The position numbers were made by a program, and so were the translations under genes. The notes below the pieces were generated by a model. That model saw nothing but the letters and a program-made list of their open reading frames with translations, was not told where the DNA came from and did not search any database. A stretch of 64,000 nt of DNA from Candidatus Gastranaerophilales bacterium (GTDB lineage: Bacteria; Cyanobacteriota; Vampirovibrionia; Gastranaerophilales; Gastranaerophilaceae): assembly GCA_944325545.1 (NCBI GenBank), contig CALVAM010000003.1:1-64000 (forward strand). The letters run 5' to 3'. Below are positions 1-64,000 of the stretch, in pieces; the first letter of the stretch is position 1; the number at the start of each line of letters is the position of its first letter.

Positions 1-71
1 CGTTGATAGGTCGCAGGTGTAAGAGTGGCAACATTTTCAGCCGAGCGATACTAATAGGACGAGGGCTTTTT
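1..71 (+). rRNA. 23S ribosomal RNA, 3' end (partial)
   Basis: The first bases match the conserved 3' terminal part of bacterial 23S rRNA: CGTTGATAGG at position 1, then the GGTGTAAG segment, then GATACTAATAGGACGAGGG near 47-66, which corresponds to the conserved GGTACTAATNNNCCGAGGGCTT end of the molecule. The rest of the gene lies upstream of the window. The exact 3' end is estimated. The 5S gene follows on the same strand, as in a normal 16S-23S-5S operon. Confidence 0.9.
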
Positions 72-308
72 CTAATTCCGTAGGACGGTGTGAAGTCCGA
101 ATTCGGCGGCGGTGAGCCGGCGAACTGAGGACGAAACATTTTATCAGTGCCGTTGTGAGTGTAGCGAAAGCGAAACGAACGAAGCAATCTTCGATTGCCC
201 AGGCACTAAATACGGAGAAATAGTTAAGAATTGATGAAAATATCTTATGCAATCTTCAGCGTATAAGCTGGAGCTGAGAATAATCAGTGACAGCGAACAG
301 AAAGTTCG
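72..308 (+). other. 23S-5S internal transcribed spacer
   Basis: About 240 nt between the 23S and 5S genes, with several short inverted repeats. One is a perfect 8-bp hairpin, CAGCGAAC (291-298) with GTTCGCTG (304-311), whose 3' arm overlaps the start of 5S and may serve in rRNA processing. Another is CAATCTTCGATTG near 187-199. No tRNA gene is visible. Two short open frames on the minus strand here are spurious. Confidence 0.6.
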
Positions 309-423
309 CTGGTGACCAATCGTAGGTAAACCACCCGTTCCCATCCCGAACACGGTCGTAAAGACCTACAGAGGTGAAAATACTTGGCGGGCCACCGCCT
401 GGGAAGATAGCACGTTGCCAGCA
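309..423 (+). rRNA. 5S ribosomal RNA
   Basis: A 5S gene of about 115 nt. The terminal helix is visible as GCTGG (309-313) pairing with CCAGC (418-422). The conserved internal segment CATCCCGAACACGG (342-355) corresponds to loop B/helix III of bacterial 5S, and the body ends CTGGGAAGATAGCACG. It is directly followed by an intrinsic terminator. This is the only intact copy; two damaged copies follow. Confidence 0.88.
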
Positions 424-440
424 TCTATTTTAAATAAAAA

Positions 441-478
441 GCGAGAATTATTCAGATGATTAATTTTCGCTTTTTTTT
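441..478 (+). terminator. Intrinsic terminator of the rRNA operon
   Basis: A 10-bp stem, GCGAGAATTA (441-450) with TAATTTTCGC (461-470, one G-U pair), a 10-nt loop and then eight T. It lies 18 nt after the 5S 3' end. Confidence 0.85.
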
Positions 479-497
479 ATTGTAAGAATTCTCGCTT

Positions 498-636
498 GGT
501 AAACCACCCCCTCTCAGCAAACGTGACATTTAGTCACCTTTGCTTCGGCAGAGTCATCCCGAACACGGTCGTAAAGACCTACAGAGGTGAAAATACTTGG
601 CGGGCCACCGCCTGGGAAGATAGCACGTTGCCAGCA
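498..636 (+). pseudogene. 5S rRNA pseudo-copy interrupted by a palindrome
   Basis: GGTAAACCACCC (498-509) matches the functional 5S at 324-335. About 45 nt of unrelated palindromic sequence (510-554) then replaces the four bases GTTC, and from CATCCCGAAC (555) the sequence is again identical to 5S to its 3' end. The first 15 nt of 5S are missing, so the terminal helix cannot form. A second such copy starts at 711 and is degraded after 793. Confidence 0.75.
510..554 (+). repeat. Small palindromic (REP-like) element inside the 5S copy
   Basis: GCAAACGTGAC (517-527) and GTCACCTTTGC (533-543) form a near-perfect hairpin with loop ATTTA. Outer CTCT (511-514) and AGAG (550-553) extend it. The same element recurs 213 bp later at 723-767. 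It sits exactly where four bases of 5S are missing, as expected of a small inserted hairpin element. Confidence 0.6.
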
Positions 637-653
637 TCTATTTTAAATAAAAA

Positions 654-691
654 GCGAGAATTATTCAGATGATTAATTTTCGCTTTTTTTT
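654..691 (+). terminator. Second copy of the rRNA terminator
   Basis: Exact copy, 213 bp downstream, of the hairpin and T-run at 441-478, carried by the tandem duplication. Confidence 0.8.
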
Positions 692-853
692 ATTGTAAGA
701 ATTCTCGCTTGGTAAACCACCCCCTCTCAGCAAACGTGACATTTAGTCACCTTTGCTTCGGCAGAGTCATCCCGAACACGGTCGTAAAGACCTTTAGAGC
801 TGAAAATATTGGGCTGTGGTTTCAACAATATCGTCTTATAGATCTAATAAATA

Positions 854-897
854 GCGAGAATCTAATAGAATTGTGGTTCTCGCTTTTAGTGTTTTTT
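854..897 (+). terminator. Diverged third terminator
   Basis: GCGAGAATC (854-862) pairs with GGTTCTCGC (875-883), followed by TTTTAGTGTTTTTTT. It looks like a diverged or independently built version of the rRNA terminator, at the worn end of the repeat array. Confidence 0.6.
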
Positions 898-984
898 TAT
901 TTAATTTTACAGCTTGCTTTTTCCGTATTAGCAACTATTTTAGTTTTTAGTGTAAAATAAATGTATTATACTATTAAGAATATA

Positions 985-1021
985 AAAACGACACCTCTGT
1001 ATAATTAAGAAGTGTCGTTTT
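985..1021. terminator. Bidirectional terminator after ahcY
   Basis: AAAACGACAC (985-994) and GTGTCGTTTT (1012-1021) form a 10-bp stem with A and T runs on both sides. It can end transcription from the rRNA side (+) and from ahcY (-), whose stop codon is 18 nt away. Confidence 0.8.
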
Positions 1022-1038
1022 ATTAATTATTATTTATA

Positions 1039-2316
<1,278 letters not shown>

Positions 2317-2481
2317 CTATTCTTTTAAATTCGCAACACTTATTGTATACATTTTATCATCAACATGAACAACTGCCCATCTGAGCGGATTTATATTGAG
2401 TTTTGTTAACTCGTTTTCTATATATTCTACTGATGGGTTTTGGTTGTTCTTTATTTTTATCAGTTCTGAAATAACTTTCAT
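2317..2481 (-). CDS. 54-aa conserved-looking small protein between glmS and ahcY
   Basis: A short frame starting MKVISELIKI and ending TISVANLKE. Its ATG begins 1 nt after the glmS stop codon, and its stop is 12 nt before the ahcY start, so it fills the gap in the operon exactly. The protein is charged, with a central LRWAVVHVDD segment suggesting a small alpha/beta fold. I do not recognise a family. The tight translational coupling to glmS is the main argument that it is real. Confidence 0.6.
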   Translation of the reverse strand: MKVISELIKIKNNQNPSVEYIENELTKLNINPLRWAVVHVDDKMYTISVANLKE

Positions 2482-2482
2482 T

Positions 2483-4327
2483 CTATTCTACCGTTACTGA
2501 TTTCGCTAAATTCCTTGGTTGATCTACATCTTTACCTAAAAATTCTGCTATATAATAGGCTATTAATTGTAATGGCACTATCGCTAAGGCTGGAGATAGA
2601 ATTTCTGAAATTTCAGGTATTCTTATTATATAATCGAAAAGTTCATTTAATTTTTCGTCTTTTGAATCAGTTAATGCTATCATTCTTGCATTACGAGCTT
2701 TTGCTTCTTCAGAGTTTGATAAAATTTTATCGTAAACTTTTCCTGACATTAATATTGACAATACCGGCATTGTTTCATCTAACATGGCAATAGGACCATG
2801 TTTTAATTCTCCTGCTGTATATCCTGTTGCATTTATATAACTTATTTCTTTTAATTTTAATGCTCCTTCTAATGCCGTTGGGAAGTTGATTCCTCTAGCT
2901 ATAAAAATAAAATCTTTGGAATTTGAAAAAGCTTTTGAACATTTTTGAATGTCTTCTTTGTGTGCCAATATTTTTTCTATTTTTTGTGGCAATACTATAA
3001 GCTCATGTTTTAAATTTGCTAAATCTTCTGTATCCATGCTTTCTTTTATTTCTGCTATATATATAGCTATTAAATAAAAAGATATTAATTGAGCCATATA
3101 AGATTTTGTTGCTGCTACTGAAACTTCTATACCTGCATTTACCGGTACTAAGCTGTCGGCCTCTCTTGCCATTGTAGAGTCCGGCCTGTTTGTTATAATT
3201 AAAATATGTGATCCTTTGTTTTTAGCTTGTCTTACTGCAGTAATAGTATCTGCTGTTTCACCTGATTGAGAGACACCTATTACTAAAGTATTCTTATCAG
3301 TAATAGTTTTTCTGTAAATATATTCGCTTGAAGGTTCTACGTCTACTGCTATTCCACAAAAATCTTCTATTATATATTTCCCAACCATTGCCGCATGTAA
3401 AGAGGTTCCACATGCAACTATTTGAATTCGAGTTAAGTTTTTAATCTTATCTTTATCTAGCGTTACTTCATTTAATGTAATATTTTCATCAATCGCTCTT
3501 AATTTCCCTGATAGAACGTTTCTTACAACATCAGGTTGTTCATGAATTTCCTTAAGCATAAAATGTTTATAACCCATTTTGCTTAATGCGACAGGCTCCC
3601 AAGGTAATGTCTCAATTTTTTGTTCCAAAGGATTATTATCTATATCTATAAGCTTTATTGAATTAGGAGTTAATGTTACAATTTGATTGTCATCTATGTA
3701 CATTGCTTTTTTTGTATATTGAATTAATGCAGGAACATCTGATGCAACAAAATTTTCGCCTTCTCCCAACCCTACAACAAGAGGAGCGTTTCTCCTGGTT
3801 GCAACGATTGTGTCTTTAACATCTTGATGAATAACACAAAGAGCGTATGCTCCTTCTATTTCCTTCGTCGCAAGGCGTACTGCTTCTGTTAAATTATGTG
3901 TTTCTCCAAATTTAGTTGCAATTAAATGTGCAACGGTTTCTGTATCTGTCTGGGAACGGAATGTACAACCTTTTTTTTCAAGTTTTTCTCGTAATTCTTT
4001 GTAGTTTTCTATAATACCATTATGTACAACTGCTACTCTTCCACAATTACAAGAATGAGGGTGTGCATTCTCTACTGTTGGAGCCCCATGAGTTGCCCAT
4101 CTTATATGACCGATACCTATTGTTGATTTTGATATTTCATTATAATTTTGGTCTATTATATCTTTTAAATTTTGGAGCTTACCAGCAGCTTTAAATAATT
4201 GAACTTTGTTTTCAATATTTAATGCGATTCCCGAAGAATCATAACCTCTGTACTCTAAACTTGTTAAGCCTTCTAATAAAATGTCTACAGCTTTTTTATT
4301 TCCTACATAACCAACTATTCCGCACAT
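2483..4327 (-). CDS. glmS: Glutamine--fructose-6-phosphate aminotransferase (isomerizing)
   Basis: Makes glucosamine-6-phosphate from fructose-6-phosphate and glutamine, the first step to UDP-GlcNAc for peptidoglycan and LPS. The 614 aa length is normal. The N-terminal glutaminase begins MCGIVGYVG, whose Cys2 is the nucleophile after Met removal, with RWATHG and the TDTE-x-V region following. Two SIS domains follow, with CGTS, SQSGETADT and the C-terminal KSVTVE. A GAGGA sequence lies upstream of the ATG. The 90-nt upstream gap to the next gene shows no glmS ribozyme. First gene of the glmS - ORF - ahcY unit. Confidence 0.97.
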   Translation of the reverse strand: MCGIVGYVGNKKAVDILLEGLTSLEYRGYDSSGIALNIENKVQLFKAAGKLQNLKDIIDQNYNEISKSTIGIGHIRWATHGAPTVENAHPHSCNCGRVAVVHNGIIENYKELREKLEKKGCTFRSQTDTETVAHLIATKFGETHNLTEAVRLATKEIEGAYALCVIHQDVKDTIVATRRNAPLVVGLGEGENFVASDVPALIQYTKKAMYIDDNQIVTLTPNSIKLIDIDNNPLEQKIETLPWEPVALSKMGYKHFMLKEIHEQPDVVRNVLSGKLRAIDENITLNEVTLDKDKIKNLTRIQIVACGTSLHAAMVGKYIIEDFCGIAVDVEPSSEYIYRKTITDKNTLVIGVSQSGETADTITAVRQAKNKGSHILIITNRPDSTMAREADSLVPVNAGIEVSVAATKSYMAQLISFYLIAIYIAEIKESMDTEDLANLKHELIVLPQKIEKILAHKEDIQKCSKAFSNSKDFIFIARGINFPTALEGALKLKEISYINATGYTAGELKHGPIAMLDETMPVLSILMSGKVYDKILSNSEEAKARNARMIALTDSKDEKLNELFDYIIRIPEISEILSPALAIVPLQLIAYYIAEFLGKDVDQPRNLAKSVTVE

Positions 4328-4418
4328 ATTATAATATCCTCGTTTACTATAAAACTCCTTAGTTAAGGTAATGTTATCTTAACTATTATCATATTATCAT
4401 AAATATTTTTTTATCTTA

Positions 4419-4718
4419 TTAAGATTTTTTAAAGAATTTTTTTATTCTATCAATACCAGCGATACCTGCGGTAAGCAATGTAACTCCTCCAAAAATTTTA
4501 AAATACATAGACTTATTAAATTCATTTTTTTTCTGCTCCTTTTTTGCTCCTTCATAAATATCATAATTTATTGCATAAATTTTTTTATCAGCCTCTTCAT
4601 TAGAAAATAACTTATGCTTGGGAATATTTATTGGTGCCTCTGCTATGATGTTTTGAGTTTTTCTTACTTTTGTATCTGTTGAATAATGTGCTTCTAACAT
4701 CTTAGAATAATTCTCCAT
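4419..4718 (-). CDS. 99-aa protein with C-terminal membrane segment
   Basis: Unrecognised protein. The first ~65 residues are polar and charged; residues about 73-88 (FKIFGGVTLLTAGIAGI) form one hydrophobic segment, followed by a basic tail RIKKFFKKS, so it is probably a tail-anchored membrane protein with most of the chain in the cytoplasm. It overlaps the upstream GNAT-like gene by 17 nt, so the two are cotranscribed. A hydrophobic segment close to the C-terminus also occurs in the 900-aa glycogen-synthase-like protein encoded just across the divergent promoter region. Confidence 0.65.
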   Translation of the reverse strand: MENYSKMLEAHYSTDTKVRKTQNIIAEAPINIPKHKLFSNEEADKKIYAINYDIYEGAKKEQKKNEFNKSMYFKIFGGVTLLTAGIAGIDRIKKFFKKS

Positions 4719-5334
4719 ACCTTAGTAATTTATGTAATCTGGTTCTTGGTAAATACATCATACCTGTTTGTGCAGGTATATCCGGAACATTATTTTTTAA
4801 ACATTCCTCCATATATTCATTTGCAAGTGGACTCGTAAATCTAAATCCCAGTTTATAAAAGAATAATGCCGGTGATGATTCCTTAGCAATTGGCGTTGAA
4901 AAAGTCACTATTCGCCCTTGGGCTTTTTGATCAAACATAACCTTTTCGGCTAAATTTTTTATAGCCTCGGAACCTAAGCCACATCGAGCCTTGGGTGATT
5001 GTATATAGTCTATAATGTAACAATTTTTTAAGTATTTTACCTTATGCTTGACGGGTACTATAATTTGTCCCGAACTAAAGAAATTGGAATCAACTTCTCG
5101 TTTTACATTGACTGTTTCTTCTACTACGTCAACATAGTCATCATCTATTTCTCCGACGATTACTATATTATCACTCCGTTTTATTTTTTTTGTTCTCAAC
5201 GTTGCTTTTTGACCTACAACAGGTGTTTTAAATCCCAGAATTGCCGGCATGCTCATTCCACTCAAAGATGGTGTGGCTTTGGCTACCGACATCTGTGGAC
5301 GCATTGTTTCCATAGACGTAATATTATTAATCAT
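4702..5334 (-). CDS. GNAT-like acetyltransferase of lineage-specific type
   Basis: 210 aa. The C-terminal half looks like a GNAT fold: a strand CYIIDYIQSP, then RCGLGSEAIKNLAEK matching the acetyl-CoA pyrophosphate loop RxxGxG/A, then a late strand-helix with FFYKLGFRF, typical of motif B. The first ~60 residues are low-complexity, Met/Pro/Ser rich and end in a GFKTP segment, resembling the lineage-type N-terminal extensions of other proteins here. The substrate is unknown. The gene heads a two-gene minus-strand unit with the 99-aa membrane protein and has a bipartite promoter-like element at 5367-5397. Confidence 0.65.
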   Translation of the reverse strand: MINNITSMETMRPQMSVAKATPSLSGMSMPAILGFKTPVVGQKATLRTKKIKRSDNIVIVGEIDDDYVDVVEETVNVKREVDSNFFSSGQIIVPVKHKVKYLKNCYIIDYIQSPKARCGLGSEAIKNLAEKVMFDQKAQGRIVTFSTPIAKESSPALFFYKLGFRFTSPLANEYMEECLKNNVPDIPAQTGMMYLPRTRLHKLLRYGELF

Positions 5335-5366
5335 ACCTACCTAACCTATTTTTTTCTAACCTTATA

Positions 5367-5397
5367 TATATAAAGTTTCTGTTTTGTGAAAAATTGC
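5367..5397 (-). promoter_or_regulatory. Bipartite promoter-like element (copy 1)
   Basis: On the minus strand GCAATT (5397-5392), 17 nt, then TTTATATA (5374-5367), about 30 nt before the GNAT-like gene start. The same two boxes with identical spacing occur at 16857, 20745, 25484 and 37353. Confidence 0.55.
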
Positions 5398-5504
5398 TAA
5401 GAATTTATATTTTTAAATTTTTATATTTACAAAACTTTACAATAACTTCTCGCTAAATGTCTATTGAAAAGAAATTTTTTTATTGTTAGAATATTTGTTG
5501 TAAG

Positions 5505-5539
5505 CTTAATAAAAATTTACTTAATATTTCTTAATATAA
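5505..5539 (+). promoter_or_regulatory. Tandem CTTAATATTT direct repeats upstream of the GT5 gene
   Basis: CTTAATATTT (5520-5529) is followed directly by CTTAATATAA (5530-5539), with a further CTTAATAAAA at 5505. The 10-bp phasing is like binding boxes of OmpR/PhoB-family regulators. Very similar pairs occur at 16824-16843 and 20721-20740. This lies in the 281-bp divergent intergenic region, about 75 nt before the ATG. The regulator is not known. Confidence 0.35.
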
Positions 5540-5615
5540 AGATGTATGGGTGTTAATTTTTTTTATGTGTGTTTTTTATTATATGTAGAAAAGTTATGTG
5601 TGTAAGGAGTAATCT

Positions 5616-8318
5616 ATGAAGATTAGTGCAATCAATCCAAATTATGCACCTTTAAGGGCAAAGAATTTGAGAGAAACTACAAGTGTGGAATCATCTGTTA
5701 TTAATGTACCTAAAAATATGTCGATGATCTCTTTTAGATCAGGAAACCCTAGACATATTGCCCATGTTGTTGCAGAAGAGCCTCTGTTCGGATTTAATGG
5801 CGGTGGTGTCGGTACTGTTGTTAATGACTATAACTTTTTGGATAAAGATGTAGATAAAATCGTAAAAATTATTCCTTTATATAATCAACAGGTAGAATAT
5901 AAAAAGAATGTTGATCCTAAAACAGGAGATGTAAATCATCCTATTCCACAAAATGTAAAGGTAAGAACTATTCCTAATAACTTACCTGAGGGGCATCCTT
6001 TTAAAGGGAAAGAAGGTACTCCATTTATAACGGCAAAAGAAATTGATAATTCTACTGATATAGTAAAATTGTTAGACAAAGAAAAGGATAGTATATTTTT
6101 ATTGGATGAAGTAAAATCCTCTAATATGAACTGGGGTTTTGAGGATAATGTTCCTATAAAAATGTATAAAGCTCAAAAAAGTGAAGCTTTGCAAAAAGCA
6201 ATGAATAAACGTGCTATGAGCAAAGAATTACAAGATAAATTGGAATTTGTTTTTACATATGTAGATTCTACGGCTAGTATGCCAAAACAATATTCTGATG
6301 GACTTAGTTATGCAACTGCAACAGGTTCAGATTTGGAAAAAAGATTTGCATCAGGGTGGCAAGGTCAGGGTTACGCAAAATATGATAAGGCTACTGTTGA
6401 ATTACTTCCTGGTTTGAAAGAAAAATATAATATTGATCCAAAATATTTATTATGTTCTGACGGACAATCAATGTTTACAATGCACTATGCCGCACAAAAA
6501 AATGCCGCTGGTGACAGCTACTGGCTTGATAAGTTTCTAGGCGGTGTAGGTCATAACATGAATGCCGGATATGACCAGCCTATGGGAGCTAGACAAGCTA
6601 TAGTTAATTTAGGCGCTACTAAACAAGATTTAGAAAAACTGTTAAATAGCAAAGAATATATGGAAGCCTTGAAACTTGGTCGAGAAGAAGACTTTTTATG
6701 TGAGACTGTATTAAAAGGCTTTTATAACACCAAAAGTAAAATGAACGCTTTTAATGTAGCGATTCATTATGCAAAAGAAGGCTATGTTCCAATGCTGTCT
6801 ACTGTATCTGAAGGTTACCACGATTCATTAATTACAAATGATTTGGTATCTAAAATGTATGAAGATTTGGTTGAATTAGATAAATTAGGCAGATTTAAAG
6901 GTATTACAAACCCATTGATGGATCCAAATGTTTCTCCATTTAAAAAAGAAATTTTACAGCCGGGTTATAGAGATGATGTAAAATTAAAGTTAGCTGACGG
7001 AACAGAAACTGTTGTAAAAAAATTCCAAGTATTTGATCCTAATAAAACAGATCTTAAAACAGTAAGAGAAGTGAAAAGACAAAACAAGATTAATTTGCTT
7101 GAAAGATTTGATAAAAAATACTTAAATGCTCAATATTTTAATCCTCAAAATAATGAATGGGAAAAAGCTGATAGCGGAAGAATGCAAATTTTGACAGGTG
7201 CTTCCAGTAGAAAAGCTAAAATTTATGGCTCTATTAATGATGAATATTTGAATAAACTCAAAAAGGGTGAAGATGTTAAATTCATTGTAAGCTGGGGACG
7301 TGGCGATTTCCAAAAAGGTATGGATACCGTAATTGATTCTTTCGAAAAATATGCTAAAAAAGATCCTAATGCAATCCTTATTTTCGGCGGAGATATGCAA
7401 TATGAGCCTCAAACTGTTGAAAAATTCCAATTATTCAGTTCTAAGCCTGAATTAAAAGGCAAAATGTTAATGATGGATGGATGGACTCCGGGTAAAGATT
7501 TTGCAATGGCTGGTGATGTTGCACTTTTACCATCAAGATTTGCACCTTGTGAGTTGACAGATTTAGAAGCTAAAAAATGTCTATGTACACCTATTGTTCC
7601 AAATGTTCAAGGTATGGCACAAAAGAATTTTGATCCGTCAGTTGCTGCTGAAACAAAGCTAATGGATGCATATAAAGGAAAACATGAATATTTTATGTCA
7701 GAAAAAGTTGCACTAGAAGCGGCTAATGAAGATGCTAAAAAAGCTTTTAACGATGTAAAGAATAAAATTGTTAGTGATATTAAAAAACGTTATAAAGGTC
7801 AAGTAAACGAAGAAATTCCTGATAAGCTATTAAAAACAACATTAGAAAGTGATGAAAAATATCAAAAAGCTCTTCGTAAATTAAGAGATTCTGTAATTTC
7901 AGATGAAATGGCTGAGTGCTTGGAAAGAGCATTAATAACAGATAGAAATAACAAAAATGCTGAGACAATTCTTGCAAACCAAATAAAAGCTGATACAACT
8001 TGGTTTGGAAACGGTTGGTTAAGTAAGACAAACAAATCTGCAGGACAACTTTATTTCGACTATCATTTCAATAATAAAGGAAAAAATATTTCTTCTAATG
8101 AATTAATAAAGCTTCATTTCCCTAATGCTAACGGGTCTATAGTTGAAAAGACAAGAAGTGTTATGAATTTCGGTGGTAGAAAAGGTAAGATGGCTGCTGG
8201 TGTTACAATTGTGACGGCTGCTTTAGCTGGATTAGGATATTTGGGCTATAAATCCGGACTACTTTCTCCTAAATTCGAAGAAGAAAAGAAGAATGGTAAT
8301 TTATCAAGAGTTGTTTAA
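5616..8318 (+). CDS. Large glycogen/starch-synthase-like glycosyltransferase with C-terminal membrane anchor
   Basis: 900 aa, far longer than the usual 480-550 aa of glycogen synthases. The N-terminus MKISAINPNY...ISFRSG (1-43) is a lineage-type leader. A GT5-like N-terminal domain follows with EEPLFGFNGGGVGTVVNDY near 53-71, the place of the KTGGLGDV ADP-glucose loop, but with Lys and the usual spacing altered. The C-terminal GT-B domain has SWGRGDFQKGMDTVIDSF near 560 and PSRFAPCELTDLEA near 639, matching the family's PSRFEPCGLxQ. After about 700 come ~150 charged helical residues, then a hydrophobic segment near 860-880. Start chosen at the ATG after AAGGAG. Probable glucan synthase activity is inferred; membrane tethering is predicted only. 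Confidence 0.8.
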   Translation: MKISAINPNYAPLRAKNLRETTSVESSVINVPKNMSMISFRSGNPRHIAHVVAEEPLFGFNGGGVGTVVNDYNFLDKDVDKIVKIIPLYNQQVEYKKNVDPKTGDVNHPIPQNVKVRTIPNNLPEGHPFKGKEGTPFITAKEIDNSTDIVKLLDKEKDSIFLLDEVKSSNMNWGFEDNVPIKMYKAQKSEALQKAMNKRAMSKELQDKLEFVFTYVDSTASMPKQYSDGLSYATATGSDLEKRFASGWQGQGYAKYDKATVELLPGLKEKYNIDPKYLLCSDGQSMFTMHYAAQKNAAGDSYWLDKFLGGVGHNMNAGYDQPMGARQAIVNLGATKQDLEKLLNSKEYMEALKLGREEDFLCETVLKGFYNTKSKMNAFNVAIHYAKEGYVPMLSTVSEGYHDSLITNDLVSKMYEDLVELDKLGRFKGITNPLMDPNVSPFKKEILQPGYRDDVKLKLADGTETVVKKFQVFDPNKTDLKTVREVKRQNKINLLERFDKKYLNAQYFNPQNNEWEKADSGRMQILTGASSRKAKIYGSINDEYLNKLKKGEDVKFIVSWGRGDFQKGMDTVIDSFEKYAKKDPNAILIFGGDMQYEPQTVEKFQLFSSKPELKGKMLMMDGWTPGKDFAMAGDVALLPSRFAPCELTDLEAKKCLCTPIVPNVQGMAQKNFDPSVAAETKLMDAYKGKHEYFMSEKVALEAANEDAKKAFNDVKNKIVSDIKKRYKGQVNEEIPDKLLKTTLESDEKYQKALRKLRDSVISDEMAECLERALITDRNNKNAETILANQIKADTTWFGNGWLSKTNKSAGQLYFDYHFNNKGKNISSNELIKLHFPNANGSIVEKTRSVMNFGGRKGKMAAGVTIVTAALAGLGYLGYKSGLLSPKFEEEKKNGNLSRVV

Positions 8319-8343
8319 TTCTTTAAATGATATAAATTTATAT

Positions 8344-8374
8344 AAACCTACAGTTGAATCTGTAGGTTTATTTA
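8344..8374 (+). terminator. Intrinsic terminator after the GT5-like gene
   Basis: AAACCTACAG (8344-8353) and CTGTAGGTTT (8360-8369) form a 10-bp stem with loop TTGAAT, then a T-rich tract. It sits between the GT5-like gene and the hydrolase promoter. Confidence 0.8.
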
Positions 8375-8375
8375 T

Positions 8376-8381
8376 TACAAT
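8376..8381 (+). promoter_or_regulatory. -10 box of a probable leaderless transcript
   Basis: TACAAT ends 6 nt before the ATG at 8388, directly after the preceding terminator. There is no Shine-Dalgarno, so transcription probably starts at or next to the ATG. Confidence 0.45.
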
Positions 8382-8387
8382 GTAGTT

Positions 8388-8996
8388 ATGATTATAAAAA
8401 CTTTTATTGAACCACCTATAGATAACAATAATTATTTGTTAATAGACGATATAGCTAAAGAGGCTGTTCTTGTTGATTGCTCTGCAGTTGATGATGATAT
8501 AAAAAAAGCATTAGATGAAAATGGAGCTCAACTTAAATATATTTTGCTAACACATGGACATTTTGATCATATTGCAGGCATTAGACCTAATACCGATGTT
8601 CAAATTGTTATGAATAAAAATGATTTGGAAATTCTTAATCAAGTAAATAAGTATTTACCACTGTTTGGAATGCCTGAGATGACTATTCCAAAAATAGATA
8701 TTTTTGTAGAAGATGGTGATGCTTTAAAATTTGGAAACTATGAAATAAAGGTTATACATACCCCGGGACATACTCCTGGTGGGGTTTGTTATTTGATTGA
8801 TGGGAAACTTTTTTCCGGAGATACAATTTTTAGAGAATCTGTAGGAAGATGTGATCTGGAAGGCGGTAATTTTGACCAGATTGAAGATAGTATAAAAAAT
8901 AAAATTTTTACTTTACCATCTGAAACGTTAATTTATCCAGGACATGGAAGAATGACTTCTGTTGAATGGGAAAAGGAAAATAATAGATTTGTTTAA
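8388..8996 (+). CDS. Metallo-beta-lactamase-fold hydrolase (glyoxalase II-like)
   Basis: 202 aa single-domain protein with the full binuclear-metal set: THGHFDH (HxHxDH), HTPGHTPGG, SGDTIF and the C-terminal YPGHG. The size matches the short bacterial hydroxyacylglutathione-hydrolase-like family (YcbL type), which hydrolyses thioesters such as S-lactoylglutathione or related thiol adducts; the true thiol substrate is unknown. A glyoxalase I homologue lies at 20336, so a methylglyoxal detoxification role is possible. Own promoter, no visible ribosome binding site. Confidence 0.88.
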   Translation: MIIKTFIEPPIDNNNYLLIDDIAKEAVLVDCSAVDDDIKKALDENGAQLKYILLTHGHFDHIAGIRPNTDVQIVMNKNDLEILNQVNKYLPLFGMPEMTIPKIDIFVEDGDALKFGNYEIKVIHTPGHTPGGVCYLIDGKLFSGDTIFRESVGRCDLEGGNFDQIEDSIKNKIFTLPSETLIYPGHGRMTSVEWEKENNRFV

Positions 8997-9013
8997 AGAT
9001 AATAAAATTTGAA

Positions 9014-10321
9014 TTAGTCACTAAACGTCTTGAATGTTTTTTCAACATTATCTTTGATAACTTTCTTAACGGCATCCATTTCTGTTGCAAGAGCGTTTTG
9101 TTCTGTATCTAATTGTTTTAATCTAAGTTCAAGAGTTCTGTCTTCTTGTTGAATTATAGATGTTTGAGCGTTGATATCTGCAATTGTTTTTTCGTATTGT
9201 TCTTTTTTATAGGTATATTCGTTCATTGCATCTTGGTAGGCATCTTGATCTGTTACTGTTTCAACATTAAGAGAATAAACAATACTGTCATCATCAAATT
9301 TTACAGATGTGAACCTTCCATTTCCATCCGTTTCTAGCAGAGCATGATTGGTTTCTTCTATTTTTGTTTTTACATATGTAGCATTGTAATAGGCTAGTTT
9401 TTCTTGGATATCAATAGGTTTATCATATTGATATTGTGTTTGCATACTGTTATAAAGATCTTTTTCTGTTGTAAAATAAGTTTTACCTTGAAGATCAAAA
9501 TTATAAATTCCTTCTCCATTGTATACAAGGTTACCATCATTGTCTAAACTCAAATAATCTTTCATGGAACTATCCGGACAGTCTTTTAATATTTGTGCTA
9601 ATTCTGCAGCTTGATCATCTGTCAGTTCTTTAAGTTCTGTAAGTTTTGAATTCCCTACATATGATGGAACATAAACTGTAGAATAATCTTTTGGTTCGGC
9701 TATTTCATCCTCTAAAAAGAAATGCCAAGTCCCATTTGCATCTTGGTAACCATAAACACCATCAGTTGTTAAAACTCCATCAGCTTGAGCCATGTCTTTT
9801 GCTGTCTCAAAATCTCTAAGAGCGTTTTCTAATTTTTTATCATTTGAATAATCTCCTATTGAAGAGTATGTTTTTGAACTTCCATCAGCAGTTGTAATTG
9901 TATAGGTATTGTCGTTTGCATTGTATGTAACTGTCGGATTTTGATCTTTGAAATCTTCAATAGATAATTCTCCCTTAGTTTGTACTTGCGGATTTTCTAA
10001 AAGTTTCTTTGAACCGGTATATATGTCTGCATAGTAGTAATGGTTAACAATATAATTATAGTTTGGGTCTGCACTTGATAATTGTTCCCAACTATCAATT
10101 ACAGATTCATTTTCTCCGTCTGTGTACGAATATTGAACTTCAGTGTAGTCAGTAGTTTTGGGAGCATTTGGAACCTCAAGTGCAAGAAGTTGGTTAAATA
10201 AATTTGCACTTTGATTCGCAAGGGCAGTTCTTGCTTGGTTTATTTGCTGTCCTTCCCATTCGGTATTTGTTTTTCGTGCTGTTAGTGCTAAATATCTTGC
10301 TTGTGATGCTGCCATTCCCAT
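9014..10321 (-). CDS. Lineage-type MGMAASQAR protein, filament-like architecture
   Basis: The start is taken at the ATG (10321) preceded by AGGAG at good distance; an upstream in-frame ATG would add 19 unlikely residues. The 435-aa product opens MGMAASQARYLALTARK, followed by a long amphipathic helix (to about 55), then a polar, Tyr/Asp-rich middle, and ends with about 75 residues of strong heptad character (from DAMNEYTYKKEQ to KTFKTFSD). N- and C-terminal helices around a variable core are the layout of flagellin/hook-type or needle-type subunits, but I cannot assign a family. No signal peptide is seen. Function unknown, possibly exported. Confidence 0.75.
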   Translation of the reverse strand: MGMAASQARYLALTARKTNTEWEGQQINQARTALANQSANLFNQLLALEVPNAPKTTDYTEVQYSYTDGENESVIDSWEQLSSADPNYNYIVNHYYYADIYTGSKKLLENPQVQTKGELSIEDFKDQNPTVTYNANDNTYTITTADGSSKTYSSIGDYSNDKKLENALRDFETAKDMAQADGVLTTDGVYGYQDANGTWHFFLEDEIAEPKDYSTVYVPSYVGNSKLTELKELTDDQAAELAQILKDCPDSSMKDYLSLDNDGNLVYNGEGIYNFDLQGKTYFTTEKDLYNSMQTQYQYDKPIDIQEKLAYYNATYVKTKIEETNHALLETDGNGRFTSVKFDDDSIVYSLNVETVTDQDAYQDAMNEYTYKKEQYEKTIADINAQTSIIQQEDRTLELRLKQLDTEQNALATEMDAVKKVIKDNVEKTFKTFSD

Positions 10322-10521
10322 GGTGGAGTTTCTCCTATTATTATATTCTTTATTTAATTTTATTTTAAATAAAGTCAATATTAATAGACGGTTTTAATGA
10401 TTTTTTCTTTAAATAGTTCCCAAAATCTCCTCTATTTATATTAATGAAAGCTTTATAATTAATAGTTGTAAAACATTTTATTTATATATATAATGTTGAG
10501 GATAAAAGTAGGAAAATGATA

Positions 10522-11790
10522 ATGAAAAATATTATTGTTCAAAAATTTGGGGGCACTTCTGTTGCTGATACAGAAAAAATTAAAAATGTTGCTCGTGCCA
10601 TTATTAAGGAAAAAAAACGCGGAAATGACGTTGTTGTAGTTGTTTCTGCGATGGGGCATACTACTGATTATTTGGTAAAAATGGCAAAAGAAATTTCTGA
10701 AAATCCTTCTTCAAGAGAGATGGATATGCTTTTATCTACGGGAGAAGGAGTTTCTATTGCATTATTAGCAATGGCTTTGCAAGCACAAGGATGTCCTGCT
10801 GTGAGTATGAATGCTATTCAAGTTGGTATTATGACAGAAAAAGTTCACTCTAAAGCAAGAATTATAAATATAAAAACTGATAAGATAAGAAGACATCTGG
10901 ATAAGGGTGAAGTCGTTGTAGTAGCCGGTTTTCAAGGAGTAACAGAGGACTTGGAAATAACTACTTTAGGTCGTGGGGGATCTGATACTTCTGCGGTTGC
11001 TCTTGCAGGAGCTTTAAAAGCCAAAAGATGTGATATTTATACTGATGTTGAAGGGGTTTATACAACAGATCCAAGGGTTGTACCGACAGCTTCAAGATTA
11101 GAAGAAATTTCTTATGAAGAAATGCTTGAATTAGCACGTGTTGGTGCTAATGTGCTTCATCCCAGAGCTGTTGAAACCGCTAAACAATATAAGGTACCTC
11201 TTAGGGTAAGAAGTACTTTTAAGTTAGAAAATTTAGGAACTTTAATATTAGGAGTTAATGAAATGGAATTACATAAACCTGTAACTGGTGTTGCATCAGA
11301 TTTATCGCAATTAAGAATAGTGGTTTGTGATGTAAAAGATAATCCAGGAACGGCTGCTGTTTTGTTTAATGGTTTAGCTAAAGAAAATATTTCTGTTGAT
11401 ATGATTATCCAGTCTTATGCTAGGAAAGCTTTGAATACAAATGATATTGCTTTTACGATTGATAAAGGTGATTTAGATAAAGCTCTTGTAATTTTAGATA
11501 GAGTCAAAAAAGAGTTAGAGTTTAGTAATGTTTATGTTGATGATAAAATTGCTAAAATTTCAATTGTAGGTGCAGGCATGATTGACCGTCCGGGTATAGC
11601 TGCTACGATGTTTAAAACTTTGGCTGATTTAGGTATAAATATTAAGATGATTTCGACAAGTGAAATAAAGATAAGTTGTATTGTTGCTGAAGATAAAGCT
11701 AAAGAAGCTGTTATAGGATTACATAAAGTTTTCCATTTAGATTGTGATGAAATTGCAGAAGTAAAAGGCGATTTACCTAATCTTGATTAA
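10522..11790 (+). CDS. lysC: Aspartate kinase
   Basis: Phosphorylates aspartate, the first committed step to lysine, threonine, methionine and diaminopimelate. The kinase domain opens with VQKFGGTSVADTEKI (KFGGTS nucleotide loop), with TLGRGGSDTSAVA near 150 and a DIYTDVEGVYTTDPR segment. Two C-terminal ACT domains follow (about 265-420), indicating feedback control by an amino acid end product. The length of 422 aa is typical. The ATG at 10522 is preferred over 10516 because AGTAGG lies 9 nt upstream of it. No lysine riboswitch fits in the 140-nt leader. Confidence 0.96.
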   Translation: MKNIIVQKFGGTSVADTEKIKNVARAIIKEKKRGNDVVVVVSAMGHTTDYLVKMAKEISENPSSREMDMLLSTGEGVSIALLAMALQAQGCPAVSMNAIQVGIMTEKVHSKARIINIKTDKIRRHLDKGEVVVVAGFQGVTEDLEITTLGRGGSDTSAVALAGALKAKRCDIYTDVEGVYTTDPRVVPTASRLEEISYEEMLELARVGANVLHPRAVETAKQYKVPLRVRSTFKLENLGTLILGVNEMELHKPVTGVASDLSQLRIVVCDVKDNPGTAAVLFNGLAKENISVDMIIQSYARKALNTNDIAFTIDKGDLDKALVILDRVKKELEFSNVYVDDKIAKISIVGAGMIDRPGIAATMFKTLADLGINIKMISTSEIKISCIVAEDKAKEAVIGLHKVFHLDCDEIAEVKGDLPNLD

Positions 11791-11839
11791 AATGAACAAT
11801 GATATTCTATCTGTCGTTATATAAATAGAGAGGTTATAA

Positions 11840-12316
11840 ATGAAAAAAATATTATTATCGTTGATTGTGATGTTTGTTTTCACAACAGTAGTGTTTGCTG
11901 ATAATAAGCAGGAGGCTTTGAACTTTTTTAATTCTTATGTAAATGCAGCGAATAATTATAGTCCGGTTGTTGCGAATATGTATTCACCAAGTGCTAAAAT
12001 TATAAGACAAGTTGTAAAACCTGACGGCTCTACCGTTAACGTTGATACTGATACTGCAACTTATATCAAGCAAATGAAAATAGGGCAAGCCGGAGCAAAA
12101 TTAAGAAATTATAAAAATAATTACTCAAATATTAATGTAACAGATTTGGGGAATGGCAAATATAAAGTTTCTTCCCTAAGACAGCCAAGCGGTGAAAATT
12201 ATAAGCTAAAAACCTATATGATTGTTAAAAAGCAATCTGACGGAAAGTGGCAAATCGTTGAAGAGATGATGCAAACTAAAGTGCAGACATTCTTGAAATA
12301 TGCTAAAAATAGTTAA
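11840..12316 (+). CDS. Secreted NTF2/SnoaL-like protein
   Basis: 158 aa with a clear signal peptide (MKKILLSLIVMFVFTTVVFA, cleavage predicted before DNKQ). The mature part begins with a helix ALNFFNSYVNAAN, then alternating strands ending KWQIVEEMMQTKV, the order of NTF2-like folds such as DUF4440/SnoaL. Probable periplasmic ligand-binding or stress protein; no catalytic residues can be named. AGAGAGG precedes the start. It is convergent with the GGDEF/HD-GYP gene and overlaps its end by 4 nt. Confidence 0.7.
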   Translation: MKKILLSLIVMFVFTTVVFADNKQEALNFFNSYVNAANNYSPVVANMYSPSAKIIRQVVKPDGSTVNVDTDTATYIKQMKIGQAGAKLRNYKNNYSNINVTDLGNGKYKVSSLRQPSGENYKLKTYMIVKKQSDGKWQIVEEMMQTKVQTFLKYAKNS

Positions 12317-14151
12317 ATTCCTAATGACGGAGCTATTTTTATAAAGGTTCTTACTAAATCCGCGTCCCATTGGGTTCCGGCACCTTCTTTAAGTATTGAA
12401 ATTGCTTTTTCTATATTCATACCACGTCTGTATGGTCTATCACTTACTAATGCATGGTATGTGTCGGCAATTGCTACAATTTTTGCCGCAAGAGGTATAT
12501 TGCCATTCTTTAAACCTTCCGGATAGCCTTTGCCATCAATTCTTTCGTGGTGATATTTTACAATTGGAATTAAATCTCTAAGTGATGGATTTGGGGTAAG
12601 AACTTTTTCAGCTCCAATAGTCGGGTGCTGTTTCATTATTGCCCATTCTTCATCAGAAAGTGGTCCTTCTTTTTTTAGTACTGTTTCAGGTATGCCTATT
12701 TTACCGACATCGTGAAGCAATGCCCCAAGTTTTATTCTTTCAACTTCTTTTTCCGGAAGATTTATTGCTCTTGCTAGGGCTTCAGAGTATCTTGAAACTG
12801 ATGTTGAATGACCTTTTGTATAAGGATCTTTTGCATCAATAGCTCCTGCTAATGATGTTGCGATTTCTGAAATTCTGTTGCCTGAATTTGCGTGATCAGC
12901 ATTGAATTTTGAGATTAATTCCTCTTCGAAATTTATTCCTAATTGTGCGTGACGTTTTCCTACAACTTCTGCATACGATTTTAGAGCAATATCATCCCAA
13001 AAATTAAAGTCTGCAGAACTTATTATCGCTGACATTCCGTCTTTGTAACCTTTTGCCTGAGATATGTACATTGCTTGTTCTGCTAGTATTAATAATTTTT
13101 CTTTGTCACTCGCACAAGTCGGATATGATGAAATTCCTACTGAAACCTTGACAGGACCTAATTCATCTATAAAACAGCAAGATAATGAGTATGTTAAATA
13201 TTCAGCTACGTATTTGGCTTGCTCGCAAGACGTATTTGGTAAAATAATTGCAATCTCATCTCCGCCATATCGTCCTGCAATATCACCTTCTCGCATGTTC
13301 TGACGAACTTTTTCAGCTACTAATTTTATTACCTCATCACCTTTTGCGTGTCCTAATTCTCTATTGATTTTTGTTATATTACAAATGTCCATCATTACAA
13401 CGGATAAGTTCTGTTTGTTAGTTTCTGCTCGTTGTATTTCATTGGTTAAAATTTCCTGGAAACCTCTGTGGTTATATAATAATGTTAAATTGTCAGTATT
13501 TACATAACCTTCACTTCTTTCCAGTAAATCATAATTGTGTGTATATAATGCAGTTACATTTGCTATTAATTTATATAAAGAAATGTTTTGCCTTGCATAG
13601 TTATCTTCTATTAACATAACTCCAATACATTTGTTTACTGAGATTAAAGGTAAGATTACTACTGAATTGTTTCTGAAATAAGAAAGTTTTAAAAAATCAA
13701 CATCGTTTTTAAAAATGATTTCTTCATTCTTAAATGCCTGTATTATTGGATTTTCTTCATCTTTTAAAAATATTTTTGAGGTATAAGAATTTCCTAATTT
13801 ATCTTTTAAACGTATATTTATACAATTAGATTTCTCTTTGTAGATTCCTACTGCAAAAAATGCTGAATCTATATTTTGTGTGATTAATGAATATATTTTT
13901 GAATAGTAATCATAAATAGATGATATATTTGAAATTTCAATAAGCTCATCAGTAACAACCCGATAGTTTAGTGTTAAACTTTTCTCATTATTAAAAACTT
14001 TATTTTTAGGATTGCTAAGAGAGTTTGCACAATTATTGAAAGTTAACGCATTAACTTTTGATACCAATTTCTCTTGAGAAAGCGGTGATGTTACAGGGCT
14101 TTTTTTGGATAAATCATATACTTTGTTGGCTAAATTTTTTTCTTTATTCAC
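12313..14151 (-). CDS. GGDEF and HD-GYP domain protein (cyclic di-GMP metabolism)
   Basis: 612 aa. Residues about 70-215 look like a GAF-type sensory domain (PLISVNKCIGVMLIED). A GGDEF domain follows with YNHRGFQEIL and the active-site variant GGDEI in GRYGGDEIAIIL, then an HD-GYP domain with AKDPYTKGHS, LLHDVGKIGIP, HPTIGAEKV and HHERIDGKGYPEGL, the full catalytic set. It could both make and hydrolyse c-di-GMP; the intact HD-GYP suggests phosphodiesterase as the safer activity. No transmembrane segment is seen, so it is probably cytoplasmic. Monocistronic. Confidence 0.93.
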   Translation of the reverse strand: MNKEKNLANKVYDLSKKSPVTSPLSQEKLVSKVNALTFNNCANSLSNPKNKVFNNEKSLTLNYRVVTDELIEISNISSIYDYYSKIYSLITQNIDSAFFAVGIYKEKSNCINIRLKDKLGNSYTSKIFLKDEENPIIQAFKNEEIIFKNDVDFLKLSYFRNNSVVILPLISVNKCIGVMLIEDNYARQNISLYKLIANVTALYTHNYDLLERSEGYVNTDNLTLLYNHRGFQEILTNEIQRAETNKQNLSVVMMDICNITKINRELGHAKGDEVIKLVAEKVRQNMREGDIAGRYGGDEIAIILPNTSCEQAKYVAEYLTYSLSCCFIDELGPVKVSVGISSYPTCASDKEKLLILAEQAMYISQAKGYKDGMSAIISSADFNFWDDIALKSYAEVVGKRHAQLGINFEEELISKFNADHANSGNRISEIATSLAGAIDAKDPYTKGHSTSVSRYSEALARAINLPEKEVERIKLGALLHDVGKIGIPETVLKKEGPLSDEEWAIMKQHPTIGAEKVLTPNPSLRDLIPIVKYHHERIDGKGYPEGLKNGNIPLAAKIVAIADTYHALVSDRPYRRGMNIEKAISILKEGAGTQWDADLVRTFIKIAPSLGI

Positions 14152-14460
14152 GCTACACCTTTACACTATAGGAAATATAAAACAACTCAATATAAATATT
14201 TGATAAATTACAAAAAATATTTACATTTGCTTAACAATTATAATTATCCCTTCAATTCATATATTAACATTTTTTCTGACTTTTTCCAGTCTATTTTATT
14301 CTTTTTTTACAAATTTTAATAGTTAATTTAAGGAAAAATAAAACCCTATTTACATTTACCCCCTTTTGTAGTAATCATATGGATATAGAGATATTATTTT
14401 ATAGTAAAGAGGGCTTAAATTTTTCTAAAAGAAGCTCTCGGTATAGAAAAGGAGACTCAC
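14152..14460. other. Intergenic region between GGDEF/HD-GYP gene and fba
   Basis: 309 bp without a gene, very AT-rich, holding divergent promoters. No operator, RNA or repeat is recognised. The last part carries AAGGAGA (about 14450-14456), the ribosome binding site of fba. Confidence 0.5.
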
Positions 14461-15420
14461 ATGAGTGAAAGAAAATTAGTCGGAACAAATGAAATGTTCA
14501 AAAAAGCATTGGCTGGCGGTTATGCTATTGGTGCTTACAATGTTAACAACATGGAAATTTTGCAAGCTATTGCTGAAGCTGCTGAAGAAACAAGATCACC
14601 TATTATTCTTCAAGTTTCTGCAGGTGCAAGAAAATATGCTAATCAAACTTATCTGATTAAGTTGGTTGAAGCTGCTTTAGCTACTACTACTGTACCTATC
14701 GCTTTACACTTAGATCATGGTGCTGATTTTGAAATTTGTAAAGCTTGTATTGATGGTGGTTTCTCTTCTGTTATGATTGACGGTTCCAGATTCCCACTTG
14801 AAGAAAATATTAAATTAACTAAACAAGTTGTTGATTATGCTCATGCAAGAGGTGTTTCTGTAGAAGCTGAATTAGGTAAATTAGCTGGTGTTGAAGATGA
14901 TGTTAAAGTTCATGCTAAAGATTCTACTTATACAGATCCTCAAGAAGCTGCAAGATTTGTTAAAGAAACTGGTTGTGATTCTTTAGCAGTAGCTATCGGT
15001 ACTTCTCACGGAGCTTATAAATTTAAAGGTGAAGCTAAATTAGATTTTGAAAGATTAGCTGAAATTAAGAAGGCTGTTAATGAAGTTGCTGGTTATGACT
15101 TCCCTCTTGTATTACACGGTTCTTCTTCTGTTCCTAAAGAATTCGTTGCTAAATGTAATCAATTCGGCGGTAAGTTGCCTGATGCACAAGGTGTTCCTGA
15201 AGAAATGCTTAACTATGCTTCTAAACACGGTGTGGCTAAAATTAATATTGATACAGATTTAAGATTGGCTATGACTTCTACTATTAGAGAATTCTTTATC
15301 GAACATCCTGAAAAATTTGACCCACGTGAATATATGGGACCAGGTAGAACTGCTGTTAAAGAAATGGTTATGCATAAAATGAGAGATGTATTAGGAACAG
15401 CTGGGCATGCTGATGACTAG
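14461..15420 (+). CDS. fba: Class II fructose-bisphosphate aldolase
   Basis: 319 aa zinc aldolase that interconverts fructose-1,6-bisphosphate with DHAP and glyceraldehyde-3-phosphate. Visible: ALHLDHGADFE (metal His and catalytic Asp), GGFSSVMIDGS, SVEAELGKLAG, a second metal His in GTSHGAYKFKG, LVLHGSSSVP and KINIDTDLR. It is preceded by AAGGAGA. Its codon use is strongly biased, with many gct, gaa and ggt codons, as expected for a highly expressed glycolytic gene. Monocistronic, with a 115-nt 3' UTR and a terminator. Confidence 0.95.
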   Translation: MSERKLVGTNEMFKKALAGGYAIGAYNVNNMEILQAIAEAAEETRSPIILQVSAGARKYANQTYLIKLVEAALATTTVPIALHLDHGADFEICKACIDGGFSSVMIDGSRFPLEENIKLTKQVVDYAHARGVSVEAELGKLAGVEDDVKVHAKDSTYTDPQEAARFVKETGCDSLAVAIGTSHGAYKFKGEAKLDFERLAEIKKAVNEVAGYDFPLVLHGSSSVPKEFVAKCNQFGGKLPDAQGVPEEMLNYASKHGVAKINIDTDLRLAMTSTIREFFIEHPEKFDPREYMGPGRTAVKEMVMHKMRDVLGTAGHADD

Positions 15421-15535
15421 TGCTACGCACGTAGATATTGGGTAGGCTTTTGAATAGTATTTAAACTATAATAAAGCAACTATAAGGTCGCCTCAATGAT
15501 AATACTATCAAATGGTTTTGACCAATATAATGTAT

Positions 15536-15584
15536 AAAAGAAGGTTTGAATAACTAAAATAAGTTCAAACCTTCTTTTATATGG
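15536..15584 (+). terminator. Strong terminator downstream of fba
   Basis: AAAAGAAGGTTTGAA (15536-15550) pairs with TTCAAACCTTCTTTT (15564-15578), a 15-bp stem with a 13-nt loop and flanking A and T runs. The 115 nt before it contain further pairing (AATAGTATT with AATACTATC), so a structured 3' UTR or small RNA is possible. Confidence 0.8.
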
Positions 15585-15590
15585 TATAAT
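15582..15590 (+). promoter_or_regulatory. Extended -10 box of a probable leaderless transcript
   Basis: TGGTATAAT is an extended -10 (TGnTATAAT). Only six T separate it from the ATG at 15597, and no Shine-Dalgarno exists, so the mRNA probably starts at the start codon. Confidence 0.5.
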
Positions 15591-15596
15591 TTTTTT

Positions 15597-16838
15597 ATGC
15601 AGAAGAAAATTTTAATTATTGGAAATGATATTAATGCAGTTGCTCTTGCAACTTTGTTAGCTAAAAAACATGATGTTTTTATGACTCCTTCTTCTGATTT
15701 CGCAAAAGATTTTTTTAATTGCCTAGATATTAGAGAAGATAATGTTTCCGAAATTTTGGAATTTGTGTTGGAAACCGGTATTGATATGACAATTCCTGTT
15801 TCTGAATTGACTTTAAAAACTGATATTGTCGAGATTTTTAATAGAAATAATCTTAATATTTTTGCTCCTAATTTTGATGCTGCAATTTTAGCCTTAGATA
15901 AAGCTTATGCCAAAAAAGTTTTGTATAAATTAAGGATATCAACTCCTCGTTTTGGTATTTTTGAAAAGCAAAATATGGTTCTTGATTATATTAAAAATTT
16001 AAAAAATCCTTTTGTTATTAAATCGGATGATTCTAATAGTTCTGTTGTTTTTAATTCTTATAAACAGGCTAAAAATTATGTCGATTTTAATTATATAGAT
16101 AAAAATAAAAAGATTATTATTGAAGATTATGTATATGGGATACCATTTTCTTTCTATGTAATTACAGATGGATATAAGGCTTTACCAATCGGCTCTTCTT
16201 TAAATTATAAGCAAAAATTAGAAGGTGACGGTGGCCAATTAACTTCAGGGATGGGGGCGTGTTCTCCTAATTATAAGCTTTCTTTTGAACAAGAAGAGTT
16301 TTTGATGAATAGTGTGATTTATCCTACTCTTGATTTTTTGGAAATTGAAGGAAGTCCTTATTTAGGTATTTTAGGGTTAAATTGTATTATGGAAAATGAT
16401 GGTAATATATCTGTTTTGGGTTATTATCCTTTTGTTCAAAACTTGGATGCTTATCCAATATTAGAGATGATTCAAGATGATTTGTACACTCTTTTTAAAT
16501 CTTGTATTATTGGGGTTTTTAGTGATGAAGTTGATAGTATAAATTTAAAAGATAAATTTTCATCGACTCTAGTTATACATTGTAATAATAAGGAAAATAA
16601 TGAAAATATAATTGATGGAATTGAGTTATTAGAAGATGAAACTTTTTTTGCATATAGTCCTAAAATAAGTAAAAATAAATATTTAGAATTTGAAGCAACA
16701 AATGGAGAAGTTCTTTTTATTTCGACATCAGCTCCTTCTGTTACATCTGCTGTAAAAAAATTGTATAATGAAGTTGAAAATATTAATTTTAAAGGTAAAT
16801 ATATAAGAAAAGATATTTGTAAACTTAATATTTCTTAA
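15597..16838 (+). CDS. Divergent PurD-like ATP-grasp protein
   Basis: 413 aa with the overall order of phosphoribosylamine-glycine ligase: N-terminal KKILIIGNDINAVALA, a central ATP-grasp with FVIKSDD and IIEDYVYGIPFSFYVITDG, and the PurD-type loop EGDGGQLTSGMGACSP. Key PurD features are changed: the glycine-rich ADGLAAGKGV loop reads SDDSNSSVVF, and the metal-binding EFNxRFGDPE segment reads VLGYYPFVQNLD. This makes ordinary GAR synthetase activity doubtful. It stands alone with its own promoter, not beside pur genes. It may be a paralogue with another amide-forming role or a degraded PurD. Confidence 0.75.
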   Translation: MQKKILIIGNDINAVALATLLAKKHDVFMTPSSDFAKDFFNCLDIREDNVSEILEFVLETGIDMTIPVSELTLKTDIVEIFNRNNLNIFAPNFDAAILALDKAYAKKVLYKLRISTPRFGIFEKQNMVLDYIKNLKNPFVIKSDDSNSSVVFNSYKQAKNYVDFNYIDKNKKIIIEDYVYGIPFSFYVITDGYKALPIGSSLNYKQKLEGDGGQLTSGMGACSPNYKLSFEQEEFLMNSVIYPTLDFLEIEGSPYLGILGLNCIMENDGNISVLGYYPFVQNLDAYPILEMIQDDLYTLFKSCIIGVFSDEVDSINLKDKFSSTLVIHCNNKENNENIIDGIELLEDETFFAYSPKISKNKYLEFEATNGEVLFISTSAPSVTSAVKKLYNEVENINFKGKYIRKDICKLNIS

Positions 16839-16843
16839 TATTT
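16824..16843 (+). promoter_or_regulatory. Tandem CTTAATATTT direct repeat
   Basis: Two exact adjacent copies of CTTAATATTT (16824-16833 and 16834-16843), overlapping the 3' end of the ATP-grasp gene and lying upstream of the RHH gene promoter element. The same kind of pair occurs at 5520 and 20721. Confidence 0.3.
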
Positions 16844-16856
16844 TGCTTTAAAAAGG

Positions 16857-16887
16857 GCAATTTTATAAAATACAAATACTTTATATA
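16857..16887 (+). promoter_or_regulatory. Bipartite promoter-like element (copy 2)
   Basis: GCAATT (16857-16862), 17 nt, TTTATATA (16880-16887), about 53 nt upstream of the RHH gene start. Part of the five-copy set described in the findings. Confidence 0.55.
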
Positions 16888-16940
16888 TATACAAGTGATA
16901 AAAAAGTTTTATAGAGTATAAAGTAAAAAAGGAGTATTTT

Positions 16941-17129
16941 ATGGCAAGAGTTTTAATTTCAATGCCTGAAAGTTTTTTAGGTAAAATTGATGAAGTAGCT
17001 GAAAATGAAAGCAGATCACGTTCTGAATTGATTAGAGAAGCTTTAAGAAGCTATATTACAAGATCTCAAGTTAGAAACAATACTTTAGCAGATAAGAATG
17101 CTAGAATTTTAGAGGCACTACTGGATTAG
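16941..17129 (+). CDS. Ribbon-helix-helix (CopG-type) regulator
   Basis: 62 aa. A basic N-terminal strand MARVLISMPESFLGKIDEVA followed by SRSELIREALRSYI is the CopG/MetJ/Arc RHH pattern (strand, helix, helix), so it should bind DNA as a dimer. AAGGAG lies 7 nt upstream. No toxin-like gene follows directly; the next gene is 255 bp downstream. It is therefore more likely an autonomous regulator than a toxin-antitoxin component. Targets are unknown. Confidence 0.85.
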   Translation: MARVLISMPESFLGKIDEVAENESRSRSELIREALRSYITRSQVRNNTLADKNARILEALLD

Positions 17130-17136
17130 TGAAGTC

Positions 17137-17158
17137 AAATTTAGACTAAGCTAAATTT
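17137..17158 (+). other. AT-rich hairpin after the RHH gene
   Basis: AAATTTAG (17137-17144) and CTAAATTT (17151-17158) with a 6-nt loop form a hairpin starting 8 nt after the stop codon. It has no clean T-run and may be part of a structured 3' UTR that ends at the terminator at 17239. Confidence 0.4.
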
Positions 17159-17238
17159 TGGCGAGGGGATTTTTGGATAGATAAACACGAGAGCAAATAC
17201 GAGGAAAAAGAAAGAGAAATTAAAAAGAAAACAACCAT

Positions 17239-17271
17239 AGGAATTCTAATGAGTAGAATTCCTTTTTTTTT
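17239..17271 (+). terminator. Intrinsic terminator
   Basis: AGGAATTCTA (17239-17248) and TAGAATTCCT (17254-17263), a perfect 10-bp stem with loop ATGAG and a long T-run. It closes a 110-nt region without convincing coding sequence after the RHH gene, which could be a 3' UTR or a small RNA. Confidence 0.85.
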
Positions 17272-17374
17272 GTGTGTTACGAATGTAGACATTTTGTTTA
17301 TAGCTAAGTGATTAACAAAAAGTTATGTAAATAAAAATTGTTTTGATTGACTAATAGCTATGTTAGCGGTAGAT

Positions 17375-17380
17375 TATACT
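17375..17380 (+). promoter_or_regulatory. -10 box of a probable leaderless transcript
   Basis: TATACT ends 4 nt before the ATG at 17385. A TTGACT (17347-17352) lies 17 nt before an alternative -10, TAGATT (17370-17375). Either way the leader is almost absent and no Shine-Dalgarno is seen. Confidence 0.4.
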
Positions 17381-17384
17381 TTGT

Positions 17385-18620
17385 ATGAAAAAGAATTTGT
17401 GGCTAAATTTTACATTAATTTGTTTAGGTGCCTTTTTTTATTTTCTAGCCAATTTCCATAGAATTGCCATCCCCGGAGCAATTTTTGATTTGTTACAGCA
17501 AGAATTGAGACTTTCTGCACCTTATATAACTGCCTTTGGTGCAATGTTTATGTATATATATGCCTTTAATCAATTGATAATTGGTGTAATGGTTGATAAA
17601 TTCGGCGGTATGAGGGTTATGTTAACCGGAGGAATTGTTTTAGCTCTTGGTACACTTTTATTTCCTTTGACTTCAAATATATTTATTATGTATTTTGCAA
17701 GAGCATTGTTGGGACTTGGTGGTAGTATGTTTTATCTGAGTCTTATTCGTGAAATTAGAGAGTGTGTTTCTGATAAAAATTTTGGAATTGCAATTTCCGT
17801 TATGTTATTTATAGGATATGTTGGCGGAATTGTTGCTAATGCTCCGTTTGTATTTGTATTAAGATATATGAGTTGGAGAGAGGTTATACTAATAATTGCT
17901 GCGGTAACCTTTGTTGCTGTTTTAGCTTTTTATCTTATAGTTAAAAAAATTACTTTACCGGAAATTAATAAAAATGTAAAAATGCGTTCATTACCTTTTC
18001 GTTTAGTTCTGCATAAGAAACATAACAGGAATTTATTTAGCTTTGCGTGTTGTAATTTTGGAATATCTTATACTATTCAAACTATAATAGGTAAAAAATT
18101 TTTGGAAGATTTTTGTGGTATGACAACTTCAAAGTCAGCAATTGTTTTATCAATAATGGCGGTTATTGCTGCTGTTTTTAATATAGTAAATGCTTCATTA
18201 TGTAAGATTTGTCATAATCATAGAGTTCGCTATTTAAAAAATGCTTCTTTTGTGACTTTTTTTAGTTTATTAATCATTTGTGTGTGTCTATTTTTTAATA
18301 TAAGAACATCATTTATTGCATTAATATTTTGTGTGCTTGCAGGTAACGCAAGTCTTACATCTATTTTGGTCCCAGTTTTACATCTTACTAACAGAAAGAT
18401 GTTTTCAGGAACTGCTGTTAGTATTATGAATTTTTGTTTCTTTATGATGGTTGGTTTTTTAGGAACGGCGACAGGTTTCTTATTAAATCTTTTTAAACCG
18501 GAACATGTGGGTAATGTTCTTATTTATTCTGAAAAATCATATTTGGCAGTTTTCGGGGTATTTTTATTATTAAGTTTATTTGAATTGTACAAGGCTATGA
18601 AGCTTTCTAATAAATATTAA
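17385..18620 (+). CDS. Major facilitator superfamily permease
   Basis: 411 aa, about twelve hydrophobic segments, beginning with NLWLNFTLICLGAFFYFLA. The MFS loop 2-3 signature is recognisable as GVMVDKFGGMRVMLTGG (G-x-x-x-D-x-x-G-x-R). The second half also begins with a long loop and a helix pair. The substrate is not predictable from sequence. The gene's 3' end overlaps the convergent coaE gene by 45 nt. Confidence 0.85.
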   Translation: MKKNLWLNFTLICLGAFFYFLANFHRIAIPGAIFDLLQQELRLSAPYITAFGAMFMYIYAFNQLIIGVMVDKFGGMRVMLTGGIVLALGTLLFPLTSNIFIMYFARALLGLGGSMFYLSLIREIRECVSDKNFGIAISVMLFIGYVGGIVANAPFVFVLRYMSWREVILIIAAVTFVAVLAFYLIVKKITLPEINKNVKMRSLPFRLVLHKKHNRNLFSFACCNFGISYTIQTIIGKKFLEDFCGMTTSKSAIVLSIMAVIAAVFNIVNASLCKICHNHRVRYLKNASFVTFFSLLIICVCLFFNIRTSFIALIFCVLAGNASLTSILVPVLHLTNRKMFSGTAVSIMNFCFFMMVGFLGTATGFLLNLFKPEHVGNVLIYSEKSYLAVFGVFLLLSLFELYKAMKLSNKY

Positions 18621-19151
18621 AACTTCTTTTTCTAAATTATCAATTGTTGTGTTGTTTTCTATTACAAAATCAGATTTTTTTATTTTTTCTTCTTGTCTTA
18701 TTTGAGCTCTTATTCTTAATAAAGCGTCCTCTTTAGATAAATTATTTCTCTTTTGTAGTCTTTTAAGTCTTATACTTTCATCTGAAGCTATAAATAAAAT
18801 TTTGTCGAATAGCTTATAAAAATCTGTTTCAAATAATAGTGGAACGGAAATGAATATTATATTTTCATCTTTATTTTCTGCAAATATTTTTAATACTTCT
18901 TCTTTTATAAGCGGATGAATTATGTTTTCAAGTTTTGTTTTTAAATCAGGATTATTAAAAACAAGTTTTCCAAGCTTATTTCTATCGATATTTCCGTTTG
19001 TAAAAACGTCATACCCATAAAATTCTTTTAAGTTTCTGAGCTTTTCGTGAGCTATTTTATCTGTATCAAAAACTTTAAATTGTTTTGATAAAATCTTTTC
19101 AACTTGAGATTTCCCAGATGCAATATTACCCGTTATCGCTATTTTTAGCAT
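18576..19151 (-). CDS. coaE: Dephospho-CoA kinase
   Basis: 191 aa. Phosphorylates dephospho-CoA in the last step of coenzyme A synthesis. P-loop ITGNIASGKS at residues 6-15 (usually GGIGSGKS), then FDTDKIAHE, the substrate-binding stretch IIHPLIKEEV, SVPLLFETDF and RLKRLQKRNNLS. It overlaps the upstream pseudouridine synthase gene by 26 nt, so the three genes 20291-18576 form one operon (thioesterase - pseudouridine synthase - coaE). Confidence 0.93.
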   Translation of the reverse strand: MLKIAITGNIASGKSQVEKILSKQFKVFDTDKIAHEKLRNLKEFYGYDVFTNGNIDRNKLGKLVFNNPDLKTKLENIIHPLIKEEVLKIFAENKDENIIFISVPLLFETDFYKLFDKILFIASDESIRLKRLQKRNNLSKEDALLRIRAQIRQEEKIKKSDFVIENNTTIDNLEKEVLIFIRKLHSLVQFK

Positions 19152-19887
19152 ATTCTCTCTTTATTTTTTCTATATAATTTTTTACTTCTTTTATTTGTTT
19201 TGGCTTTATTTGTTTAACTTGCCCTTTTTTCAAGCCTTCAATAGTGATAGTTCCGTGTTGAATTCTTTTTAAACTAATAACTTCATATCCGAGTTTAGCA
19301 AACATTTTCCGAATTTGTCTATTAATTCCTTGATATAGGGTAACTTGAATTAGTGAAGATTTATTTGTAAGCTCAATTGGAAGAGTTTCTGCATAAGCTG
19401 TTTTTTTCTCTCCACTATCTGTTTCAATAGTGATTCCATTGAACATTTTTTCTCCATTTTCGATTGTAAATTTCCCGTTTATAGTAACTAGGTAAACTTT
19501 TGGCAATTTAATAGAAGGATGTGTCATTTCATTAATGAAATCACCATCATTTGTAAGAATAAGAAGTCCGGTAGAATCTTTATCTAATCTTCCAACAGGC
19601 TTTAAATCTCTAAGCTCCGGTGGAATTACGTCATAAATAGTTTTTCTTCCTTTTTCATCATCTGATGTTGTAATGTAACCGGCTGGTTTATAAAATTTGT
19701 AATAAACGTGTTCTTGGGGTTTTACTAACTTGTTATCTATGAAAACTTTATCTTTTTCTCTTACGTGAAAGCCCAGTTCATTAATAACTTTTTCATTCAC
19801 TCTGACTCTGCCTGATAAAATAATTTCATCAGCTTTTCTTCGAGAACAAATTCCAGTAGAAGCTATATATTTGTTTAGTCTTGGCAT
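19126..19887 (-). CDS. RluB/RsuA-family rRNA pseudouridine synthase
   Basis: 253 aa. An N-terminal S4 domain (LNKYIASTGICSRRKADEII, GRVRVN) is followed by the catalytic domain with KPAGYITT, PVGRLDKDSTGLLILTNDG (catalytic Asp in GRLD) and RQIRKMFAKLGYEVISLKR. It isomerises a uridine in rRNA; RluB, RluE and RsuA cannot be separated by eye, and the S4 domain plus length favour RluB. It overlaps both neighbours by a few codons. Confidence 0.9.
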   Translation of the reverse strand: MPRLNKYIASTGICSRRKADEIILSGRVRVNEKVINELGFHVREKDKVFIDNKLVKPQEHVYYKFYKPAGYITTSDDEKGRKTIYDVIPPELRDLKPVGRLDKDSTGLLILTNDGDFINEMTHPSIKLPKVYLVTINGKFTIENGEKMFNGITIETDSGEKKTAYAETLPIELTNKSSLIQVTLYQGINRQIRKMFAKLGYEVISLKRIQHGTITIEGLKKGQVKQIKPKQIKEVKNYIEKIKREYAKNSDNG

Positions 19888-20291
19888 GACAACACTTTCT
19901 CAAAAGAATCTTTTAAAATATCCGGCATGCGTCTGTACATTTTCCCGTCGTTATGAATAGCTACAACTTCAAATTCTGCTTGAATAAATAATTTATCGCT
20001 TTCTTTGTTTTTTATTGTTTGTTCGAAAACAACTGTGACAGGCGTTAATTTTTTTATCCAAGTTTCTACAATCACAACATCATTAAGTTTACCGGAAGCC
20101 TTGTAGCGAATGTTCATATTTGTAACAGGCATAACAATATCGTTTGCTTCTAATTCAAGTAAATTGTGTCCTAACATCTCGCATAGCTCAACTCGACCCA
20201 TTTCTAACCATCTTAGGTATGAACCGTGCCAGACAACTCCATATGCATCCGTATCAGAATAATAAACTTTTTGTTCAAATATATGTTTCAT
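19875..20291 (-). CDS. YbgC/4HBT-type acyl-CoA thioesterase
   Basis: 138 aa hot-dog-fold protein. YYSDTDAYGVVWHGSYLRW carries the family's catalytic Asp in DTDxxGVVxHxxY, and EMGRVELCEMLG is the following helix. Likely hydrolyses a short-chain acyl-CoA; in many bacteria YbgC acts near phospholipid metabolism. First gene of the operon. A TAGAAT box lies 6 nt upstream of the ATG with no ribosome binding site, suggesting a leaderless mRNA. Its promoter is back-to-back with that of gloA. Confidence 0.88.
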   Translation of the reverse strand: MKHIFEQKVYYSDTDAYGVVWHGSYLRWLEMGRVELCEMLGHNLLELEANDIVMPVTNMNIRYKASGKLNDVVIVETWIKKLTPVTVVFEQTIKNKESDKLFIQAEFEVVAIHNDGKMYRRMPDILKDSFEKVLSCQD

Positions 20292-20335
20292 AGAATTATT
20301 CTAACATGATATAATAATAAAAGTAAGGAGGTGTT

Positions 20336-20719
20336 ATGAAATTTTTACATACTATGATTAGAGTAAAAGATATCCAAAAATCTTTAGATTTTTATGAAAA
20401 AGTTTTAGATATGAATGTTGTTGAAAAAAAACGTCTGGAAGATTGTTGGTTGTATTTTTTAGAAGACAATGAAAAGACTTGTCAAATTGAGCTTACTTAC
20501 AATGATGAAACCCCTGTTAATGGTTATGATATCGGTTCGGGTTTTGGTCATTTTGCTTTTCAAGTGGCGTCGCTTAGCGATTTTACGACAAAAATTAATA
20601 GTTTGGGATATGAATATCTTTATGAGCCTTTTGATTTAAATGGTAAAGGTTCTAAAATTGCTTTTATAAAAGATCCTGATGGGTATGAAATTGAATTAAT
20701 TGAAAAAGTAGTTTGGTAA
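20336..20719 (+). CDS. gloA: Lactoylglutathione lyase (glyoxalase I)
   Basis: 127 aa. Two VOC beta-alpha-beta-beta-beta modules: FLHTMIRVKDIQKSLDFYEKVL, with metal His5, and GFGHFAFQV, with the second metal His, then FIKDPDGYEIELIE, with the metal Glu. Matches bacterial nickel-type glyoxalase I, which turns the methylglyoxal-thiol hemithioacetal into S-lactoylthiol. AAGGAGG precedes the ATG. With the hydrolase at 8388 this could give a full detoxification route, although glutathione itself may not be the thiol. Confidence 0.92.
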   Translation: MKFLHTMIRVKDIQKSLDFYEKVLDMNVVEKKRLEDCWLYFLEDNEKTCQIELTYNDETPVNGYDIGSGFGHFAFQVASLSDFTTKINSLGYEYLYEPFDLNGKGSKIAFIKDPDGYEIELIEKVVW

Positions 20720-20744
20720 TTTGTAATATTTCTTAATATTTAAG

Positions 20745-20775
20745 TCAATTTGTAAAAAAAAATTGACTTTATATA
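20745..20775 (+). promoter_or_regulatory. Bipartite promoter-like element (copy 3)
   Basis: TCAATT (20745-20750), 17 nt, TTTATATA (20768-20775), about 55 nt before the 50-aa ORF. A CTTAATATTT-type pair lies just upstream at 20721-20740. Confidence 0.55.
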
Positions 20776-20829
20776 TATGTAAGTTAAGTAATAGGTATCA
20801 ACCAATCAAGGGGTATCTAGGAGGTTATG

Positions 20830-20982
20830 ATGAATATTGCAATTAGGAAGCTCGCTTTGTTAGAAAAGACTTTAGAAGAAAAAGAGATTAATTCAAAAAT
20901 TGGTGGATATGTTATTAGTCCAATTGATGCTGAATTAAAAGAAAAAATTTCAAAGTTAATGGATCAAGTAAGAGTTATTTAG
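20830..20982 (+). CDS. 50-aa small protein
   Basis: Starts MNIAIRKLALLEKTLEEKE and ends KISKLMDQVRVI; mostly helical and charged. AGGAGG lies 5 nt before this ATG; the ATG one codon upstream is too close to it. The strong ribosome binding site and the bipartite promoter element shared with four other genes argue that it is real. It overlaps the end of the convergent ABC transporter gene by 8 nt. No family recognised. Confidence 0.65.
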   Translation: MNIAIRKLALLEKTLEEKEINSKIGGYVISPIDAELKEKISKLMDQVRVI

Positions 20983-22702
20983 ATTTAGAAGAGTTTGCAA
21001 AATTGGCAAACTCTTTATTATTTTCTTTAAGGTAATTAAAGGTTCCGATATCATTTATTTTAGAATCTTTTAGGAATATTATTTTATCCGCATTTCTTAT
21101 AGTTGTTAATTTATGTGCAACTGCGATTATCGTTATATTTTTTCTTAATTCTTGTAATATTGAACAAAATTCTTCCTCGGTCTTTAAATCAAGTGCAGAA
21201 GTCGCTTCGTCTAATATTAAGATATCAGGGTCAGTATAAAGTGCTCTTGCTATTGCAAGTCTTTGTTTTTGGCCTTGTGATAGACCAATATTGTCAATAA
21301 ATGGATTTTCATATATCCCGTTTTTGAAATTGTTTTTGATAAAGTCGTATAGTTGAGCTTTTTTTAATGATTCAATAACTTTTGTGTCATCGATATTATC
21401 ATAACCAAAAGCTACATTTTCTCTGATGGAAGCGTTTAGATTTTTAAATTCTTGTGGAATGTATCCTATTTTTAAGGATTTATTTCTAAGAGTTGAATTA
21501 TCAATTAAAATTTCACCTTTAGTTGGTTTTAGTAAACCACATAAGATGTCTGTCAATGTTGTTTTTCCTGCTCCAGATAAGCCAACAATACCAATAAACT
21601 CATTTTTATTTATTGCAAAATTTATATCTTTAAGAATTGGTTTATCTTTATTGTATTCAAAAAAGATGTTTTTAAGTTCTATTTTGTTTTCAAATTTTGT
21701 ATATTGAGTTTCTATTAATGGGGGAGTTGAGTTTATATTTAAAGTTTCATAGGTTGTTAATAATTCATTTACAATATTTAGTGATGTTCTTATTCCGTTT
21801 ATATTTGTTTGAATTCTGGAAATTGTTGGGGCTAATCTGAAAATTGATGCTGTTATGAGAGCAAAAGAGGCTATTAAATTAGATGTATTATTTAGATTTT
21901 GGATAGAGATTATTGAAAGTAAGATAAATAGTAAAAATATTATACAAGGTTCTGTTATATAAGGCGGTATAGAGTTATAAAATTGTGACTTTGTAATGCA
22001 GGAAAAAAAGTCGTATAATGCTTTTTTGTATTTTGAGAAAAAGTATATTTCGTTTTTTGAAATTTTTATGTTTTTTAAATTTAAGATAATTTCGTTTGTT
22101 GCATTTGTGCAATTTAATGAAGAATTATTTAATTTTTCAGATACTTTTTTTAGTTTTTTATTGAATAAACTTGTTTGTATAATTAAAATTAATGTGGCGA
22201 AAATTATAGTAACTAGGGTAGCTTGTGGAAATTTTATAACTAAAAATGTAGTTATAAAGCTTAAAATAATTATATTTATACTTAGGTTCATTAATCTTAG
22301 AACAAAGTTGTTTATAAAATTTGGTATAAGAAAAAATAAAATATTTGATTTTTTAGCAATAGGAATTTGTGAACTGTTTTGGAAAGAGGTTTGTAAGAAA
22401 TATTCCATAAATTTTAAGTTTAGATCCGCTTCAAGACTTTTAGTAAATTTTGATTGAAGGTATGAATAAAAAATCATGAATAAGTTTTTTGTCAGAAATA
22501 AAATTGTAATAGAAATTCCTATTAAAATAGAGGTTTTGTCTAGTTTATTTTTTGATAATATTTGAAGAACAAATGGGTATACAAGTGCAACTCCTGATAA
22601 TTCAAGTAAACCTACAAAAAATGATAGAATGTTGTAAAGATAAAATTTTTGTTTATTACTTTTTAAATATTTGAAATATTTTAAAAGGCAAGTTTTTAAC
22701 AT
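20975..22702 (-). CDS. ABC exporter, fused permease and ATPase (PglK/MsbA-like)
   Basis: 575 aa. An N-terminal membrane domain with about six hydrophobic segments (about 20-330) is followed by an ATPase domain: Walker A GLSGAGKTT, Q-loop GYIPQEF, signature LSQGQKQR, Walker B ILILDEATSALD and switch His in VAHKLTTI. Half-transporter that works as a homodimer. The mix resembles PglK-type flippases of lipid-linked sugars, but lipid or peptide export cannot be excluded. The membrane domain is very AT-rich (Asn/Ile/Phe/Lys) compared with the neighbours. No Shine-Dalgarno is visible upstream. Confidence 0.88.
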   Translation of the reverse strand: MLKTCLLKYFKYLKSNKQKFYLYNILSFFVGLLELSGVALVYPFVLQILSKNKLDKTSILIGISITILFLTKNLFMIFYSYLQSKFTKSLEADLNLKFMEYFLQTSFQNSSQIPIAKKSNILFFLIPNFINNFVLRLMNLSINIIILSFITTFLVIKFPQATLVTIIFATLILIIQTSLFNKKLKKVSEKLNNSSLNCTNATNEIILNLKNIKISKNEIYFFSKYKKALYDFFSCITKSQFYNSIPPYITEPCIIFLLFILLSIISIQNLNNTSNLIASFALITASIFRLAPTISRIQTNINGIRTSLNIVNELLTTYETLNINSTPPLIETQYTKFENKIELKNIFFEYNKDKPILKDINFAINKNEFIGIVGLSGAGKTTLTDILCGLLKPTKGEILIDNSTLRNKSLKIGYIPQEFKNLNASIRENVAFGYDNIDDTKVIESLKKAQLYDFIKNNFKNGIYENPFIDNIGLSQGQKQRLAIARALYTDPDILILDEATSALDLKTEEEFCSILQELRKNITIIAVAHKLTTIRNADKIIFLKDSKINDIGTFNYLKENNKEFANFANSSKSK

Positions 22703-22792
22703 ATAGAATATATTACATTAAAAAAACATTAATTTCATGAAAAAAAATAAAAAAAATATGTTATACTTTATACAAAGTAAGAAGGAGGATTT

Positions 22793-23518
22793 ATGTCAAA
22801 CCCTATATTAAATGAAAAGTTTGTAAATCAGGAACAAGTTTTACAAGGAGAACCTATGACCGTAAACGGAACAATTCAGGTAACGGCATTTTTAGGTATT
22901 TTATTGGTTGCAGCAGCTGCTTTTGTATGGACAAGATTTACTTCTGGATACACTGATCAAGCTTTAATGTTAACTTCTGTAGGAGCTATAGTTGGTTTCG
23001 TTTTAGCTTTAATAGTATCTTTTACAAGAACTAAGTTTTTGATACCAGTGTACGCAGTTTGTGAAGGTTTGTTTTTAGGAGGTGTTTCTGCTCAATTTGA
23101 AACTTCTTATCCCGGAATTGTATCTCAGGCTGTAGCTGGAACTTTTGCAGCATTGTTTTCAATGTTGATTTTATATAGAGCAAATGTAATTAAATGTACA
23201 GATAAATTTAGAAGTGTAATATTTATTGCAACATTATCTATAGCTGCTGTTTATTTGATTAATTTTATAGGTAGCTTTTTTAATATGCAAGTACCAGCTT
23301 TGAATTCAGCTTCTCCTATTGGTATTGGTATTAGTTTAATTGTTTGCGTAGTTGCGGCTTTAAACTTGATTATAGACTTTGATTTTATCGAAAAAGGTTC
23401 TCAAATGATGTTGCCAAAAGACATGGAATGGTTTGGTGCTTTTGGACTTATGGTGACAATTGTTTGGTTGTACTTGGAGATTTTAAGGTTACTGGCAAAA
23501 TTGAGTGATCGCAGATAG
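22793..23518 (+). CDS. Bax inhibitor-1/YccA-family membrane protein
   Basis: 241 aa with seven hydrophobic segments after a polar N-terminus. The family pattern is visible: TVNGTIQVTAFLG opening the first segment, a middle VCEGLFLGGVSAQFE, and a late LNLIIDFDFIEKG with the acidic pair typical of the BaxI_1 (YccA-like) group. Probably a proton- or calcium-sensitive leak channel; in E. coli YccA modulates FtsH. AAGGAGG precedes the ATG. Followed by a terminator. Confidence 0.85.
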   Translation: MSNPILNEKFVNQEQVLQGEPMTVNGTIQVTAFLGILLVAAAAFVWTRFTSGYTDQALMLTSVGAIVGFVLALIVSFTRTKFLIPVYAVCEGLFLGGVSAQFETSYPGIVSQAVAGTFAALFSMLILYRANVIKCTDKFRSVIFIATLSIAAVYLINFIGSFFNMQVPALNSASPIGIGISLIVCVVAALNLIIDFDFIEKGSQMMLPKDMEWFGAFGLMVTIVWLYLEILRLLAKLSDRR

Positions 23519-23527
23519 ATTTTTTTT

Positions 23528-23562
23528 CAAGCTTCTTTTATAATAAAAGGAGCTTGATTTTT
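23528..23562 (+). terminator. Terminator between the BaxI gene and rmuC
   Basis: CAAGCTTCTTTTA (23528-23540) pairs with TAAAAGGAGCTTG (23544-23556) with a 3-nt loop and one G-U pair, followed by ATTTTT. Confidence 0.75.
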
Positions 23563-23573
23563 AGGAGGATTGA

Positions 23574-24770
23574 ATGTTTTTAGTTGGGGGAATTTCTTTT
23601 GTTATAGGTGCTGTAGTTGCAGCTTTTGTTATGTATGTCTATTTTGTAAAAAGGGAAATGGGGTTAAAGGAAGATTTTTCAAAGTTAAAAACAAAAATAG
23701 AGTTAACTCAAAATTTGCAAGAAATTATAAAACGTGATTTTGTTCAATTAGCTCAAGAAACTATAAAAAATGAACAAGAAGATTTGAGAAAACAAAATAG
23801 AGAGGCTTTGGAAGAGAAAATTTTACCTCTTAAAACAGAGCTTGGAGAATTTAAGAGTAAAGTTGAAAAATTCAATCTATCTGGTGTTGAAAATACAGCT
23901 AAACTTGAGCAACAAATTTTAAATCTCGAAAAAAATAATAAAATAATTGCTCAAGAAGCAAAAAATTTAACTGAAGCTTTGACAAAAAATCAAAATGTAA
24001 AAGGTGCTTATGGTGAAAATATTTTAGACACAATTCTTGAATCTTGTGGAATGCAGGAGGGAATACATTATACAAAACAATTCGTAACGACTTCTTCTAA
24101 TTTAAAAGATGGTGAATTTCATACAATTAGACCGGATATTGTTATTAATTTGCCAAAAGATAGGCATATTATTATTGATTCTAAGGTTACTTTAACAAGT
24201 TATTTAGATTGTGTAGAAGATGAAACTAAAATTAAAGATTTCAAGGCTGAAGTAAAAAAAAGAATTGTAGATTTATCAAATAAAAATTATCAAAATGCTG
24301 AAAATTTATGGCAGCCTGATTTTGTTTTGATGTATATTCCAATAGAGTCTTCTTTAAATTTAATTTATGAAGATTTGGAATTAATAAATAGTGCTTATAA
24401 ATCTAAAATTATTATTGTAGGTACTGCTTCTTTATTAACTACAATAAAACTTGTAGATCAGCTTTTTGCTCAACAAAAACAGTGTGAGAGTGTTAATAAT
24501 ATTGTTGAGGCAGGAACTAATTTATACGAAACTTTTGTGCAGTTTTGTGACGATTTAGTAGACTTGCAAAAACGTTTTGATGAAATTAATAAAAAATTCG
24601 GTACTACTATAAACAGGTTTAAAAGAAAAAATAAAAATAGACTTGGTTTGTTTGAACAAGTTAAAGAATTAAAACAATTAGGAATTACTTCTTCAAAAGA
24701 GATTCCTGAAGTTTTATTAGAAGTTGATGAAAATATAAATGAATTGGAAGGAGTTTTGGGAAATGACTAA
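23574..24770 (+). CDS. rmuC: DNA recombination protein RmuC
   Basis: 398 aa. An N-terminal membrane anchor (FLVGGISFVIGAVVAAFVMYVYF) is followed by a long coiled coil (about 30-130) and the RmuC nuclease-like domain: KGAYGENILDTILESCGM, RPDIVINLPKDRHIIIDSKV, with the PD-(D/E)xK Asp and DSK, and LMYIPIESSL. RmuC limits recombination at inverted repeats. Its stop overlaps the start of the response regulator gene by 8 nt, so the two are cotranscribed. Confidence 0.92.
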   Translation: MFLVGGISFVIGAVVAAFVMYVYFVKREMGLKEDFSKLKTKIELTQNLQEIIKRDFVQLAQETIKNEQEDLRKQNREALEEKILPLKTELGEFKSKVEKFNLSGVENTAKLEQQILNLEKNNKIIAQEAKNLTEALTKNQNVKGAYGENILDTILESCGMQEGIHYTKQFVTTSSNLKDGEFHTIRPDIVINLPKDRHIIIDSKVTLTSYLDCVEDETKIKDFKAEVKKRIVDLSNKNYQNAENLWQPDFVLMYIPIESSLNLIYEDLELINSAYKSKIIIVGTASLLTTIKLVDQLFAQQKQCESVNNIVEAGTNLYETFVQFCDDLVDLQKRFDEINKKFGTTINRFKRKNKNRLGLFEQVKELKQLGITSSKEIPEVLLEVDENINELEGVLGND

Positions 24771-25458
24771 AATTCTTGTAGTGGATGATGATGTTGCAAT
24801 AAATGAATTGATAAAAGTTAATTTAGAATTAAATGGATATCAAGTCATACAGGCATATAATGGTATTGAAGGTTTTGCCTTGGCAAAACAAGAAATGCCG
24901 GCTTTGATAATATTAGATGTTATGATGCCTGAAGTTGATGGTTATACGGTCGCTCAAAGAATTCGTCAAGCTACTGAAATTGCAGATACTCCGATTATTA
25001 TGCTTACAGCTCTTTCTCAATTAAATGATAAAGTCAATGGTTTTAATATTGGTGTTGATGATTATTTAACTAAACCTTTTGAGATTGATGAATTGATTGT
25101 GAGAGTGCGTGCGGTCTTAAAAAGAACAAAGCAAATTCCGAAGTCTTCTGCTATTCGAGAGTTATTAACATATAAAGAAATTACTCTTTTACCTGAAACA
25201 TACAGCGTACAAATAAATGACAAAATTCAAAAACTTACTCCTATTGAATTTGATATATTTAATCTTTTATTCCAAAATCACGGTAATATGGTTTCTGGAG
25301 CTAGATTATTAAAAGAAATTTGGGGGTATGAACCTGATGATAACGTTGAGACAATAAGAGTTCATATTAGGCATTTAAGAAGTAAAATTGATAAAATATC
25401 AGATGGCAAAAAATATATCGAAACTATTTATGGTGGCGGTTATAAATTAAATGTGTAG
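24763..25458 (+). CDS. OmpR/PhoB-type response regulator
   Basis: 231 aa from the ATG that gives MTKILVVDDD, preceded by GGAAGGAG. The receiver domain has the acidic pair DD at 9-10, phospho-acceptor Asp in LIILDVMMPE, a TA switch (IMLTALS) and Lys in LTKPFE. The C-terminal winged helix has LTPIEFDIFNLL and VETIRVHIRHLRSKI. No histidine kinase is adjacent, so it is an orphan here. The tandem CTTAATATTT boxes in the window would suit this regulator family, but no link is shown. Confidence 0.93.
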   Translation: MTKILVVDDDVAINELIKVNLELNGYQVIQAYNGIEGFALAKQEMPALIILDVMMPEVDGYTVAQRIRQATEIADTPIIMLTALSQLNDKVNGFNIGVDDYLTKPFEIDELIVRVRAVLKRTKQIPKSSAIRELLTYKEITLLPETYSVQINDKIQKLTPIEFDIFNLLFQNHGNMVSGARLLKEIWGYEPDDNVETIRVHIRHLRSKIDKISDGKKYIETIYGGGYKLNV

Positions 25459-25483
25459 TTTTGTAAAAAATATATAAATAAAA

Positions 25484-25514
25484 GCAATTATTTAAAATGG
25501 ATATACTTTATATA
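25484..25514 (+). promoter_or_regulatory. Bipartite promoter-like element (copy 4)
   Basis: GCAATT (25484-25489), 17 nt, TTTATATA (25507-25514), about 43 nt before the TTG start of the YD-repeat-like gene. Confidence 0.55.
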
Positions 25515-25557
25515 TAAAGAGGAGCAATATTAATAATTTAATATAGGAGTTTATTCA

Positions 25558-26445
25558 TTGAACAAAGAGACTTTCAGTGAAAATTTATTAAAACAAAGTT
25601 CTTCTGATAGATTAGAGATTTCGACTCAAGATGAGCATGGAGCTTTTGTGGATGTTAATAGAAATGATTTGGGTGAAATTATTTCTGTTAATTATTATTT
25701 AGAAGAAGGTGATTTAGAAAAACAAGTTTTTTATGAAAATGGAGAAATCTCTAAAATTAGGTATTATAAAGATAATAAAGTAATAAAGTTAGAAGATTAT
25801 GTAGGGGGGGTAAATATATCCTCTAAAAAGTATGATAAAAAAGGAAATTGCATTTATCAAATAAAATATACGTATGATAAGTATAATAGAATTGTGAAAA
25901 TCTCTAAAATAATTAAAGATAGAGAAATTTCTGTAAAGTATGAATATGATGAAATCGGAAGAATTGTATTGAGAAAGTTTTATGTAGATTTGAGTGAAAG
26001 ATTTTTTCAAGAATATCGTTATGATATTTTAAATAATTTGGTAGAATATATAGATAATAATCAGCATATAATTGTAGAAAATTTTATGGATGAAAAGTTG
26101 TTATCTTATCGAATAATTAATAGTTTATCTAAAGAAACATCTATAACTAATAATTTTAAAAATGGAAAGTACCAAAATACAAGAATTGTTTCAGAAGAAA
26201 AAGATTACACAGAAGTAAATGTAAATTATGTGGATAATATAATGATGAAAAAACCGTTTGCAAAAGAAGAAGATTTAGATTTAGTAATTTCTGAATTAAT
26301 TAGTCATGATAAAGGTTTTCTTTGTTCAAGTAGTAGAGTTAATAAAACACAAGATATATTAGATGAATATATAAAATTAAGAGCTCTTCCTATATCAATA
26401 AGAAAGTGCGTATTGTATAATTTATCATTAAAATTAAATGTTTAG
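25558..26445 (+). CDS. YD-repeat-like protein
   Basis: 295 aa starting at TTG with AGGAG 9 nt upstream; no better ATG exists. It shows repeated short strands such as YTYDKYNRIVKISK and YEYDEIGRIVLRKF, close to the YD/RHS repeat consensus (YxYDxxGRI/L). Only two repeats fit well and there is no signal peptide, so it is not a large RHS toxin. The last 60 residues are helical. Function unknown; possibly a beta-solenoid or MORN-like scaffold. It is the first gene after the response regulator. Confidence 0.65.
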   Translation: MNKETFSENLLKQSSSDRLEISTQDEHGAFVDVNRNDLGEIISVNYYLEEGDLEKQVFYENGEISKIRYYKDNKVIKLEDYVGGVNISSKKYDKKGNCIYQIKYTYDKYNRIVKISKIIKDREISVKYEYDEIGRIVLRKFYVDLSERFFQEYRYDILNNLVEYIDNNQHIIVENFMDEKLLSYRIINSLSKETSITNNFKNGKYQNTRIVSEEKDYTEVNVNYVDNIMMKKPFAKEEDLDLVISELISHDKGFLCSSSRVNKTQDILDEYIKLRALPISIRKCVLYNLSLKLNV

Positions 26446-26506
26446 GTATTTTACAAAAAATAAATAATATTGTATAATAGAGCTGTAGCAGATTTAGGAG
26501 GTTTAT

Positions 26507-26899
26507 ATGAAAGAAGAGTTTACAACAAATACAAGACGTTGGTATGATAAAGATCCTGTTTTATCTTCTGCAATGAAAACCTTAGAAGAATCTGATGATG
26601 AGACTCAAATAAAAGTTGCTTTGAATTTGATAAAGATAATAACGGAACATCATATATCAAATTCTGAATATGAGTCAGTGGAAGATATTGTATCAGCAAC
26701 AGAAGATGTAATGGATGAGTCAAAGCACGGGCGATGGTACGATTTAGATGGAACTTTAAGAACGGCGATTAGTCTTCTTCAAAATTGTCCGGAAACAACA
26801 AGAGGAGTTATTGCAAAGGAAATGGCTAAGAATGTTATAGATACAATAAAAAAAGAAGAGGATGTTGATGATGTGGAAATAGATATTCCGGAAGAGTAA
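26507..26899 (+). CDS. 130-aa acidic protein with two RWYD repeats
   Basis: Two related helical units: RWYDKDPVLSSAMKTLEES (from residue 11) and RWYDLDGTLRTAISLLQNC (from residue 76), each followed by an Ala-rich helix. The C-terminus is very acidic (DVDDVEIDIPEE). I do not recognise a named family. GGAGG precedes the ATG and TATAAT lies about 35 nt upstream of it. The gene ends at a strong terminator. The repeat suggests a pseudo-dimer or helical scaffold. Confidence 0.7.
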   Translation: MKEEFTTNTRRWYDKDPVLSSAMKTLEESDDETQIKVALNLIKIITEHHISNSEYESVEDIVSATEDVMDESKHGRWYDLDGTLRTAISLLQNCPETTRGVIAKEMAKNVIDTIKKEEDVDDVEIDIPEE

Positions 26900-26917
26900 A
26901 TCTTAAGAAAATTTGAA

Positions 26918-26957
26918 AATCGGTGATTTTGAAAAGTTCAAAATCGCCGATTGTTTT
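26918..26957. terminator. Bidirectional terminator
   Basis: AATCGGTGATTTTGAA (26918-26933) pairs with TTCAAAATCGCCGATT (26937-26952), a 16-bp stem with one mismatch or wobble and a 3-nt loop, then GTTTTTG. Serves the RWYD gene and the convergent helicase gene. Confidence 0.85.
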
Positions 26958-26967
26958 TGAGGAAAAA

Positions 26968-29262
26968 TTAGTCAATATCAATAGGTGAACGTTGTATTAA
27001 CTCTATAGCTTCTCTTGCCGTAAAGACAAGATCTTCCGGGATATTAGAAATTGTACAAAATTGTCTTAGTACATCTATTACTCGTTTAAAACATCTAACA
27101 ATATCACCTTCCCCCATATCTATTTGATCAATTATATCATCCCATTCAGAACCGGTTACCCATAATTCTATGAGTGGAGAATAATAAGCATTTATGTACA
27201 TAGGGTCATTAATTTCGTAAGTTTTTTGTTTTTTGTCTAAATCTCTTCTAATGTCTTTTATTTTATTTAATTTTTTTCTTACATTAGGAGAAAGCGGTAG
27301 TTGAGAATATAAATCAGCCCTTATATCTTCAGTTGTAATAGCACAAATAACACTGGCTAGTTCTGCAGGAGTTAAGCCGCTTAACACGTTAGAGAAAATA
27401 ATTTGAGCTAAGAAAAGTTCATTTTCTGAACGGATTTGAGAGATAGTTATTCCTTTTTCAGTAGGATAATCATCTTTAAGATATCCATATTCTTCAAGGA
27501 CGGCTCTATGAGATAAGAATTTATTCCAAAATATATCTTTTTGTTTTTCAATTTCTTTGTCTAATATTTTCTGTTTTGCATTATATCTATTTAGAATATC
27601 AATGATTTTCATGTGTTTTTTGAATAGTTTACAAGTATCACATTCATAGGAATGCATCATATGAAGTAAATTTTTTGTTTGTTCTCCGAAAGCTTTAGCT
27701 TCATCAGAAAGTGGTCGATTTTTTTTCTTCTCTTGTTTTTGAATGGTTTTAAAGGTTCTTCTGTTTTGTACATAAATTTCTCGAATTTTATTATATTCCA
27801 GTAAATCTTCATTTGTTTTTTTACAGAAACAAGTAAAACTATTGCATTCATTAATTTTTTCTTGGTTAATTTCTTTAATTTTAAGTAAAGGTTCTATTCT
27901 AGAGTTGGAAGAAAAGTATCCAAAGCTTTTTAAAACTAATTCTTTGGCTTCTTCTAATGAAAATCGTTGGAGTAAGTTTAAAACCATTGAATAACTAGGA
28001 GAGAATTTACTTTCAAGAGGATTTGCGTCACTAAGCACAAGTTCTGCAACTTCTTCCGGAGTTTGGAAAGGAGTTCCTACAATTGTAACATATCCAATTT
28101 CATCCATTCCTCGACGTCCTGCTCTACCTGACATTTGTAGAAATTCGCTTGGAGTTAGAGTTCTGTGTCCGGTATCAGTTCTTTTGGATATAGAACTGAT
28201 AACTGTAGAACGAGCTGGCATGTTAATTCCGGCAGCGAGAGTTTCTGTCGCAAAAACAACTTTTATCAGCCCTTTTTGGAATAATTTTTCAACAAGCACT
28301 TTCCAAGCCGGTAATAAGCCTGCATGATGAGAGGCTACTCCAAGTAGCAGATATTCAATGTGTTTGTTTTTATATAGATATGGATTTTCTGCTATATATT
28401 CGTCTATGATTTTTTTTATTTCTTCTTGTTCTTGTTTTGTGACTAAGCATAAAGAAGCACATTTTTCCATTTGTTCATCGCATTTTTTTCTGGAGAAGGT
28501 AAAGTATATTGCAGGAAGCATATCTTTTTCGTGTAAATTTCTAACGACGTCTTTAACAGTGTTTCTTTTTTGAATAGCTTTCCCTTTTTTAAATTCTTTT
28601 TTTTCAGGTTTGATTTTTTTATTTAATGTTCCATTAGGGGTTAGTAATGGAAGTAAAGTATTTGGTTGAGAAGAGTCGAAATAAAAAAATCTTAAAGGAA
28701 CTGGCCGAAAGTCTGTGTTAACAAGTTCTGTTTTTGAGTGAACTGTGTTTATCCATTCGGTGAGTTTATCAGCATTAGCAACAGTAGCGGAGAGTGCTAC
28801 TAATTGCACGTTAGTAGGACAATAAATAATACTTTCTTCCCAAACTGTTCCTCTTTGTTCATCATTCATATAATGAACTTCATCTAAAATAACATATTTG
28901 ACATCTTTTAAGTTATCAGTAACTGACCCAAAATTTGTTCCGTATAACATATTTCTGAAAACTTCAGTAGTCATAACTACAATTTGGGCATTTCTATTAA
29001 AAGAACTGTCCCCGGTCAAAAGTCCAACTTTGTCAGAACCGTATTTTTCGGAAAAATCATTGAATTTTTGATTGGAAAGAGCTTTAAGAGGAGTTGTGTA
29101 AAAAACTCTTTTGTGATTTTGTAAAGCACAGTGAATAGCATGTTGAGCTATAACAGTTTTCCCAGCTCCGGTTGGAGCACAAACAACGACACTTTTTCCT
29201 TCAGTAATAAAATTACAAGCTTGTTTTTGAAAATCATCTAATTCAAAAGGAAATTCGTACAT
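26968..29262 (-). CDS. Ski2/Mtr4-like DExH helicase
   Basis: 764 aa. Motif I CAPTGAGKTVIAQHA near 29-43, motif Ia TTPLKALSNQKF, motif II DEVHYM near 125, motif III LSATVAN, motif IV-V VVFATETLAAGINMP and motif VI QMSGRAGRRG. A C-terminal DSHCT-like helical domain has GLTPAELASVICA. A Cys cluster sits in the middle (FTCFC and ECDTCKLF), possibly a zinc site. Matches the bacterial Ski2-like/HelY group of RNA helicases, likely acting in RNA turnover or maturation. Monocistronic. Confidence 0.9.
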   Translation of the reverse strand: MYEFPFELDDFQKQACNFITEGKSVVVCAPTGAGKTVIAQHAIHCALQNHKRVFYTTPLKALSNQKFNDFSEKYGSDKVGLLTGDSSFNRNAQIVVMTTEVFRNMLYGTNFGSVTDNLKDVKYVILDEVHYMNDEQRGTVWEESIIYCPTNVQLVALSATVANADKLTEWINTVHSKTELVNTDFRPVPLRFFYFDSSQPNTLLPLLTPNGTLNKKIKPEKKEFKKGKAIQKRNTVKDVVRNLHEKDMLPAIYFTFSRKKCDEQMEKCASLCLVTKQEQEEIKKIIDEYIAENPYLYKNKHIEYLLLGVASHHAGLLPAWKVLVEKLFQKGLIKVVFATETLAAGINMPARSTVISSISKRTDTGHRTLTPSEFLQMSGRAGRRGMDEIGYVTIVGTPFQTPEEVAELVLSDANPLESKFSPSYSMVLNLLQRFSLEEAKELVLKSFGYFSSNSRIEPLLKIKEINQEKINECNSFTCFCKKTNEDLLEYNKIREIYVQNRRTFKTIQKQEKKKNRPLSDEAKAFGEQTKNLLHMMHSYECDTCKLFKKHMKIIDILNRYNAKQKILDKEIEKQKDIFWNKFLSHRAVLEEYGYLKDDYPTEKGITISQIRSENELFLAQIIFSNVLSGLTPAELASVICAITTEDIRADLYSQLPLSPNVRKKLNKIKDIRRDLDKKQKTYEINDPMYINAYYSPLIELWVTGSEWDDIIDQIDMGEGDIVRCFKRVIDVLRQFCTISNIPEDLVFTAREAIELIQRSPIDID

Positions 29263-29320
29263 ATTAAAAAGACCTCTTTTATGCTATTCACAATATAATT
29301 ATAACATAGATTTGACACAC

Positions 29321-29357
29321 AAAAGCAAGGACATAAAAAGTCCTTGCTTTTTATTAG
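29321..29357 (-). terminator. Terminator of the flagellin gene
   Basis: On the minus strand AAAAAGCAAGGAC and GTCCTTGCTTTT form a 12-bp stem with a short loop (29321-29352), followed by a T-rich tract. About 30 nt after the flagellin stop codon. Confidence 0.85.
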
Positions 29358-29380
29358 GGCAATGTACCCGCTAATTCTTA

Positions 29381-30235
29381 TTATAACAAGTTCAATGCAA
29401 TACTTGGAGTTTGGTTTGCGGTTGCAAGTAATGTAGCAGAAGCTTGTTGTAGAATTTGAGCTTTTATGTAATTTGAAGATTCTTCAGCAATATCAGCGTC
29501 TCTAAGAGTTGATAAAGATGACATAATATTTTCAGATTGAACATCAATAGATTCTATAGCAGATTCAATTCTGTTTTGAGCAGAACCTAAAGTTGTTGAA
29601 CGTCCTGAAATAGTATTTATAACTTTATCGATTTCATCTAGCATACTTGAAGCATCAGTGCCTTTAGCAAGTCCTGCACATTTTTCTGCGATAGTTGAGA
29701 TATCTTCTCCGAATAGAGAATTTACGTCACCTGCTTCAAATAGACTAGCATCAAGTACAATTTGGCTATCAGCAGATCCATATAGACCTACTTGTAAGCT
29801 TATATCCTGCATAGAACCGTCCATCATTTTTAGTCCGTTAAATTCACAGTTAGCAGCAATACGGTCAACTTCTTCTAGTCTTGCAGTAATTTCAGATTGA
29901 ATAGCTTTTAAAGAATCTGAACCGTAAGTTCCGTTTGCAGCTTGTTCTGTTAAGTCTCTAACACGTTGAAGGTGAGATGAAACAAGAGCGTAAGTGTCTT
30001 CTAAAGTTGTTAACATGTCAGCTCCTGTAGCAGCGTTGTCAGCTGCAACATCTAGAGAACCTAATTGAGTGTCCCAGTTTCTTGCAATTGAATAACCAGC
30101 AGCGTTGTCTGAAGCGTGGTTAATCTTGTAACCGGTTGTCATTCTCTCAATTGCTTGGTTAAGAGAATTTGTTGCTTTGCTCAAGTTTGATTGAACAATC
30201 AGAGATGAGATGTTTGTGTTAATTGTTAGTGCCAT
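29381..30235 (-). CDS. fliC: Flagellin
   Basis: 284 aa. The N-terminal D0/D1 part (LTINTNISSLIVQSNLSKAT, then GYKINHASDNAAGYSIA) and the C-terminal D1/D0 part (LGSAQNRIESAIES, IKAQILQQASATLLATANQ) are the standard flagellin ends. The central variable part is short, so the filament surface is simple. AAGGAG precedes the ATG. The leader contains a small hairpin (AATGC...GCATT). No other flagellar gene is nearby, so the remaining flagellar genes must be elsewhere. Confidence 0.95.
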   Translation of the reverse strand: MALTINTNISSLIVQSNLSKATNSLNQAIERMTTGYKINHASDNAAGYSIARNWDTQLGSLDVAADNAATGADMLTTLEDTYALVSSHLQRVRDLTEQAANGTYGSDSLKAIQSEITARLEEVDRIAANCEFNGLKMMDGSMQDISLQVGLYGSADSQIVLDASLFEAGDVNSLFGEDISTIAEKCAGLAKGTDASSMLDEIDKVINTISGRSTTLGSAQNRIESAIESIDVQSENIMSSLSTLRDADIAEESSNYIKAQILQQASATLLATANQTPSIALNLL

Positions 30236-30413
30236 TCTTTACTCCTTTCTGGCGATCACATCCTACGAATGCGTCCTTGCATTTGTCTTCTTAACCACTA
30301 AATTCCACATAACGAAATTTAATAACATTTTGGAATTTCAAAATTTACAAATCGTTACAAAAGAAGTTGGAAATATTCGTTAGTGCTATACTTTTATTTG
30401 AATAGGAGATGAA

Positions 30414-30620
30414 ATGGGAAAGATAGTTATTGATAATAGTCGTTGTAAATCTTGTTATATATGTACAATGACTTGTCCTAAAGGATTGATTATAAAAAGC
30501 TCTAAAACTAATCGTTTGGGAGATTATATGGTTGAGTTTGATGATGAAAAAGGTGAATGTATAGCTTGTGCAATGTGTGCAAAGCGTTGTCCTGATTTAG
30601 CAATTGAGGTTTTTAAATAA
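30414..30620 (+). CDS. 2-oxoacid:ferredoxin oxidoreductase, ferredoxin-like delta subunit
   Basis: 68 aa with two 4Fe-4S motifs: CKSCYICTMTCPKG and CIACAMCAKRCPD. Electron-transfer subunit of the complex encoded by the next three genes, whose alpha subunit starts at the last base of this stop codon. Own promoter region with GGAGATG before the ATG. Confidence 0.93.
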   Translation: MGKIVIDNSRCKSCYICTMTCPKGLIIKSSKTNRLGDYMVEFDDEKGECIACAMCAKRCPDLAIEVFK

Positions 30621-31702
30621 TGGATAAAGAAAAAGTTTTAATAAAAGGTAATTATGCAATAGCTCAAGCTGCTGTAAATGCGGGGTGTCAGTGTTATTTT
30701 GGTTATCCTATTACTCCGCAAACAGAAATCGGAGAATATTTAAGTGGAAAGATGCAGGAATTAGGTAGAGGTTATGTTTGTGCTGAAAGTGAATTAGCAG
30801 CGATAAATATGGTAATGGGAGCTGTTTCTACAGGTGTTAAGGCTATGACTTCATCATCTTCTTGTGCAGTTGCTTTAATGCAAGAAGCTTTATCATATGC
30901 AGCTTCTGACGAATTACCTGTTGTTTTGGTTAATGTTATGAGAACCGGTCCTGGGTTAGGTTATATTTATCCGGCTCAAGGTGATTATAACCAAGCTGTT
31001 TATGGTGGCGGAAACGGTGATTATAAAATTATTGTTTTAGCTCCTTCTACCGTTCAAGAGTGTATTGATTTAACTTATAGAGCTTTTTATTTGGCTCAAA
31101 AATATCGTAATCCTGTAATATTATTAGCGGATGGTTTATTAGGGCAAATGATGGAACCGGCTTCTTTAGGCAGTTATCCTTATCCCGAAGTTGATGTCTC
31201 ATCTTGGGCTTTGACAGGAGCGAAAAATAGAGAAGCTAGAAGTATTTATTCTGTTGCAAGAGAAGAAAAAAAACAAATTCAGCATATTTATGATTTACAT
31301 AAAAAATTTGATGTAATAACTCAAAAAGAAACAACTTTTGAAGAATTCAATATAGAAGATGCTGATATCATATTAACAGCATTTGGGTCTATGACAAGAA
31401 ATATAAAAGCAGCAATGAATGTTTTGAGAAAAAAAGGTTTGAAAGTTGGTGTGTTTAGACCGGTAACTCTTTCTCCTTTTCCTCATAAAAGAATTAATGA
31501 ACTTGCTTCTTTAGGCAAAGATTTTATTGTTGTTGAGATGAATATGGGGCAAATGTTTAAGGATGTTAAATTTGCTGTGGAAGGAAAGGTAAATGTAGAT
31601 TTAGTCAACAGACCTTGTGGTGAGTGGTTGAGCGTAGAAGAAATTGTTTCTTCTGTTGAGAAAACAGTTGAAGGGAGAAAACAATATGCAGCAAGTGTTT
31701 AG
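30620..31702 (+). CDS. vorB: 2-oxoacid:ferredoxin oxidoreductase alpha subunit (VorB type)
   Basis: 360 aa. Opens with KGNYAIAQAAVNAGCQCYFG then YPITPQTEIGEY, the conserved start of POR-superfamily alpha subunits, and contains ESELAAINMVMGA, TSSSSCAVALMQEALSYA and GPGLGYIYPAQGDY. The closest remembered group is the 3-methyl-2-oxobutanoate (VorB) family. The complex decarboxylates a 2-oxoacid to acyl-CoA and passes electrons to ferredoxin in the cytoplasm. Two class IV aminotransferases a few kb away would supply branched-chain 2-oxoacids. Confidence 0.9.
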   Translation: MDKEKVLIKGNYAIAQAAVNAGCQCYFGYPITPQTEIGEYLSGKMQELGRGYVCAESELAAINMVMGAVSTGVKAMTSSSSCAVALMQEALSYAASDELPVVLVNVMRTGPGLGYIYPAQGDYNQAVYGGGNGDYKIIVLAPSTVQECIDLTYRAFYLAQKYRNPVILLADGLLGQMMEPASLGSYPYPEVDVSSWALTGAKNREARSIYSVAREEKKQIQHIYDLHKKFDVITQKETTFEEFNIEDADIILTAFGSMTRNIKAAMNVLRKKGLKVGVFRPVTLSPFPHKRINELASLGKDFIVVEMNMGQMFKDVKFAVEGKVNVDLVNRPCGEWLSVEEIVSSVEKTVEGRKQYAASV

Positions 31703-32438
31703 TATTCCAAAATCAATGAAAAAAGATTTTAAGTATACTTTTTGTCCGGGGTGTGATCATGGTATTGCAATAAGACTTGTGGCAGAAGTTATTGATGAAT
31801 TGGGGATAAGAGAGGATATAATTTCTTCAACTTCTGTAGGTTGCTCTGTATTTTTATATGATTTTCTTGATATAGATTGTGTAGAAGCTCCTCATGGAAG
31901 AGCTCTTGCTTCTGCAACAGGGGTTAAAAGAGCAAGACCTGATAAATTTGTATTTACATATTCGGGAGATGGTGATTTTGCTTCTATTGGTTTAGCAGAA
32001 TCAATGCATACAGCTTTAAGAGGAGAGTGTATTTCAAGTATTTGTATAAATAATACAACTTATGGTATGACAGGAGGTCAATTAGGACCGACGACTTTGT
32101 TGGGACAAAAAACAACAACTTCTCCTACAGGTAGAAATGTTGATTATTATGGTTATCCTATAAAAATTGCAGAACACATTGCTTTGTGTGACGGTACGGC
32201 TTATTCTGCCAGAGTTGCTTTGGATACGATTCCACATATTAATCAAGCAAAACAGGCTATTAAAAAAGCTTTTCAAGTTCAACTTGATGGTTTGGGATTT
32301 GGATTTGTGGAAATATTATCTTCTTGTCCTACGAATTGGCATATGACTCCGGAAGATGCTCATAAGCGTGTACGAGAAGAAATGATTCCAGTATTTCCTT
32401 TAGGGGTTTTTAAGGAGGTAAGCAAAGATGGAAACTAA
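31686..32438 (+). CDS. 2-oxoacid:ferredoxin oxidoreductase beta subunit (TPP-binding)
   Basis: 250 aa from the ATG preceded by GGGAGAAAAC; an upstream in-frame ATG lies inside vorB and lacks a ribosome binding site. Overlaps the alpha gene by 17 nt. FCPGCDHGIA is the conserved start of the domain, and the thiamine pyrophosphate motif runs from GDGDFASIG to ICINN, followed by YGMTGGQLGPTT. Catalytic partner of the alpha subunit. Confidence 0.93.
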   Translation: MQQVFSIPKSMKKDFKYTFCPGCDHGIAIRLVAEVIDELGIREDIISSTSVGCSVFLYDFLDIDCVEAPHGRALASATGVKRARPDKFVFTYSGDGDFASIGLAESMHTALRGECISSICINNTTYGMTGGQLGPTTLLGQKTTTSPTGRNVDYYGYPIKIAEHIALCDGTAYSARVALDTIPHINQAKQAIKKAFQVQLDGLGFGFVEILSSCPTNWHMTPEDAHKRVREEMIPVFPLGVFKEVSKDGN

Positions 32439-32967
32439 TTTTATACTTGCAGGATTTGGTGGTCAGGGAATTTTGCTTGCTGGAACTGTTTTAGCTAATG
32501 CTTTTATGTTACAAGGTAAAAATGTTACTTGGTATCCCTGTTATGGAGCAGAAATGCGTGGAGGAACTGTAAATTGCGAAATAGTTGTTTCTGATGAAGA
32601 AGTCAGTTCTGTTCATAAACAGGATACAGATTTCGCTTTGGTTTTAAATCAACAATCTTTTGATAGATTTGTTCATAGAGTTAAGTCAGGTGGAACAATT
32701 GTTTCTAATTCAACTCTTGTTTCGGATTCGCGTCCTAGAAGTGATATAAATTATGTATTTGCTCCAATGACAGAACTTGCAAATAATTTAGGTTCTTCAA
32801 AAGTTACAAATATTGTATCATTGGGAGTTTTGGCATCTGTTTCAGATGTTGTTTCAAAAGAATTTTTAGAAAGAGCTGTGGTAAAAGTCTTAGGAGAAAA
32901 GAAAAAAGATTTGTTACCATTGAATATAAAAGCTTTAAATTCTATTGAAAATATGTGTTTGGTTTAA
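32428..32967 (+). CDS. 2-oxoacid:ferredoxin oxidoreductase gamma subunit
   Basis: 179 aa. ILAGFGGQGILLAGTVLA is the hallmark of the gamma domain, followed by WYPCYGAEMRGGTVNCEIV. The start overlaps the beta gene by 11 nt and has AAGGAGG at 32412. Last gene of the four-gene operon in the order delta-alpha-beta-gamma. Confidence 0.93.
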   Translation: METNFILAGFGGQGILLAGTVLANAFMLQGKNVTWYPCYGAEMRGGTVNCEIVVSDEEVSSVHKQDTDFALVLNQQSFDRFVHRVKSGGTIVSNSTLVSDSRPRSDINYVFAPMTELANNLGSSKVTNIVSLGVLASVSDVVSKEFLERAVVKVLGEKKKDLLPLNIKALNSIENMCLV

Positions 32968-32977
32968 GTCAAGTACT

Positions 32978-33382
32978 TTAAGCTAAATAATCTAAAATAG
33001 CTCCGCCGATTTCTTCATTTGGATCAAAGCCGCAATCTTTGGGAGGATTTATAGAATTTCTGATAAGCATTGAACAAAGTGGGCCAAATGCGTCAGGAAT
33101 TTTTGTTTTTCTATAAATCCCGGCTAGAAATGTTTGAATATTAGGAGAGCTTGTATTGTTGTACTTTGATAACAAGGGATACATAGATAACACATCTTTA
33201 TTTACCCCTTTTTCATTTACTCCTTCTTTATCAAGTATTAAATTTAATGTGTATAAACTTTCTAAAATGTCTTCTTCTGATTTAGGATTTTCAAGAGAGG
33301 CTTTTATCTCGGGAAGAGTTTTTTGTTCTTTTATATCAAAGATACAATAATTTCTATATTGATTTGGATATGATACACTCAT
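32978..33382 (-). CDS. 134-aa protein of unknown function
   Basis: Helical protein beginning MSVSYPNQYRNYCIFDIK. The middle has short helix-turn-helix-like pairs (DILESLYTLNLILD, VLSMYPLLSKYN, IQTFLAGIYRKTKIP) that resemble an ARM/HEAT-like scaffold. No signal peptide. The start codon lies 2 nt downstream of the prepilin peptidase stop codon, so it is likely cotranscribed as the last gene of the unit. No family recognised. Confidence 0.6.
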   Translation of the reverse strand: MSVSYPNQYRNYCIFDIKEQKTLPEIKASLENPKSEEDILESLYTLNLILDKEGVNEKGVNKDVLSMYPLLSKYNNTSSPNIQTFLAGIYRKTKIPDAFGPLCSMLIRNSINPPKDCGFDPNEEIGGAILDYLA

Positions 33383-33384
33383 AG

Positions 33385-34293
33385 TTAGAAGTTTACATTA
33401 AAAAAAATAAAATATAAAGCTCCAATTATAAGTGGTGGAACAAATGGAAGATAGTTTCTATTTTGTTCTGTTTTTAAAGAACTAAGTATTGAAATTGATA
33501 ATAAAATTCCGCTTATTATTACAAAAAACATTGAGTAATAATTTTGAATAAGGGTTGTAAATATTAATATAGATAAAATAAATAGTATTGATAATATACA
33601 AGTTTTTTTATTGTTTGATTTAAATTGATTATATAAAAACATGGGAATAATAAAAATCATAGCTGTAAATAAACTATATAAGAGGACTAATAAAATGCTT
33701 TGGTAACCAAAGACAGCTCCTAAAGCACCTGCAACGTAGGTATCAGCTTCACCCATCGCACGTGTTTTGGCTATAAGATATCCGCTTCTTGCAATAATTT
33801 CTAATATTAAAGCTCCCAGCATAAGGCCTAAAAATGAATCTAAAAGTCCATTAAAACCGGATACTAAGAAATTATATAAAAGACCTGTTATTCCAATAAA
33901 TATTGCGATATTGCAATCAACTGTTTTTTCTTTTATATCAGTTGTAGACATTATAATGAAGCCGGATAACCATATAATTATAAATAAAGTTTTGATGCTA
34001 AAACCAAATTTTACATATGTAAAAGCATAAGATAGCATTGTTATTATTTCTATAATAGGGTATTGTATACTAATTTTTTCTTTACAAAAATAGCATTTTC
34101 CTTTAAGGAGAATGTATGATAAAACAGGAATATTGTGCCACCATTTTAGTCGATTGCCGCATTTAGGACATTTGGAAGGCGGGAAAACTATACTTTCATT
34201 TGATAAGGAACGAAGTATTACAACATTAAAGAAACTTCCCATACAAAGACCAATTATACAAATCCAAAATAGACCATAGGTATATAAGTCCAT
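33385..34293 (-). CDS. pilD: Type IV prepilin peptidase
   Basis: 302 aa inner-membrane aspartic protease that cleaves and methylates type IV pilin-like precursors. The N-terminal domain has the two zinc-type Cys pairs CPKCGNRLKWWHNIPVLSY and CYFCKEKIS. The catalytic Asps lie in STTDIKEKTVD and in GEADTYVAGALGA, the place of GxGDxKL; here the motif reads GEAD-T, a slight departure. About eight membrane segments. It starts 1 nt after the sigma factor stop codon, so the two are coupled. No pilin gene is in the window. Confidence 0.88.
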   Translation of the reverse strand: MDLYTYGLFWICIIGLCMGSFFNVVILRSLSNESIVFPPSKCPKCGNRLKWWHNIPVLSYILLKGKCYFCKEKISIQYPIIEIITMLSYAFTYVKFGFSIKTLFIIIWLSGFIIMSTTDIKEKTVDCNIAIFIGITGLLYNFLVSGFNGLLDSFLGLMLGALILEIIARSGYLIAKTRAMGEADTYVAGALGAVFGYQSILLVLLYSLFTAMIFIIPMFLYNQFKSNNKKTCILSILFILSILIFTTLIQNYYSMFFVIISGILLSISILSSLKTEQNRNYLPFVPPLIIGALYFIFFNVNF

Positions 34294-34294
34294 T

Positions 34295-35089
34295 TTATAC
34301 CTCTTCTATATTATCTGCTATCATTTTATAAAGTATGCTAAATGCTTTTTTTAATTTTCTTGAAACTTGCATTTGAGTCATATTGAGTTTTTCGCTAATT
34401 TCTTTTTGAGAGAAATCATTGTAATAATATAAATTAACTAATTTTTTATATTCCTCTGGTAGTCTTTCAATTACTTCCTTTAGAATTATTTTAGAATCTT
34501 CAAGCTCAAGAGCTTCTTTATAATTCATGCCGGCAATCATTTCTTCATAGTTGGAATGGCCGGAATCTGTCATATAAATTTCATCTAAAGATAAAGTATT
34601 TTTTCTTCTGTCAGCCTGTTTTGCAAAGTCGACTTCTTTAGCTGTAACATTTAGAGCAGCAGCTACATTGTCATTTGTTAATTCATTTAATTCATTAAGA
34701 GTTAAATCTCTAGTGAACGTGTTAATACGGTATGATAATTCTTGTATGTGTCTGGGAACTCTAATCGTATTAAGTTTATCTCTTAGAAAGTGTTTCATCT
34801 CTCCAATGATTAAATAACCTGCATAAATTTTGAAGTTGTTATTAATATCTTTAGAATAGCTGTCGATAGCTTTTAAAAGACCAATCGCTCCAGCTTGAAC
34901 CATATCTTCAATTGGGTCATAAGAACGTCTTGCAATTGTTTTAGCAATACGCTTAATTATTGGAAACATTTGAGTAACTATTAGAGCTTTAATTTTTGTT
35001 TTTTTGTACTTATTAGTTTCTAAATGGTATTCCTCTAACCATTTAGAAACCAGTTCGTACGTCTTTTGTTCATTATTATTTAATACCAT
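34295..35089 (-). CDS. Alternative sigma-70-family sigma factor (SigB/F/FliA group)
   Basis: 264 aa. Region 2 has EDMVQAGAIGLLKAIDSY and IIGEMKHFLRDKLNTIRVPR; region 3 has LNELTNDNVAAALNVTAKEV; region 4 has LPEEYKKLVNLYYYNDFSQKE then an HTH ISEKLNMTQMQVSRKLK. There is no region 1.1, so it is not the housekeeping factor. GTGGAGC precedes the ATG. Direct coupling to a prepilin peptidase gene may point to surface structures among its targets. It is a candidate reader of unusual promoters in this genome. Confidence 0.88.
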   Translation of the reverse strand: MVLNNNEQKTYELVSKWLEEYHLETNKYKKTKIKALIVTQMFPIIKRIAKTIARRSYDPIEDMVQAGAIGLLKAIDSYSKDINNNFKIYAGYLIIGEMKHFLRDKLNTIRVPRHIQELSYRINTFTRDLTLNELNELTNDNVAAALNVTAKEVDFAKQADRRKNTLSLDEIYMTDSGHSNYEEMIAGMNYKEALELEDSKIILKEVIERLPEEYKKLVNLYYYNDFSQKEISEKLNMTQMQVSRKLKKAFSILYKMIADNIEEV

Positions 35090-35144
35090 TTTAGCTCCAC
35101 TCTAGTATTTTATAATAATATCACGAGAAAAATGTATTATCAAA

Positions 35145-35609
35145 TTAGATATTAGATTTTTTAATCTGATTTTCTAAGTTATCTAATTCTTCAATTAGAG
35201 CTTTGCTATATTTTTCTTTTAACTCTTCCACGAGAGCCATTGTTCCTTCTAATTGTGATTTTAATGTTTCAATGGTTTTGTTTGTCGCTTTTTTATCCGT
35301 TTTAGACGCAATATTGTGAGCTTTAACGGTACATTTATAGCCTTCGTTAGGCATATCTATAATTTGTTGTTCGCCATCAACTATTTCTGTAAAAACTCCA
35401 AAAGGTTTAGGTAATTTAAAAGATACTGTATCTTGGTTTTTATTTTCTAAAATAGTTCTGATATCATCTGTAAAAGTTTTGGCAAAATCTAAATCTTTTT
35501 TTCTTGGTGAATTAGCACTTTTTTGGGCTAATTCAAATCCAGCTTTTACAGTTTTGTTGTAATCGATTTTTGTTCCAAATGTCGTGTTGTTGATTGGTTG
35601 AATTTTCAT
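35145..35609 (-). CDS. Lineage-type MKIQPINN...FG protein
   Basis: 154 aa. Starts MKIQPINNTTFGTKIDY, the same style of N-terminus as the GT5-like protein at 5616. Middle strands (FKLPKPFGVFTEIV, GYKCTVKAHN) and a long C-terminal helix (about 105-150). No signal peptide or membrane segment. AAGGATATG lies before the start. It is placed between mlaE and the sigma factor gene on the same strand. Function unknown. Confidence 0.65.
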   Translation of the reverse strand: MKIQPINNTTFGTKIDYNKTVKAGFELAQKSANSPRKKDLDFAKTFTDDIRTILENKNQDTVSFKLPKPFGVFTEIVDGEQQIIDMPNEGYKCTVKAHNIASKTDKKATNKTIETLKSQLEGTMALVEELKEKYSKALIEELDNLENQIKKSNI

Positions 35610-35631
35610 TTCACATATCCTTTCTTTATAC

Positions 35632-36363
35632 TTATAGATAAAAAACTAAATTTATTAAAAAATCTGCAATTAACATATAGACAGTAGATAAAACAGCAGC
35701 TTTTGTTGTAGATTCTCCGACATCTTTTGCTCCGCCTTTTGTTTCATAACCTTGTGTTGCACAAACGAGTGCTATTAATGTTCCAAAAATAAAACCTTTA
35801 AATATACTAATATAAATGTCTCTTGCATTTAACCATAACCAAACAGAGTTTATATATCTTGCAGGATGAAGGTTAATTGTTGCTTTTGAAACAAAGAGCC
35901 CTCCTAAGATTCCAACAAGTTCTGCCAATATAACAACCATTGGAACCGTAATTGCTGCAGCTAAAAGTCTTGGTGCAAAATAGTATCCTACAGGGTCTAC
36001 TTTTAATGTTTTAATAGCATCGACTTGTGAGGTTACTTGCATATTTGCAATTTCTGCAGAAATTGCAGTTCCGGCTCTCGCTCCAATTGCTAATGCGACA
36101 AACCCAGGTGCGATTTCTCTTATCATAACGATAGCGATTGATCCTCCTACATATGCTTCTGCTCCGGACATTAAAAACTGTTTTGATACTTGTATGGCGA
36201 TGATTGCCGCCGATACAAAAGCTATTACTAATGATATTAGCAACGAATCATAACTTATTGCAGCAGCTTGGTTTATTATATGAACAACCCTTGATCGACC
36301 TGTTATCAAATAACAGATACTTCTATAAAGGTTTTCTACACATTTTCCAAAAAAACTAATCAT
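35632..36363 (-). CDS. mlaE: MlaE-family ABC permease
   Basis: 243 aa inner-membrane protein with about five segments. SLLISLVIAFVSAAIIAIQ and the conserved central stretch REIAPGFVALAIGARAGTAISAEI, then MQVTSQVDAIKTLKVDP, are typical of MlaE/TtgB2 permeases. It should work with an MlaF ATPase and an MCE (MlaD) protein in lipid transport between membranes, which agrees with a diderm envelope. Those partners are not in the window. Overlaps the upstream aminotransferase gene by 8 nt. Confidence 0.92.
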   Translation of the reverse strand: MISFFGKCVENLYRSICYLITGRSRVVHIINQAAAISYDSLLISLVIAFVSAAIIAIQVSKQFLMSGAEAYVGGSIAIVMIREIAPGFVALAIGARAGTAISAEIANMQVTSQVDAIKTLKVDPVGYYFAPRLLAAAITVPMVVILAELVGILGGLFVSKATINLHPARYINSVWLWLNARDIYISIFKGFIFGTLIALVCATQGYETKGGAKDVGESTTKAAVLSTVYMLIADFLINLVFYL

Positions 36364-37270
36364 AAATAGGCGTGCACCAATCTTTAAATTTTTCTACATT
36401 ACCTCTGACAACTTCAAAATATAAGTTAGAAATTTGTTTGGTAATTTTTCCGATTTTCCCATTACCTATCATTCGGTGGTCAATGCTTTCTACAGGAACT
36501 ATTTGAGCTCCTGTTCCACAACAGAATATTTCATCTGCTAAATATAATTCTGTTCGGTCAATAGATCTTTCTTTAATAGGTATATTTAATTCTTTTGCCA
36601 GTTCTATAACGGTGTTTCTAGTTACTCCGACTAGTATATCATCAGTAGTGTTTGAGGTTGTTAAAACTCCATTTATTACTAAAAATATATTCATTGCAGA
36701 GCCTTCTGTAACTTGACCTGATTCTGATAATACAACAGCATCATCAAACCCAGCTTCGTGAGCATCTGTTTTTATTAAGGCAGAATTAGCATAAGCCCCG
36801 CTAACTTTTGCTCTTGGTGGAATTGCATTATCAGATGTTCTTCTCCAATTTGATACACAAAGCTTTAATCCCCTTTCTGCATCAAAATAGTCTCCCAAAG
36901 GTGTTGTAAATATTAAAAAGGAGTCTTCATTATCAGTAAGTGTCGGACCGACTTTCTGTGAGGATTTGTAAAGTGTTGGTCTTATATATACATCTGTTTT
37001 GTATTCATTTTTTCTTAGTAATTCTTTTGTTATTTTACAGTATTCTTCTAGTGAATATGGATTTTGCATCCACATTACTTTGGCACTTCTTAAAAGTCTT
37101 TCATAGTGTTCTTTTACTCTAAATACATAAAGTTGGTTTTCATCTTTATTATAATAAGCTCTAATACCTTCAAAAACAGATGTGCCATATAAAAATGCAT
37201 GCGTTCTAACTGGAATTGTTGCTGTTTTTGCGTCAACATATTCTCCATTCATAAATAGAAATTCGGTCAT
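36356..37270 (-). CDS. ilvE: Class IV aminotransferase (branched-chain, IlvE type I)
   Basis: 304 aa PLP enzyme. FLYGTSVFEGIRAY near 27-40 and KVSGAYANSALIKTDA, with the PLP Lys in this region, then VTEGSAMNIFLV and CCGTGAQIVPV are the family pattern. Interconverts Leu/Ile/Val and 2-oxoacids; D-amino acid or 4-amino-4-deoxychorismate activity is less likely at this length. First gene of the minus-strand run. GAGGAG precedes the ATG. A second, unrelated-length BCAT is at 38126. Confidence 0.88.
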   Translation of the reverse strand: MTEFLFMNGEYVDAKTATIPVRTHAFLYGTSVFEGIRAYYNKDENQLYVFRVKEHYERLLRSAKVMWMQNPYSLEEYCKITKELLRKNEYKTDVYIRPTLYKSSQKVGPTLTDNEDSFLIFTTPLGDYFDAERGLKLCVSNWRRTSDNAIPPRAKVSGAYANSALIKTDAHEAGFDDAVVLSESGQVTEGSAMNIFLVINGVLTTSNTTDDILVGVTRNTVIELAKELNIPIKERSIDRTELYLADEIFCCGTGAQIVPVESIDHRMIGNGKIGKITKQISNLYFEVVRGNVEKFKDWCTPIYD

Positions 37271-37352
37271 TTAAAAATTACTCCTCATCAGATTTATTCT
37301 ATAACAAAATTATTCTTAAAAATTGATTTTGTAAATATTTTTTTACAAAAAA

Positions 37353-37383
37353 GCAAATTTTAAAGCTTAAATGTTTTTATATA
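37353..37383 (+). promoter_or_regulatory. Bipartite promoter-like element (copy 5)
   Basis: GCAAAT (37353-37358), 17 nt, TTTATATA (37376-37383), 22 nt before the EF-hand gene start. Confidence 0.5.
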
Positions 37384-37405
37384 AATGTGTGGAGGTAAAT
37401 TCTAT

Positions 37406-38083
37406 ATGTTTGAAGTAAGTAATGGTGTAGCTAAAATTGACGGTAGTAAAGGAAAATATGATAATAAGGTTACTAATCCTTCTGTTAGGTATGGTAGAAA
37501 TGCCGTAGAAAATTATTTTACATACTTAGAGAAACCGATTATTGCTGATAATATGAACCCTGCTCCGATTTTAGATTTTGGTTTATCTCAAGATGCTGCT
37601 GAAAATAATGCTGATAAGCTAGATAAATTTTTAAAAGAGAATGATGAATATTTAAGTGCTCTTCCACCTTTAGAATTTGAATATCGTTATATGCCGCAAA
37701 AGCAAAAAGGACAAATAGATAAGCAAGCGGTTTTAGGTGCGGCTTATGAGGAATTGGGGCAAGTTGAAGATCTTAGTGTAAGAGATTTAGATAATAAATT
37801 TGCTCCGGATGAAACTTTCACTTCAGAAGCTTTGGATATTAATAAAGATGGAAAAATTGATATCGCTGAATATGGCTCAAGTATAATTGCTGCTGATATG
37901 TTAAGTAAATCAGATTCTCCTGATATAAATAATGTTGATGGGACTATTAATAAGAAAGGGTTTAATGCGTTATTAAAATATACGCAAAAGAGTAACGCAG
38001 AAGCTGCTGCTAAATTATATTCTAATATCTATAATACATATAGTTTAGGTGAAGCTAAAAAAGATTTTAATCCTAATGTATAA
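37406..38083 (+). CDS. EF-hand calcium-binding protein
   Basis: 225 aa from the ATG that follows GGAGG at 37390; an earlier in-frame ATG overlaps that site. Residues 144-155 (DINKDGKIDIAE) are a canonical EF-hand loop with ligands at 1, 3, 5, 9 and 12; a weaker second loop DINNVDGTIN follows. The N-terminal half (1-100) is polar with a Tyr/Pro-rich stretch. No signal peptide. Probably a cytoplasmic or unconventionally exported calcium sensor. Ends at a bidirectional terminator. Confidence 0.72.
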   Translation: MFEVSNGVAKIDGSKGKYDNKVTNPSVRYGRNAVENYFTYLEKPIIADNMNPAPILDFGLSQDAAENNADKLDKFLKENDEYLSALPPLEFEYRYMPQKQKGQIDKQAVLGAAYEELGQVEDLSVRDLDNKFAPDETFTSEALDINKDGKIDIAEYGSSIIAADMLSKSDSPDINNVDGTINKKGFNALLKYTQKSNAEAAAKLYSNIYNTYSLGEAKKDFNPNV

Positions 38084-38085
38084 TT

Positions 38086-38114
38086 AAAAAGCGGTATTTT
38101 AAATACCGCTTTTT
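38086..38114. terminator. Bidirectional terminator
   Basis: AAAAAGCGGTATTT (38086-38099) and AAATACCGCTTTTT (38101-38114) form a long stem with A and T runs on both sides. Shared by the EF-hand gene and ilvE. Confidence 0.88.
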
Positions 38115-38125
38115 ATAGTTTTTAT

Positions 38126-39148
38126 TTAACAGATTTCTTTTATCCATCCTTTAGGAGCTTCAATTCTTCCCATTTGAATTCCTGTTAAGGTATCATATAA
38201 TTTTTGAGTTATAGGTCCCATTTTTTCCATTCCTGAAGGGAATAAAATTTCTTTTCCGTGGTCTACAACTTTTCCTACAGGAGAAAGTACTGCAGCTGTT
38301 CCGCATAGAGCACATTCTGCAAAATCTTTGATTTCATCAATTTTTATTTCTCTTTCTTCTGCTTTTAGACCTAAATAATGTTCTGCAACATACATTAAAG
38401 ATCTTCTTGTTATGGATGGTAATATTGTATTTGATTTAGGGGTAATAACTTTATTATCTTTAGTTACAAATATAATATTAGCCCCGCCAGTTTCTTCAAC
38501 CTTTGTTCTTGTTGCGGAATCTAAATACATATTCTCGTTGTAACCTTGATTGTGAGCATCGACTATTGCATGAAGGCTCATTGCGTAATTTAAACCGGCT
38601 TTAACATGTCCTGTTCCTAAAGGAGCTGCTCTATCAAAATCAGGAACTCTTAATGTAATAGGTTTTGCCCCTCCTTTAAAATACGGTCCGACAGGAGATG
38701 TAAAGATTCTAAATTGATATTCACTTGCCGGTTTAACTCCCATTACAGGGTTTATTCCAAACATATACGGTCTAATATATAGTGTTGCTCCAGAACCATA
38801 TGGAGGAACGTAATCTATATTTCTTTTTACAGTTTCTACGACCGCTTCAACAAATTTGTCTTCTGGAAAGACAGGCATTTCTAATCTTTTACAAGAATCA
38901 GCCATTCTTTTTGCATTTAAATCAGGTCTGAAACAAACAACTTTACCCTGTTCTGTTCTATAGGCTTTCATTCCTTCGAAGCAGGTTTGAGCATATTGAA
39001 GTACACAAGCACATTCGTTCATTATAATAGTTTCGTCTGTAGATAAAATTCCACTATCCCATTTCCCATCTTTATAATTTGCTATAAAGCGATAATCTGT
39101 TTTCATGTAACCAAAACCAAGATTACTCCAATCGATATTCTTTTCCAT
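38126..39148 (-). CDS. ilvE: Branched-chain amino acid aminotransferase (type II)
   Basis: 340 aa, the longer BCAT2-like form. Conserved: VLQYAQTCFEGMKAYR, IRPYMFG, TGHVKAGLNYAMSLHA, with the PLP Lys in HVKAGLNY, VEETGGANIIFV and CALCGTAAVLSPV. Final step of Leu/Ile/Val synthesis or first step of their breakdown to 2-oxoacids, the likely substrates of the oxidoreductase at 30414-32967. GAGGAGG precedes the ATG. Confidence 0.94.
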   Translation of the reverse strand: MEKNIDWSNLGFGYMKTDYRFIANYKDGKWDSGILSTDETIIMNECACVLQYAQTCFEGMKAYRTEQGKVVCFRPDLNAKRMADSCKRLEMPVFPEDKFVEAVVETVKRNIDYVPPYGSGATLYIRPYMFGINPVMGVKPASEYQFRIFTSPVGPYFKGGAKPITLRVPDFDRAAPLGTGHVKAGLNYAMSLHAIVDAHNQGYNENMYLDSATRTKVEETGGANIIFVTKDNKVITPKSNTILPSITRRSLMYVAEHYLGLKAEEREIKIDEIKDFAECALCGTAAVLSPVGKVVDHGKEILFPSGMEKMGPITQKLYDTLTGIQMGRIEAPKGWIKEIC

Positions 39149-39193
39149 ATTACCTCCTCTTGTTTAAATATTATATAATAAAAAGATTTAATA

Positions 39194-39805
39194 CTATTTT
39201 TTTATTACAATTCCAAAACTATTCTCTAAGCGGTAGACTTTATCAATATAATATACAACGTTGTAATTAAAATTCTTGGCAAAGTCTAAAAAGGTTTCGG
39301 TAGTCCATATACTGTGGTGATCATCAGCATATTCTTTATTTTTATCATAATTATTGTGCCTTGTTTTAAATTCTTCAATTTTTGTGCAGGGTTTGGGTGC
39401 ATCAAAGGTTCGTTCTTTATGAGGAACAATCATTACTATATAACCGTTTGGTTTAACAATTCGTAGCCATTCATTAATCGCAGAAACAGGGTCATAAAAG
39501 TGTTCTATGACATGGCTGGAAAAAACAAAATCTGTCGAATTATCTTCTAATGGGATATTGTCGCCAGCTGCAATAATGTCGACTTTTTTTATAAATCCCG
39601 CTAACTTTATTTGTTCTTTAGCATAGATATCATTTTCTGAAGAATGGTCGCTTACATCAATATTGATGGCATTTAGTTTAAAATCTTGATGAGCGGCCCC
39701 GCCTATTTCGATTCCTTTCCCCTTACAGTATTGGGTTACAAACTTAGGAGGGGCATACTTTAAATTCAGCCCCAACTTTTTTCTTATAAAATTCATTATT
39801 GTCAT
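39194..39805 (-). CDS. SAM-dependent methyltransferase (type 11)
   Basis: 203 aa. GKGIEIGGAAHQDF is motif I of class I methyltransferases, AINIDVSDH the acidic strand, DIIAAGDNIPLEDNSTDFVFS motif II-III with HVIEHFYDP, and IVKPNGYIVMIVP the later strand. The closest style is small-molecule or sugar methyltransferases. The start is 6 nt after the symporter stop, so it is cotranscribed. No ribosome binding site is obvious. Confidence 0.82.
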   Translation of the reverse strand: MTIMNFIRKKLGLNLKYAPPKFVTQYCKGKGIEIGGAAHQDFKLNAINIDVSDHSSENDIYAKEQIKLAGFIKKVDIIAAGDNIPLEDNSTDFVFSSHVIEHFYDPVSAINEWLRIVKPNGYIVMIVPHKERTFDAPKPCTKIEEFKTRHNNYDKNKEYADDHHSIWTTETFLDFAKNFNYNVVYYIDKVYRLENSFGIVIKK

Positions 39806-39811
39806 GATAGA

Positions 39812-41137
39812 TTAGTTAATAATATCTCCATATTCTTCCGGATTATTTAACAAATCATAATTTATTTCGTTTTCATTATCTGCAATAGCTGCCGCAACAA
39901 CTGCATCTGAAGTTACGTTTAATAAAGTTCTCATCATATCAGTTATTCTTTCAATTGTGAATAAGAACGCAAATCCTGCAACTAATTGTTCTGGGCTAAG
40001 TCCCATGCCGTTAAGAACTAATGCTATTGTAATTAAACCAGCTCCAGGAATTCCTGCACAAGTACTTGAAGCAACTATTGCTAACACTGCAATTTGTACT
40101 ACTAAGAATGGAGTTAGTTCAACTCCGTAAGCTTGTGTTAGGAAAATTACTGCTATAGTTTGTAGCATAGCTGTTCCGTCCATGTTAAGAGTTGCTCCTA
40201 ATGGAAGAACAAAACTAGATACTTTGTGTGAAATTCCTCTTTTTTCGCAACAAGCTATCGTTAAAGGTAGTGTAGCAGAAGAACTTGCTGTCCCAAAAGC
40301 TACCATCATAGCTTCTGCTATTGCTGCGTAAAGCATTAAAACAGGAACTTTTGAGAATATTTTTAGGAAGACTGGATATACAATAAAGAATTGTATTGCA
40401 AAACCTAGTGCGAGTACTCCTAAATATTTTGAGATACTCATAAATATATCAACACCAAATGAAGAAACAGCAACCGCAGTAAGTGCAAAAACACCAGGTG
40501 CTGCAAAACACATAATCCAGTCCGTAATCTTCATTGTTGCTGCAAAAATTGATTCGAAAAAGCTTACAAAAGGCCTGTTTATATCACCGGCTTTAGCTAA
40601 AGCTAAAGAAAATATTAAAGCAAAGACTATGATAGGAACCATATCTCCGCTAGCTATTGCAGATAAAGGGTTTTTAGGAACAAATCCTAGGAATATATTC
40701 AGAAGATTTCCGCGTTGTTCTTCAATGGTTGTTGCTACTTGAGCTTGGATATTAGTTGCAATATCAAGGTTTATATAGTGCGCAGCTCCTAAACCAGGTT
40801 TAAATAATAGAGCTAAGCTTGCACCTATTGTTACTGCTAGTACAGTTATTATACTGTAATAAAAAATCATTTTTGTCCCAAGTTTACCGATTTGTTTGCT
40901 ATCGCCAACGCTTGTTATACCAATAACTATTGCTGAAATTACTAAAGGTATAACTATCATTTGGATTAATCTTATGAATAACTGTCCGATAAAAGTCAAT
41001 GTTGTCATTATAATAGAGTTAGGTTCATTGTGTAACCAAATCCCCACTAAAACACCTAAAATTAAACCGACAAAAATATGCCAATTCCTTTTTAACCCTA
41101 GTCCAAGTGCTATCAACACTTGCATGTAAAATTTCAT
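39812..41137 (-). CDS. Dicarboxylate/glutamate:cation symporter (DAACS family)
   Basis: 441 aa membrane protein. Family signatures: GLGLKRNWHIFVGLILGVLVG at the N-terminus, a Ser-rich hairpin AFGTASSSATLPLT, NMDGTAMLQTIAVIFLTQ and ASSTCAGIPGAGLI. Imports glutamate, aspartate or C4-dicarboxylates with H+ or Na+. GAGAGGA before the ATG. First gene of a two-gene unit with the methyltransferase. Confidence 0.93.
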   Translation of the reverse strand: MKFYMQVLIALGLGLKRNWHIFVGLILGVLVGIWLHNEPNSIIMTTLTFIGQLFIRLIQMIVIPLVISAIVIGITSVGDSKQIGKLGTKMIFYYSIITVLAVTIGASLALLFKPGLGAAHYINLDIATNIQAQVATTIEEQRGNLLNIFLGFVPKNPLSAIASGDMVPIIVFALIFSLALAKAGDINRPFVSFFESIFAATMKITDWIMCFAAPGVFALTAVAVSSFGVDIFMSISKYLGVLALGFAIQFFIVYPVFLKIFSKVPVLMLYAAIAEAMMVAFGTASSSATLPLTIACCEKRGISHKVSSFVLPLGATLNMDGTAMLQTIAVIFLTQAYGVELTPFLVVQIAVLAIVASSTCAGIPGAGLITIALVLNGMGLSPEQLVAGFAFLFTIERITDMMRTLLNVTSDAVVAAAIADNENEINYDLLNNPEEYGDIIN

Positions 41138-41222
41138 ATGTTAATTCCTCTCATATACTTATATTAACCTGTTTATTGTACTATTTTTTATATTAGTTGT
41201 AAAGAAGCTTGTTTTATTCGTT

Positions 41223-41714
41223 TTATTTTAAAATACTATCTCCTGAAATCTTTTCTCCGGATATTTTATACCTGGCTTTTTCTGTTTTCATTAAATGTTT
41301 ATCAACCATTGAATATGATTCTAGTGTTAATTCGTTAATTCCGCTAAAAGAGTTTTCATTAAGTCTTATTGTAACAGTGTCAATTAAGACTTTGTTGTCA
41401 TAAGGAGCTTTTTTGGAGAAAACAATTAAATTTCCTTCTATAGTTTTTACTGAAATATCAGCGTTAGCACCACTAAAAGGGTTTGATAAAGTTACTTTAT
41501 CTCCAACTCTTGATAAATTCCACAAATCCACGCTTTGTGGTTTAAATGTTGCGTAACTGTTTGTGTCTTCTAATTTTGCATTTACTCTCCAACTGCCAAA
41601 AAATGCTTTTGGAATGTCGTTAATAGAAACTCCTGCTTGAAGAGTAAAATCTTCTGCAAAAGTTTTTCCAAGTATTAACAAAAATATGCTAAATATTATT
41701 AATATTTTTTTCAT
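41223..41714 (-). CDS. Secreted protein of unknown function
   Basis: 163 aa. Signal peptide MKKILIIFSIFLLILGKTFA, cleavage before EDFT. The mature part is all beta by composition: FFGSWRVNAKLEDTNSY, VDLWNLSRVGDKVTLSNP, repeated strand patterns suggesting a small lipocalin-like or jelly-roll fold. Periplasmic or surface. The start is 8 nt after the neighbouring secreted protein's stop, so the two probably work together. No family recognised. Confidence 0.65.
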   Translation of the reverse strand: MKKILIIFSIFLLILGKTFAEDFTLQAGVSINDIPKAFFGSWRVNAKLEDTNSYATFKPQSVDLWNLSRVGDKVTLSNPFSGANADISVKTIEGNLIVFSKKAPYDNKVLIDTVTIRLNENSFSGINELTLESYSMVDKHLMKTEKARYKISGEKISGDSILK

Positions 41715-41722
41715 AGTTGGTT

Positions 41723-42124
41723 TTAGCTTTTTAATTCTGTGTTTATATTCAAGTCGATATATTTAAAAGTGTTTACTAAAATTCCCGGTGGAAAATTATA
41801 TACATTATTGCACGGGGTGATTTTTAAAATTGAATTTGCATTATCTACACCTGCAATTGTTGCAAGGTATTGATTTTTATTAACGGTGAATATAACATAA
41901 CCGTTAGTTGTTTGAACTTCATCGATTAAAAATTTGTTTGCTGATAAGGATGCTAATGTCAGATAAAACAATTTTTCTTTGTTTGTTGCAAATAATTTTG
42001 TGCAATCTTCGAAAATAATGTTTTGTGGTACAGTTAAGGGTTGTTGTACATTTTGTTGAGTCACTTCTGCTGCATAAGTTATTGAACTTAATGCAAGGAT
42101 AAATGTTAATAATATTCTTTTCAT
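41723..42124 (-). CDS. Secreted protein of unknown function
   Basis: 133 aa. Signal peptide MKRILLTFILALSSITYAAE. The mature part has one Cys pair (EDCTKL and TPCNNVY), possibly a disulfide, with mixed helix and strand (YLTLASLSANKFLIDEV, GYVIFTVNKNQYLATIAG). First gene of a two-gene secreted-protein unit. AGAGG lies upstream of the ATG. Family not recognised. Confidence 0.65.
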   Translation of the reverse strand: MKRILLTFILALSSITYAAEVTQQNVQQPLTVPQNIIFEDCTKLFATNKEKLFYLTLASLSANKFLIDEVQTTNGYVIFTVNKNQYLATIAGVDNANSILKITPCNNVYNFPPGILVNTFKYIDLNINTELKS

Positions 42125-42261
42125 TTTTACCTCTTGAAGATTATTTATTTCAAATATAGATTATCATATTTTTTTTAGTTTTAACTCATTTATTAATAGT
42201 ATTATTTTGTATGAGAATGTGGTATAATTTGCTTTATATATGAGTAAAAGAGGGTTATGAA

Positions 42262-45200
42262 ATGTTACAGGAAGCTACAAGGGCTATAAATTCAGCATTT
42301 AACAACAGTTTTATAAAAAAATTAAGTCAATATTTACACGATTGTGTAAGGGAAGAAGTAAAAAGTTCTACTTTTAGAAATTTGAAAGCTGATAAGGATA
42401 ATAAATGGATTTTTCTAAACGAAGAAGATACTCTATTTACTCAAGGGCTTGAATATTTGCGTCTTGAAGGATCTGATCCTAAGCTTACCGAACTTATGAT
42501 ACAATCTGAAACAAGTCAAAAGGATAAGTATTTGATTTATGGATACATTTTTCTTGTTGGTAAAAATAAATCAGGGAAGAAAAATGAATTTTTAACTCCT
42601 CTTTTGTATTCTCCTTGTCGTTTAGAACGTAATGGGGTGAATATAAATTGCATGTTAACGGATGAATTTATTTCGTTGAATACAGGTGCTTTGACAGCTT
42701 TAATGAAAAAAAGTGATGATGAAGATGAAACGGAACAGTTATTAGAAGGTTTGCTTGATGTTGTTCCTACTGTTCCAATTACGCAAGAAAAATTAGATAT
42801 ATTTTTAACAACCCTTAAATCTATTGTGCCTGATATTGATGTTTCTTTAAGTGATGATAATATTGTAAGAGAAGATAATATAGAAAAAGATTTTTATAGT
42901 GAAGGTACTAAAATTACTTCTGAAAATTTAGATGAAATAATAGAAGAAGAGGAAAATGCTAAGAAGGTACAAATAAAACTTGATAAAATTAGTTTAACTA
43001 ATCAATGTGCGATTATTTTAACTAAGCGTCCATCAGTAACTGCAGGAGTTTTGCATGAGTTAACTCAAATTGCAGAAAAACCAAGTGGAGTTTATAGAGA
43101 AACTGTTCTTAATTTAATAAATGAAGAGTATACTCAATCTAAACCAACAGATACTCAACAAAAGACTTTGGCAGACTTTTTTCCGGTAACTCCTTTGTCT
43201 TTATCAGATGCCCAGTTAAATGTTATAAAAAATGTAGAAAATGCAAAATTGGTATCAGTATTTGGACCTCCAGGGACAGGAAAATCTCAAACGATTGTTA
43301 ATCTTGCAGCTCATTTAATAGCTAATGGTAAAACTGTACTTGTTGCTTCAAGAATGGATAAAGCTGTTGATGTTATTGCTGAAAGATTAAATGATTTAGG
43401 GGCTCCGTTTTTAGCTTTAAGAGCAGGTAGGTTAAATTATCAAAGAGAATTGAGTATGCGGCTTCAGGATTTGTTAGCTAATAAAGTTGATTTAGATGAA
43501 GGTGTTGAAAATTCTATTCTTTGTGACGTTTCTGATATGGAAGAACTTTTAAAGGCTATTTCTGATTTGGAGAAAAAATCTGAGAAGATTATAAAATTAG
43601 AAGAGAGTTGGACGGGGATAAATGAGCAGATTAAATTAGAAGAGCCAATGCATCTGAATCCTAAATTTATTAAAGCAGTATTGAAAGAGGATGAAATAAA
43701 TTTAGTTGAGAATTCTATTAAATTATTAACTAGTAATCTTGAAAAATCAGGATTTTTTGCAGGATTAAAAAATATTTCTGCTATTGGAAATCTTAAAAAA
43801 GTTCTAAAAATAAACAGTTTTGATGTTAATAATGAAAATTTAGCAATATTAAAAAATGAACTAGAGTATGCAAAATTAATTTGTAAAGCTAGAAAAATTG
43901 AAACTGAAATTCAGACAATCGGAAATATTCATGTTTTTTCTGAACAGATAAGAAATATGAAGAAGAAACAAAAACGTCTTGCGATTGATATTTTGAAAAC
44001 AAAAAGAAGAACTGCTTTAAAAGGGCTTATGCAAGATCCCATCAAGCGTCAAAGACTCTTTGTTCATTCAAAATCTTTAGTAGAAAGAAAGAAAAATCTT
44101 CAAAACAGGCTTCTTGAAACAGAAGATTTTAAACCTTTATTAGAAGCTTTTCCTTGCTGGTGTGTTACAACTTATGCGGTTTCAGGTTCTCTTCCAATGA
44201 AGCCGGGTCTGTTTGATGTTGTAATTATTGATGAAGCTTCTCAATGCGATATTGCAAGTTGTTTCCCGATTTTGTACAGAGCTAAAAAAGCTGTAGTTGT
44301 TGGTGATGATAAACAATTGCCTCATTTATCATTTTTAGAAAAAGCTAAAGAACAATCATTTCTTTCTCAATACGGTATCAATGACAGATATCAACTTATG
44401 TGGAGATTTAGAACTAACTCTATGTTTGATTTAGCAAATTATTATTCTATGCATCCAGTTCTATTGGACGAACATTTTAGAAGTTTACCGCCTATTATTA
44501 ATTATTCTAATAAAGAATTTTATGGTGGAAGAATAAGAGTAATGAGAAGGAATGATAATACTAAAAAAGTTTTAGAAACTGTTGTTGTGCCTGATGGAAA
44601 AGTTGATTTTGATGCAACAAGAAATCTTCCTGAAATTGAGGCTCTTGTGAAAAGGTTACATGAAATCGTTGTTGAAGATGAAAGAAAGAATCCTGAAAGA
44701 CCAGTGTCTATCGGTATAATTTCTCCGTTTAGAGCACAAGTAGAGCAACTTAAGATTTCTGTTTCAAAAGTTCTATCAGAACATATGATGCAAAAACATC
44801 AAATAGAAATTGGTACAGCTCATACTTTTCAGGGTGATGAAAGAGATATTATTTTGGCTTCTTGGGCTTATGCAAATAATAGTTTTCCGCAAAGTTTAAT
44901 ATTCTTGCAAAAACCTAATTTATTTAATGTTGCGATAACAAGAGCAAGAAATCAAATGATTAATTTTATTTCTAAAAATCCAAGAGAATTACCTGAAGGT
45001 ATTTTAAGAAGTTATTTAGGGTTCGTAGAAGAGTACGAAAATCGATATGCATTGAGAAATTCAGATGATTTTGATGAGAATGTTTATAAAAATTCTTTTG
45101 AAAAAGAAGTCGCGAAAGCTTTTAGGGATTTAGGACACGATGTTGTTTGTGGAATTGATATAGCTGGTTTGAGTGTGGATTTATTGGTGGATAATAAGTT

Positions 45201-45369
45201 TGTAATAGAATGTGATGGAGTTGAAGATAAAACTTCCGCTAAAGTTTCAAATATGAAGAAGCAAGCAATAATAGAACGTTCTGGTCTAAAAGTTTCAAGA
45301 ATTTCAAAAAGAGAATGGCAATATTCCCCTAAGGCTTGTATTGATAGAATTGTGAATTCTAATCTCTAG
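42262..45369 (+). CDS. SF1 (UPF1-like) helicase fused to a C-terminal REase-like domain
   Basis: 1035 aa. The N-terminal ~310 residues are unrecognised. Then SF1 motifs: Walker A VFGPPGTGKSQT near 333, VVIIDEASQCD near 655, VVGDDKQLPHLS, LLDEHFRSLPPIINYS near 735, EIGTAHTFQGDERDI near 852 and FNVAITRARNQM. A long helical insert lies between motif Ia and II. The last ~85 residues read like the REase_MTES_1575 type of PD-(D/E)xK domain (SVDLLVDNKFVIECDGVE, later RISKREW). Such helicase-nuclease fusions are frequent in phage-defence loci, which fits the toxin genes downstream; a house-keeping nucleic acid role is possible. Confidence 0.87.
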   Translation: MLQEATRAINSAFNNSFIKKLSQYLHDCVREEVKSSTFRNLKADKDNKWIFLNEEDTLFTQGLEYLRLEGSDPKLTELMIQSETSQKDKYLIYGYIFLVGKNKSGKKNEFLTPLLYSPCRLERNGVNINCMLTDEFISLNTGALTALMKKSDDEDETEQLLEGLLDVVPTVPITQEKLDIFLTTLKSIVPDIDVSLSDDNIVREDNIEKDFYSEGTKITSENLDEIIEEEENAKKVQIKLDKISLTNQCAIILTKRPSVTAGVLHELTQIAEKPSGVYRETVLNLINEEYTQSKPTDTQQKTLADFFPVTPLSLSDAQLNVIKNVENAKLVSVFGPPGTGKSQTIVNLAAHLIANGKTVLVASRMDKAVDVIAERLNDLGAPFLALRAGRLNYQRELSMRLQDLLANKVDLDEGVENSILCDVSDMEELLKAISDLEKKSEKIIKLEESWTGINEQIKLEEPMHLNPKFIKAVLKEDEINLVENSIKLLTSNLEKSGFFAGLKNISAIGNLKKVLKINSFDVNNENLAILKNELEYAKLICKARKIETEIQTIGNIHVFSEQIRNMKKKQKRLAIDILKTKRRTALKGLMQDPIKRQRLFVHSKSLVERKKNLQNRLLETEDFKPLLEAFPCWCVTTYAVSGSLPMKPGLFDVVIIDEASQCDIASCFPILYRAKKAVVVGDDKQLPHLSFLEKAKEQSFLSQYGINDRYQLMWRFRTNSMFDLANYYSMHPVLLDEHFRSLPPIINYSNKEFYGGRIRVMRRNDNTKKVLETVVVPDGKVDFDATRNLPEIEALVKRLHEIVVEDERKNPERPVSIGIISPFRAQVEQLKISVSKVLSEHMMQKHQIEIGTAHTFQGDERDIILASWAYANNSFPQSLIFLQKPNLFNVAITRARNQMINFISKNPRELPEGILRSYLGFVEEYENRYALRNSDDFDENVYKNSFEKEVAKAFRDLGHDVVCGIDIAGLSVDLLVDNKFVIECDGVEDKTSAKVSNMKKQAIIERSGLKVSRISKREWQYSPKACIDRIVNSNL

Positions 45370-45372
45370 AGT

Positions 45373-46182
45373 TTATTTTATTAAATAGTACATGTCTGAA
45401 CTTGGAATTATATTCTTTTCATAGATACAATAATTTTCAGGATTACATCTGAAACCTGCGTCATATAGATTTTTAGAAGCAAATGCCCCTGAATTGTCAT
45501 CAAAATGTCCAATAACTACAGCAGAATTTTTATCTAAAGTTTTATATAGATCATTTGCTAATTGTATTCTTTTGTTCTCATCTTTTAAGTATGGCCAAAA
45601 ATTTCTTGCCATCACGATGGAATTATTTGGTTCTATTAATTTGCATTCTTCTGTAGCATCAGCTGTTTTAAATATAACCTTATCTTTTAATATAGGTTTT
45701 ACCTTGGCTATAAAATCGAAAAATATATCCATATCTTTTATACATTCCGGAATATAATCTATGACTTCAAAATATTCATTAAATTTTCCGTTAGTATTTC
45801 GGTTTATTAAAGTATCATCTCCTTCATACATAGGTAAGAAACCTTCTTTTGCCATTTTAATAATTTTTGAATCATAATCAGAAGCTATAATTGGAAAGAA
45901 TTTTTTTGAATTATTTTCTCCATATTTTTCAATTAGTTTCATTATAAGAGAATAAACTTCATCGCCTGCGGAAGATGATAAGCTATATATGTTAGCTTTT
46001 TGTACATTTTTAAATTTTTCACCAATGTATTCAGCAAATTTATCCCAGTTACCTAGATCCCTACGAAAAAGACTTGTATCATTTCTATGCATTAATTGTC
46101 CTACTGTGCCGTAAACATCTCTGCCACAAGAGGTAAATACTGGGGAATAATACTTTAATTTATAATCATTATCTATTTTCAT
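45373..46182 (-). CDS. CheR-like methyltransferase, orphan
   Basis: 269 aa. SLSSSAGDEVYSLIMKL corresponds to the CheR SAM motif (STGEEPYSLAM), IIASDYDSKIIKMAKEGFLP to the ATDID...A..G.Y segment, and NNSIVMARNFWPYLKDENK to the DLIFCRNVLIYF segment. The Cys of RN and the usual TNLTTFFRE helix are changed (TSLFRRDLGNWDKF). No chemotaxis gene is near, so a substrate other than chemoreceptors is likely. Convergent with the helicase gene, 3 nt apart. Confidence 0.72.
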   Translation of the reverse strand: MKIDNDYKLKYYSPVFTSCGRDVYGTVGQLMHRNDTSLFRRDLGNWDKFAEYIGEKFKNVQKANIYSLSSSAGDEVYSLIMKLIEKYGENNSKKFFPIIASDYDSKIIKMAKEGFLPMYEGDDTLINRNTNGKFNEYFEVIDYIPECIKDMDIFFDFIAKVKPILKDKVIFKTADATEECKLIEPNNSIVMARNFWPYLKDENKRIQLANDLYKTLDKNSAVVIGHFDDNSGAFASKNLYDAGFRCNPENYCIYEKNIIPSSDMYYLIK

Positions 46183-46244
46183 ACATCTATAAAAACAGGT
46201 AAAATTATAAATTGCTTATTTTTTACATTTTGTAAAGTAAAAAA

Positions 46245-46466
46245 CTAATCTAAGTCTGCAACCATTTCTTCTATGGTCTTACCGACAACATTTGCAAGTT
46301 TAATAGCATTTACAAGCGAAAGGTTATGTTTCGCACATTCAACATTGCTTATATAGCTTTTACTGAAACCAGTTTTATCAACTACCATATCTTGAGTAAT
46401 TTTCAATTTGGTTCTGTATAGTTTGAAATGTAATCCAAAATTCTCTAATATTTTTTGTTCGTCCAT
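46245..46466 (-). CDS. Xre-family helix-turn-helix regulator
   Basis: 73 aa, just an HTH_3 domain: FKLYRTKLKITQDMVVDKTGFSKSYISNVECAKHN, with the recognition helix in SKSYISNVE. Probably a repressor of itself or of the divergent genes. Located at the border between the CheR-like gene and the Fic cassette. Confidence 0.88.
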   Translation of the reverse strand: MDEQKILENFGLHFKLYRTKLKITQDMVVDKTGFSKSYISNVECAKHNLSLVNAIKLANVVGKTIEEMVADLD

Positions 46467-46575
46467 AGTAGTATTTTATATTCTTGACAGTATTTAATCG
46501 ATAGTCTATAATCTCTTTTAATAGACTATAGACTATTAATTTCTTTAAAAAGAGTATTTTTTATTGATAATAATT

Positions 46576-46606
46576 CCCTCTCCTATAAGGAGAGGGGTAG
46601 GGTGAG
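46576..46606 (+). repeat. REP/MITE-like palindrome CCCTCTCC...GGAGAGGG
   Basis: CCCTCTCCT (46576-46584) and AGGAGAGGG (46588-46596) with loop ATA, then GTAGGGTGAGG. This hairpin with its GGGTGAGG tail is a common dispersed repeat type in many bacterial genomes. It is much more GC-rich than its surroundings and marks the edge of the toxin-rich stretch. Confidence 0.7.
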
Positions 46607-46642
46607 GTTTTAATTTATATGATATAGAAAGGACTGAAAAAT

Positions 46643-46810
46643 ATGTTAAAAGTGAATTTAGAGAGAAAAATCGATAGAAGGTTAGATGGTTTGAGAGAAA
46701 GCTTGCAGTATTTGCATGAAAGTGTTGCGGATATTATGAGCGAAGTGAGTGTAATTAGTAACTTAATATATTTAAAAGATTCATTAGAAAAAGAGGAAAA
46801 CAAAGCTTAG
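46643..46810 (+). CDS. 55-aa small protein upstream of fic, possible antitoxin
   Basis: MLKVNLERKIDRRLDGLRES to KDSLEKEENKA: short, helical, charged. AAAGGA lies 9-10 nt before the ATG. It ends 50 nt before the Fic gene on the same strand, the usual place of a Fic antitoxin. The known inhibitory motif (S/T)xxxE(G/N) is not present, so the antitoxin role is only positional. An open frame on the opposite strand is its shadow. Confidence 0.5.
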   Translation: MLKVNLERKIDRRLDGLRESLQYLHESVADIMSEVSVISNLIYLKDSLEKEENKA

Positions 46811-46860
46811 GGTTTCAATAAAAGTGTTTTATATGTTACAATAGTGTTGGAAGGTATTAT

Positions 46861-47466
46861 ATGGTTTTAGAAAATAAGCTCGGTATTAATGATTCATCAG
46901 AACTTGCTCGTCAAGAAGAAAAGATAAGTAAGAAAAAAGCTCTTGAATTGTTTGAAAAAGGTTTACTTGATTCATTCGAAGCCGGTACTTTTGATACGCT
47001 ATCTAAAATTAATAAATATTTGTTTGATGAAATTTATTATTTTGCAGGCGAAGTTAGAGATGTTAATATTGCAAAAGGTAATTTCCGTTTTGCACCTGTA
47101 ATGTATTTGAAACAAGCTTTAGAGCATATTGAAAAAATGCCTCAATCGACTTATGAAGAAATAATAGCAAAATATGTAGAAATGAATGTTGCTCATCCTT
47201 TTAGAGAAGGGAATGGAAGAAGTACTCGTATTTGGCTGGATTTGATTTTAAAGAAGGAAATAGGTAAAGTCGTTGATTGGAGTATGGTTGATAAAGAGGA
47301 TTATTTGCTTGCAATGGAGCGAAGTCCTATCAAGGATGTTGAAATTAGAGAATTATTAAAACAAGCATTGACTAGTCAGATAGACGATAGAGAGGTCTAT
47401 ATGAAAGGTATTGATGCGAGTTATAATTATGAAGGCTATTTTATTTATAAAACAAAAGAGCTTTAG
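46861..47466 (+). CDS. Fic-domain protein (AMP-transferase toxin type)
   Basis: 201 aa. The active-site motif [12 protein letters not shown] (residues 112-123) is the complete HxFx(D/E)GNGRxxR motif, so AMPylation activity is expected. The upstream helix [20 protein letters not shown] and strand FRFAPVMYL (flap) are typical. No (S/T)xxxE(G/N) inhibitory helix is seen in the protein itself, so it should be class I, restrained in trans. GGAAGG precedes the ATG. Likely target: a cellular enzyme such as a gyrase subunit, by analogy only. Confidence 0.88.
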
Positions 47467-47511
47467 ATGTTATAATAATATGTAAATCATAAGCTTTAGT
47501 AAGGATTTTTT

Positions 47512-47925
47512 ATGGAACTTAATACTGAATATTTATCTAGATGTATTGAAACTTTAGAAAAGGCATATATTCTAATTAGGCAAACAAAAGAGGGAACTAT
47601 AGATTATGAAATGTATAGAAATTCTCTTGTAAAAGGCTTTGAAATGACATTGGAACAAAGTGGAAAGCTTTTAAGAAAAAGGATTGTTCCATATCTCTCA
47701 AGTAAAAAAGCTGCAGATACATTAACTTTTAAAGATTTATTCAGACACGCTTATAAATATTCATTGATTAATAATGAAGAAGCTGAACGTTGGATGAAAT
47801 ATAGAGATAATAGAAATAATACCGCTCATGATTACGGTAGAGCTTTTGCAGAAGAGACTCTATGTTTGATTGATGGTTTTTTAAGGGATGTCAAGAATTT
47901 AAAGGCTATGATTGAAAATGGATAG
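47512..47925 (+). CDS. hepT: HepT-type HEPN toxin
   Basis: 137 aa all-helical protein. RNNTAHDY carries the HEPN motif RX4HXY exactly: Arg, four residues, His, one residue, Tyr. In HepT/MntA systems the HEPN protein is an RNase toxin, and its Tyr is (oligo)AMPylated by the partner. The partner gene follows with an 8-nt overlap. AAGGA before the ATG. Confidence 0.88.
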   Translation: MELNTEYLSRCIETLEKAYILIRQTKEGTIDYEMYRNSLVKGFEMTLEQSGKLLRKRIVPYLSSKKAADTLTFKDLFRHAYKYSLINNEEAERWMKYRDNRNNTAHDYGRAFAEETLCLIDGFLRDVKNLKAMIENG

Positions 47926-48217
47926 ACTCTTTATTAAACCTCAATATTTACAAATTCTTTTAGAAATTTTTAAAAGCTATTGTCCTGATGCTGAAATTTG
48001 GGCTTATGGAAGCAGGATTAATGGAGAGGCTCATGAGGCAAGTGATTTAGATCTTGTTGTAAAATCTTTTAATGATGTGAATAAAAGTCTTTTTGAACTA
48101 AAAGAGCTTATTAATGACAGTGATATTCCAATAATAGTAGATATTTTAGAGTTTGATAAAATTCCGCTTAGTTTTCAAAAAGAAATAGAAAAAGATTACA
48201 TATCTATTTTTAATTAA
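47918..48217 (+). CDS. mntA: MntA-type minimal nucleotidyltransferase antitoxin
   Basis: 99 aa from the ATG that overlaps the hepT stop by 8 nt (an in-frame TTG two codons earlier is less likely). GSRINGEAHEASDLD fits the GSX10DXD motif of MNT enzymes exactly, with the third carboxylate probably in IIVDILEFD. It should AMPylate HepT and so neutralise it. Gene order hepT-mntA is the standard one. Confidence 0.9.
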   Translation: MDRLFIKPQYLQILLEIFKSYCPDAEIWAYGSRINGEAHEASDLDLVVKSFNDVNKSLFELKELINDSDIPIIVDILEFDKIPLSFQKEIEKDYISIFN

Positions 48218-48236
48218 TATCAATATTGAAATGTTG

Positions 48237-48242
48237 TATAAT
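48237..48242 (+). promoter_or_regulatory. -10 box of a probable leaderless uvrC transcript
   Basis: TATAAT ends 6 nt before the ATG at 48249; no Shine-Dalgarno lies in between. A -35 box is not clear. Confidence 0.45.
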
Positions 48243-48248
48243 ATCTTT

Positions 48249-49925
48249 ATGAATGATATTTTGCGTGATACTATAAAGCTCGTTCCGGAACAGCCTGGGT
48301 GCTATCTTTACTACAATAAGGATGGTGAGATTATTTATGTTGGAAAGGCAAAAAATTTAAAACGCAGGGTTTATAGTTATTTCCATAAACAGCATGATAG
48401 TGTGAAAACTAATGTTTTAGTATCACAAATTGAGAAATTAGAATATATAATTACTGATTCTGAAGTAGAGGCTTTGATTTTAGAATCGCATTTGATAAAA
48501 AAACATAAGCCAAAATATAATATTTTATTAAAAGATGATAAGAAATATCCGTATTTTTTGATTACAGATGAAGATTTTCCAAGAATTCAGGTTGTTAGGA
48601 AGAAGAATTTAAATCCTGATAAAGGTAGATTTTATGGACCTTATACAGATGTTGGTGCAATGTATGCAACATTGGATTTTTTGAAAAAACTTTTTCCACT
48701 AAAGCAGTGTAAGACTCCAAAATTTTCTAATAGACCTTGTCTGTATTATCATATCGGGAAATGTCTTGCTCCTTGTCAGGGAAAAGTTACGCCTGAAGAA
48801 TATCAGGAATTAATTAAGCAAGTTGAATTATTTTTAAGCGGTAAACAAAGTGAATTATTAAAACAAATTCAAGAGCAGATGCAAAAATATGCTGATGCTG
48901 AACAGTTTGAAAGAGCTGCAAAAATGCGTGACAGTTACTTGGATTTACAAAAGACATTAGAAAGACAAAAAGTTGTCTATGAAAATACGAAGCTTAATGA
49001 AGATATTATTTCGGTTATTTATGAGGATGGAATTTTAGCAATCGTTATTATGATGATTAGAGAAGGACGATTGATTGATAAAAAAGATTTCACTTATTTT
49101 GTAGATAATATTGATAAAACCGAATACTTTGAGACATTTTTTAGAGAATATTATACGAATTTGAAGCTGGAATTTCCTGATAGAATAATTTCTAAAGATT
49201 TGGAAGAAATTGGTGATAAGTCTTTATATGAGGATTGGCTAAAAATTATTTCAGGTAAAAAAATTACGATTAATTACGGTAGGGGTAAATATAAGGAATT
49301 GGCGGAATTAGCATATAAAAATGCAGACAATTTATTAGCTAATGCAAGGCTTAAAAAAATGGCTCAAATCCGAGATGATTTTAATGAGGTCGGCTCTTAT
49401 TTAGCTGAAAAATTAAAGCTTACAAATTTCCCTAATAAAATCGAATGTTATGATATTTCACATATCCAAGGTACAAATACAGTTGCTTCGATGGTTGTGT
49501 TTCAAAACGGACTTCCTAAAAAAACTGCGTATCGGAAGTTTAAAGTGAAATCTACTGAAGGTAAACCGGATGACTTTTTATCAATGAAAGAGGTTTTATC
49601 ACGTCGTTTATCTCGCTTAGGGGAGAAGAAATGGGAGAAACCTGATTTGATAATAATTGATGGTGGAAAAGGTCAGCTTTCAAGTGTTATGCAAATTGTT
49701 GAAGAAATGGGAGTTAAGGTAGGAGAAGGCGGAATTGATTTTGTCTCATTAGCAAAAAGAGAAGAAGAAGTTTTTCTTCCTAATCAATCCGAGTCAATAT
49801 TGCTTCCAAGAGATTCGAATGCCTTGTATTTAATCCAAAGAATCCGTGATGAAGCACATAGATTTGCAATAACTTATCATAGAGAGCTTAGAAGTAAAAA
49901 AATGAAAGAAAATATAATGAATTAA
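48249..49925 (+). CDS. uvrC: UvrC excinuclease subunit lacking the C-terminal HhH domain
   Basis: 558 aa. The GIY-YIG domain has GCYLYYNKDGEIIYVGKAKN; the Cys-rich part has CPTxxx-like FSNRPCLYYHIGKCLAPC; a UVR motif lies near 195-230; and the RNase H-like endonuclease domain has CYDISHIQGTN, DLIIIDGGKGQLS and RDEAHRFAITYHRELRSKKM. UvrC normally continues about 60-70 residues with an (HhH)2 DNA-binding domain (GIGPKRRxxLLxHF); here it stops at KENIMN, so 5' incision may be affected. ATG 48249 is chosen because the earlier in-frame ATG overlaps the -10 box. A toxin-antitoxin operon starts right behind it. Confidence 0.92.
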   Translation: MNDILRDTIKLVPEQPGCYLYYNKDGEIIYVGKAKNLKRRVYSYFHKQHDSVKTNVLVSQIEKLEYIITDSEVEALILESHLIKKHKPKYNILLKDDKKYPYFLITDEDFPRIQVVRKKNLNPDKGRFYGPYTDVGAMYATLDFLKKLFPLKQCKTPKFSNRPCLYYHIGKCLAPCQGKVTPEEYQELIKQVELFLSGKQSELLKQIQEQMQKYADAEQFERAAKMRDSYLDLQKTLERQKVVYENTKLNEDIISVIYEDGILAIVIMMIREGRLIDKKDFTYFVDNIDKTEYFETFFREYYTNLKLEFPDRIISKDLEEIGDKSLYEDWLKIISGKKITINYGRGKYKELAELAYKNADNLLANARLKKMAQIRDDFNEVGSYLAEKLKLTNFPNKIECYDISHIQGTNTVASMVVFQNGLPKKTAYRKFKVKSTEGKPDDFLSMKEVLSRRLSRLGEKKWEKPDLIIIDGGKGQLSSVMQIVEEMGVKVGEGGIDFVSLAKREEEVFLPNQSESILLPRDSNALYLIQRIRDEAHRFAITYHRELRSKKMKENIMN

Positions 49926-49941
49926 TTTATTTTATATTTTA

Positions 49942-49988
49942 TTGAAAAAGGGTGAAAACATGTTATAATGTTGATACAATGTATTAAC
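49942..49988 (+). promoter_or_regulatory. Promoter and palindromic operator of the dinJ-yafQ operon
   Basis: TTGAAA (49942-49947), 16 nt, TATAAT (49964-49969). Directly after it lies the palindrome GTTGATAC-AAT-GTATTAAC (49970-49988), one mismatch, covering the expected transcription start. This arrangement fits autorepression by the antitoxin or the complex. Confidence 0.7.
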
Positions 49989-50004
49989 AGAATAGGTTTT
50001 TTGT

Positions 50005-50274
50005 ATGACACAATCAAATATTAGTATTAGAATTGACGATAATTTAAAACAAAAATTTGATAGTTTGTGTGAAGAGTTTGGATTAACAATGTCTACAGCT
50101 ATAAATATGTTTGTAAGAACTGTTGTAAGGGAGCAAAGAATTCCTTTTGAAATATCTATGAATAATCTTAATTCTGAAACGATAAAAGCTATTGAAGATG
50201 TAGAAAATGGGGTTGGATTATCGAAGAAATTTAATAGTGTAGAAGACGCTATGAAATCAATGCTAGAGGATTAA
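50005..50274 (+). CDS. dinJ: RelB/DinJ-family antitoxin
   Basis: 89 aa. The N-terminal RHH part is ISIRIDDNLKQKFDSLCEEFGLTMSTAINMF, typical of DinJ; the C-terminal half is the toxin-wrapping part (DVENGVGLSKKFNSVEDAMKSML). Represses its own promoter with the palindrome just upstream and neutralises the toxin encoded 3 nt downstream. Confidence 0.92.
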   Translation: MTQSNISIRIDDNLKQKFDSLCEEFGLTMSTAINMFVRTVVREQRIPFEISMNNLNSETIKAIEDVENGVGLSKKFNSVEDAMKSMLED

Positions 50275-50277
50275 TTA

Positions 50278-50550
50278 ATGTATTCAATAGTATATTCTAC
50301 ACAAATGAAACATTCGCTTAAGTTGATGAAAAAGCGAGGAAAAGATTTAGCAAAGTTGCAAAATGTTATTAATATTTTAGCATCAGGAGAAGAATTACCC
50401 CAAAAATATAAAGATCATTGCCTTTCTGGTAACTATTCAAAATACAGAGAATGTCATATCGAACCTGATTGGTTATTGATATATAAAATCGAAAAGAATA
50501 TTCTTGTATTGACTTTAGTTATAACAGGAAGTCATAGTGATTTGTTTTAG
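50278..50550 (+). CDS. yafQ: YafQ-family mRNA interferase toxin
   Basis: 90 aa RelE-superfamily fold. Conserved catalytic positions of YafQ are visible: KDHCLSGNY (His), YRECHIEPDWLLIYKI (His and Asp) and the C-terminal GSHSDLF (His, Phe). Cleaves mRNA on the ribosome. Forms the toxin half with dinJ. Confidence 0.92.
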   Translation: MYSIVYSTQMKHSLKLMKKRGKDLAKLQNVINILASGEELPQKYKDHCLSGNYSKYRECHIEPDWLLIYKIEKNILVLTLVITGSHSDLF

Positions 50551-50628
50551 ATTTAAAATTTTTCTTCTTTTATAAAAACATAACTATATTGAGGATTTAA
50601 TAAACTATATATAAGAGTTAAAAAGTTT

Positions 50629-50994
50629 TTAAGCATAATAATCTAACCTCTTTTGTTGTTTGTTTTGTAAATCAATAGCTTGAGATTTAATACTTTGAGC
50701 TTGAGCAGCAACTTTATAGTCTTGACTTGATGGATCATTAGGAGCCATTGCGGAATTTATCACAGTATCGGCTTGTTCTATGGTTTTTTTAGGATTTTTT
50801 GGATTAAGTGTTGGCATTTTTATAGAAACATGCCCGCCAACAGGAATTCCTTGTGCATTTTTTTCAATAATAATCGCTCCTGCTAATGCTCCAGCGGCGT
50901 TTTTATGAGCTTTTTCGTGTGCATAAATTTTTTCAAAATTACTTTTGATTAGTTGGTTTTTAAAACTTGGAATGCTCATGTAATTCATATACAC
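50629..50994 (-). CDS. SprA-related/CJM1_0395-type putative metalloprotease
   Basis: 121 aa. YAHEKAHKNAAG contains a short zinc-protease-like HExxH-type sequence (HEKAH), followed by IPVGGHVSIKM and the family ending APNDPSSQDYKVAAQAQ with many Ala/Gln. Resembles the SprA-related family, usually a domain of larger proteins; here almost only the core is present. No signal peptide. Function in the family is unproven. Confidence 0.72.
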   Translation of the reverse strand: MYMNYMSIPSFKNQLIKSNFEKIYAHEKAHKNAAGALAGAIIIEKNAQGIPVGGHVSIKMPTLNPKNPKKTIEQADTVINSAMAPNDPSSQDYKVAAQAQSIKSQAIDLQNKQQKRLDYYA

Positions 50995-51097
50995 ATAACC
51001 TCCATTAGCACTTTAGATTATCTATTATACAGATTTTTTTAGTATATGCAATAGTGTTTTTGTAAAAATTGTAAATCTTAATAAAAATTTAATAAAT

Positions 51098-51140
51098 GTT
51101 GTATAAACAACTGTGTAATATTTTATTTACGCGGTATAAT
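51098..51140 (+). promoter_or_regulatory. Promoter of pfl with a palindromic regulator site
   Basis: GTTGT-ATAA-ACAAC (51098-51111) is a perfect palindrome centred at 51104.5. TATAAT lies at 51135-51140, so the palindrome centre would be near -42 from a start at about 51146, the class II activator position of the Crp/Fnr family. The sequence is not a good Fnr (TTGAT-N4-ATCAA) or Rex site, so the protein is unknown. Confidence 0.45.
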
Positions 51141-51201
51141 ATTATTAAAATTAGAAGTGTTAAAATTGTCACAATGTATGACGAAAAAAAAGGAGATAAA
51201 A

Positions 51202-53283
51202 ATGTCAGAATTAACATTAGAAAAACAATCTTCTACAACAGATTTCGTTGGCGGAAAATGGCAAAGTGAAATCAATGTAAGAGATTTTATCCAAAGAAAT
51301 TACACACCTTATGATGGTGATTCAAGCTTCTTAGCAGGTCCTACAGAAGCTACTACAAAATTATGGCAAGAATGCTGTGATTTATTCAAAAAAGAACGTG
51401 AAAACGGCGGTGTTGTTGATATGGATACAAAGATTGTATCAACAATTACTTCTCATGGTGCCGGATATATTGATAAAGCTTTAGAAAAGATCGTTGGTCT
51501 ACAAACAGATGCTCCTCTAAAACGTTCATTACAACCTTTTGGTGGTATAAGAATGGCAGAAACTTCTTGTAAATCTTATGGATATGAAGTAGATCCTGAA
51601 GTTACAGAAATTTTCACAAAATACAGAAAAACTCACAACCAAGGTGTATTCGATGTTTATACTCCTGAAATGAGAAAAGCACGTCACGCAGCTATTTTAA
51701 CTGGTCTTCCTGATGCTTATGGTCGTGGACGTATCATTGGTGATTACAGAAGAATTGCTCTTTATGGTATTGACAGATTAATCGAAGATAAAAAAGAACA
51801 ACACGCTTCAGTAGATGGGGATATGACTCCTGATAAGATTCAGTTAAAAGAAGAATTAGCTGAACAAATCAGAGCTTTAGAAGAAATGAAACAATTAGGT
51901 CAAATCTATGGCTATGACATTTCTCAACCGGCTAAAAACGCTAAAGAGGCTGTTCAATGGTTATATTTTGGTTACTTATCAGCAGTAAAAGAACAAAACG
52001 GTGCTGCTATGAGTTTAGGTAGAACATCTACTTTCTTAGATATCTTTATTGAAAGAGATTTAAGAAATGGTGTTATCACTGAAGAAGAAGCTCAAGAATT
52101 AATCGACCATTTCATTATGAAATTAAGATTGGTAAAATTTGCTAGAACTCCTGAATACAATTCATTGTTCTCAGGCGATCCTACTTGGGTAACTGAGTCT
52201 ATCGGTGGTGTTGGCGTTGATGGCCGTCACATGGTTACTAAAAACTCATTCAGATACCTTCACACTTTAGAAAACTTAGGAACTGCTCCTGAACCAAATA
52301 TGACAGTTTTATGGTCAAAGAGATTACCTCACAACTTTAAACAATATGCAGCCCATATTTCTATTACAACTTCATCTATCCAATATGAAAATGATGATAT
52401 GATGAGAGTTACTCACGGTGATGATTATGCAATTGCTTGTTGTGTATCTTCAATGGTTGTTGGTAAAGAAATGCAGTTCTTCGGAGCTCGTGCTAACTTA
52501 GCTAAATGTTTATTATATGCAATCAACGGTGGTGTTGATGAAAGATTAAAAGAACAAATCGGACCTAAATTCAGACCAATTACTTCTGAATATCTTGATT
52601 TTGATGAAGTTATGTCAAGATATGAAGATATGATGGAATGGTTAGCTGGTTTATATGTAAATACATTAAATTGTATTCACTATATGCATGATAAATATTG
52701 CTACGAAAGATCTCAAATGGCTTTACACGATAGAGATGTAAAAAGATATTTTGCAACAGGTATCGCAGGTCTTTCTGTAGTTGCAGATTCTTTATCAGCT
52801 ATTAAATATGCTAAAGTTAAAACTATAAGAGATGAAAATGGTATTGTAGTTGACTACGAAGTAGAAGGCGATTATCCAAAATATGGTAACAACGATGATA
52901 GAGTTGACCAATTCGCTGTAAATATTGTAAGAAAATTCATGAGTATGATTAGAAAACACTATACTTATAGAAATTCTATTCCTACAATGTCTATCTTAAC
53001 AATTACTTCTAACGTAGTATATGGTAAGAAAACAGGTAACACTCCAGATGGAAGAAAAGCTGGTGTACCTCTAGCTCCTGGTGCTAACCCAATGCACGGT
53101 CGTGATTCTCACGGTGCAGTTGCATCTTTGGCATCTGTTGCAAAATTACCGTTCAATGATGCTCAAGACGGTATCTCAAATACATTCTCAATTATCCCTA
53201 ATGCTTTAGGTAAAGACGAAGTGTTTATGGGTGATTTGGATATCCAATTAGATTGCGGATGTTGCGAAGGTACTTGCCAATAG
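51202..53283 (+). CDS. pflB: Pyruvate formate-lyase, catalytic part without glycyl-radical domain
   Basis: 693 aa from the ATG preceded by AAGGAG; upstream in-frame codons lack a ribosome binding site. Converts pyruvate and CoA to acetyl-CoA and formate. The active-site pair Cys413-Cys414 lies in [32 protein letters not shown] and [14 protein letters not shown] are conserved. In ordinary PFL (about 750 aa) [11 protein letters not shown] is followed by ~85 residues with the glycyl radical. Here the chain instead ends in a short new tail with five Cys ([10 protein letters not shown]). The missing part is encoded by the next gene (53393). Strong expression is suggested by codon bias. Confidence 0.95.
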
Positions 53284-53297
53284 GGTAAATAAATTTA

Positions 53298-53369
53298 GTG
53301 AAGAGTGATGAGTGAAGGGTGAAGAGAATTTTTTAAAGAGCTCTTCACACCTCACGCTTCACCCCTCAC
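53298..53369 (+). repeat. Heptamer inverted repeat between the two pfl genes
   Basis: The left arm (53298-53326) is four tandem copies of a GTGARGR-type heptamer ending GTGAAGAG; the right arm (53341-53369) is its imperfect complement (CTCTTCAC... to CCCTCAC). Spacer 14 nt. As RNA it forms a hairpin of about 29 bp in the leader of the small pfl gene. It resembles dispersed tandem heptamer repeats known from cyanobacteria. An in-frame start upstream (53312) would translate through it and is rejected. Confidence 0.75.
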
Positions 53370-53392
53370 AAACAATAGAAAGGAATAATAAA

Positions 53393-53647
53393 ATGACAAC
53401 TCAACAAGAAGAAAATTTAATAAATTTATTAGACGGTTATGTTGAAAAAGGTGGTCACCACTTAAACGTGAACGTATTCAACAGAGAAACTTTACTTGAT
53501 GCACAAGCACATCCTGAAAAATACCCTCAATTAACTGTTAGAGTATCAGGATATGCAGTAAACTTTATTAAATTAACTAAAGAACAACAAGACGATGTTA
53601 TTTCTAGAACATTCCACGCTTCTTTAGGCAACAACTGCGGCTGCTAA
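53393..53647 (+). CDS. Glycyl-radical domain protein of split pyruvate formate-lyase
   Basis: 84 aa. [20 protein letters not shown], then [18 protein letters not shown], then [15 protein letters not shown] is the complete C-terminal domain of PFL. Gly53 in RVSGYAV is the radical site. It is similar to GrcA/YfiD, the spare part that rescues damaged PFL, but here the upstream PflB has no such domain of its own, so this subunit must be essential for activity. It ends in NNCGC, echoing the Cys-rich tail of PflB. GAAAGGA precedes the ATG. Confidence 0.93.
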
Positions 53648-53676
53648 GGGGTAAAGGTAAATAAATATAAAATTTT

Positions 53677-53714
53677 AAATAAGGTGTTATTTTTTGATAG
53701 CACCTTATTTTTTT
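53677..53714. terminator. Bidirectional terminator after the pfl small subunit
   Basis: AAATAAGGTGTTAT (53677-53690) pairs with GATAGCACCTTATTT (53696-53710) with one mismatch, followed by TTTT. It overlaps the 3' end of the minus-strand HTH gene. Confidence 0.75.
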
Positions 53715-53917
53715 ACAAATTTAATCTCATATCCCAAAATCTCAGCTATACAAACCATTTCACTGTATGTGATACTGTTTCTTGAAATTTTATGTGATAA
53801 AGAACTTGGAGAATAGTTTTTTTTAAGCTTTTCAGACATTTCATTAGCAAGTTCTTTTAACATTAAATCTTCTTGTAAAAGAAGTATTTTTATTTGTTTT
53901 TTTACATGATTTATCAT
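53705..53917 (-). CDS. Small helix-turn-helix protein
   Basis: 70 aa from the ATG giving MINHVKKQIKILLLQED; an upstream ATG adds 25 residues of unlikely composition. The rest (LMLKELANEMSEKLKKNYSPSSLSHKISRNSITYSEMVCIAEILGYEI) is a Cro/Xre-like fold with a recognition helix at SPSSLSHKI. Probably a phage-type or lineage-type regulator. Its promoter would face away from pflA, in a 130-nt gap before the 76-aa gene. Confidence 0.68.
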   Translation of the reverse strand: MINHVKKQIKILLLQEDLMLKELANEMSEKLKKNYSPSSLSHKISRNSITYSEMVCIAEILGYEIKFVKK

Positions 53918-54045
53918 ACATATATTATACGTTTTCGTCTTGTAGTTGACAAATATGGCTTTTATTTGTAAAATAATTGATGAATATGGCACGCGTGTGA
54001 AATTTATGGAATTTGTTTTGTAACAAAAATTAATAAAGGTGGATT

Positions 54046-54276
54046 ATGGATAAAAAAGAACAACTGTTTTTTTACAAAAAGTTTGAAAAAATTTGTATTG
54101 AGATTTGGAATGTCAAGTGTTTGGCAAGAATTTTGGAAGAATTGGTGCTGGATAGTGGAAATTTAAGTGATGCAGAGATTTCTACGTTATCTGTTATATT
54201 AACAAGAACTGTTACTGCCTTATCTAAGCAGTCAAATAAATTAGAGGTTGAGCTTGGTAATAAGTTACTTTTGTAA
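54046..54276 (+). CDS. 76-aa helical protein of unknown function
   Basis: MDKKEQLFFYKKFEKICIEI onward, fully helical: AEISTLSVILTRTVTALSKQSNKLEVELGNK. AAAGGTGG precedes the ATG. It ends 46 nt before pflA on the same strand and is probably cotranscribed. No membrane segment or motif; could be a small scaffold or a DNA-binding helper. Confidence 0.6.
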   Translation: MDKKEQLFFYKKFEKICIEIWNVKCLARILEELVLDSGNLSDAEISTLSVILTRTVTALSKQSNKLEVELGNKLLL

Positions 54277-54321
54277 TAAAATTGTGGTAAAGGGATAGAT
54301 AACTAAAAGAGGTAATTTATT

Positions 54322-55074
54322 ATGATAGAACAAGTTTTTGGAAATATACATTCGGTAGAAAGTTGCGGAACAGTTGATGGGCCTGGAATTAGGTTTGTTG
54401 TTTTTACACAAGGTTGTCCTTTAAGATGTCAATATTGTCATAACCCTGATACCTGGGAATTTAAAGATAATCAAAAGATTTCTGCAGATGAAATTTTAAA
54501 ACAATATGAAAGTATAAAAGAATTTTGTGCAGGAGGGATTACTGTAACTGGCGGTGAGCCTTTATGTCAAATGGATTTTGTCACAGATTTGTTTAAAAAA
54601 GCTCAAGAAAGAAATATTCATACGGCTTTAGATACTTCAGGATTATTATTTAATAAAAATGACACCAGTAAAATTGATGAATTATTAAAATATACAAGTT
54701 TAGTATTATTAGATATTAAGCATATTGATGATGAAGAACATAAAAAGCTTACGGGGCATTCTAATAAAAACATTTTAGAGTTTGCTAAATATTTGTCTGA
54801 CACAAATAAACCAATGTGGGTAAGACATGTGGTTGTGCCTGAAATTACTTATAAAGAAGAATATTTAAAACGTTTAGGACAATTTTTGGCTCAGTTACGT
54901 AATATAAAGGCTTTAGATGTTTTACCATATCATGATATGGCAATTCCTAAGTATGAAAATTTGGGGATTAATTATCCGTTAAAAGGAATTCCGCCTCTTT
55001 CTCATGATGAAGCCTTGAAAGCCAGAAATATTATAATTTCAGCAATGAAGGCTGAACGTAGTAAAAATAATTAA
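54322..55074 (+). CDS. pflA: Pyruvate formate-lyase activating enzyme
   Basis: 250 aa radical SAM enzyme that puts the glycyl radical on PFL. The cluster motif CPLRCQYCHNPDTW (CxxxCxxC) is at about 31-44, then GGITVTGGEPLCQ, LDTSGL, VLLDIKHID and WVRHVVVPE. AGAGGTAA before the ATG. Located 0.7 kb downstream of the split pfl genes. Its substrate here must be the separate 84-aa subunit. Confidence 0.95.
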   Translation: MIEQVFGNIHSVESCGTVDGPGIRFVVFTQGCPLRCQYCHNPDTWEFKDNQKISADEILKQYESIKEFCAGGITVTGGEPLCQMDFVTDLFKKAQERNIHTALDTSGLLFNKNDTSKIDELLKYTSLVLLDIKHIDDEEHKKLTGHSNKNILEFAKYLSDTNKPMWVRHVVVPEITYKEEYLKRLGQFLAQLRNIKALDVLPYHDMAIPKYENLGINYPLKGIPPLSHDEALKARNIIISAMKAERSKNN

Positions 55075-55136
55075 TAAAAAAGTCCCAATATTCTTTTGTG
55101 TTATAATTAAATTATATTATGGGAAGAAGGTAAAAG

Positions 55137-56141
55137 ATGAGTTTAGATGTATATTTAGGAATAGATGTAGGATCAGTTACAACAAAGCTTGCTTTAGTTG
55201 ATGAAAAGGGTAAGTATGTTGATTCTTATATGTTAAAAACTGCTGGAAAACCAGTGGACGCTGTACAGAATGGTTTAAAACAAATTATATCTCAAGCAAT
55301 TTGTGATTATTCTGTAAAAGGGGTTGGAACTACAGGCTCCGGTAGAAATCTTGCGGGAGCTTTGGTTGGAGCTGATGTTGTAAAAAATGAAATTACAGCC
55401 CATGCAGTTGCTGCAAGCACTAATATCCCAGGAGTTCAAACTATTCTTGAAATCGGTGGGCAAGATAGTAAAATTATTATTTTAAGAGATGGTATTGTTA
55501 CAGATTTCGCTATGAATACCGTATGTGCAGCAGGAACAGGAAGTTTCTTGGATCACCAAGCTCAAAGACTTAATGTTCCTATTGAAAAATTTGGAGAAAC
55601 TGCTCTTCGTTCTGAAAATCCTGCAAGAATTGCAGGAAGATGCGGGGTATTTGCTGAAAGTGATTTAATTCATAAACAACAATTAGGATATCCTGTTGAA
55701 GATTTATTATATGGTCTTTGTCAGGCTCTTGTTAGAAACTATCTTTCTAACTTGGCTTTAGGTAAAGAATTATTACCAACTGTTTCTTTCCAAGGCGGTG
55801 TTGCTACTAATTCAGGTATGGTAAAAGCCTTTGAAGAAGCTTTGAATACTAAAATTGTTGTTCCTGAAAATCACCAAACCATGGGGGCGATTGGTGCAGC
55901 ATTATTAGCAATGGAAAATCATCAGTATACAGAAGTTGATACTAAGTTTAAGGGTTGGGAAGTTGGTAATATGAATTTCCAATCAGTAACTTGTCAGTGT
56001 ACAGGATGTTCTAATAATTGTGAAGTTATTACAATTTTAGAAGGTGCTGAACCTGTTGGGCATGTTGAAAAAATTGGTGATATAAAAGGTAATATTATCG
56101 CTCGTTGGGGCGGAACTTGCGGAAGATGGGATATCGGATAA
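55137..56141 (+). CDS. Acyl-CoA dehydratase/reductase activase (BadF/HgdC family) with C-terminal Cys cluster
   Basis: 334 aa ASKHA-fold ATPase. GIDVGSVTTKLALVDEKG is the phosphate-1 motif, TTGSGRNLAG and EIGGQDSKIIIL follow, and the two bridging [4Fe-4S] cysteines are in NTVCAAGTGSFLD and GRCGVFAESD. FQGGVATNSGM is the adenosine motif. A further Cys cluster CQCTGCSNNCEV and GGTCGRWDIG close the protein, beyond the usual ~260 aa activase. No dehydratase subunits are adjacent. AGAAGG lies before the ATG. The client enzyme is unknown. Confidence 0.88.
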   Translation: MSLDVYLGIDVGSVTTKLALVDEKGKYVDSYMLKTAGKPVDAVQNGLKQIISQAICDYSVKGVGTTGSGRNLAGALVGADVVKNEITAHAVAASTNIPGVQTILEIGGQDSKIIILRDGIVTDFAMNTVCAAGTGSFLDHQAQRLNVPIEKFGETALRSENPARIAGRCGVFAESDLIHKQQLGYPVEDLLYGLCQALVRNYLSNLALGKELLPTVSFQGGVATNSGMVKAFEEALNTKIVVPENHQTMGAIGAALLAMENHQYTEVDTKFKGWEVGNMNFQSVTCQCTGCSNNCEVITILEGAEPVGHVEKIGDIKGNIIARWGGTCGRWDIG

Positions 56142-56275
56142 CTTTTTTCTTATTAAAAAGAAAAAGTTTCTGAAAAAAAAGAATATATTATCGGCAGGCA
56201 TTTGGTAAAATGACAAGATTAAATATCTATTAACAGCCTGCTTTGATGATTGAACTATCGAAAGGATAATGCCTT

Positions 56276-57082
56276 ATGATACTTAAAGATTTTGAGATAG
56301 GAAAAGATAAGTTAACAATTCTTGCTGGACCTTGTGCAATTGAATCTATGGATGTTTTGAGAACAACCGCAGAAGGACTAAAAAAGGTTTGTGAAGAGTT
56401 AGATATTAATTACGTTTTCAAATCTTCGTTTGATAAGGCTAATCGGTCTTCTATAAATTCTTATCGTGGGTTAGGAATGGAAAAAGGGTTAGAAATGCTT
56501 GCCCAAATAAAGAAGGAGTTTGATTTACCTATAGTTACTGATATTCATTTGCCGGAACAGGCTGAGATTGTAGCTGAAGTAGCGGATATTATACAAATTC
56601 CTGCGTTTTTGTGTCGTCAGACAGATTTATTAGTTGCTGCTGCAAAAACCGGAAAGATTGTTAATATCAAAAAAGGTCAATTTTTAGCACCTGAGCAGAT
56701 GAAATCTATCGTTAAAAAAGTAGAAGATAGTGGAAATAAAAATATAATGCTAACAGATAGAGGAACTTCTTTTGGGTATAATAATTTAGTAGTAGACTTT
56801 CGCTCTATTCCTGTTATGAAAGAGTTTGGATATCCTGTTGTATTTGATGCAACTCATAGTGTTCAGACTCCTGGGTCAAACGGGGATTCTACAGGTGGAG
56901 ATAGAAGATTTGTTCCAACTTTAGCAAAATGTGCTATGGCTGCCGGAGCTGATGTTTTATTCTTTGAAATACATCCTGATCCAGATGGTGCATTATGTGA
57001 TGGACCTAATATGCTACCTCTTTCTGATGCTAAAAATGTTTTCAAAAAATGTAATGAAATTTACAATTTAATTAGAAATTAA
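56276..57082 (+). CDS. kdsA: 3-deoxy-8-phosphooctulonate synthase (KDO8P synthase)
   Basis: 268 aa. Condenses phosphoenolpyruvate and arabinose-5-phosphate to KDO-8-phosphate for the LPS core. [74 protein letters not shown] and [17 protein letters not shown] are all present; the Cys in AGPCAIE suggests the metal-dependent class. A diderm marker. Confidence 0.96.
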
Positions 57083-57435
57083 GAAATTTCTTTTTTATTT
57101 TTCATTTTTATCGCAAGGAATTTTTGTTGACCTAAAATCTCCATTGCTTTGGAGTTGTCAGGATATTTTTCGGGGTTAATTTCTTTTCTTTTTTCTTTCT
57201 TTTTTTCTTGGATTTTTTCTTGTTCTTCTTTTGTTACTGTTAAAAATTTATTTGAGACGCAGTCTTCTTTTTTTGCTTCTCTTAATTCTATTTCATGTAA
57301 TTTTGCTTTATCAGCATTTTTGTTTCCGCTTGGAGTTATGCCATACATTCTTAAGCGTCTTGCTATTTTTTTATGTTCTTCATCCATAGTAAGAATAAAA
57401 ATTCCTATAGAATAGCTTATTTTGTTTACTTCCAT
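57079..57435 (-). CDS. 118-aa charged protein of unknown function
   Basis: Start at the ATG with GGAG 12 nt upstream. The N-terminus [17 protein letters not shown] is mildly hydrophobic; the rest is highly charged ([22 protein letters not shown]), coiled-coil-like, with [26 protein letters not shown]. Overlaps the end of kdsA by 4 nt on the opposite strand. A later in-frame ATG (57387) is also possible. No family recognised. Confidence 0.5.
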
Positions 57436-57556
57436 AATACACACACTCCAAGTCTATGTTTTTAATATCGGTTATAATTTTTAAAACTTTAGATTTTAAG
57501 ATTAAATTTTTACAAAAATTAATACTCATGATAAAATTTCTATGAGGTAAATTACT

Positions 57557-58849
57557 GTGATAAAGACTGTAGAAAAACAAAAAGTTTCTTTAAGAGGTGA
57601 GATAACTATTCCTTCTGATAAATCTATTTCACATCGAGCGGTTATGTTTTCTTCAATCGCTGAAGGAAATTGTATAATTAGGAATTTTTCATCAGGAGCT
57701 GATTGTCATTCTACTCTTAATTTATTCAAAAATTTAGGTGTTGATATTCAATTTATTGATAATAAAACTTTAAAAATTAATTCCAACGGAGTTTTAGTAG
57801 CTCCAATTAAAGATTTTTTTACACTAGATTGCGGAAATTCAGGAACTACAATGAGATTAGTTTCAGGAATTTTAGCAGGGCAAAATTTTAATTCAATTTT
57901 AGTAGGTGATGAAAGTTTATCAAAACGTCCAATGAAAAGAGTTATTGAGCCTCTTAGTTTAATGGGAGCAAATATTGAATCTGTAGATGGTCATGCTCCA
58001 CTAAAAATTCAGGGTAATAAGCTAAAGGGAATAGATTATAATTCTAAACTAGCTTCTGCCCAAGTTAAATCTTGCATTCTACTTGCCGGATTAAATGCTG
58101 ACGGAAAAACATCTTTCACAGAGCCTTACATTTCAAGAGATCATACTGAAAGGCTTTTTCAATATTTAGGAGCAGAAATTACCAGAAATAATACAACAGT
58201 AACAATTTCTCCATCCAAGCTCGTTGCAAAAGATATTCAAGTAGTTGGTGATATTTCTTCTGCTGCATTTTTTATTGTTGCAGGTTTAATCGTTAAAGGT
58301 GCGGATTTTATAATTAAAAATGTCGGATTAAATCCAACAAGAGCAGGTATTATTGATGTTGTAAAAAGAATGGGCGGAGATATTAGTATTCTTAATGAAC
58401 AAATTTTATCAGGCGAGCCTGTTGGTGATATCCAAATAAAGTATACCGACTCTTTGAAAGCTTGTGTAATTGAAGGAGAAGATATTCCAAGACTAATTGA
58501 TGAGTTACCTGTAATTGCTGTATTAGCTTCTCAAGCTGATGGTGAAACTATAATTAGAAACGCTGAAGATTTAAGAAATAAAGAATCCGATAGAATCAAG
58601 TGTCTTGTAGAAGAATTAACTAAAATCGGAATAGATATCTTAGAAACAAAAGATGGATTTGTTGTAAGAGGTAAAAAAGGTCTTTTAAACGGTGATGCTC
58701 TCTTAGAGAGTTATCACGATCATAGGCTTGCTATGAGTTTTTATATCGCAGGATTAATTTGTGAAAAAGAAATCGGAATCAATGGGTTTGAATGGACAAA
58801 GATTTCTTTTCCAGAATTTGAGAATATTTTTGAGAGTTTATTAAATTAG
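57557..58849 (+). CDS. aroA: 3-phosphoshikimate 1-carboxyvinyltransferase (EPSP synthase)
   Basis: 430 aa with a GTG start preceded by GAGGTAA. IPSDKSISHRAVMFSSIAEG, LDCGNSGTTMRLVSGILAGQ, LSKRPMKRVIEPL, SAQVKSCILLAGL, GDISSAAFFIVAG and ESDRIKCLVEEL, then YHDHRLAMSF are the EPSPS signatures. Sixth step of the shikimate pathway. The LAGQ stretch has the Gly-to-Ala form (NSGTTMRLVSGILAGQ) common to both classes. Confidence 0.96.
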   Translation: MIKTVEKQKVSLRGEITIPSDKSISHRAVMFSSIAEGNCIIRNFSSGADCHSTLNLFKNLGVDIQFIDNKTLKINSNGVLVAPIKDFFTLDCGNSGTTMRLVSGILAGQNFNSILVGDESLSKRPMKRVIEPLSLMGANIESVDGHAPLKIQGNKLKGIDYNSKLASAQVKSCILLAGLNADGKTSFTEPYISRDHTERLFQYLGAEITRNNTTVTISPSKLVAKDIQVVGDISSAAFFIVAGLIVKGADFIIKNVGLNPTRAGIIDVVKRMGGDISILNEQILSGEPVGDIQIKYTDSLKACVIEGEDIPRLIDELPVIAVLASQADGETIIRNAEDLRNKESDRIKCLVEELTKIGIDILETKDGFVVRGKKGLLNGDALLESYHDHRLAMSFYIAGLICEKEIGINGFEWTKISFPEFENIFESLLN

Positions 58850-58890
58850 GTTAACGCAAGTTATTTTGAATTTAATTTAATCAATGGTGT

Positions 58891-59928
58891 TTATATAAAA
58901 GCTCCACCTAAAAGATGTCCATCGTTTTTGTCATAAAGAACGCAAGCTTGCCCTTTTGCTATTGCTGAAACAGGAGTTTCAAATTTTACTGTTATCTTAT
59001 CTTTATCTATATTTATTTTTGCCGGAACAGCTTTCATGTTATATCTGATTTTTACATCGGTATAAATTTCTTTATCTTGTATGGGATAACTCCAGTTAAA
59101 ATTTCTTAAAATTAATACGTCTGAAAAAAGTTCATTTTTGTATCCCACATAAACTGTGTTATTTATAGCATCTATTTTTGTAACATATAAAGCTTCCGGT
59201 GCGGCAAGACCTATTCCTTTTCTTTGTCCTATAGTGTATTGCCAGTAACCATTATGTTCACCTAATTTTCTACCGGTACTTTGTTCTATAAAAAATCCTT
59301 TTTTTGACTCTAAAATGTTATTTAAATATTTTTTTGTTGTCATTGGATGCTTTATAAAGCAAATATCTTGACTTTCTTTTGATGATTTACTTGGTAGATC
59401 ATTTTCTATCGCAATCTTTTTAACATCCTCTTTTTTATATTTTGAAAGAGGAAATAATGTTCTCTTTAATTGTTCTTGATTGAGTAAAAATAAAAAATAT
59501 AATTGATCTTTATGCTCATCAGAAGCAGGATATAATTTATAAATTCCGTTTGATTCTTTTATATTTGCATAGTGACCTGTTGCGATATAGTCAGCATTTA
59601 ATTCATTCATAGCATAATCGTAAAGTTGACCCCATTTTATGTACTTATTACACATTATACAAGGATTAGGTGTTTTTCCTTTTTTATATGAATCTTCAAA
59701 GTAATCTATTACCTTTTCTTTGAAAGATTTTGTAACATCTAATTCATAAAAAGGAATTTCTAATTTTTGAGCAACAGTTTGGGCTTTATTTACAACCTCG
59801 ATTGCCTCTTTTGAATTTGTAGTTCTTGCCGTGAAACCAATAACTTCAAACCCTTGTTGTTTTAATAATAAAGCTGTAACACTGCTATCAACTCCTCCGG
59901 ATAAAGCTACAGCAACTTTTTTATTCAT
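58891..59928 (-). CDS. mnmA: tRNA-specific 2-thiouridylase
   Basis: 345 aa. The PP-loop KVAVALSGGVDSSVTALLL at the N-terminus, catalytic Cys in NPCIMCNKYIKWG, ATGHYA, KDQLYFLF, and the second Cys in SQDICFI, with GQRKGIGLAAPEALYV following. Thiolates U34 of tRNA-Lys/Glu/Gln. Overlaps the upstream 240-aa gene by 8 nt. Confidence 0.95.
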   Translation of the reverse strand: MNKKVAVALSGGVDSSVTALLLKQQGFEVIGFTARTTNSKEAIEVVNKAQTVAQKLEIPFYELDVTKSFKEKVIDYFEDSYKKGKTPNPCIMCNKYIKWGQLYDYAMNELNADYIATGHYANIKESNGIYKLYPASDEHKDQLYFLFLLNQEQLKRTLFPLSKYKKEDVKKIAIENDLPSKSSKESQDICFIKHPMTTKKYLNNILESKKGFFIEQSTGRKLGEHNGYWQYTIGQRKGIGLAAPEALYVTKIDAINNTVYVGYKNELFSDVLILRNFNWSYPIQDKEIYTDVKIRYNMKAVPAKINIDKDKITVKFETPVSAIAKGQACVLYDKNDGHLLGGAFI

Positions 59929-60643
59929 CTAATAGAACCTTCTCTCCATAAGCTGTTAATCTGTATTCTGAAGCTCCTACTAATCCGGTTAAATCAGGCA
60001 GGCATTCTATATAATCTCTATTAATGGCTTCTTGTAAGACGCTGTGATCTATTATAACTGCAATATTTTGCATTAATTTTGCATTTAATTGCTTTAAAGT
60101 AAATCTTGGTTTTTGCTCATATTGAGTGAAATAATAAGCAGTCAGCAATAGATAATCTATTTTTCTTTCTATTTTCCTATTACTTATATAATTTAAGAAG
60201 GCATTATCTTTTTTTATACTTGGACTTGGTTTAAAAGAAAGTTCTGTTTGAGGATTATTTATTGAATTTTCAAGTATATTTTCGAATCCATCAGGAGATT
60301 GAGGTTGTTGTATAAGAGGTTCTTCTTTTGCAATTTCTTCACTTGGCGGAGAGTAAAAAATGTCTAAACTTTTTTTAGTATCATTTTTTATTTCTTCCGT
60401 TTGTTTAATTTCTGGTTTAGAATGTCTTCTAAGCTGTTCATCTATTTTTTGTTGGGTGATTTCTTTTTCGGTATTTATTTGATTAGAAATCATTTCTTTA
60501 CATTCTTTCACTTTATGTTTTTGAGTATATTCAGCAGCTTTTTTTACCCATAATGCAAACTGCTCTGTTACAAGTTCCTTATCGGTCGTTGCTAAAGATA
60601 GTTGATATTTCCCTTTTGTTATCTTAAATGAATATATTGACAT
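59921..60643 (-). CDS. 240-aa lineage-specific protein, N-terminal module shared with next small ORF
   Basis: N-terminal 35 residues YSFKITKGKYQLSL...EQFALWVKK match the 40-aa ORF encoded just upstream at about 13 of 35 positions without gaps. The middle (about 65-150) is disordered, Pro/Glu/Gln rich. The C-terminal part (DYLLLTAYYFTQYEQKPRFTLKQLNAKLM, IIDHSVLQEAINRDYIECL, YRLTAYGEKVL) looks like a winged helix-type domain. No signal peptide. Cotranscribed with mnmA. Possible regulatory or scaffold protein; no family name. Confidence 0.65.
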   Translation of the reverse strand: MSIYSFKITKGKYQLSLATTDKELVTEQFALWVKKAAEYTQKHKVKECKEMISNQINTEKEITQQKIDEQLRRHSKPEIKQTEEIKNDTKKSLDIFYSPPSEEIAKEEPLIQQPQSPDGFENILENSINNPQTELSFKPSPSIKKDNAFLNYISNRKIERKIDYLLLTAYYFTQYEQKPRFTLKQLNAKLMQNIAVIIDHSVLQEAINRDYIECLPDLTGLVGASEYRLTAYGEKVLLDE

Positions 60644-60666
60644 TGCATATCCTTAAATAAAATTTA

Positions 60667-60789
60667 TTATTTGTCTTGAAGTAATTCTTCACGCCATTTG
60701 TTTAATTGCTCTTCTACGAATTCTAAGTCATCAGATTTTAATTCAATCTCTATATCCCCTTTTTTCATTTTAAATACATATTCGTGCAT
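60667..60789 (-). CDS. 40-aa small protein
   Basis: MHEYVFKMKKGDIEIELKSD to LNKWREELLQDK. A perfect AAGGAGG is 4 nt before the ATG. The whole protein corresponds to the N-terminal module of the 240-aa protein 23 nt downstream (shared Y4, F6, K7, K10, G11, L17, D21, E23, V25, E27, Q28, W32). The clear ribosome binding site and this similarity support it as a real gene. Confidence 0.72.
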   Translation of the reverse strand: MHEYVFKMKKGDIEIELKSDDLEFVEEQLNKWREELLQDK

Positions 60790-60903
60790 AAAACCTCCTT
60801 AATGAGTTAAGTTTACATTAAAATCATAAAACTTTCAAGAACGATTGTAAAATAACTTAAAATATTGTATAATATAGAAATAAGGGTAATAAAAGGTTAG
60901 GAT

Positions 60904-61503
60904 ATGTCTGATATTGAAAGTGTTAATAATAATTCATTAGTATTTTCATTTTACAAAGATAAAATGTCAAATAACCCTGCTGATATAATCTTAAAAAATT
61001 CTGCAGTCAAAATTGATTTGGAAATGGCTAAAGCTATTGCGAATGGCGAATATAATATAACTTTAGATGAGTATAATGCAATGAACTTTTACAAAGTTCA
61101 AATGGGTTCTTTTTTTGATGAAGAAAAAAATTTCAAGATAACTATTAATAATAATTCGGAAAAAATTAATAAAACAGATGATAAAACTGATTCGGAAAAT
61201 TTAACAAGTAATGATAAATTTGAAATAACGTTAGAAGATTATACTTCTTTAAATTCTTATGAGACAGTAATGAATAGTTTATTGAAGGGTAATTCAACAA
61301 ATAATTTGCCTTCTTTTTTAAATAATTTTTTAGGTAATAAAACTGATGAAATAATTAATGCAAAAAGTTTTATTGATAATATGAAAGATTTAGGTGTGTC
61401 TACTGATAAGGCTGTTAAAATTTATGGTGCAATGAAATCTTATTCTGTAACTGCCTCTTTAATACAAAATAATAAAAATAATTTTGTAAACGCAAAAATT
61501 TAG
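60904..61503 (+). CDS. 199-aa protein with an internal repeat
   Basis: Polar, Asn/Lys-rich cytoplasmic-type protein. Two related segments, YNITLDEYNAMNFYKVQMGS (50-69) and FEITLEDYTSLNSYETVMNS (106-125), each followed by a loop. The C-terminal part is helical (FIDNMKDLGVSTDKAVKIYGA). AGGATATG at the start; TATAAT about 37 nt upstream. Unrecognised family; it may work with the secreted protein encoded next. Confidence 0.62.
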   Translation: MSDIESVNNNSLVFSFYKDKMSNNPADIILKNSAVKIDLEMAKAIANGEYNITLDEYNAMNFYKVQMGSFFDEEKNFKITINNNSEKINKTDDKTDSENLTSNDKFEITLEDYTSLNSYETVMNSLLKGNSTNNLPSFLNNFLGNKTDEIINAKSFIDNMKDLGVSTDKAVKIYGAMKSYSVTASLIQNNKNNFVNAKI

Positions 61504-61558
61504 ATTTACGGTTTTTAGTGTATAATGTAATAGTGTAAATTTTATAAGAGGTTTCGAA

Positions 61559-62800
61559 ATGAAAAAGATTTTATTTTCAGTATTAGCAGTAACGGCATGC
61601 TTTTTTCTTTTGTCTAATGTCGATAAGCAAATTGACAATAATCAATATAAACCAGAATTTTTATTTAAGAATTCTTTTAATATTACATTAGGTTATGATA
61701 AATCTATGGGTGAAAAGACTATCAAGGCTGCTGTAATAGATAGTTATTTTAGAGAAGTTGCCGCAAACGGAAAAATTGTCAGATGGAATAAATCTACATT
61801 CCCTTTAAAAGTTTATATTCAAGATACTCCAGAAGTCCCAGGATACTATAGGGAAGTTATTATGAGTGCTTACCAAACTTGGCAGAGAGCAAGTGAAGGT
61901 TTAGTAAGATTTGAATTTGTTGAAACTCCAGAAGAAGCTGATATGAAATGCTTTTTCAAAGATATAAATAATGATAGTGTTGCTATAGCTTCTCAGTCTT
62001 TTAGCTTGAACGGAAATAAAATTATTGATTCTACTATAAATTTTAAACCAACAGATAAGAAAAATCATAGTCATGATTCTAAACAGCTATTTTCTGCTGC
62101 TTTGCAAGAAATAGGCCATTCGCTTGGTCTTAATGGTAAAAGCCCAAGTATATATGATGTTATGTATCCGATTGGAACAAAATTTAATACAGAATTAACT
62201 GCAAGAGATTTAAAAACGTTAGCTCTTTTATATTCTGTAATTCCTGATGTAACAAATCAAGAGTTAACACAAGAAGAAAAAGCTCAGCTCTTCACTGTTG
62301 CAGATATCTTAAATACTTTAAATGTTCCTGTTGATGATTCAACTGATACAGATGAAGTTGTTGCAACTGATATTGCTACACATTTAGCGTTAGCTGAACA
62401 ATATCGCAAGAAAGCTTTGTACGATAAAGCTGCTGAAGAATATCAAGCTGTTGCTCAAATGAAGGAAGATAGAAGAAGTAAGTCTGAAGTTTATTATGAA
62501 GTGGCTGTTATGTATTTGGATGCCGAAGAGTTTGATAAAGCTAAAAGTTGTGCAGAAATTGCTTGTGCAACTGATATGAATGATTTAACCGATACTTTAT
62601 CTGCTCTTATTGATTATTATATGAAACGTTCAAATTCTGCAGTTGAACAACTTGAGACTATTTTAAGTCAAAACCCTTATAATAAGCACGCTTATAAGTT
62701 GTTGTGTCAAATCTATAGAGAAAAACATCACGAAAATCTTTTAAATGCAACAATTAAAAAATATGGTAAAACTGCCGGTGTTATAGAAGATGCAGAATAA
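61559..62800 (+). CDS. Degenerate matrixin-like protein with TPR repeats, exported
   Basis: 413 aa. The N-terminus MKKILFSVLAVTACFFLLSN is a signal peptide or lipobox (VTAC). The matrixin-like domain has KVYIQDT, YREVIMSAYQTWQRASEG and AALQEIGHSLGLNGKS, the place of HExxHxxGxxH, then VMYP, the Met-turn. Here the first His is Gln183 and the third position is Gly193; only Glu184 and His187 remain, so zinc binding and catalysis are doubtful. Residues about 265-400 form TPR helices (ALAEQYRKKALYDKAAEEYQ). Probably a binding or scaffold protein in the periplasm. Confidence 0.78.
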   Translation: MKKILFSVLAVTACFFLLSNVDKQIDNNQYKPEFLFKNSFNITLGYDKSMGEKTIKAAVIDSYFREVAANGKIVRWNKSTFPLKVYIQDTPEVPGYYREVIMSAYQTWQRASEGLVRFEFVETPEEADMKCFFKDINNDSVAIASQSFSLNGNKIIDSTINFKPTDKKNHSHDSKQLFSAALQEIGHSLGLNGKSPSIYDVMYPIGTKFNTELTARDLKTLALLYSVIPDVTNQELTQEEKAQLFTVADILNTLNVPVDDSTDTDEVVATDIATHLALAEQYRKKALYDKAAEEYQAVAQMKEDRRSKSEVYYEVAVMYLDAEEFDKAKSCAEIACATDMNDLTDTLSALIDYYMKRSNSAVEQLETILSQNPYNKHAYKLLCQIYREKHHENLLNATIKKYGKTAGVIEDAE

Positions 62801-62822
62801 ACATTAATAAATATATTTACTT

Positions 62823-62861
62823 AAAAAAGGTAATATCTTAATTGTAGATATTACCTTTTTT
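62823..62861 (+). terminator. Terminator after the matrixin-TPR gene
   Basis: AAAAAAGGTAATATCT (62823-62838) with AGATATTACCTTTTTT (62846-62861), a strong stem with loop TAATTGT and T-run. Confidence 0.88.
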
Positions 62862-62904
62862 ACTAATGATTTTAGATTAAAACAATTATATATTATAAGT
62901 GTTA

Positions 62905-63041
62905 ATTAAATATTCACCATTGAAGCCCACTTGTTATAACGAGTTTATATGAGAGAATCTCTTTGAGGCTATATATGGTAAAGAGTGGCTCAGTCCACTC
63001 TTATATATAAAAAAGGAAGCCTTCGTAGTGGCTTCCTTTTT
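62905..63041 (+). ncRNA. Candidate small structured RNA
   Basis: Between two terminators lies about 140 nt with little coding sense but clear pairing: AAGAGTGG (62981-62988) with CCACTCTT (62995-63002), extended by ATATAT on both sides, and GAGA-GAA-TCTC near 62951. It ends in the intrinsic terminator at 63011-63041. A -10-like TATATTATAAG lies near 62889-62899. I could not match it to 6S, tmRNA, SRP or RNase P RNA. It might also be a prs 3' region on the other strand. Confidence 0.3.
63011..63041. terminator. Bidirectional terminator downstream of prs
   Basis: AAAAGGAAGCC (63011-63021) and GGCTTCCTTTTT (63030-63041) with loop TTCGTAGT. A-run and T-run on both sides; lies 20 nt after the prs stop on the minus strand. 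Confidence 0.85.
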
Positions 63042-63060
63042 AAATTTATATTTTCAATTT

Positions 63061-64000
63061 TTAAACTTTCATTTCTTTTTCAAAACCAAATAGAGAGCTT
63101 ACAGATTCATCATCGTGTATTCTGGAAATGGCTTGTCCCAGTAATGGAGCAATTGATAATTGTTTTACTTTACTAGGTAAATCTTCTTCATTCCAAGGTA
63201 TTGTGTTTGTTACAATGCATTCTTCAATCGGAGCATTTTCTAATCTTTCTCTTGCAGGACCTGAAAATACTGCGTGAGTTGCTCCTACATACACAGACTT
63301 TGCACCTTTACTTTTGAGTAATTTAGCTGCTTCACAAATCGTTCCGGCTGTATCAATTATATCATCAAACATTAAGCAAACTTTATTTTCAACATCTCCG
63401 ATTATGTGAGCTGCGATTGCTTCATTATGTTTATCCCTGCGTTTATCAATTATTGCAATTGGGCAATCTAATTTTTTTGCAAAGTGTCTAGTTCTGTTTG
63501 CTCCACCCATATCAGGGCTAACAACAACTAATTCTTCAGGATTCAGATTTAAACTCTTTACATAATCAACTAAAATAGGTGTTGCAAATATATGATCTAC
63601 TAAAATATTAAAGAATCCTTGTATTTGACCGGTATGTAAATCAACTGCTAAAACTCTGTTCGCACCTGCTGTTGTTAATAAATCTGCAACAAGCTTAGCT
63701 GTAATTGCTTCTCTGCCGGATGTTTTTCTATCTTGTCTTGCATAACCATAATAAGGAATAACTGCCGTTATTGTCTTTGCACTGGCACGCTTGAAGGCAT
63801 CTATGATAATTAACAGTTCCATTAAATTCTCATTCACGGGGTTACATAAAGGCTGAATAATAAAAACATCATCGCCTCTTATACTTTCTTTAACTTGAAC
63901 ATAAATTTCTCCATCCGCGAAGTTTTTCACCACCATAGGACCAATTGTTGTACCCAAGTAATCTGCAATTTCTTGAGCTAATTTTGGATTTGATCTACCC
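63061..64000 (-). CDS. prs: Ribose-phosphate pyrophosphokinase (N-terminus outside window)
   Basis: Makes PRPP from ribose-5-phosphate and ATP. The frame stays open to the window end, beginning RSNPKLAQEIADYLG, so about 10-15 residues are missing; an internal TTG should not be taken as start. DGEIYVQVKESIRGDDVFII, YYGYARQDRKTSGREAI, VDLHTGQIQGFF, VVSPDMGGANRTR, MFDDIIDTAGTICEAA and the C-terminal IHDDESVSSLF are conserved. Confidence 0.96.
   Translation of the reverse strand, partial: GRSNPKLAQEIADYLGTTIGPMVVKNFADGEIYVQVKESIRGDDVFIIQPLCNPVNENLMELLIIIDAFKRASAKTITAVIPYYGYARQDRKTSGREAITAKLVADLLTTAGANRVLAVDLHTGQIQGFFNILVDHIFATPILVDYVKSLNLNPEELVVVSPDMGGANRTRHFAKKLDCPIAIIDKRRDKHNEAIAAHIIGDVENKVCLMFDDIIDTAGTICEAAKLLKSKGAKSVYVGATHAVFSGPARERLENAPIEECIVTNTIPWNEEDLPSKVKQLSIAPLLGQAISRIHDDESVSSLFGFEKEMKV

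Follow-up and report, generated by a model that had tools for sequence, protein, structure and literature searches.

A heptamer-built hairpin between pfl and grcA3 is one of a population of post-stop hairpins in a genus of Gastranaerophilales

We found that the hairpin between the pfl and grcA3 genes of a Candidatus Gastranaerophilales bacterium is one member of a population of hairpins, which are built of 7- or 8-nt words, lie behind stop codons and occur in many genomes of the genus. The hairpin was analysed in a stretch of 64,000 nucleotides, called here the window, which belongs to a genome of 1.82 Mb in 37 contigs (G000). With moderate confidence, we explain such hairpins as cassettes similar to REP elements, which would be kept behind the stop codon, exchanged whole by recombination, copied within genomes and active on mRNA.

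The split pfl gene and its hairpin

The locus consists of the following features, all on the plus strand.

51202-53283: large pfl gene, start set at the ATG at 51202 (TIGR01255, 1148.5 bits, best stretch 5-663 of 744)
53284-53392: pfl-grcA3 intercistronic gap, 109 nt; its counterpart is wholly different in some near-identical congeners
53298-53326: 5' arm of the hairpin, four GTGA heptamers (GTGAAGA GTGATGA GTGAAGG GTGAAGA G)
53327-53340: loop of 14 nt, AATTTTTTAAAGAG
53341-53369: complementary 3' arm with TCAC cores (CTCTTCA CACCTCA CGCTTCA CCCCTCA C)
53370-53392: A-rich leader with a likely ribosome-binding site, GAAAGG, ahead of grcA3
53393-53647: grcA3, glycyl-radical subunit of 84 aa (NF038360 rad_fix_GrcA3, 162.6 bits, cut-off 158)
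54322-55074: pflA, PFL-activating enzyme (TIGR02493, 300.1 bits, cut-off 231.75)

The Gly_radical domain of Pfam (106 positions) was covered at positions 2-49 by the large protein and at positions 51-106 by the small one. The gap falls between these two parts, which agrees with the original prediction that the repeat is placed at the split of pfl. In the large PFL the glycyl-radical domain stops short of its C-terminal half, and the small gene is a member of the known GrcA3 family, with a score above the cut-off of NF038360. The best named matches of GrcA3 were mostly MAGs of Candidatus Gastranaerophilales (Melainabacteria). A GrcA3 match was present in 62 of the 65 genomes of the window's genus, and among 31 genomes of other genera (E <= 0.001) it was detected in G056 alone, within an unsplit frame of 764 aa.

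The half missing from the large protein is the one with the RVSGYA motif, which we take to have a role in PFL. Since the large PFL is without this second half, we expect GrcA3 to be an obligatory subunit in this bacterium, unlike the spare part of E. coli. GrcA/YfiD is the spare-part protein of PFL (PMC8683613); both are small glycyl-radical proteins that complete PFL, and the difference is that the large protein described here has no RVSGYA half.

A second, stand-alone grcA3 was found in G000 (C6:37416-37664), and several congeners have such copies as well. Upstream of most copies that were read lies a palindrome like TTGTTGTATAAACAACAGAAATGTTGTTAAACAT, followed by TATAAT; the two look like a putative redox-regulator operator and a promoter, and the palindrome is presumably Rex-like. 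In many of the Clostridia loci L136-L167, a small Cys-rich frame lies between pfl and grcA3 (e.g. L145, L163 and L165), and its motif in the Firmicutes loci is ..GxGHVNI..TDCGxKGACCQPTE..

The inverted repeat of GTGA heptamers between pfl and grcA3 begins 14 nt past the pfl stop codon. Both arms (53298-53326 and 53341-53369, 29 nt each) were reported by Tandem Repeats Finder, and inspection of the sequence gave 6 mismatches between them, every one outside the GTGA core. The RNA fold of 53280-53400 had an energy of -29.7 kcal/mol (z = -3.77), a value equalled by 0 of 200 shuffles. When GTGARGRGTGANGRGTGA was searched in the 64-kb window at 3 mismatches or fewer, all 5 matches lay inside the hairpin (chance expectation 0.41; 0 of 100 shuffles gave 5). 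The heptamer-built inverted repeat that had been predicted is thus real, with its 29-nt arms, 14-nt loop and z of -3.77. Its units had been described as GTGARGR-type, from which the second unit of the 5' arm, GTGATGA, deviates. The end of the leader before grcA3 was near-identical in G043, G003 and G094.

An intrinsic terminator was ruled out, since a T run is absent behind the 3' arm; a terminator scan of 51000-54400, which admits loops of 3-8 nt only, found 0. The covariance models of Rfam, used at gathering score on the whole window, matched the 5S rRNA at 308-423 alone and no intron family, and on the locus L059 they gave two plant miRNA families, both far under their gathering scores. A tandem repeat with a period of 213 bp (2.2 copies, window 308-812) runs from 342; it begins inside the 5S rRNA, so that a piece of the 5S gene recurs.

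The pfl-grcA3 junction was readable in 53 of the 65 genomes of the genus. The 12 left out comprised 3 without a grcA3 match, and others with a stand-alone copy only, a cut contig or no start. In 18 of the 53 junctions the gap at the split was 31 nt or shorter, and none of these held GTGA/TCAC twice. In Ruminococcus loci (e.g. L165), pfl is split without the element and an extra small frame lies between the genes. It had been proposed that the arrival of the element helped to split pfl, and its location exactly at the split point would agree with that. However, because the split occurs without the element in these 18 congeners and in Ruminococcus, the hairpin did not split pfl and the PFL/GrcA3 arrangement is not tied to it; the distribution leaves practically no probability for this proposal.

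A dispersed family of word hairpins

We searched G000 with the window element and obtained 36 further matches at E <= 10, of which 6 were at E <= 1e-3. The check that had been proposed, a search for the heptamer array elsewhere in the genome, thus came out positive, and the family is dispersed. The word GTGARGRGTGARGRGTGA had 121 matches in G000 at 2 mismatches or fewer and the pattern read backward had 35, although such backward controls of word counts are not clean and partly match the same arrays (AGTG recurs in them too). In 17 segments of G000 picked around matches (52,017 bases) there were 35 array clusters, 33 of them outside the called ORFs; 10 of these 33 lay at a segment edge or were without one neighbour.

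Of 58 genomes searched, 38 had four exact GTGA heptamers in tandem and 37 had four GTGA octamers (0 in G000); counts of the heptamer array, overlapping matches included, ranged from 0 to 383 per genome. Some words were rarer, namely GTGATCAAGTGATCAAGTGA (6 of 63 genomes) and GGCACTAAGGCACTA (3 of 63). Within one genome the copies have the GTGA core in common while the remaining positions are free, and several words coexist. The units that we met include GTGANNN/GTGANNNN, GTTTAGAA, GTTAATAA, GGCACTAA and others. At G000:C30:1-1000, four hairpin-like repeats (GTAGGTTGGGT.., CCCCTCCCTCAAGGGGAGGGG, an array of GTGA heptamers and GGTGCAAAAAATTGCACC) recur together in tandem about every 230 bp. In several contigs of the G000 assembly, GTGA arrays lie within a few hundred bases of the contig end.

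For the comparison of gaps, a hairpin was considered strong when its z was below -2 and its energy below -10. In a ribosomal-protein operon we read the infA-rpmJ gap in 49 genomes, rpmJ-rpsM in 49 and rpsM-rpsK in 44; for rpsK-rpsD we used the 28 gaps, out of 42, that fitted the pattern for trimming the leader. Of 27 rpsM matches for which the locus had to be added, 20 were included and 7 left out (G090, G017 and 5 partial matches). Strong hairpins were observed in 27/49 rpmJ-rpsM gaps, 22/44 rpsM-rpsK gaps and 19/28 rpsK-rpsD gaps (5' part), and in 2/49 infA-rpmJ gaps of the same operon.

The post-stop position was measured by the positions of GTGA. In gaps with GTGA arrays the median distance was 6 nt from the stop codon to the first array (four gaps, n = 53) and 46 nt from the end of the last array to the following start codon (three gaps without rpsK-rpsD, n = 49). 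A measure based on the first paired base behind the stop was rejected, as shuffled gaps gave similar 5' values (97/114 within 15 nt vs 112/114).

We assigned the words to classes by custom text patterns, which left 32 of the 53 pfl-grcA3 gaps as none/other. The word classes of gaps within one genome agreed in 33 of 93 pairs, compared with 13.4 ± 3.2 after permutation, and 0 of 5000 permutations, in which kinship was ignored, reached this value. The rpmJ-rpsM and rpsM-rpsK gaps of one genome were 75-79% identical in G019, G016 and G024. Such near-copies in neighbouring gaps suggest, at the level of sequence, copying between gaps.

In many congeners (e.g. G018, G040 and G025) these two gaps, where other genomes have word hairpins, are filled by a distinct element of some 125 nt (ATTTTGCGTAG..GTGAAGCAATAAT); by pattern, it was present in 11/49 rpmJ-rpsM and 10/44 rpsM-rpsK gaps. 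A conserved leader RNA with two helices precedes rpsD (uS4) on the minus strand (G000:C1, approximately 16230-16300; L006, approximately 392-457), and it was matched in 40 of 42 congeneric stretches. In 17 sequences 98.7% of cells were paired, compared with at most 58.9% in slid controls, and 45 cells had two-sided changes, compared with 16.8 after shuffling. Two of five measures (pairs with two-sided change and further pair types) were no better than in shuffles. No match to Rfam was obtained for 5 loci at E <= 0.1, and the leader is a candidate for an uncatalogued ribosomal-protein leader.

A dispersed hairpin family could also be of the REPIN type and mobilised by a REP-associated tyrosine transposase (RAYT), and a Y1 transposase domain was indeed present in 36 of 63 genomes, with two in G000, one of which had an array 187 nt away. 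We regard this as very improbable. A GTGA array lay within 200 nt of just 1 of 20 Y1 loci and within 1 kb of 3 of 20 (a full 1 kb on either side was available for 13 loci), and the genomes G085 (98% complete) and G039 (96%) hold arrays without a Y1 match. Membership in the REPIN/RAYT system was not supported, as arrays seldom flank Y1 genes (1/20 within 200 nt).

Persistence and whole replacement of the hairpins

A strong hairpin was present in the pfl-grcA3 gap of 31 of the 53 genomes. We built a tree from 49 pfl 3' ends; those of G012, G022, G077 and G078 were too short, and all 4 of these genomes have the hairpin. The strong hairpin was found in 22 of the 24 genomes of the window's clade, with G033 and G089 as exceptions, and in 18/18 genomes of its inner clade. 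Since the sister clade had it in only 5 of 25 genomes, PFL and GrcA3 can do without the hairpin.

The words in the gap fell into the heptamer GTGANNN, the octamer GTGANNNN including GTGATCAA, GTTTAGAA, the GTTGAAA-type and plain palindromes, for example TGACTGGTAGG-loop-CCTACCAGTC. Well-supported branches of the tree forced at least 6 changes of label for the heptamer and at least 5 for the octamer. Thus, when the same position was checked in relatives, a hairpin was retained in 22/24 genomes of the clade, but its word was often a different one.

The replacement was seen most clearly between near-identical genomes. In G036 and G019 pfl was 98.8% identical (third positions 96.8%), while the pfl-grcA3 gap was 39.4% identical. 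In this pair the 100-nt blocks leading to the pfl stop codon were 96-100% identical, and the first 100 nt of grcA3 did not differ (100%); beyond grcA3, identity dropped to about 45%, as it did in most other pairs compared. A second pair, G079 and G011, had values of 98.0% for pfl and 43.1% for the gap. In the ribosomal-protein operon, the rpmJ-rpsM and rpsM-rpsK gaps held GTGANTA heptamers in G036 and GTGATCAA octamers in G019. The rpsK-rpsD gap also differed, with a mixed-word octamer array of weak fold (z = -0.9) in G019, and the infA-rpmJ gap (31 nt, no hairpin) was identical.

We compared 11 gaps of at least 35 nt between G036 and G019. Three of them (50-92 nt) were 96-97% identical and 8 were below 75%; the diverged ones comprised 3 word hairpins, and the remaining 5 had indels, repeats of another kind or gene starts open to doubt. 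Because 8 of the 11 gaps were below 75%, intergenic turnover is high in general, beyond the word hairpins. Position-wise comparison was misaligned where the pfl tails differ, and our figures come from close pairs and from 43 pairs with homologous gaps (at least 75% identical). In 29 of these 43 pairs, which are not independent, identity of the gap exceeded that of third codon positions (e.g. 98.2 vs 87.7 in G000/G043). Slow change of the gap between exchanges, through constraint or through recent sharing or exchange, would fit these values.

These observations bear on the possibility that the element is a neutral or selfish small dispersed repeat in operon gaps that tolerate insertion, with hairpin and position as by-products and no role for pfl or grcA3. 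We think this unlikely, although several results agree with it. The copy number varies widely among congeners (0 to 383), the rarer words are restricted to lineages (GGCACTAAGGCACTA 3/63, GTGATCAAGTGATCAAGTGA 6/63 genomes), copies of one element occupy neighbouring gaps (75-79% in G019, G016 and G024), other intergenic DNA likewise turns over, and a sense-strand signal was absent and an arm-matching signal unclear in the pairing comparisons given below. However, one would not expect of filler that 22/24 pfl-grcA3 gaps stay occupied through many changes of word, nor that gaps are more conserved than third positions in 29/43 pairs, and the infA-rpmJ gap of the same operon has strong hairpins in just 2/49 genomes.

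The gaps could also hold a few old alleles each, moved between species by recombination in the flanking genes, with no copying between gaps. The pfl gap of G019 was 85% like that of G079 and unlike that of its sister G036, while the coding sequence of G019 follows G036, as such exchange would predict; likewise, the gaps of G015/G004 (98%), G015/G012 (96%) and G003/G094 (97%) were more similar than most coding blocks. Exchange of this kind as the whole account is, in our opinion, rather unlikely. It leaves aside the agreement of words between gaps of one genome (kinship ignored), and the near-copies in neighbouring gaps, which hint at copying within genomes. Moreover, the rpmJ-rpsM gap of G019 had its best match among the compared gaps (66%) at a different gap, rpsM-rpsK of G083.

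It is also conceivable that hairpin words are actively rewritten throughout a genome, in several gaps together and with positions and architecture kept, as the GTGATCAA words of G019 and the GTGANTA words of G036 might illustrate. We give this only a low probability; if it is true, selection keeps "hairpin here" and not a sequence.

Possible action on the message and known systems

The cassette explanation that we favour starts from what was often observed in several operon gaps of the genus, namely a hairpin of one tandem 7- or 8-nt word a few nt past the stop codon. Its distribution suggests that the hairpin settled between pfl and grcA3 no later than in the ancestor of the window's clade, once PFL and GrcA3 had already been split. 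It would then have been kept and occasionally swapped whole for another word, with the coding flanks nearly unchanged, as in the sister genomes. The most likely route of exchange would be homologous recombination with congeneric DNA through the conserved coding sequences on either side, together with copying of the element between gaps of one genome. In the mRNA, the hairpin could shield the 3' end of the pfl message, slow the ribosome at the stop codon, or both. As a result, a single transcript might yield PFL and GrcA3 at separately set levels. In this explanation every stable hairpin would suffice, and because of that the word could change.

That the hairpin acts on the message is inferred by comparison with those REP elements that lie no more than 15 nt from a stop codon. 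The original suggestion that it tunes the ratio of the two subunits is compatible with the post-stop position and with the persistence through replacements, insofar as sequences can tell. By eye, each word appears to hold a stop triplet, and a period of 7 or 8 might then give stops in all frames.

We compared the pairing of arms with their own partners and with swapped ones. Own arms had only a slight advantage (14 of 20 elements with heptamers, 6 of 8 with octamers). Of the two strands, antisense gave the more stable hairpin in 14 of the 20 and 4 of the 8, respectively. For whole gaps, pfl-grcA3 had no consistent strand (14 vs 17), and rpsK-rpsD was 13 vs 6 for sense. The arm-swap and sense/antisense comparisons gave no signal for selection that refines pairing on the sense strand.

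The closest precedent is the P6b stem of the Nostoc trnL intron. In the lichen-symbiotic strains studied, its heptamers are always of one of two classes, TDNGATT (Class I) or NNTGAGT (Class II), and one class repeatedly supplants the other with a similar structure (PMC4476775). The likeness is a stem of a single heptamer, with the class swapped at the same site, apparently over the whole region at once; in our genomes, too, classes were replaced at the same site with the stem kept. In contrast to the Nostoc stem, the elements described here lie in intercistronic gaps and not in a group I trnL intron, they use several unrelated 7- or 8-nt words and they occupy several gaps per genome. The host is also different, as it belongs to a gut lineage that is not among the photosynthetic cyanobacteria.

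REP/BIME elements, which also occur near stop codons (PMC12306157), are similar as intercistronic hairpins within about 15 nt of the stop codon in many copies per genome. The elements of the genus are likewise palindromic, extragenic and present in many copies, and they lie within about 15 nt of the stop (median 6; 14 in the window). They differ from the REP/BIME elements in that their arms are tandem words and that the word varies between sister genomes.

The resemblance to tandem heptamers of cyanobacteria (STRR) that had been pointed out is an apt comparison. STRR are short tandemly repeated repetitive sequences, whose units were defined from heterocystous cyanobacteria. The genus has the dispersed tandem heptamers in many copies, although their sequences matched none of the STRR units compared; we treat them as STRR-like and claim no membership. 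Elhai reportedly described SDR repeats in 2008, and Liang and Deutscher are said to have dealt with REP elements and stop codons in 2015. Other papers describe the cyanobacterial heptamer repeats GGGANTN and GGGGA(C/T)T (PMC4692102) and arrays of TAACTGA, of which 169 are direct and 1 is inverted, mostly just before start codons (PMC4679880). STRR and these repeats have in common with ours that the heptamer arrays are dispersed and largely intergenic, with fixed and free positions, and TAACTGA is present in ribosomal-protein operons too. Unlike TAACTGA, the arrays of the genus are inverted and lie just behind stop codons.

Short segments are replaced whole between close relatives in horizontal regulatory transfer. 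Replacement of whole segments at short loci, the microdiversity loci of other bacteria, is described in PMC2884548, and the likeness lies in the swapping of short segments among close relatives with intact flanks. In contrast to both, the two alternatives here are hairpins of one plan. We found no account of such repeats in the literature on Melainabacteria/Gastranaerophilales, a weak result as the taxon name was absent from the texts returned. Within the literature searched, what seems new is the combination of an intercistronic and post-stop position with several 7- or 8-nt words in several gaps, varying between sister genomes.

In summary, a structure that keeps its position while its sequence is replaced offers a natural experiment in fermentation and ribosomal-protein operons of near-identical genomes. 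It makes both the role of intercistronic hairpins as structures and the spread of repeat words testable, and it extends the puzzle of the Nostoc heptamer stem to gut relatives of cyanobacteria. Searches for regulatory RNA that depend on alignment can overlook such elements.
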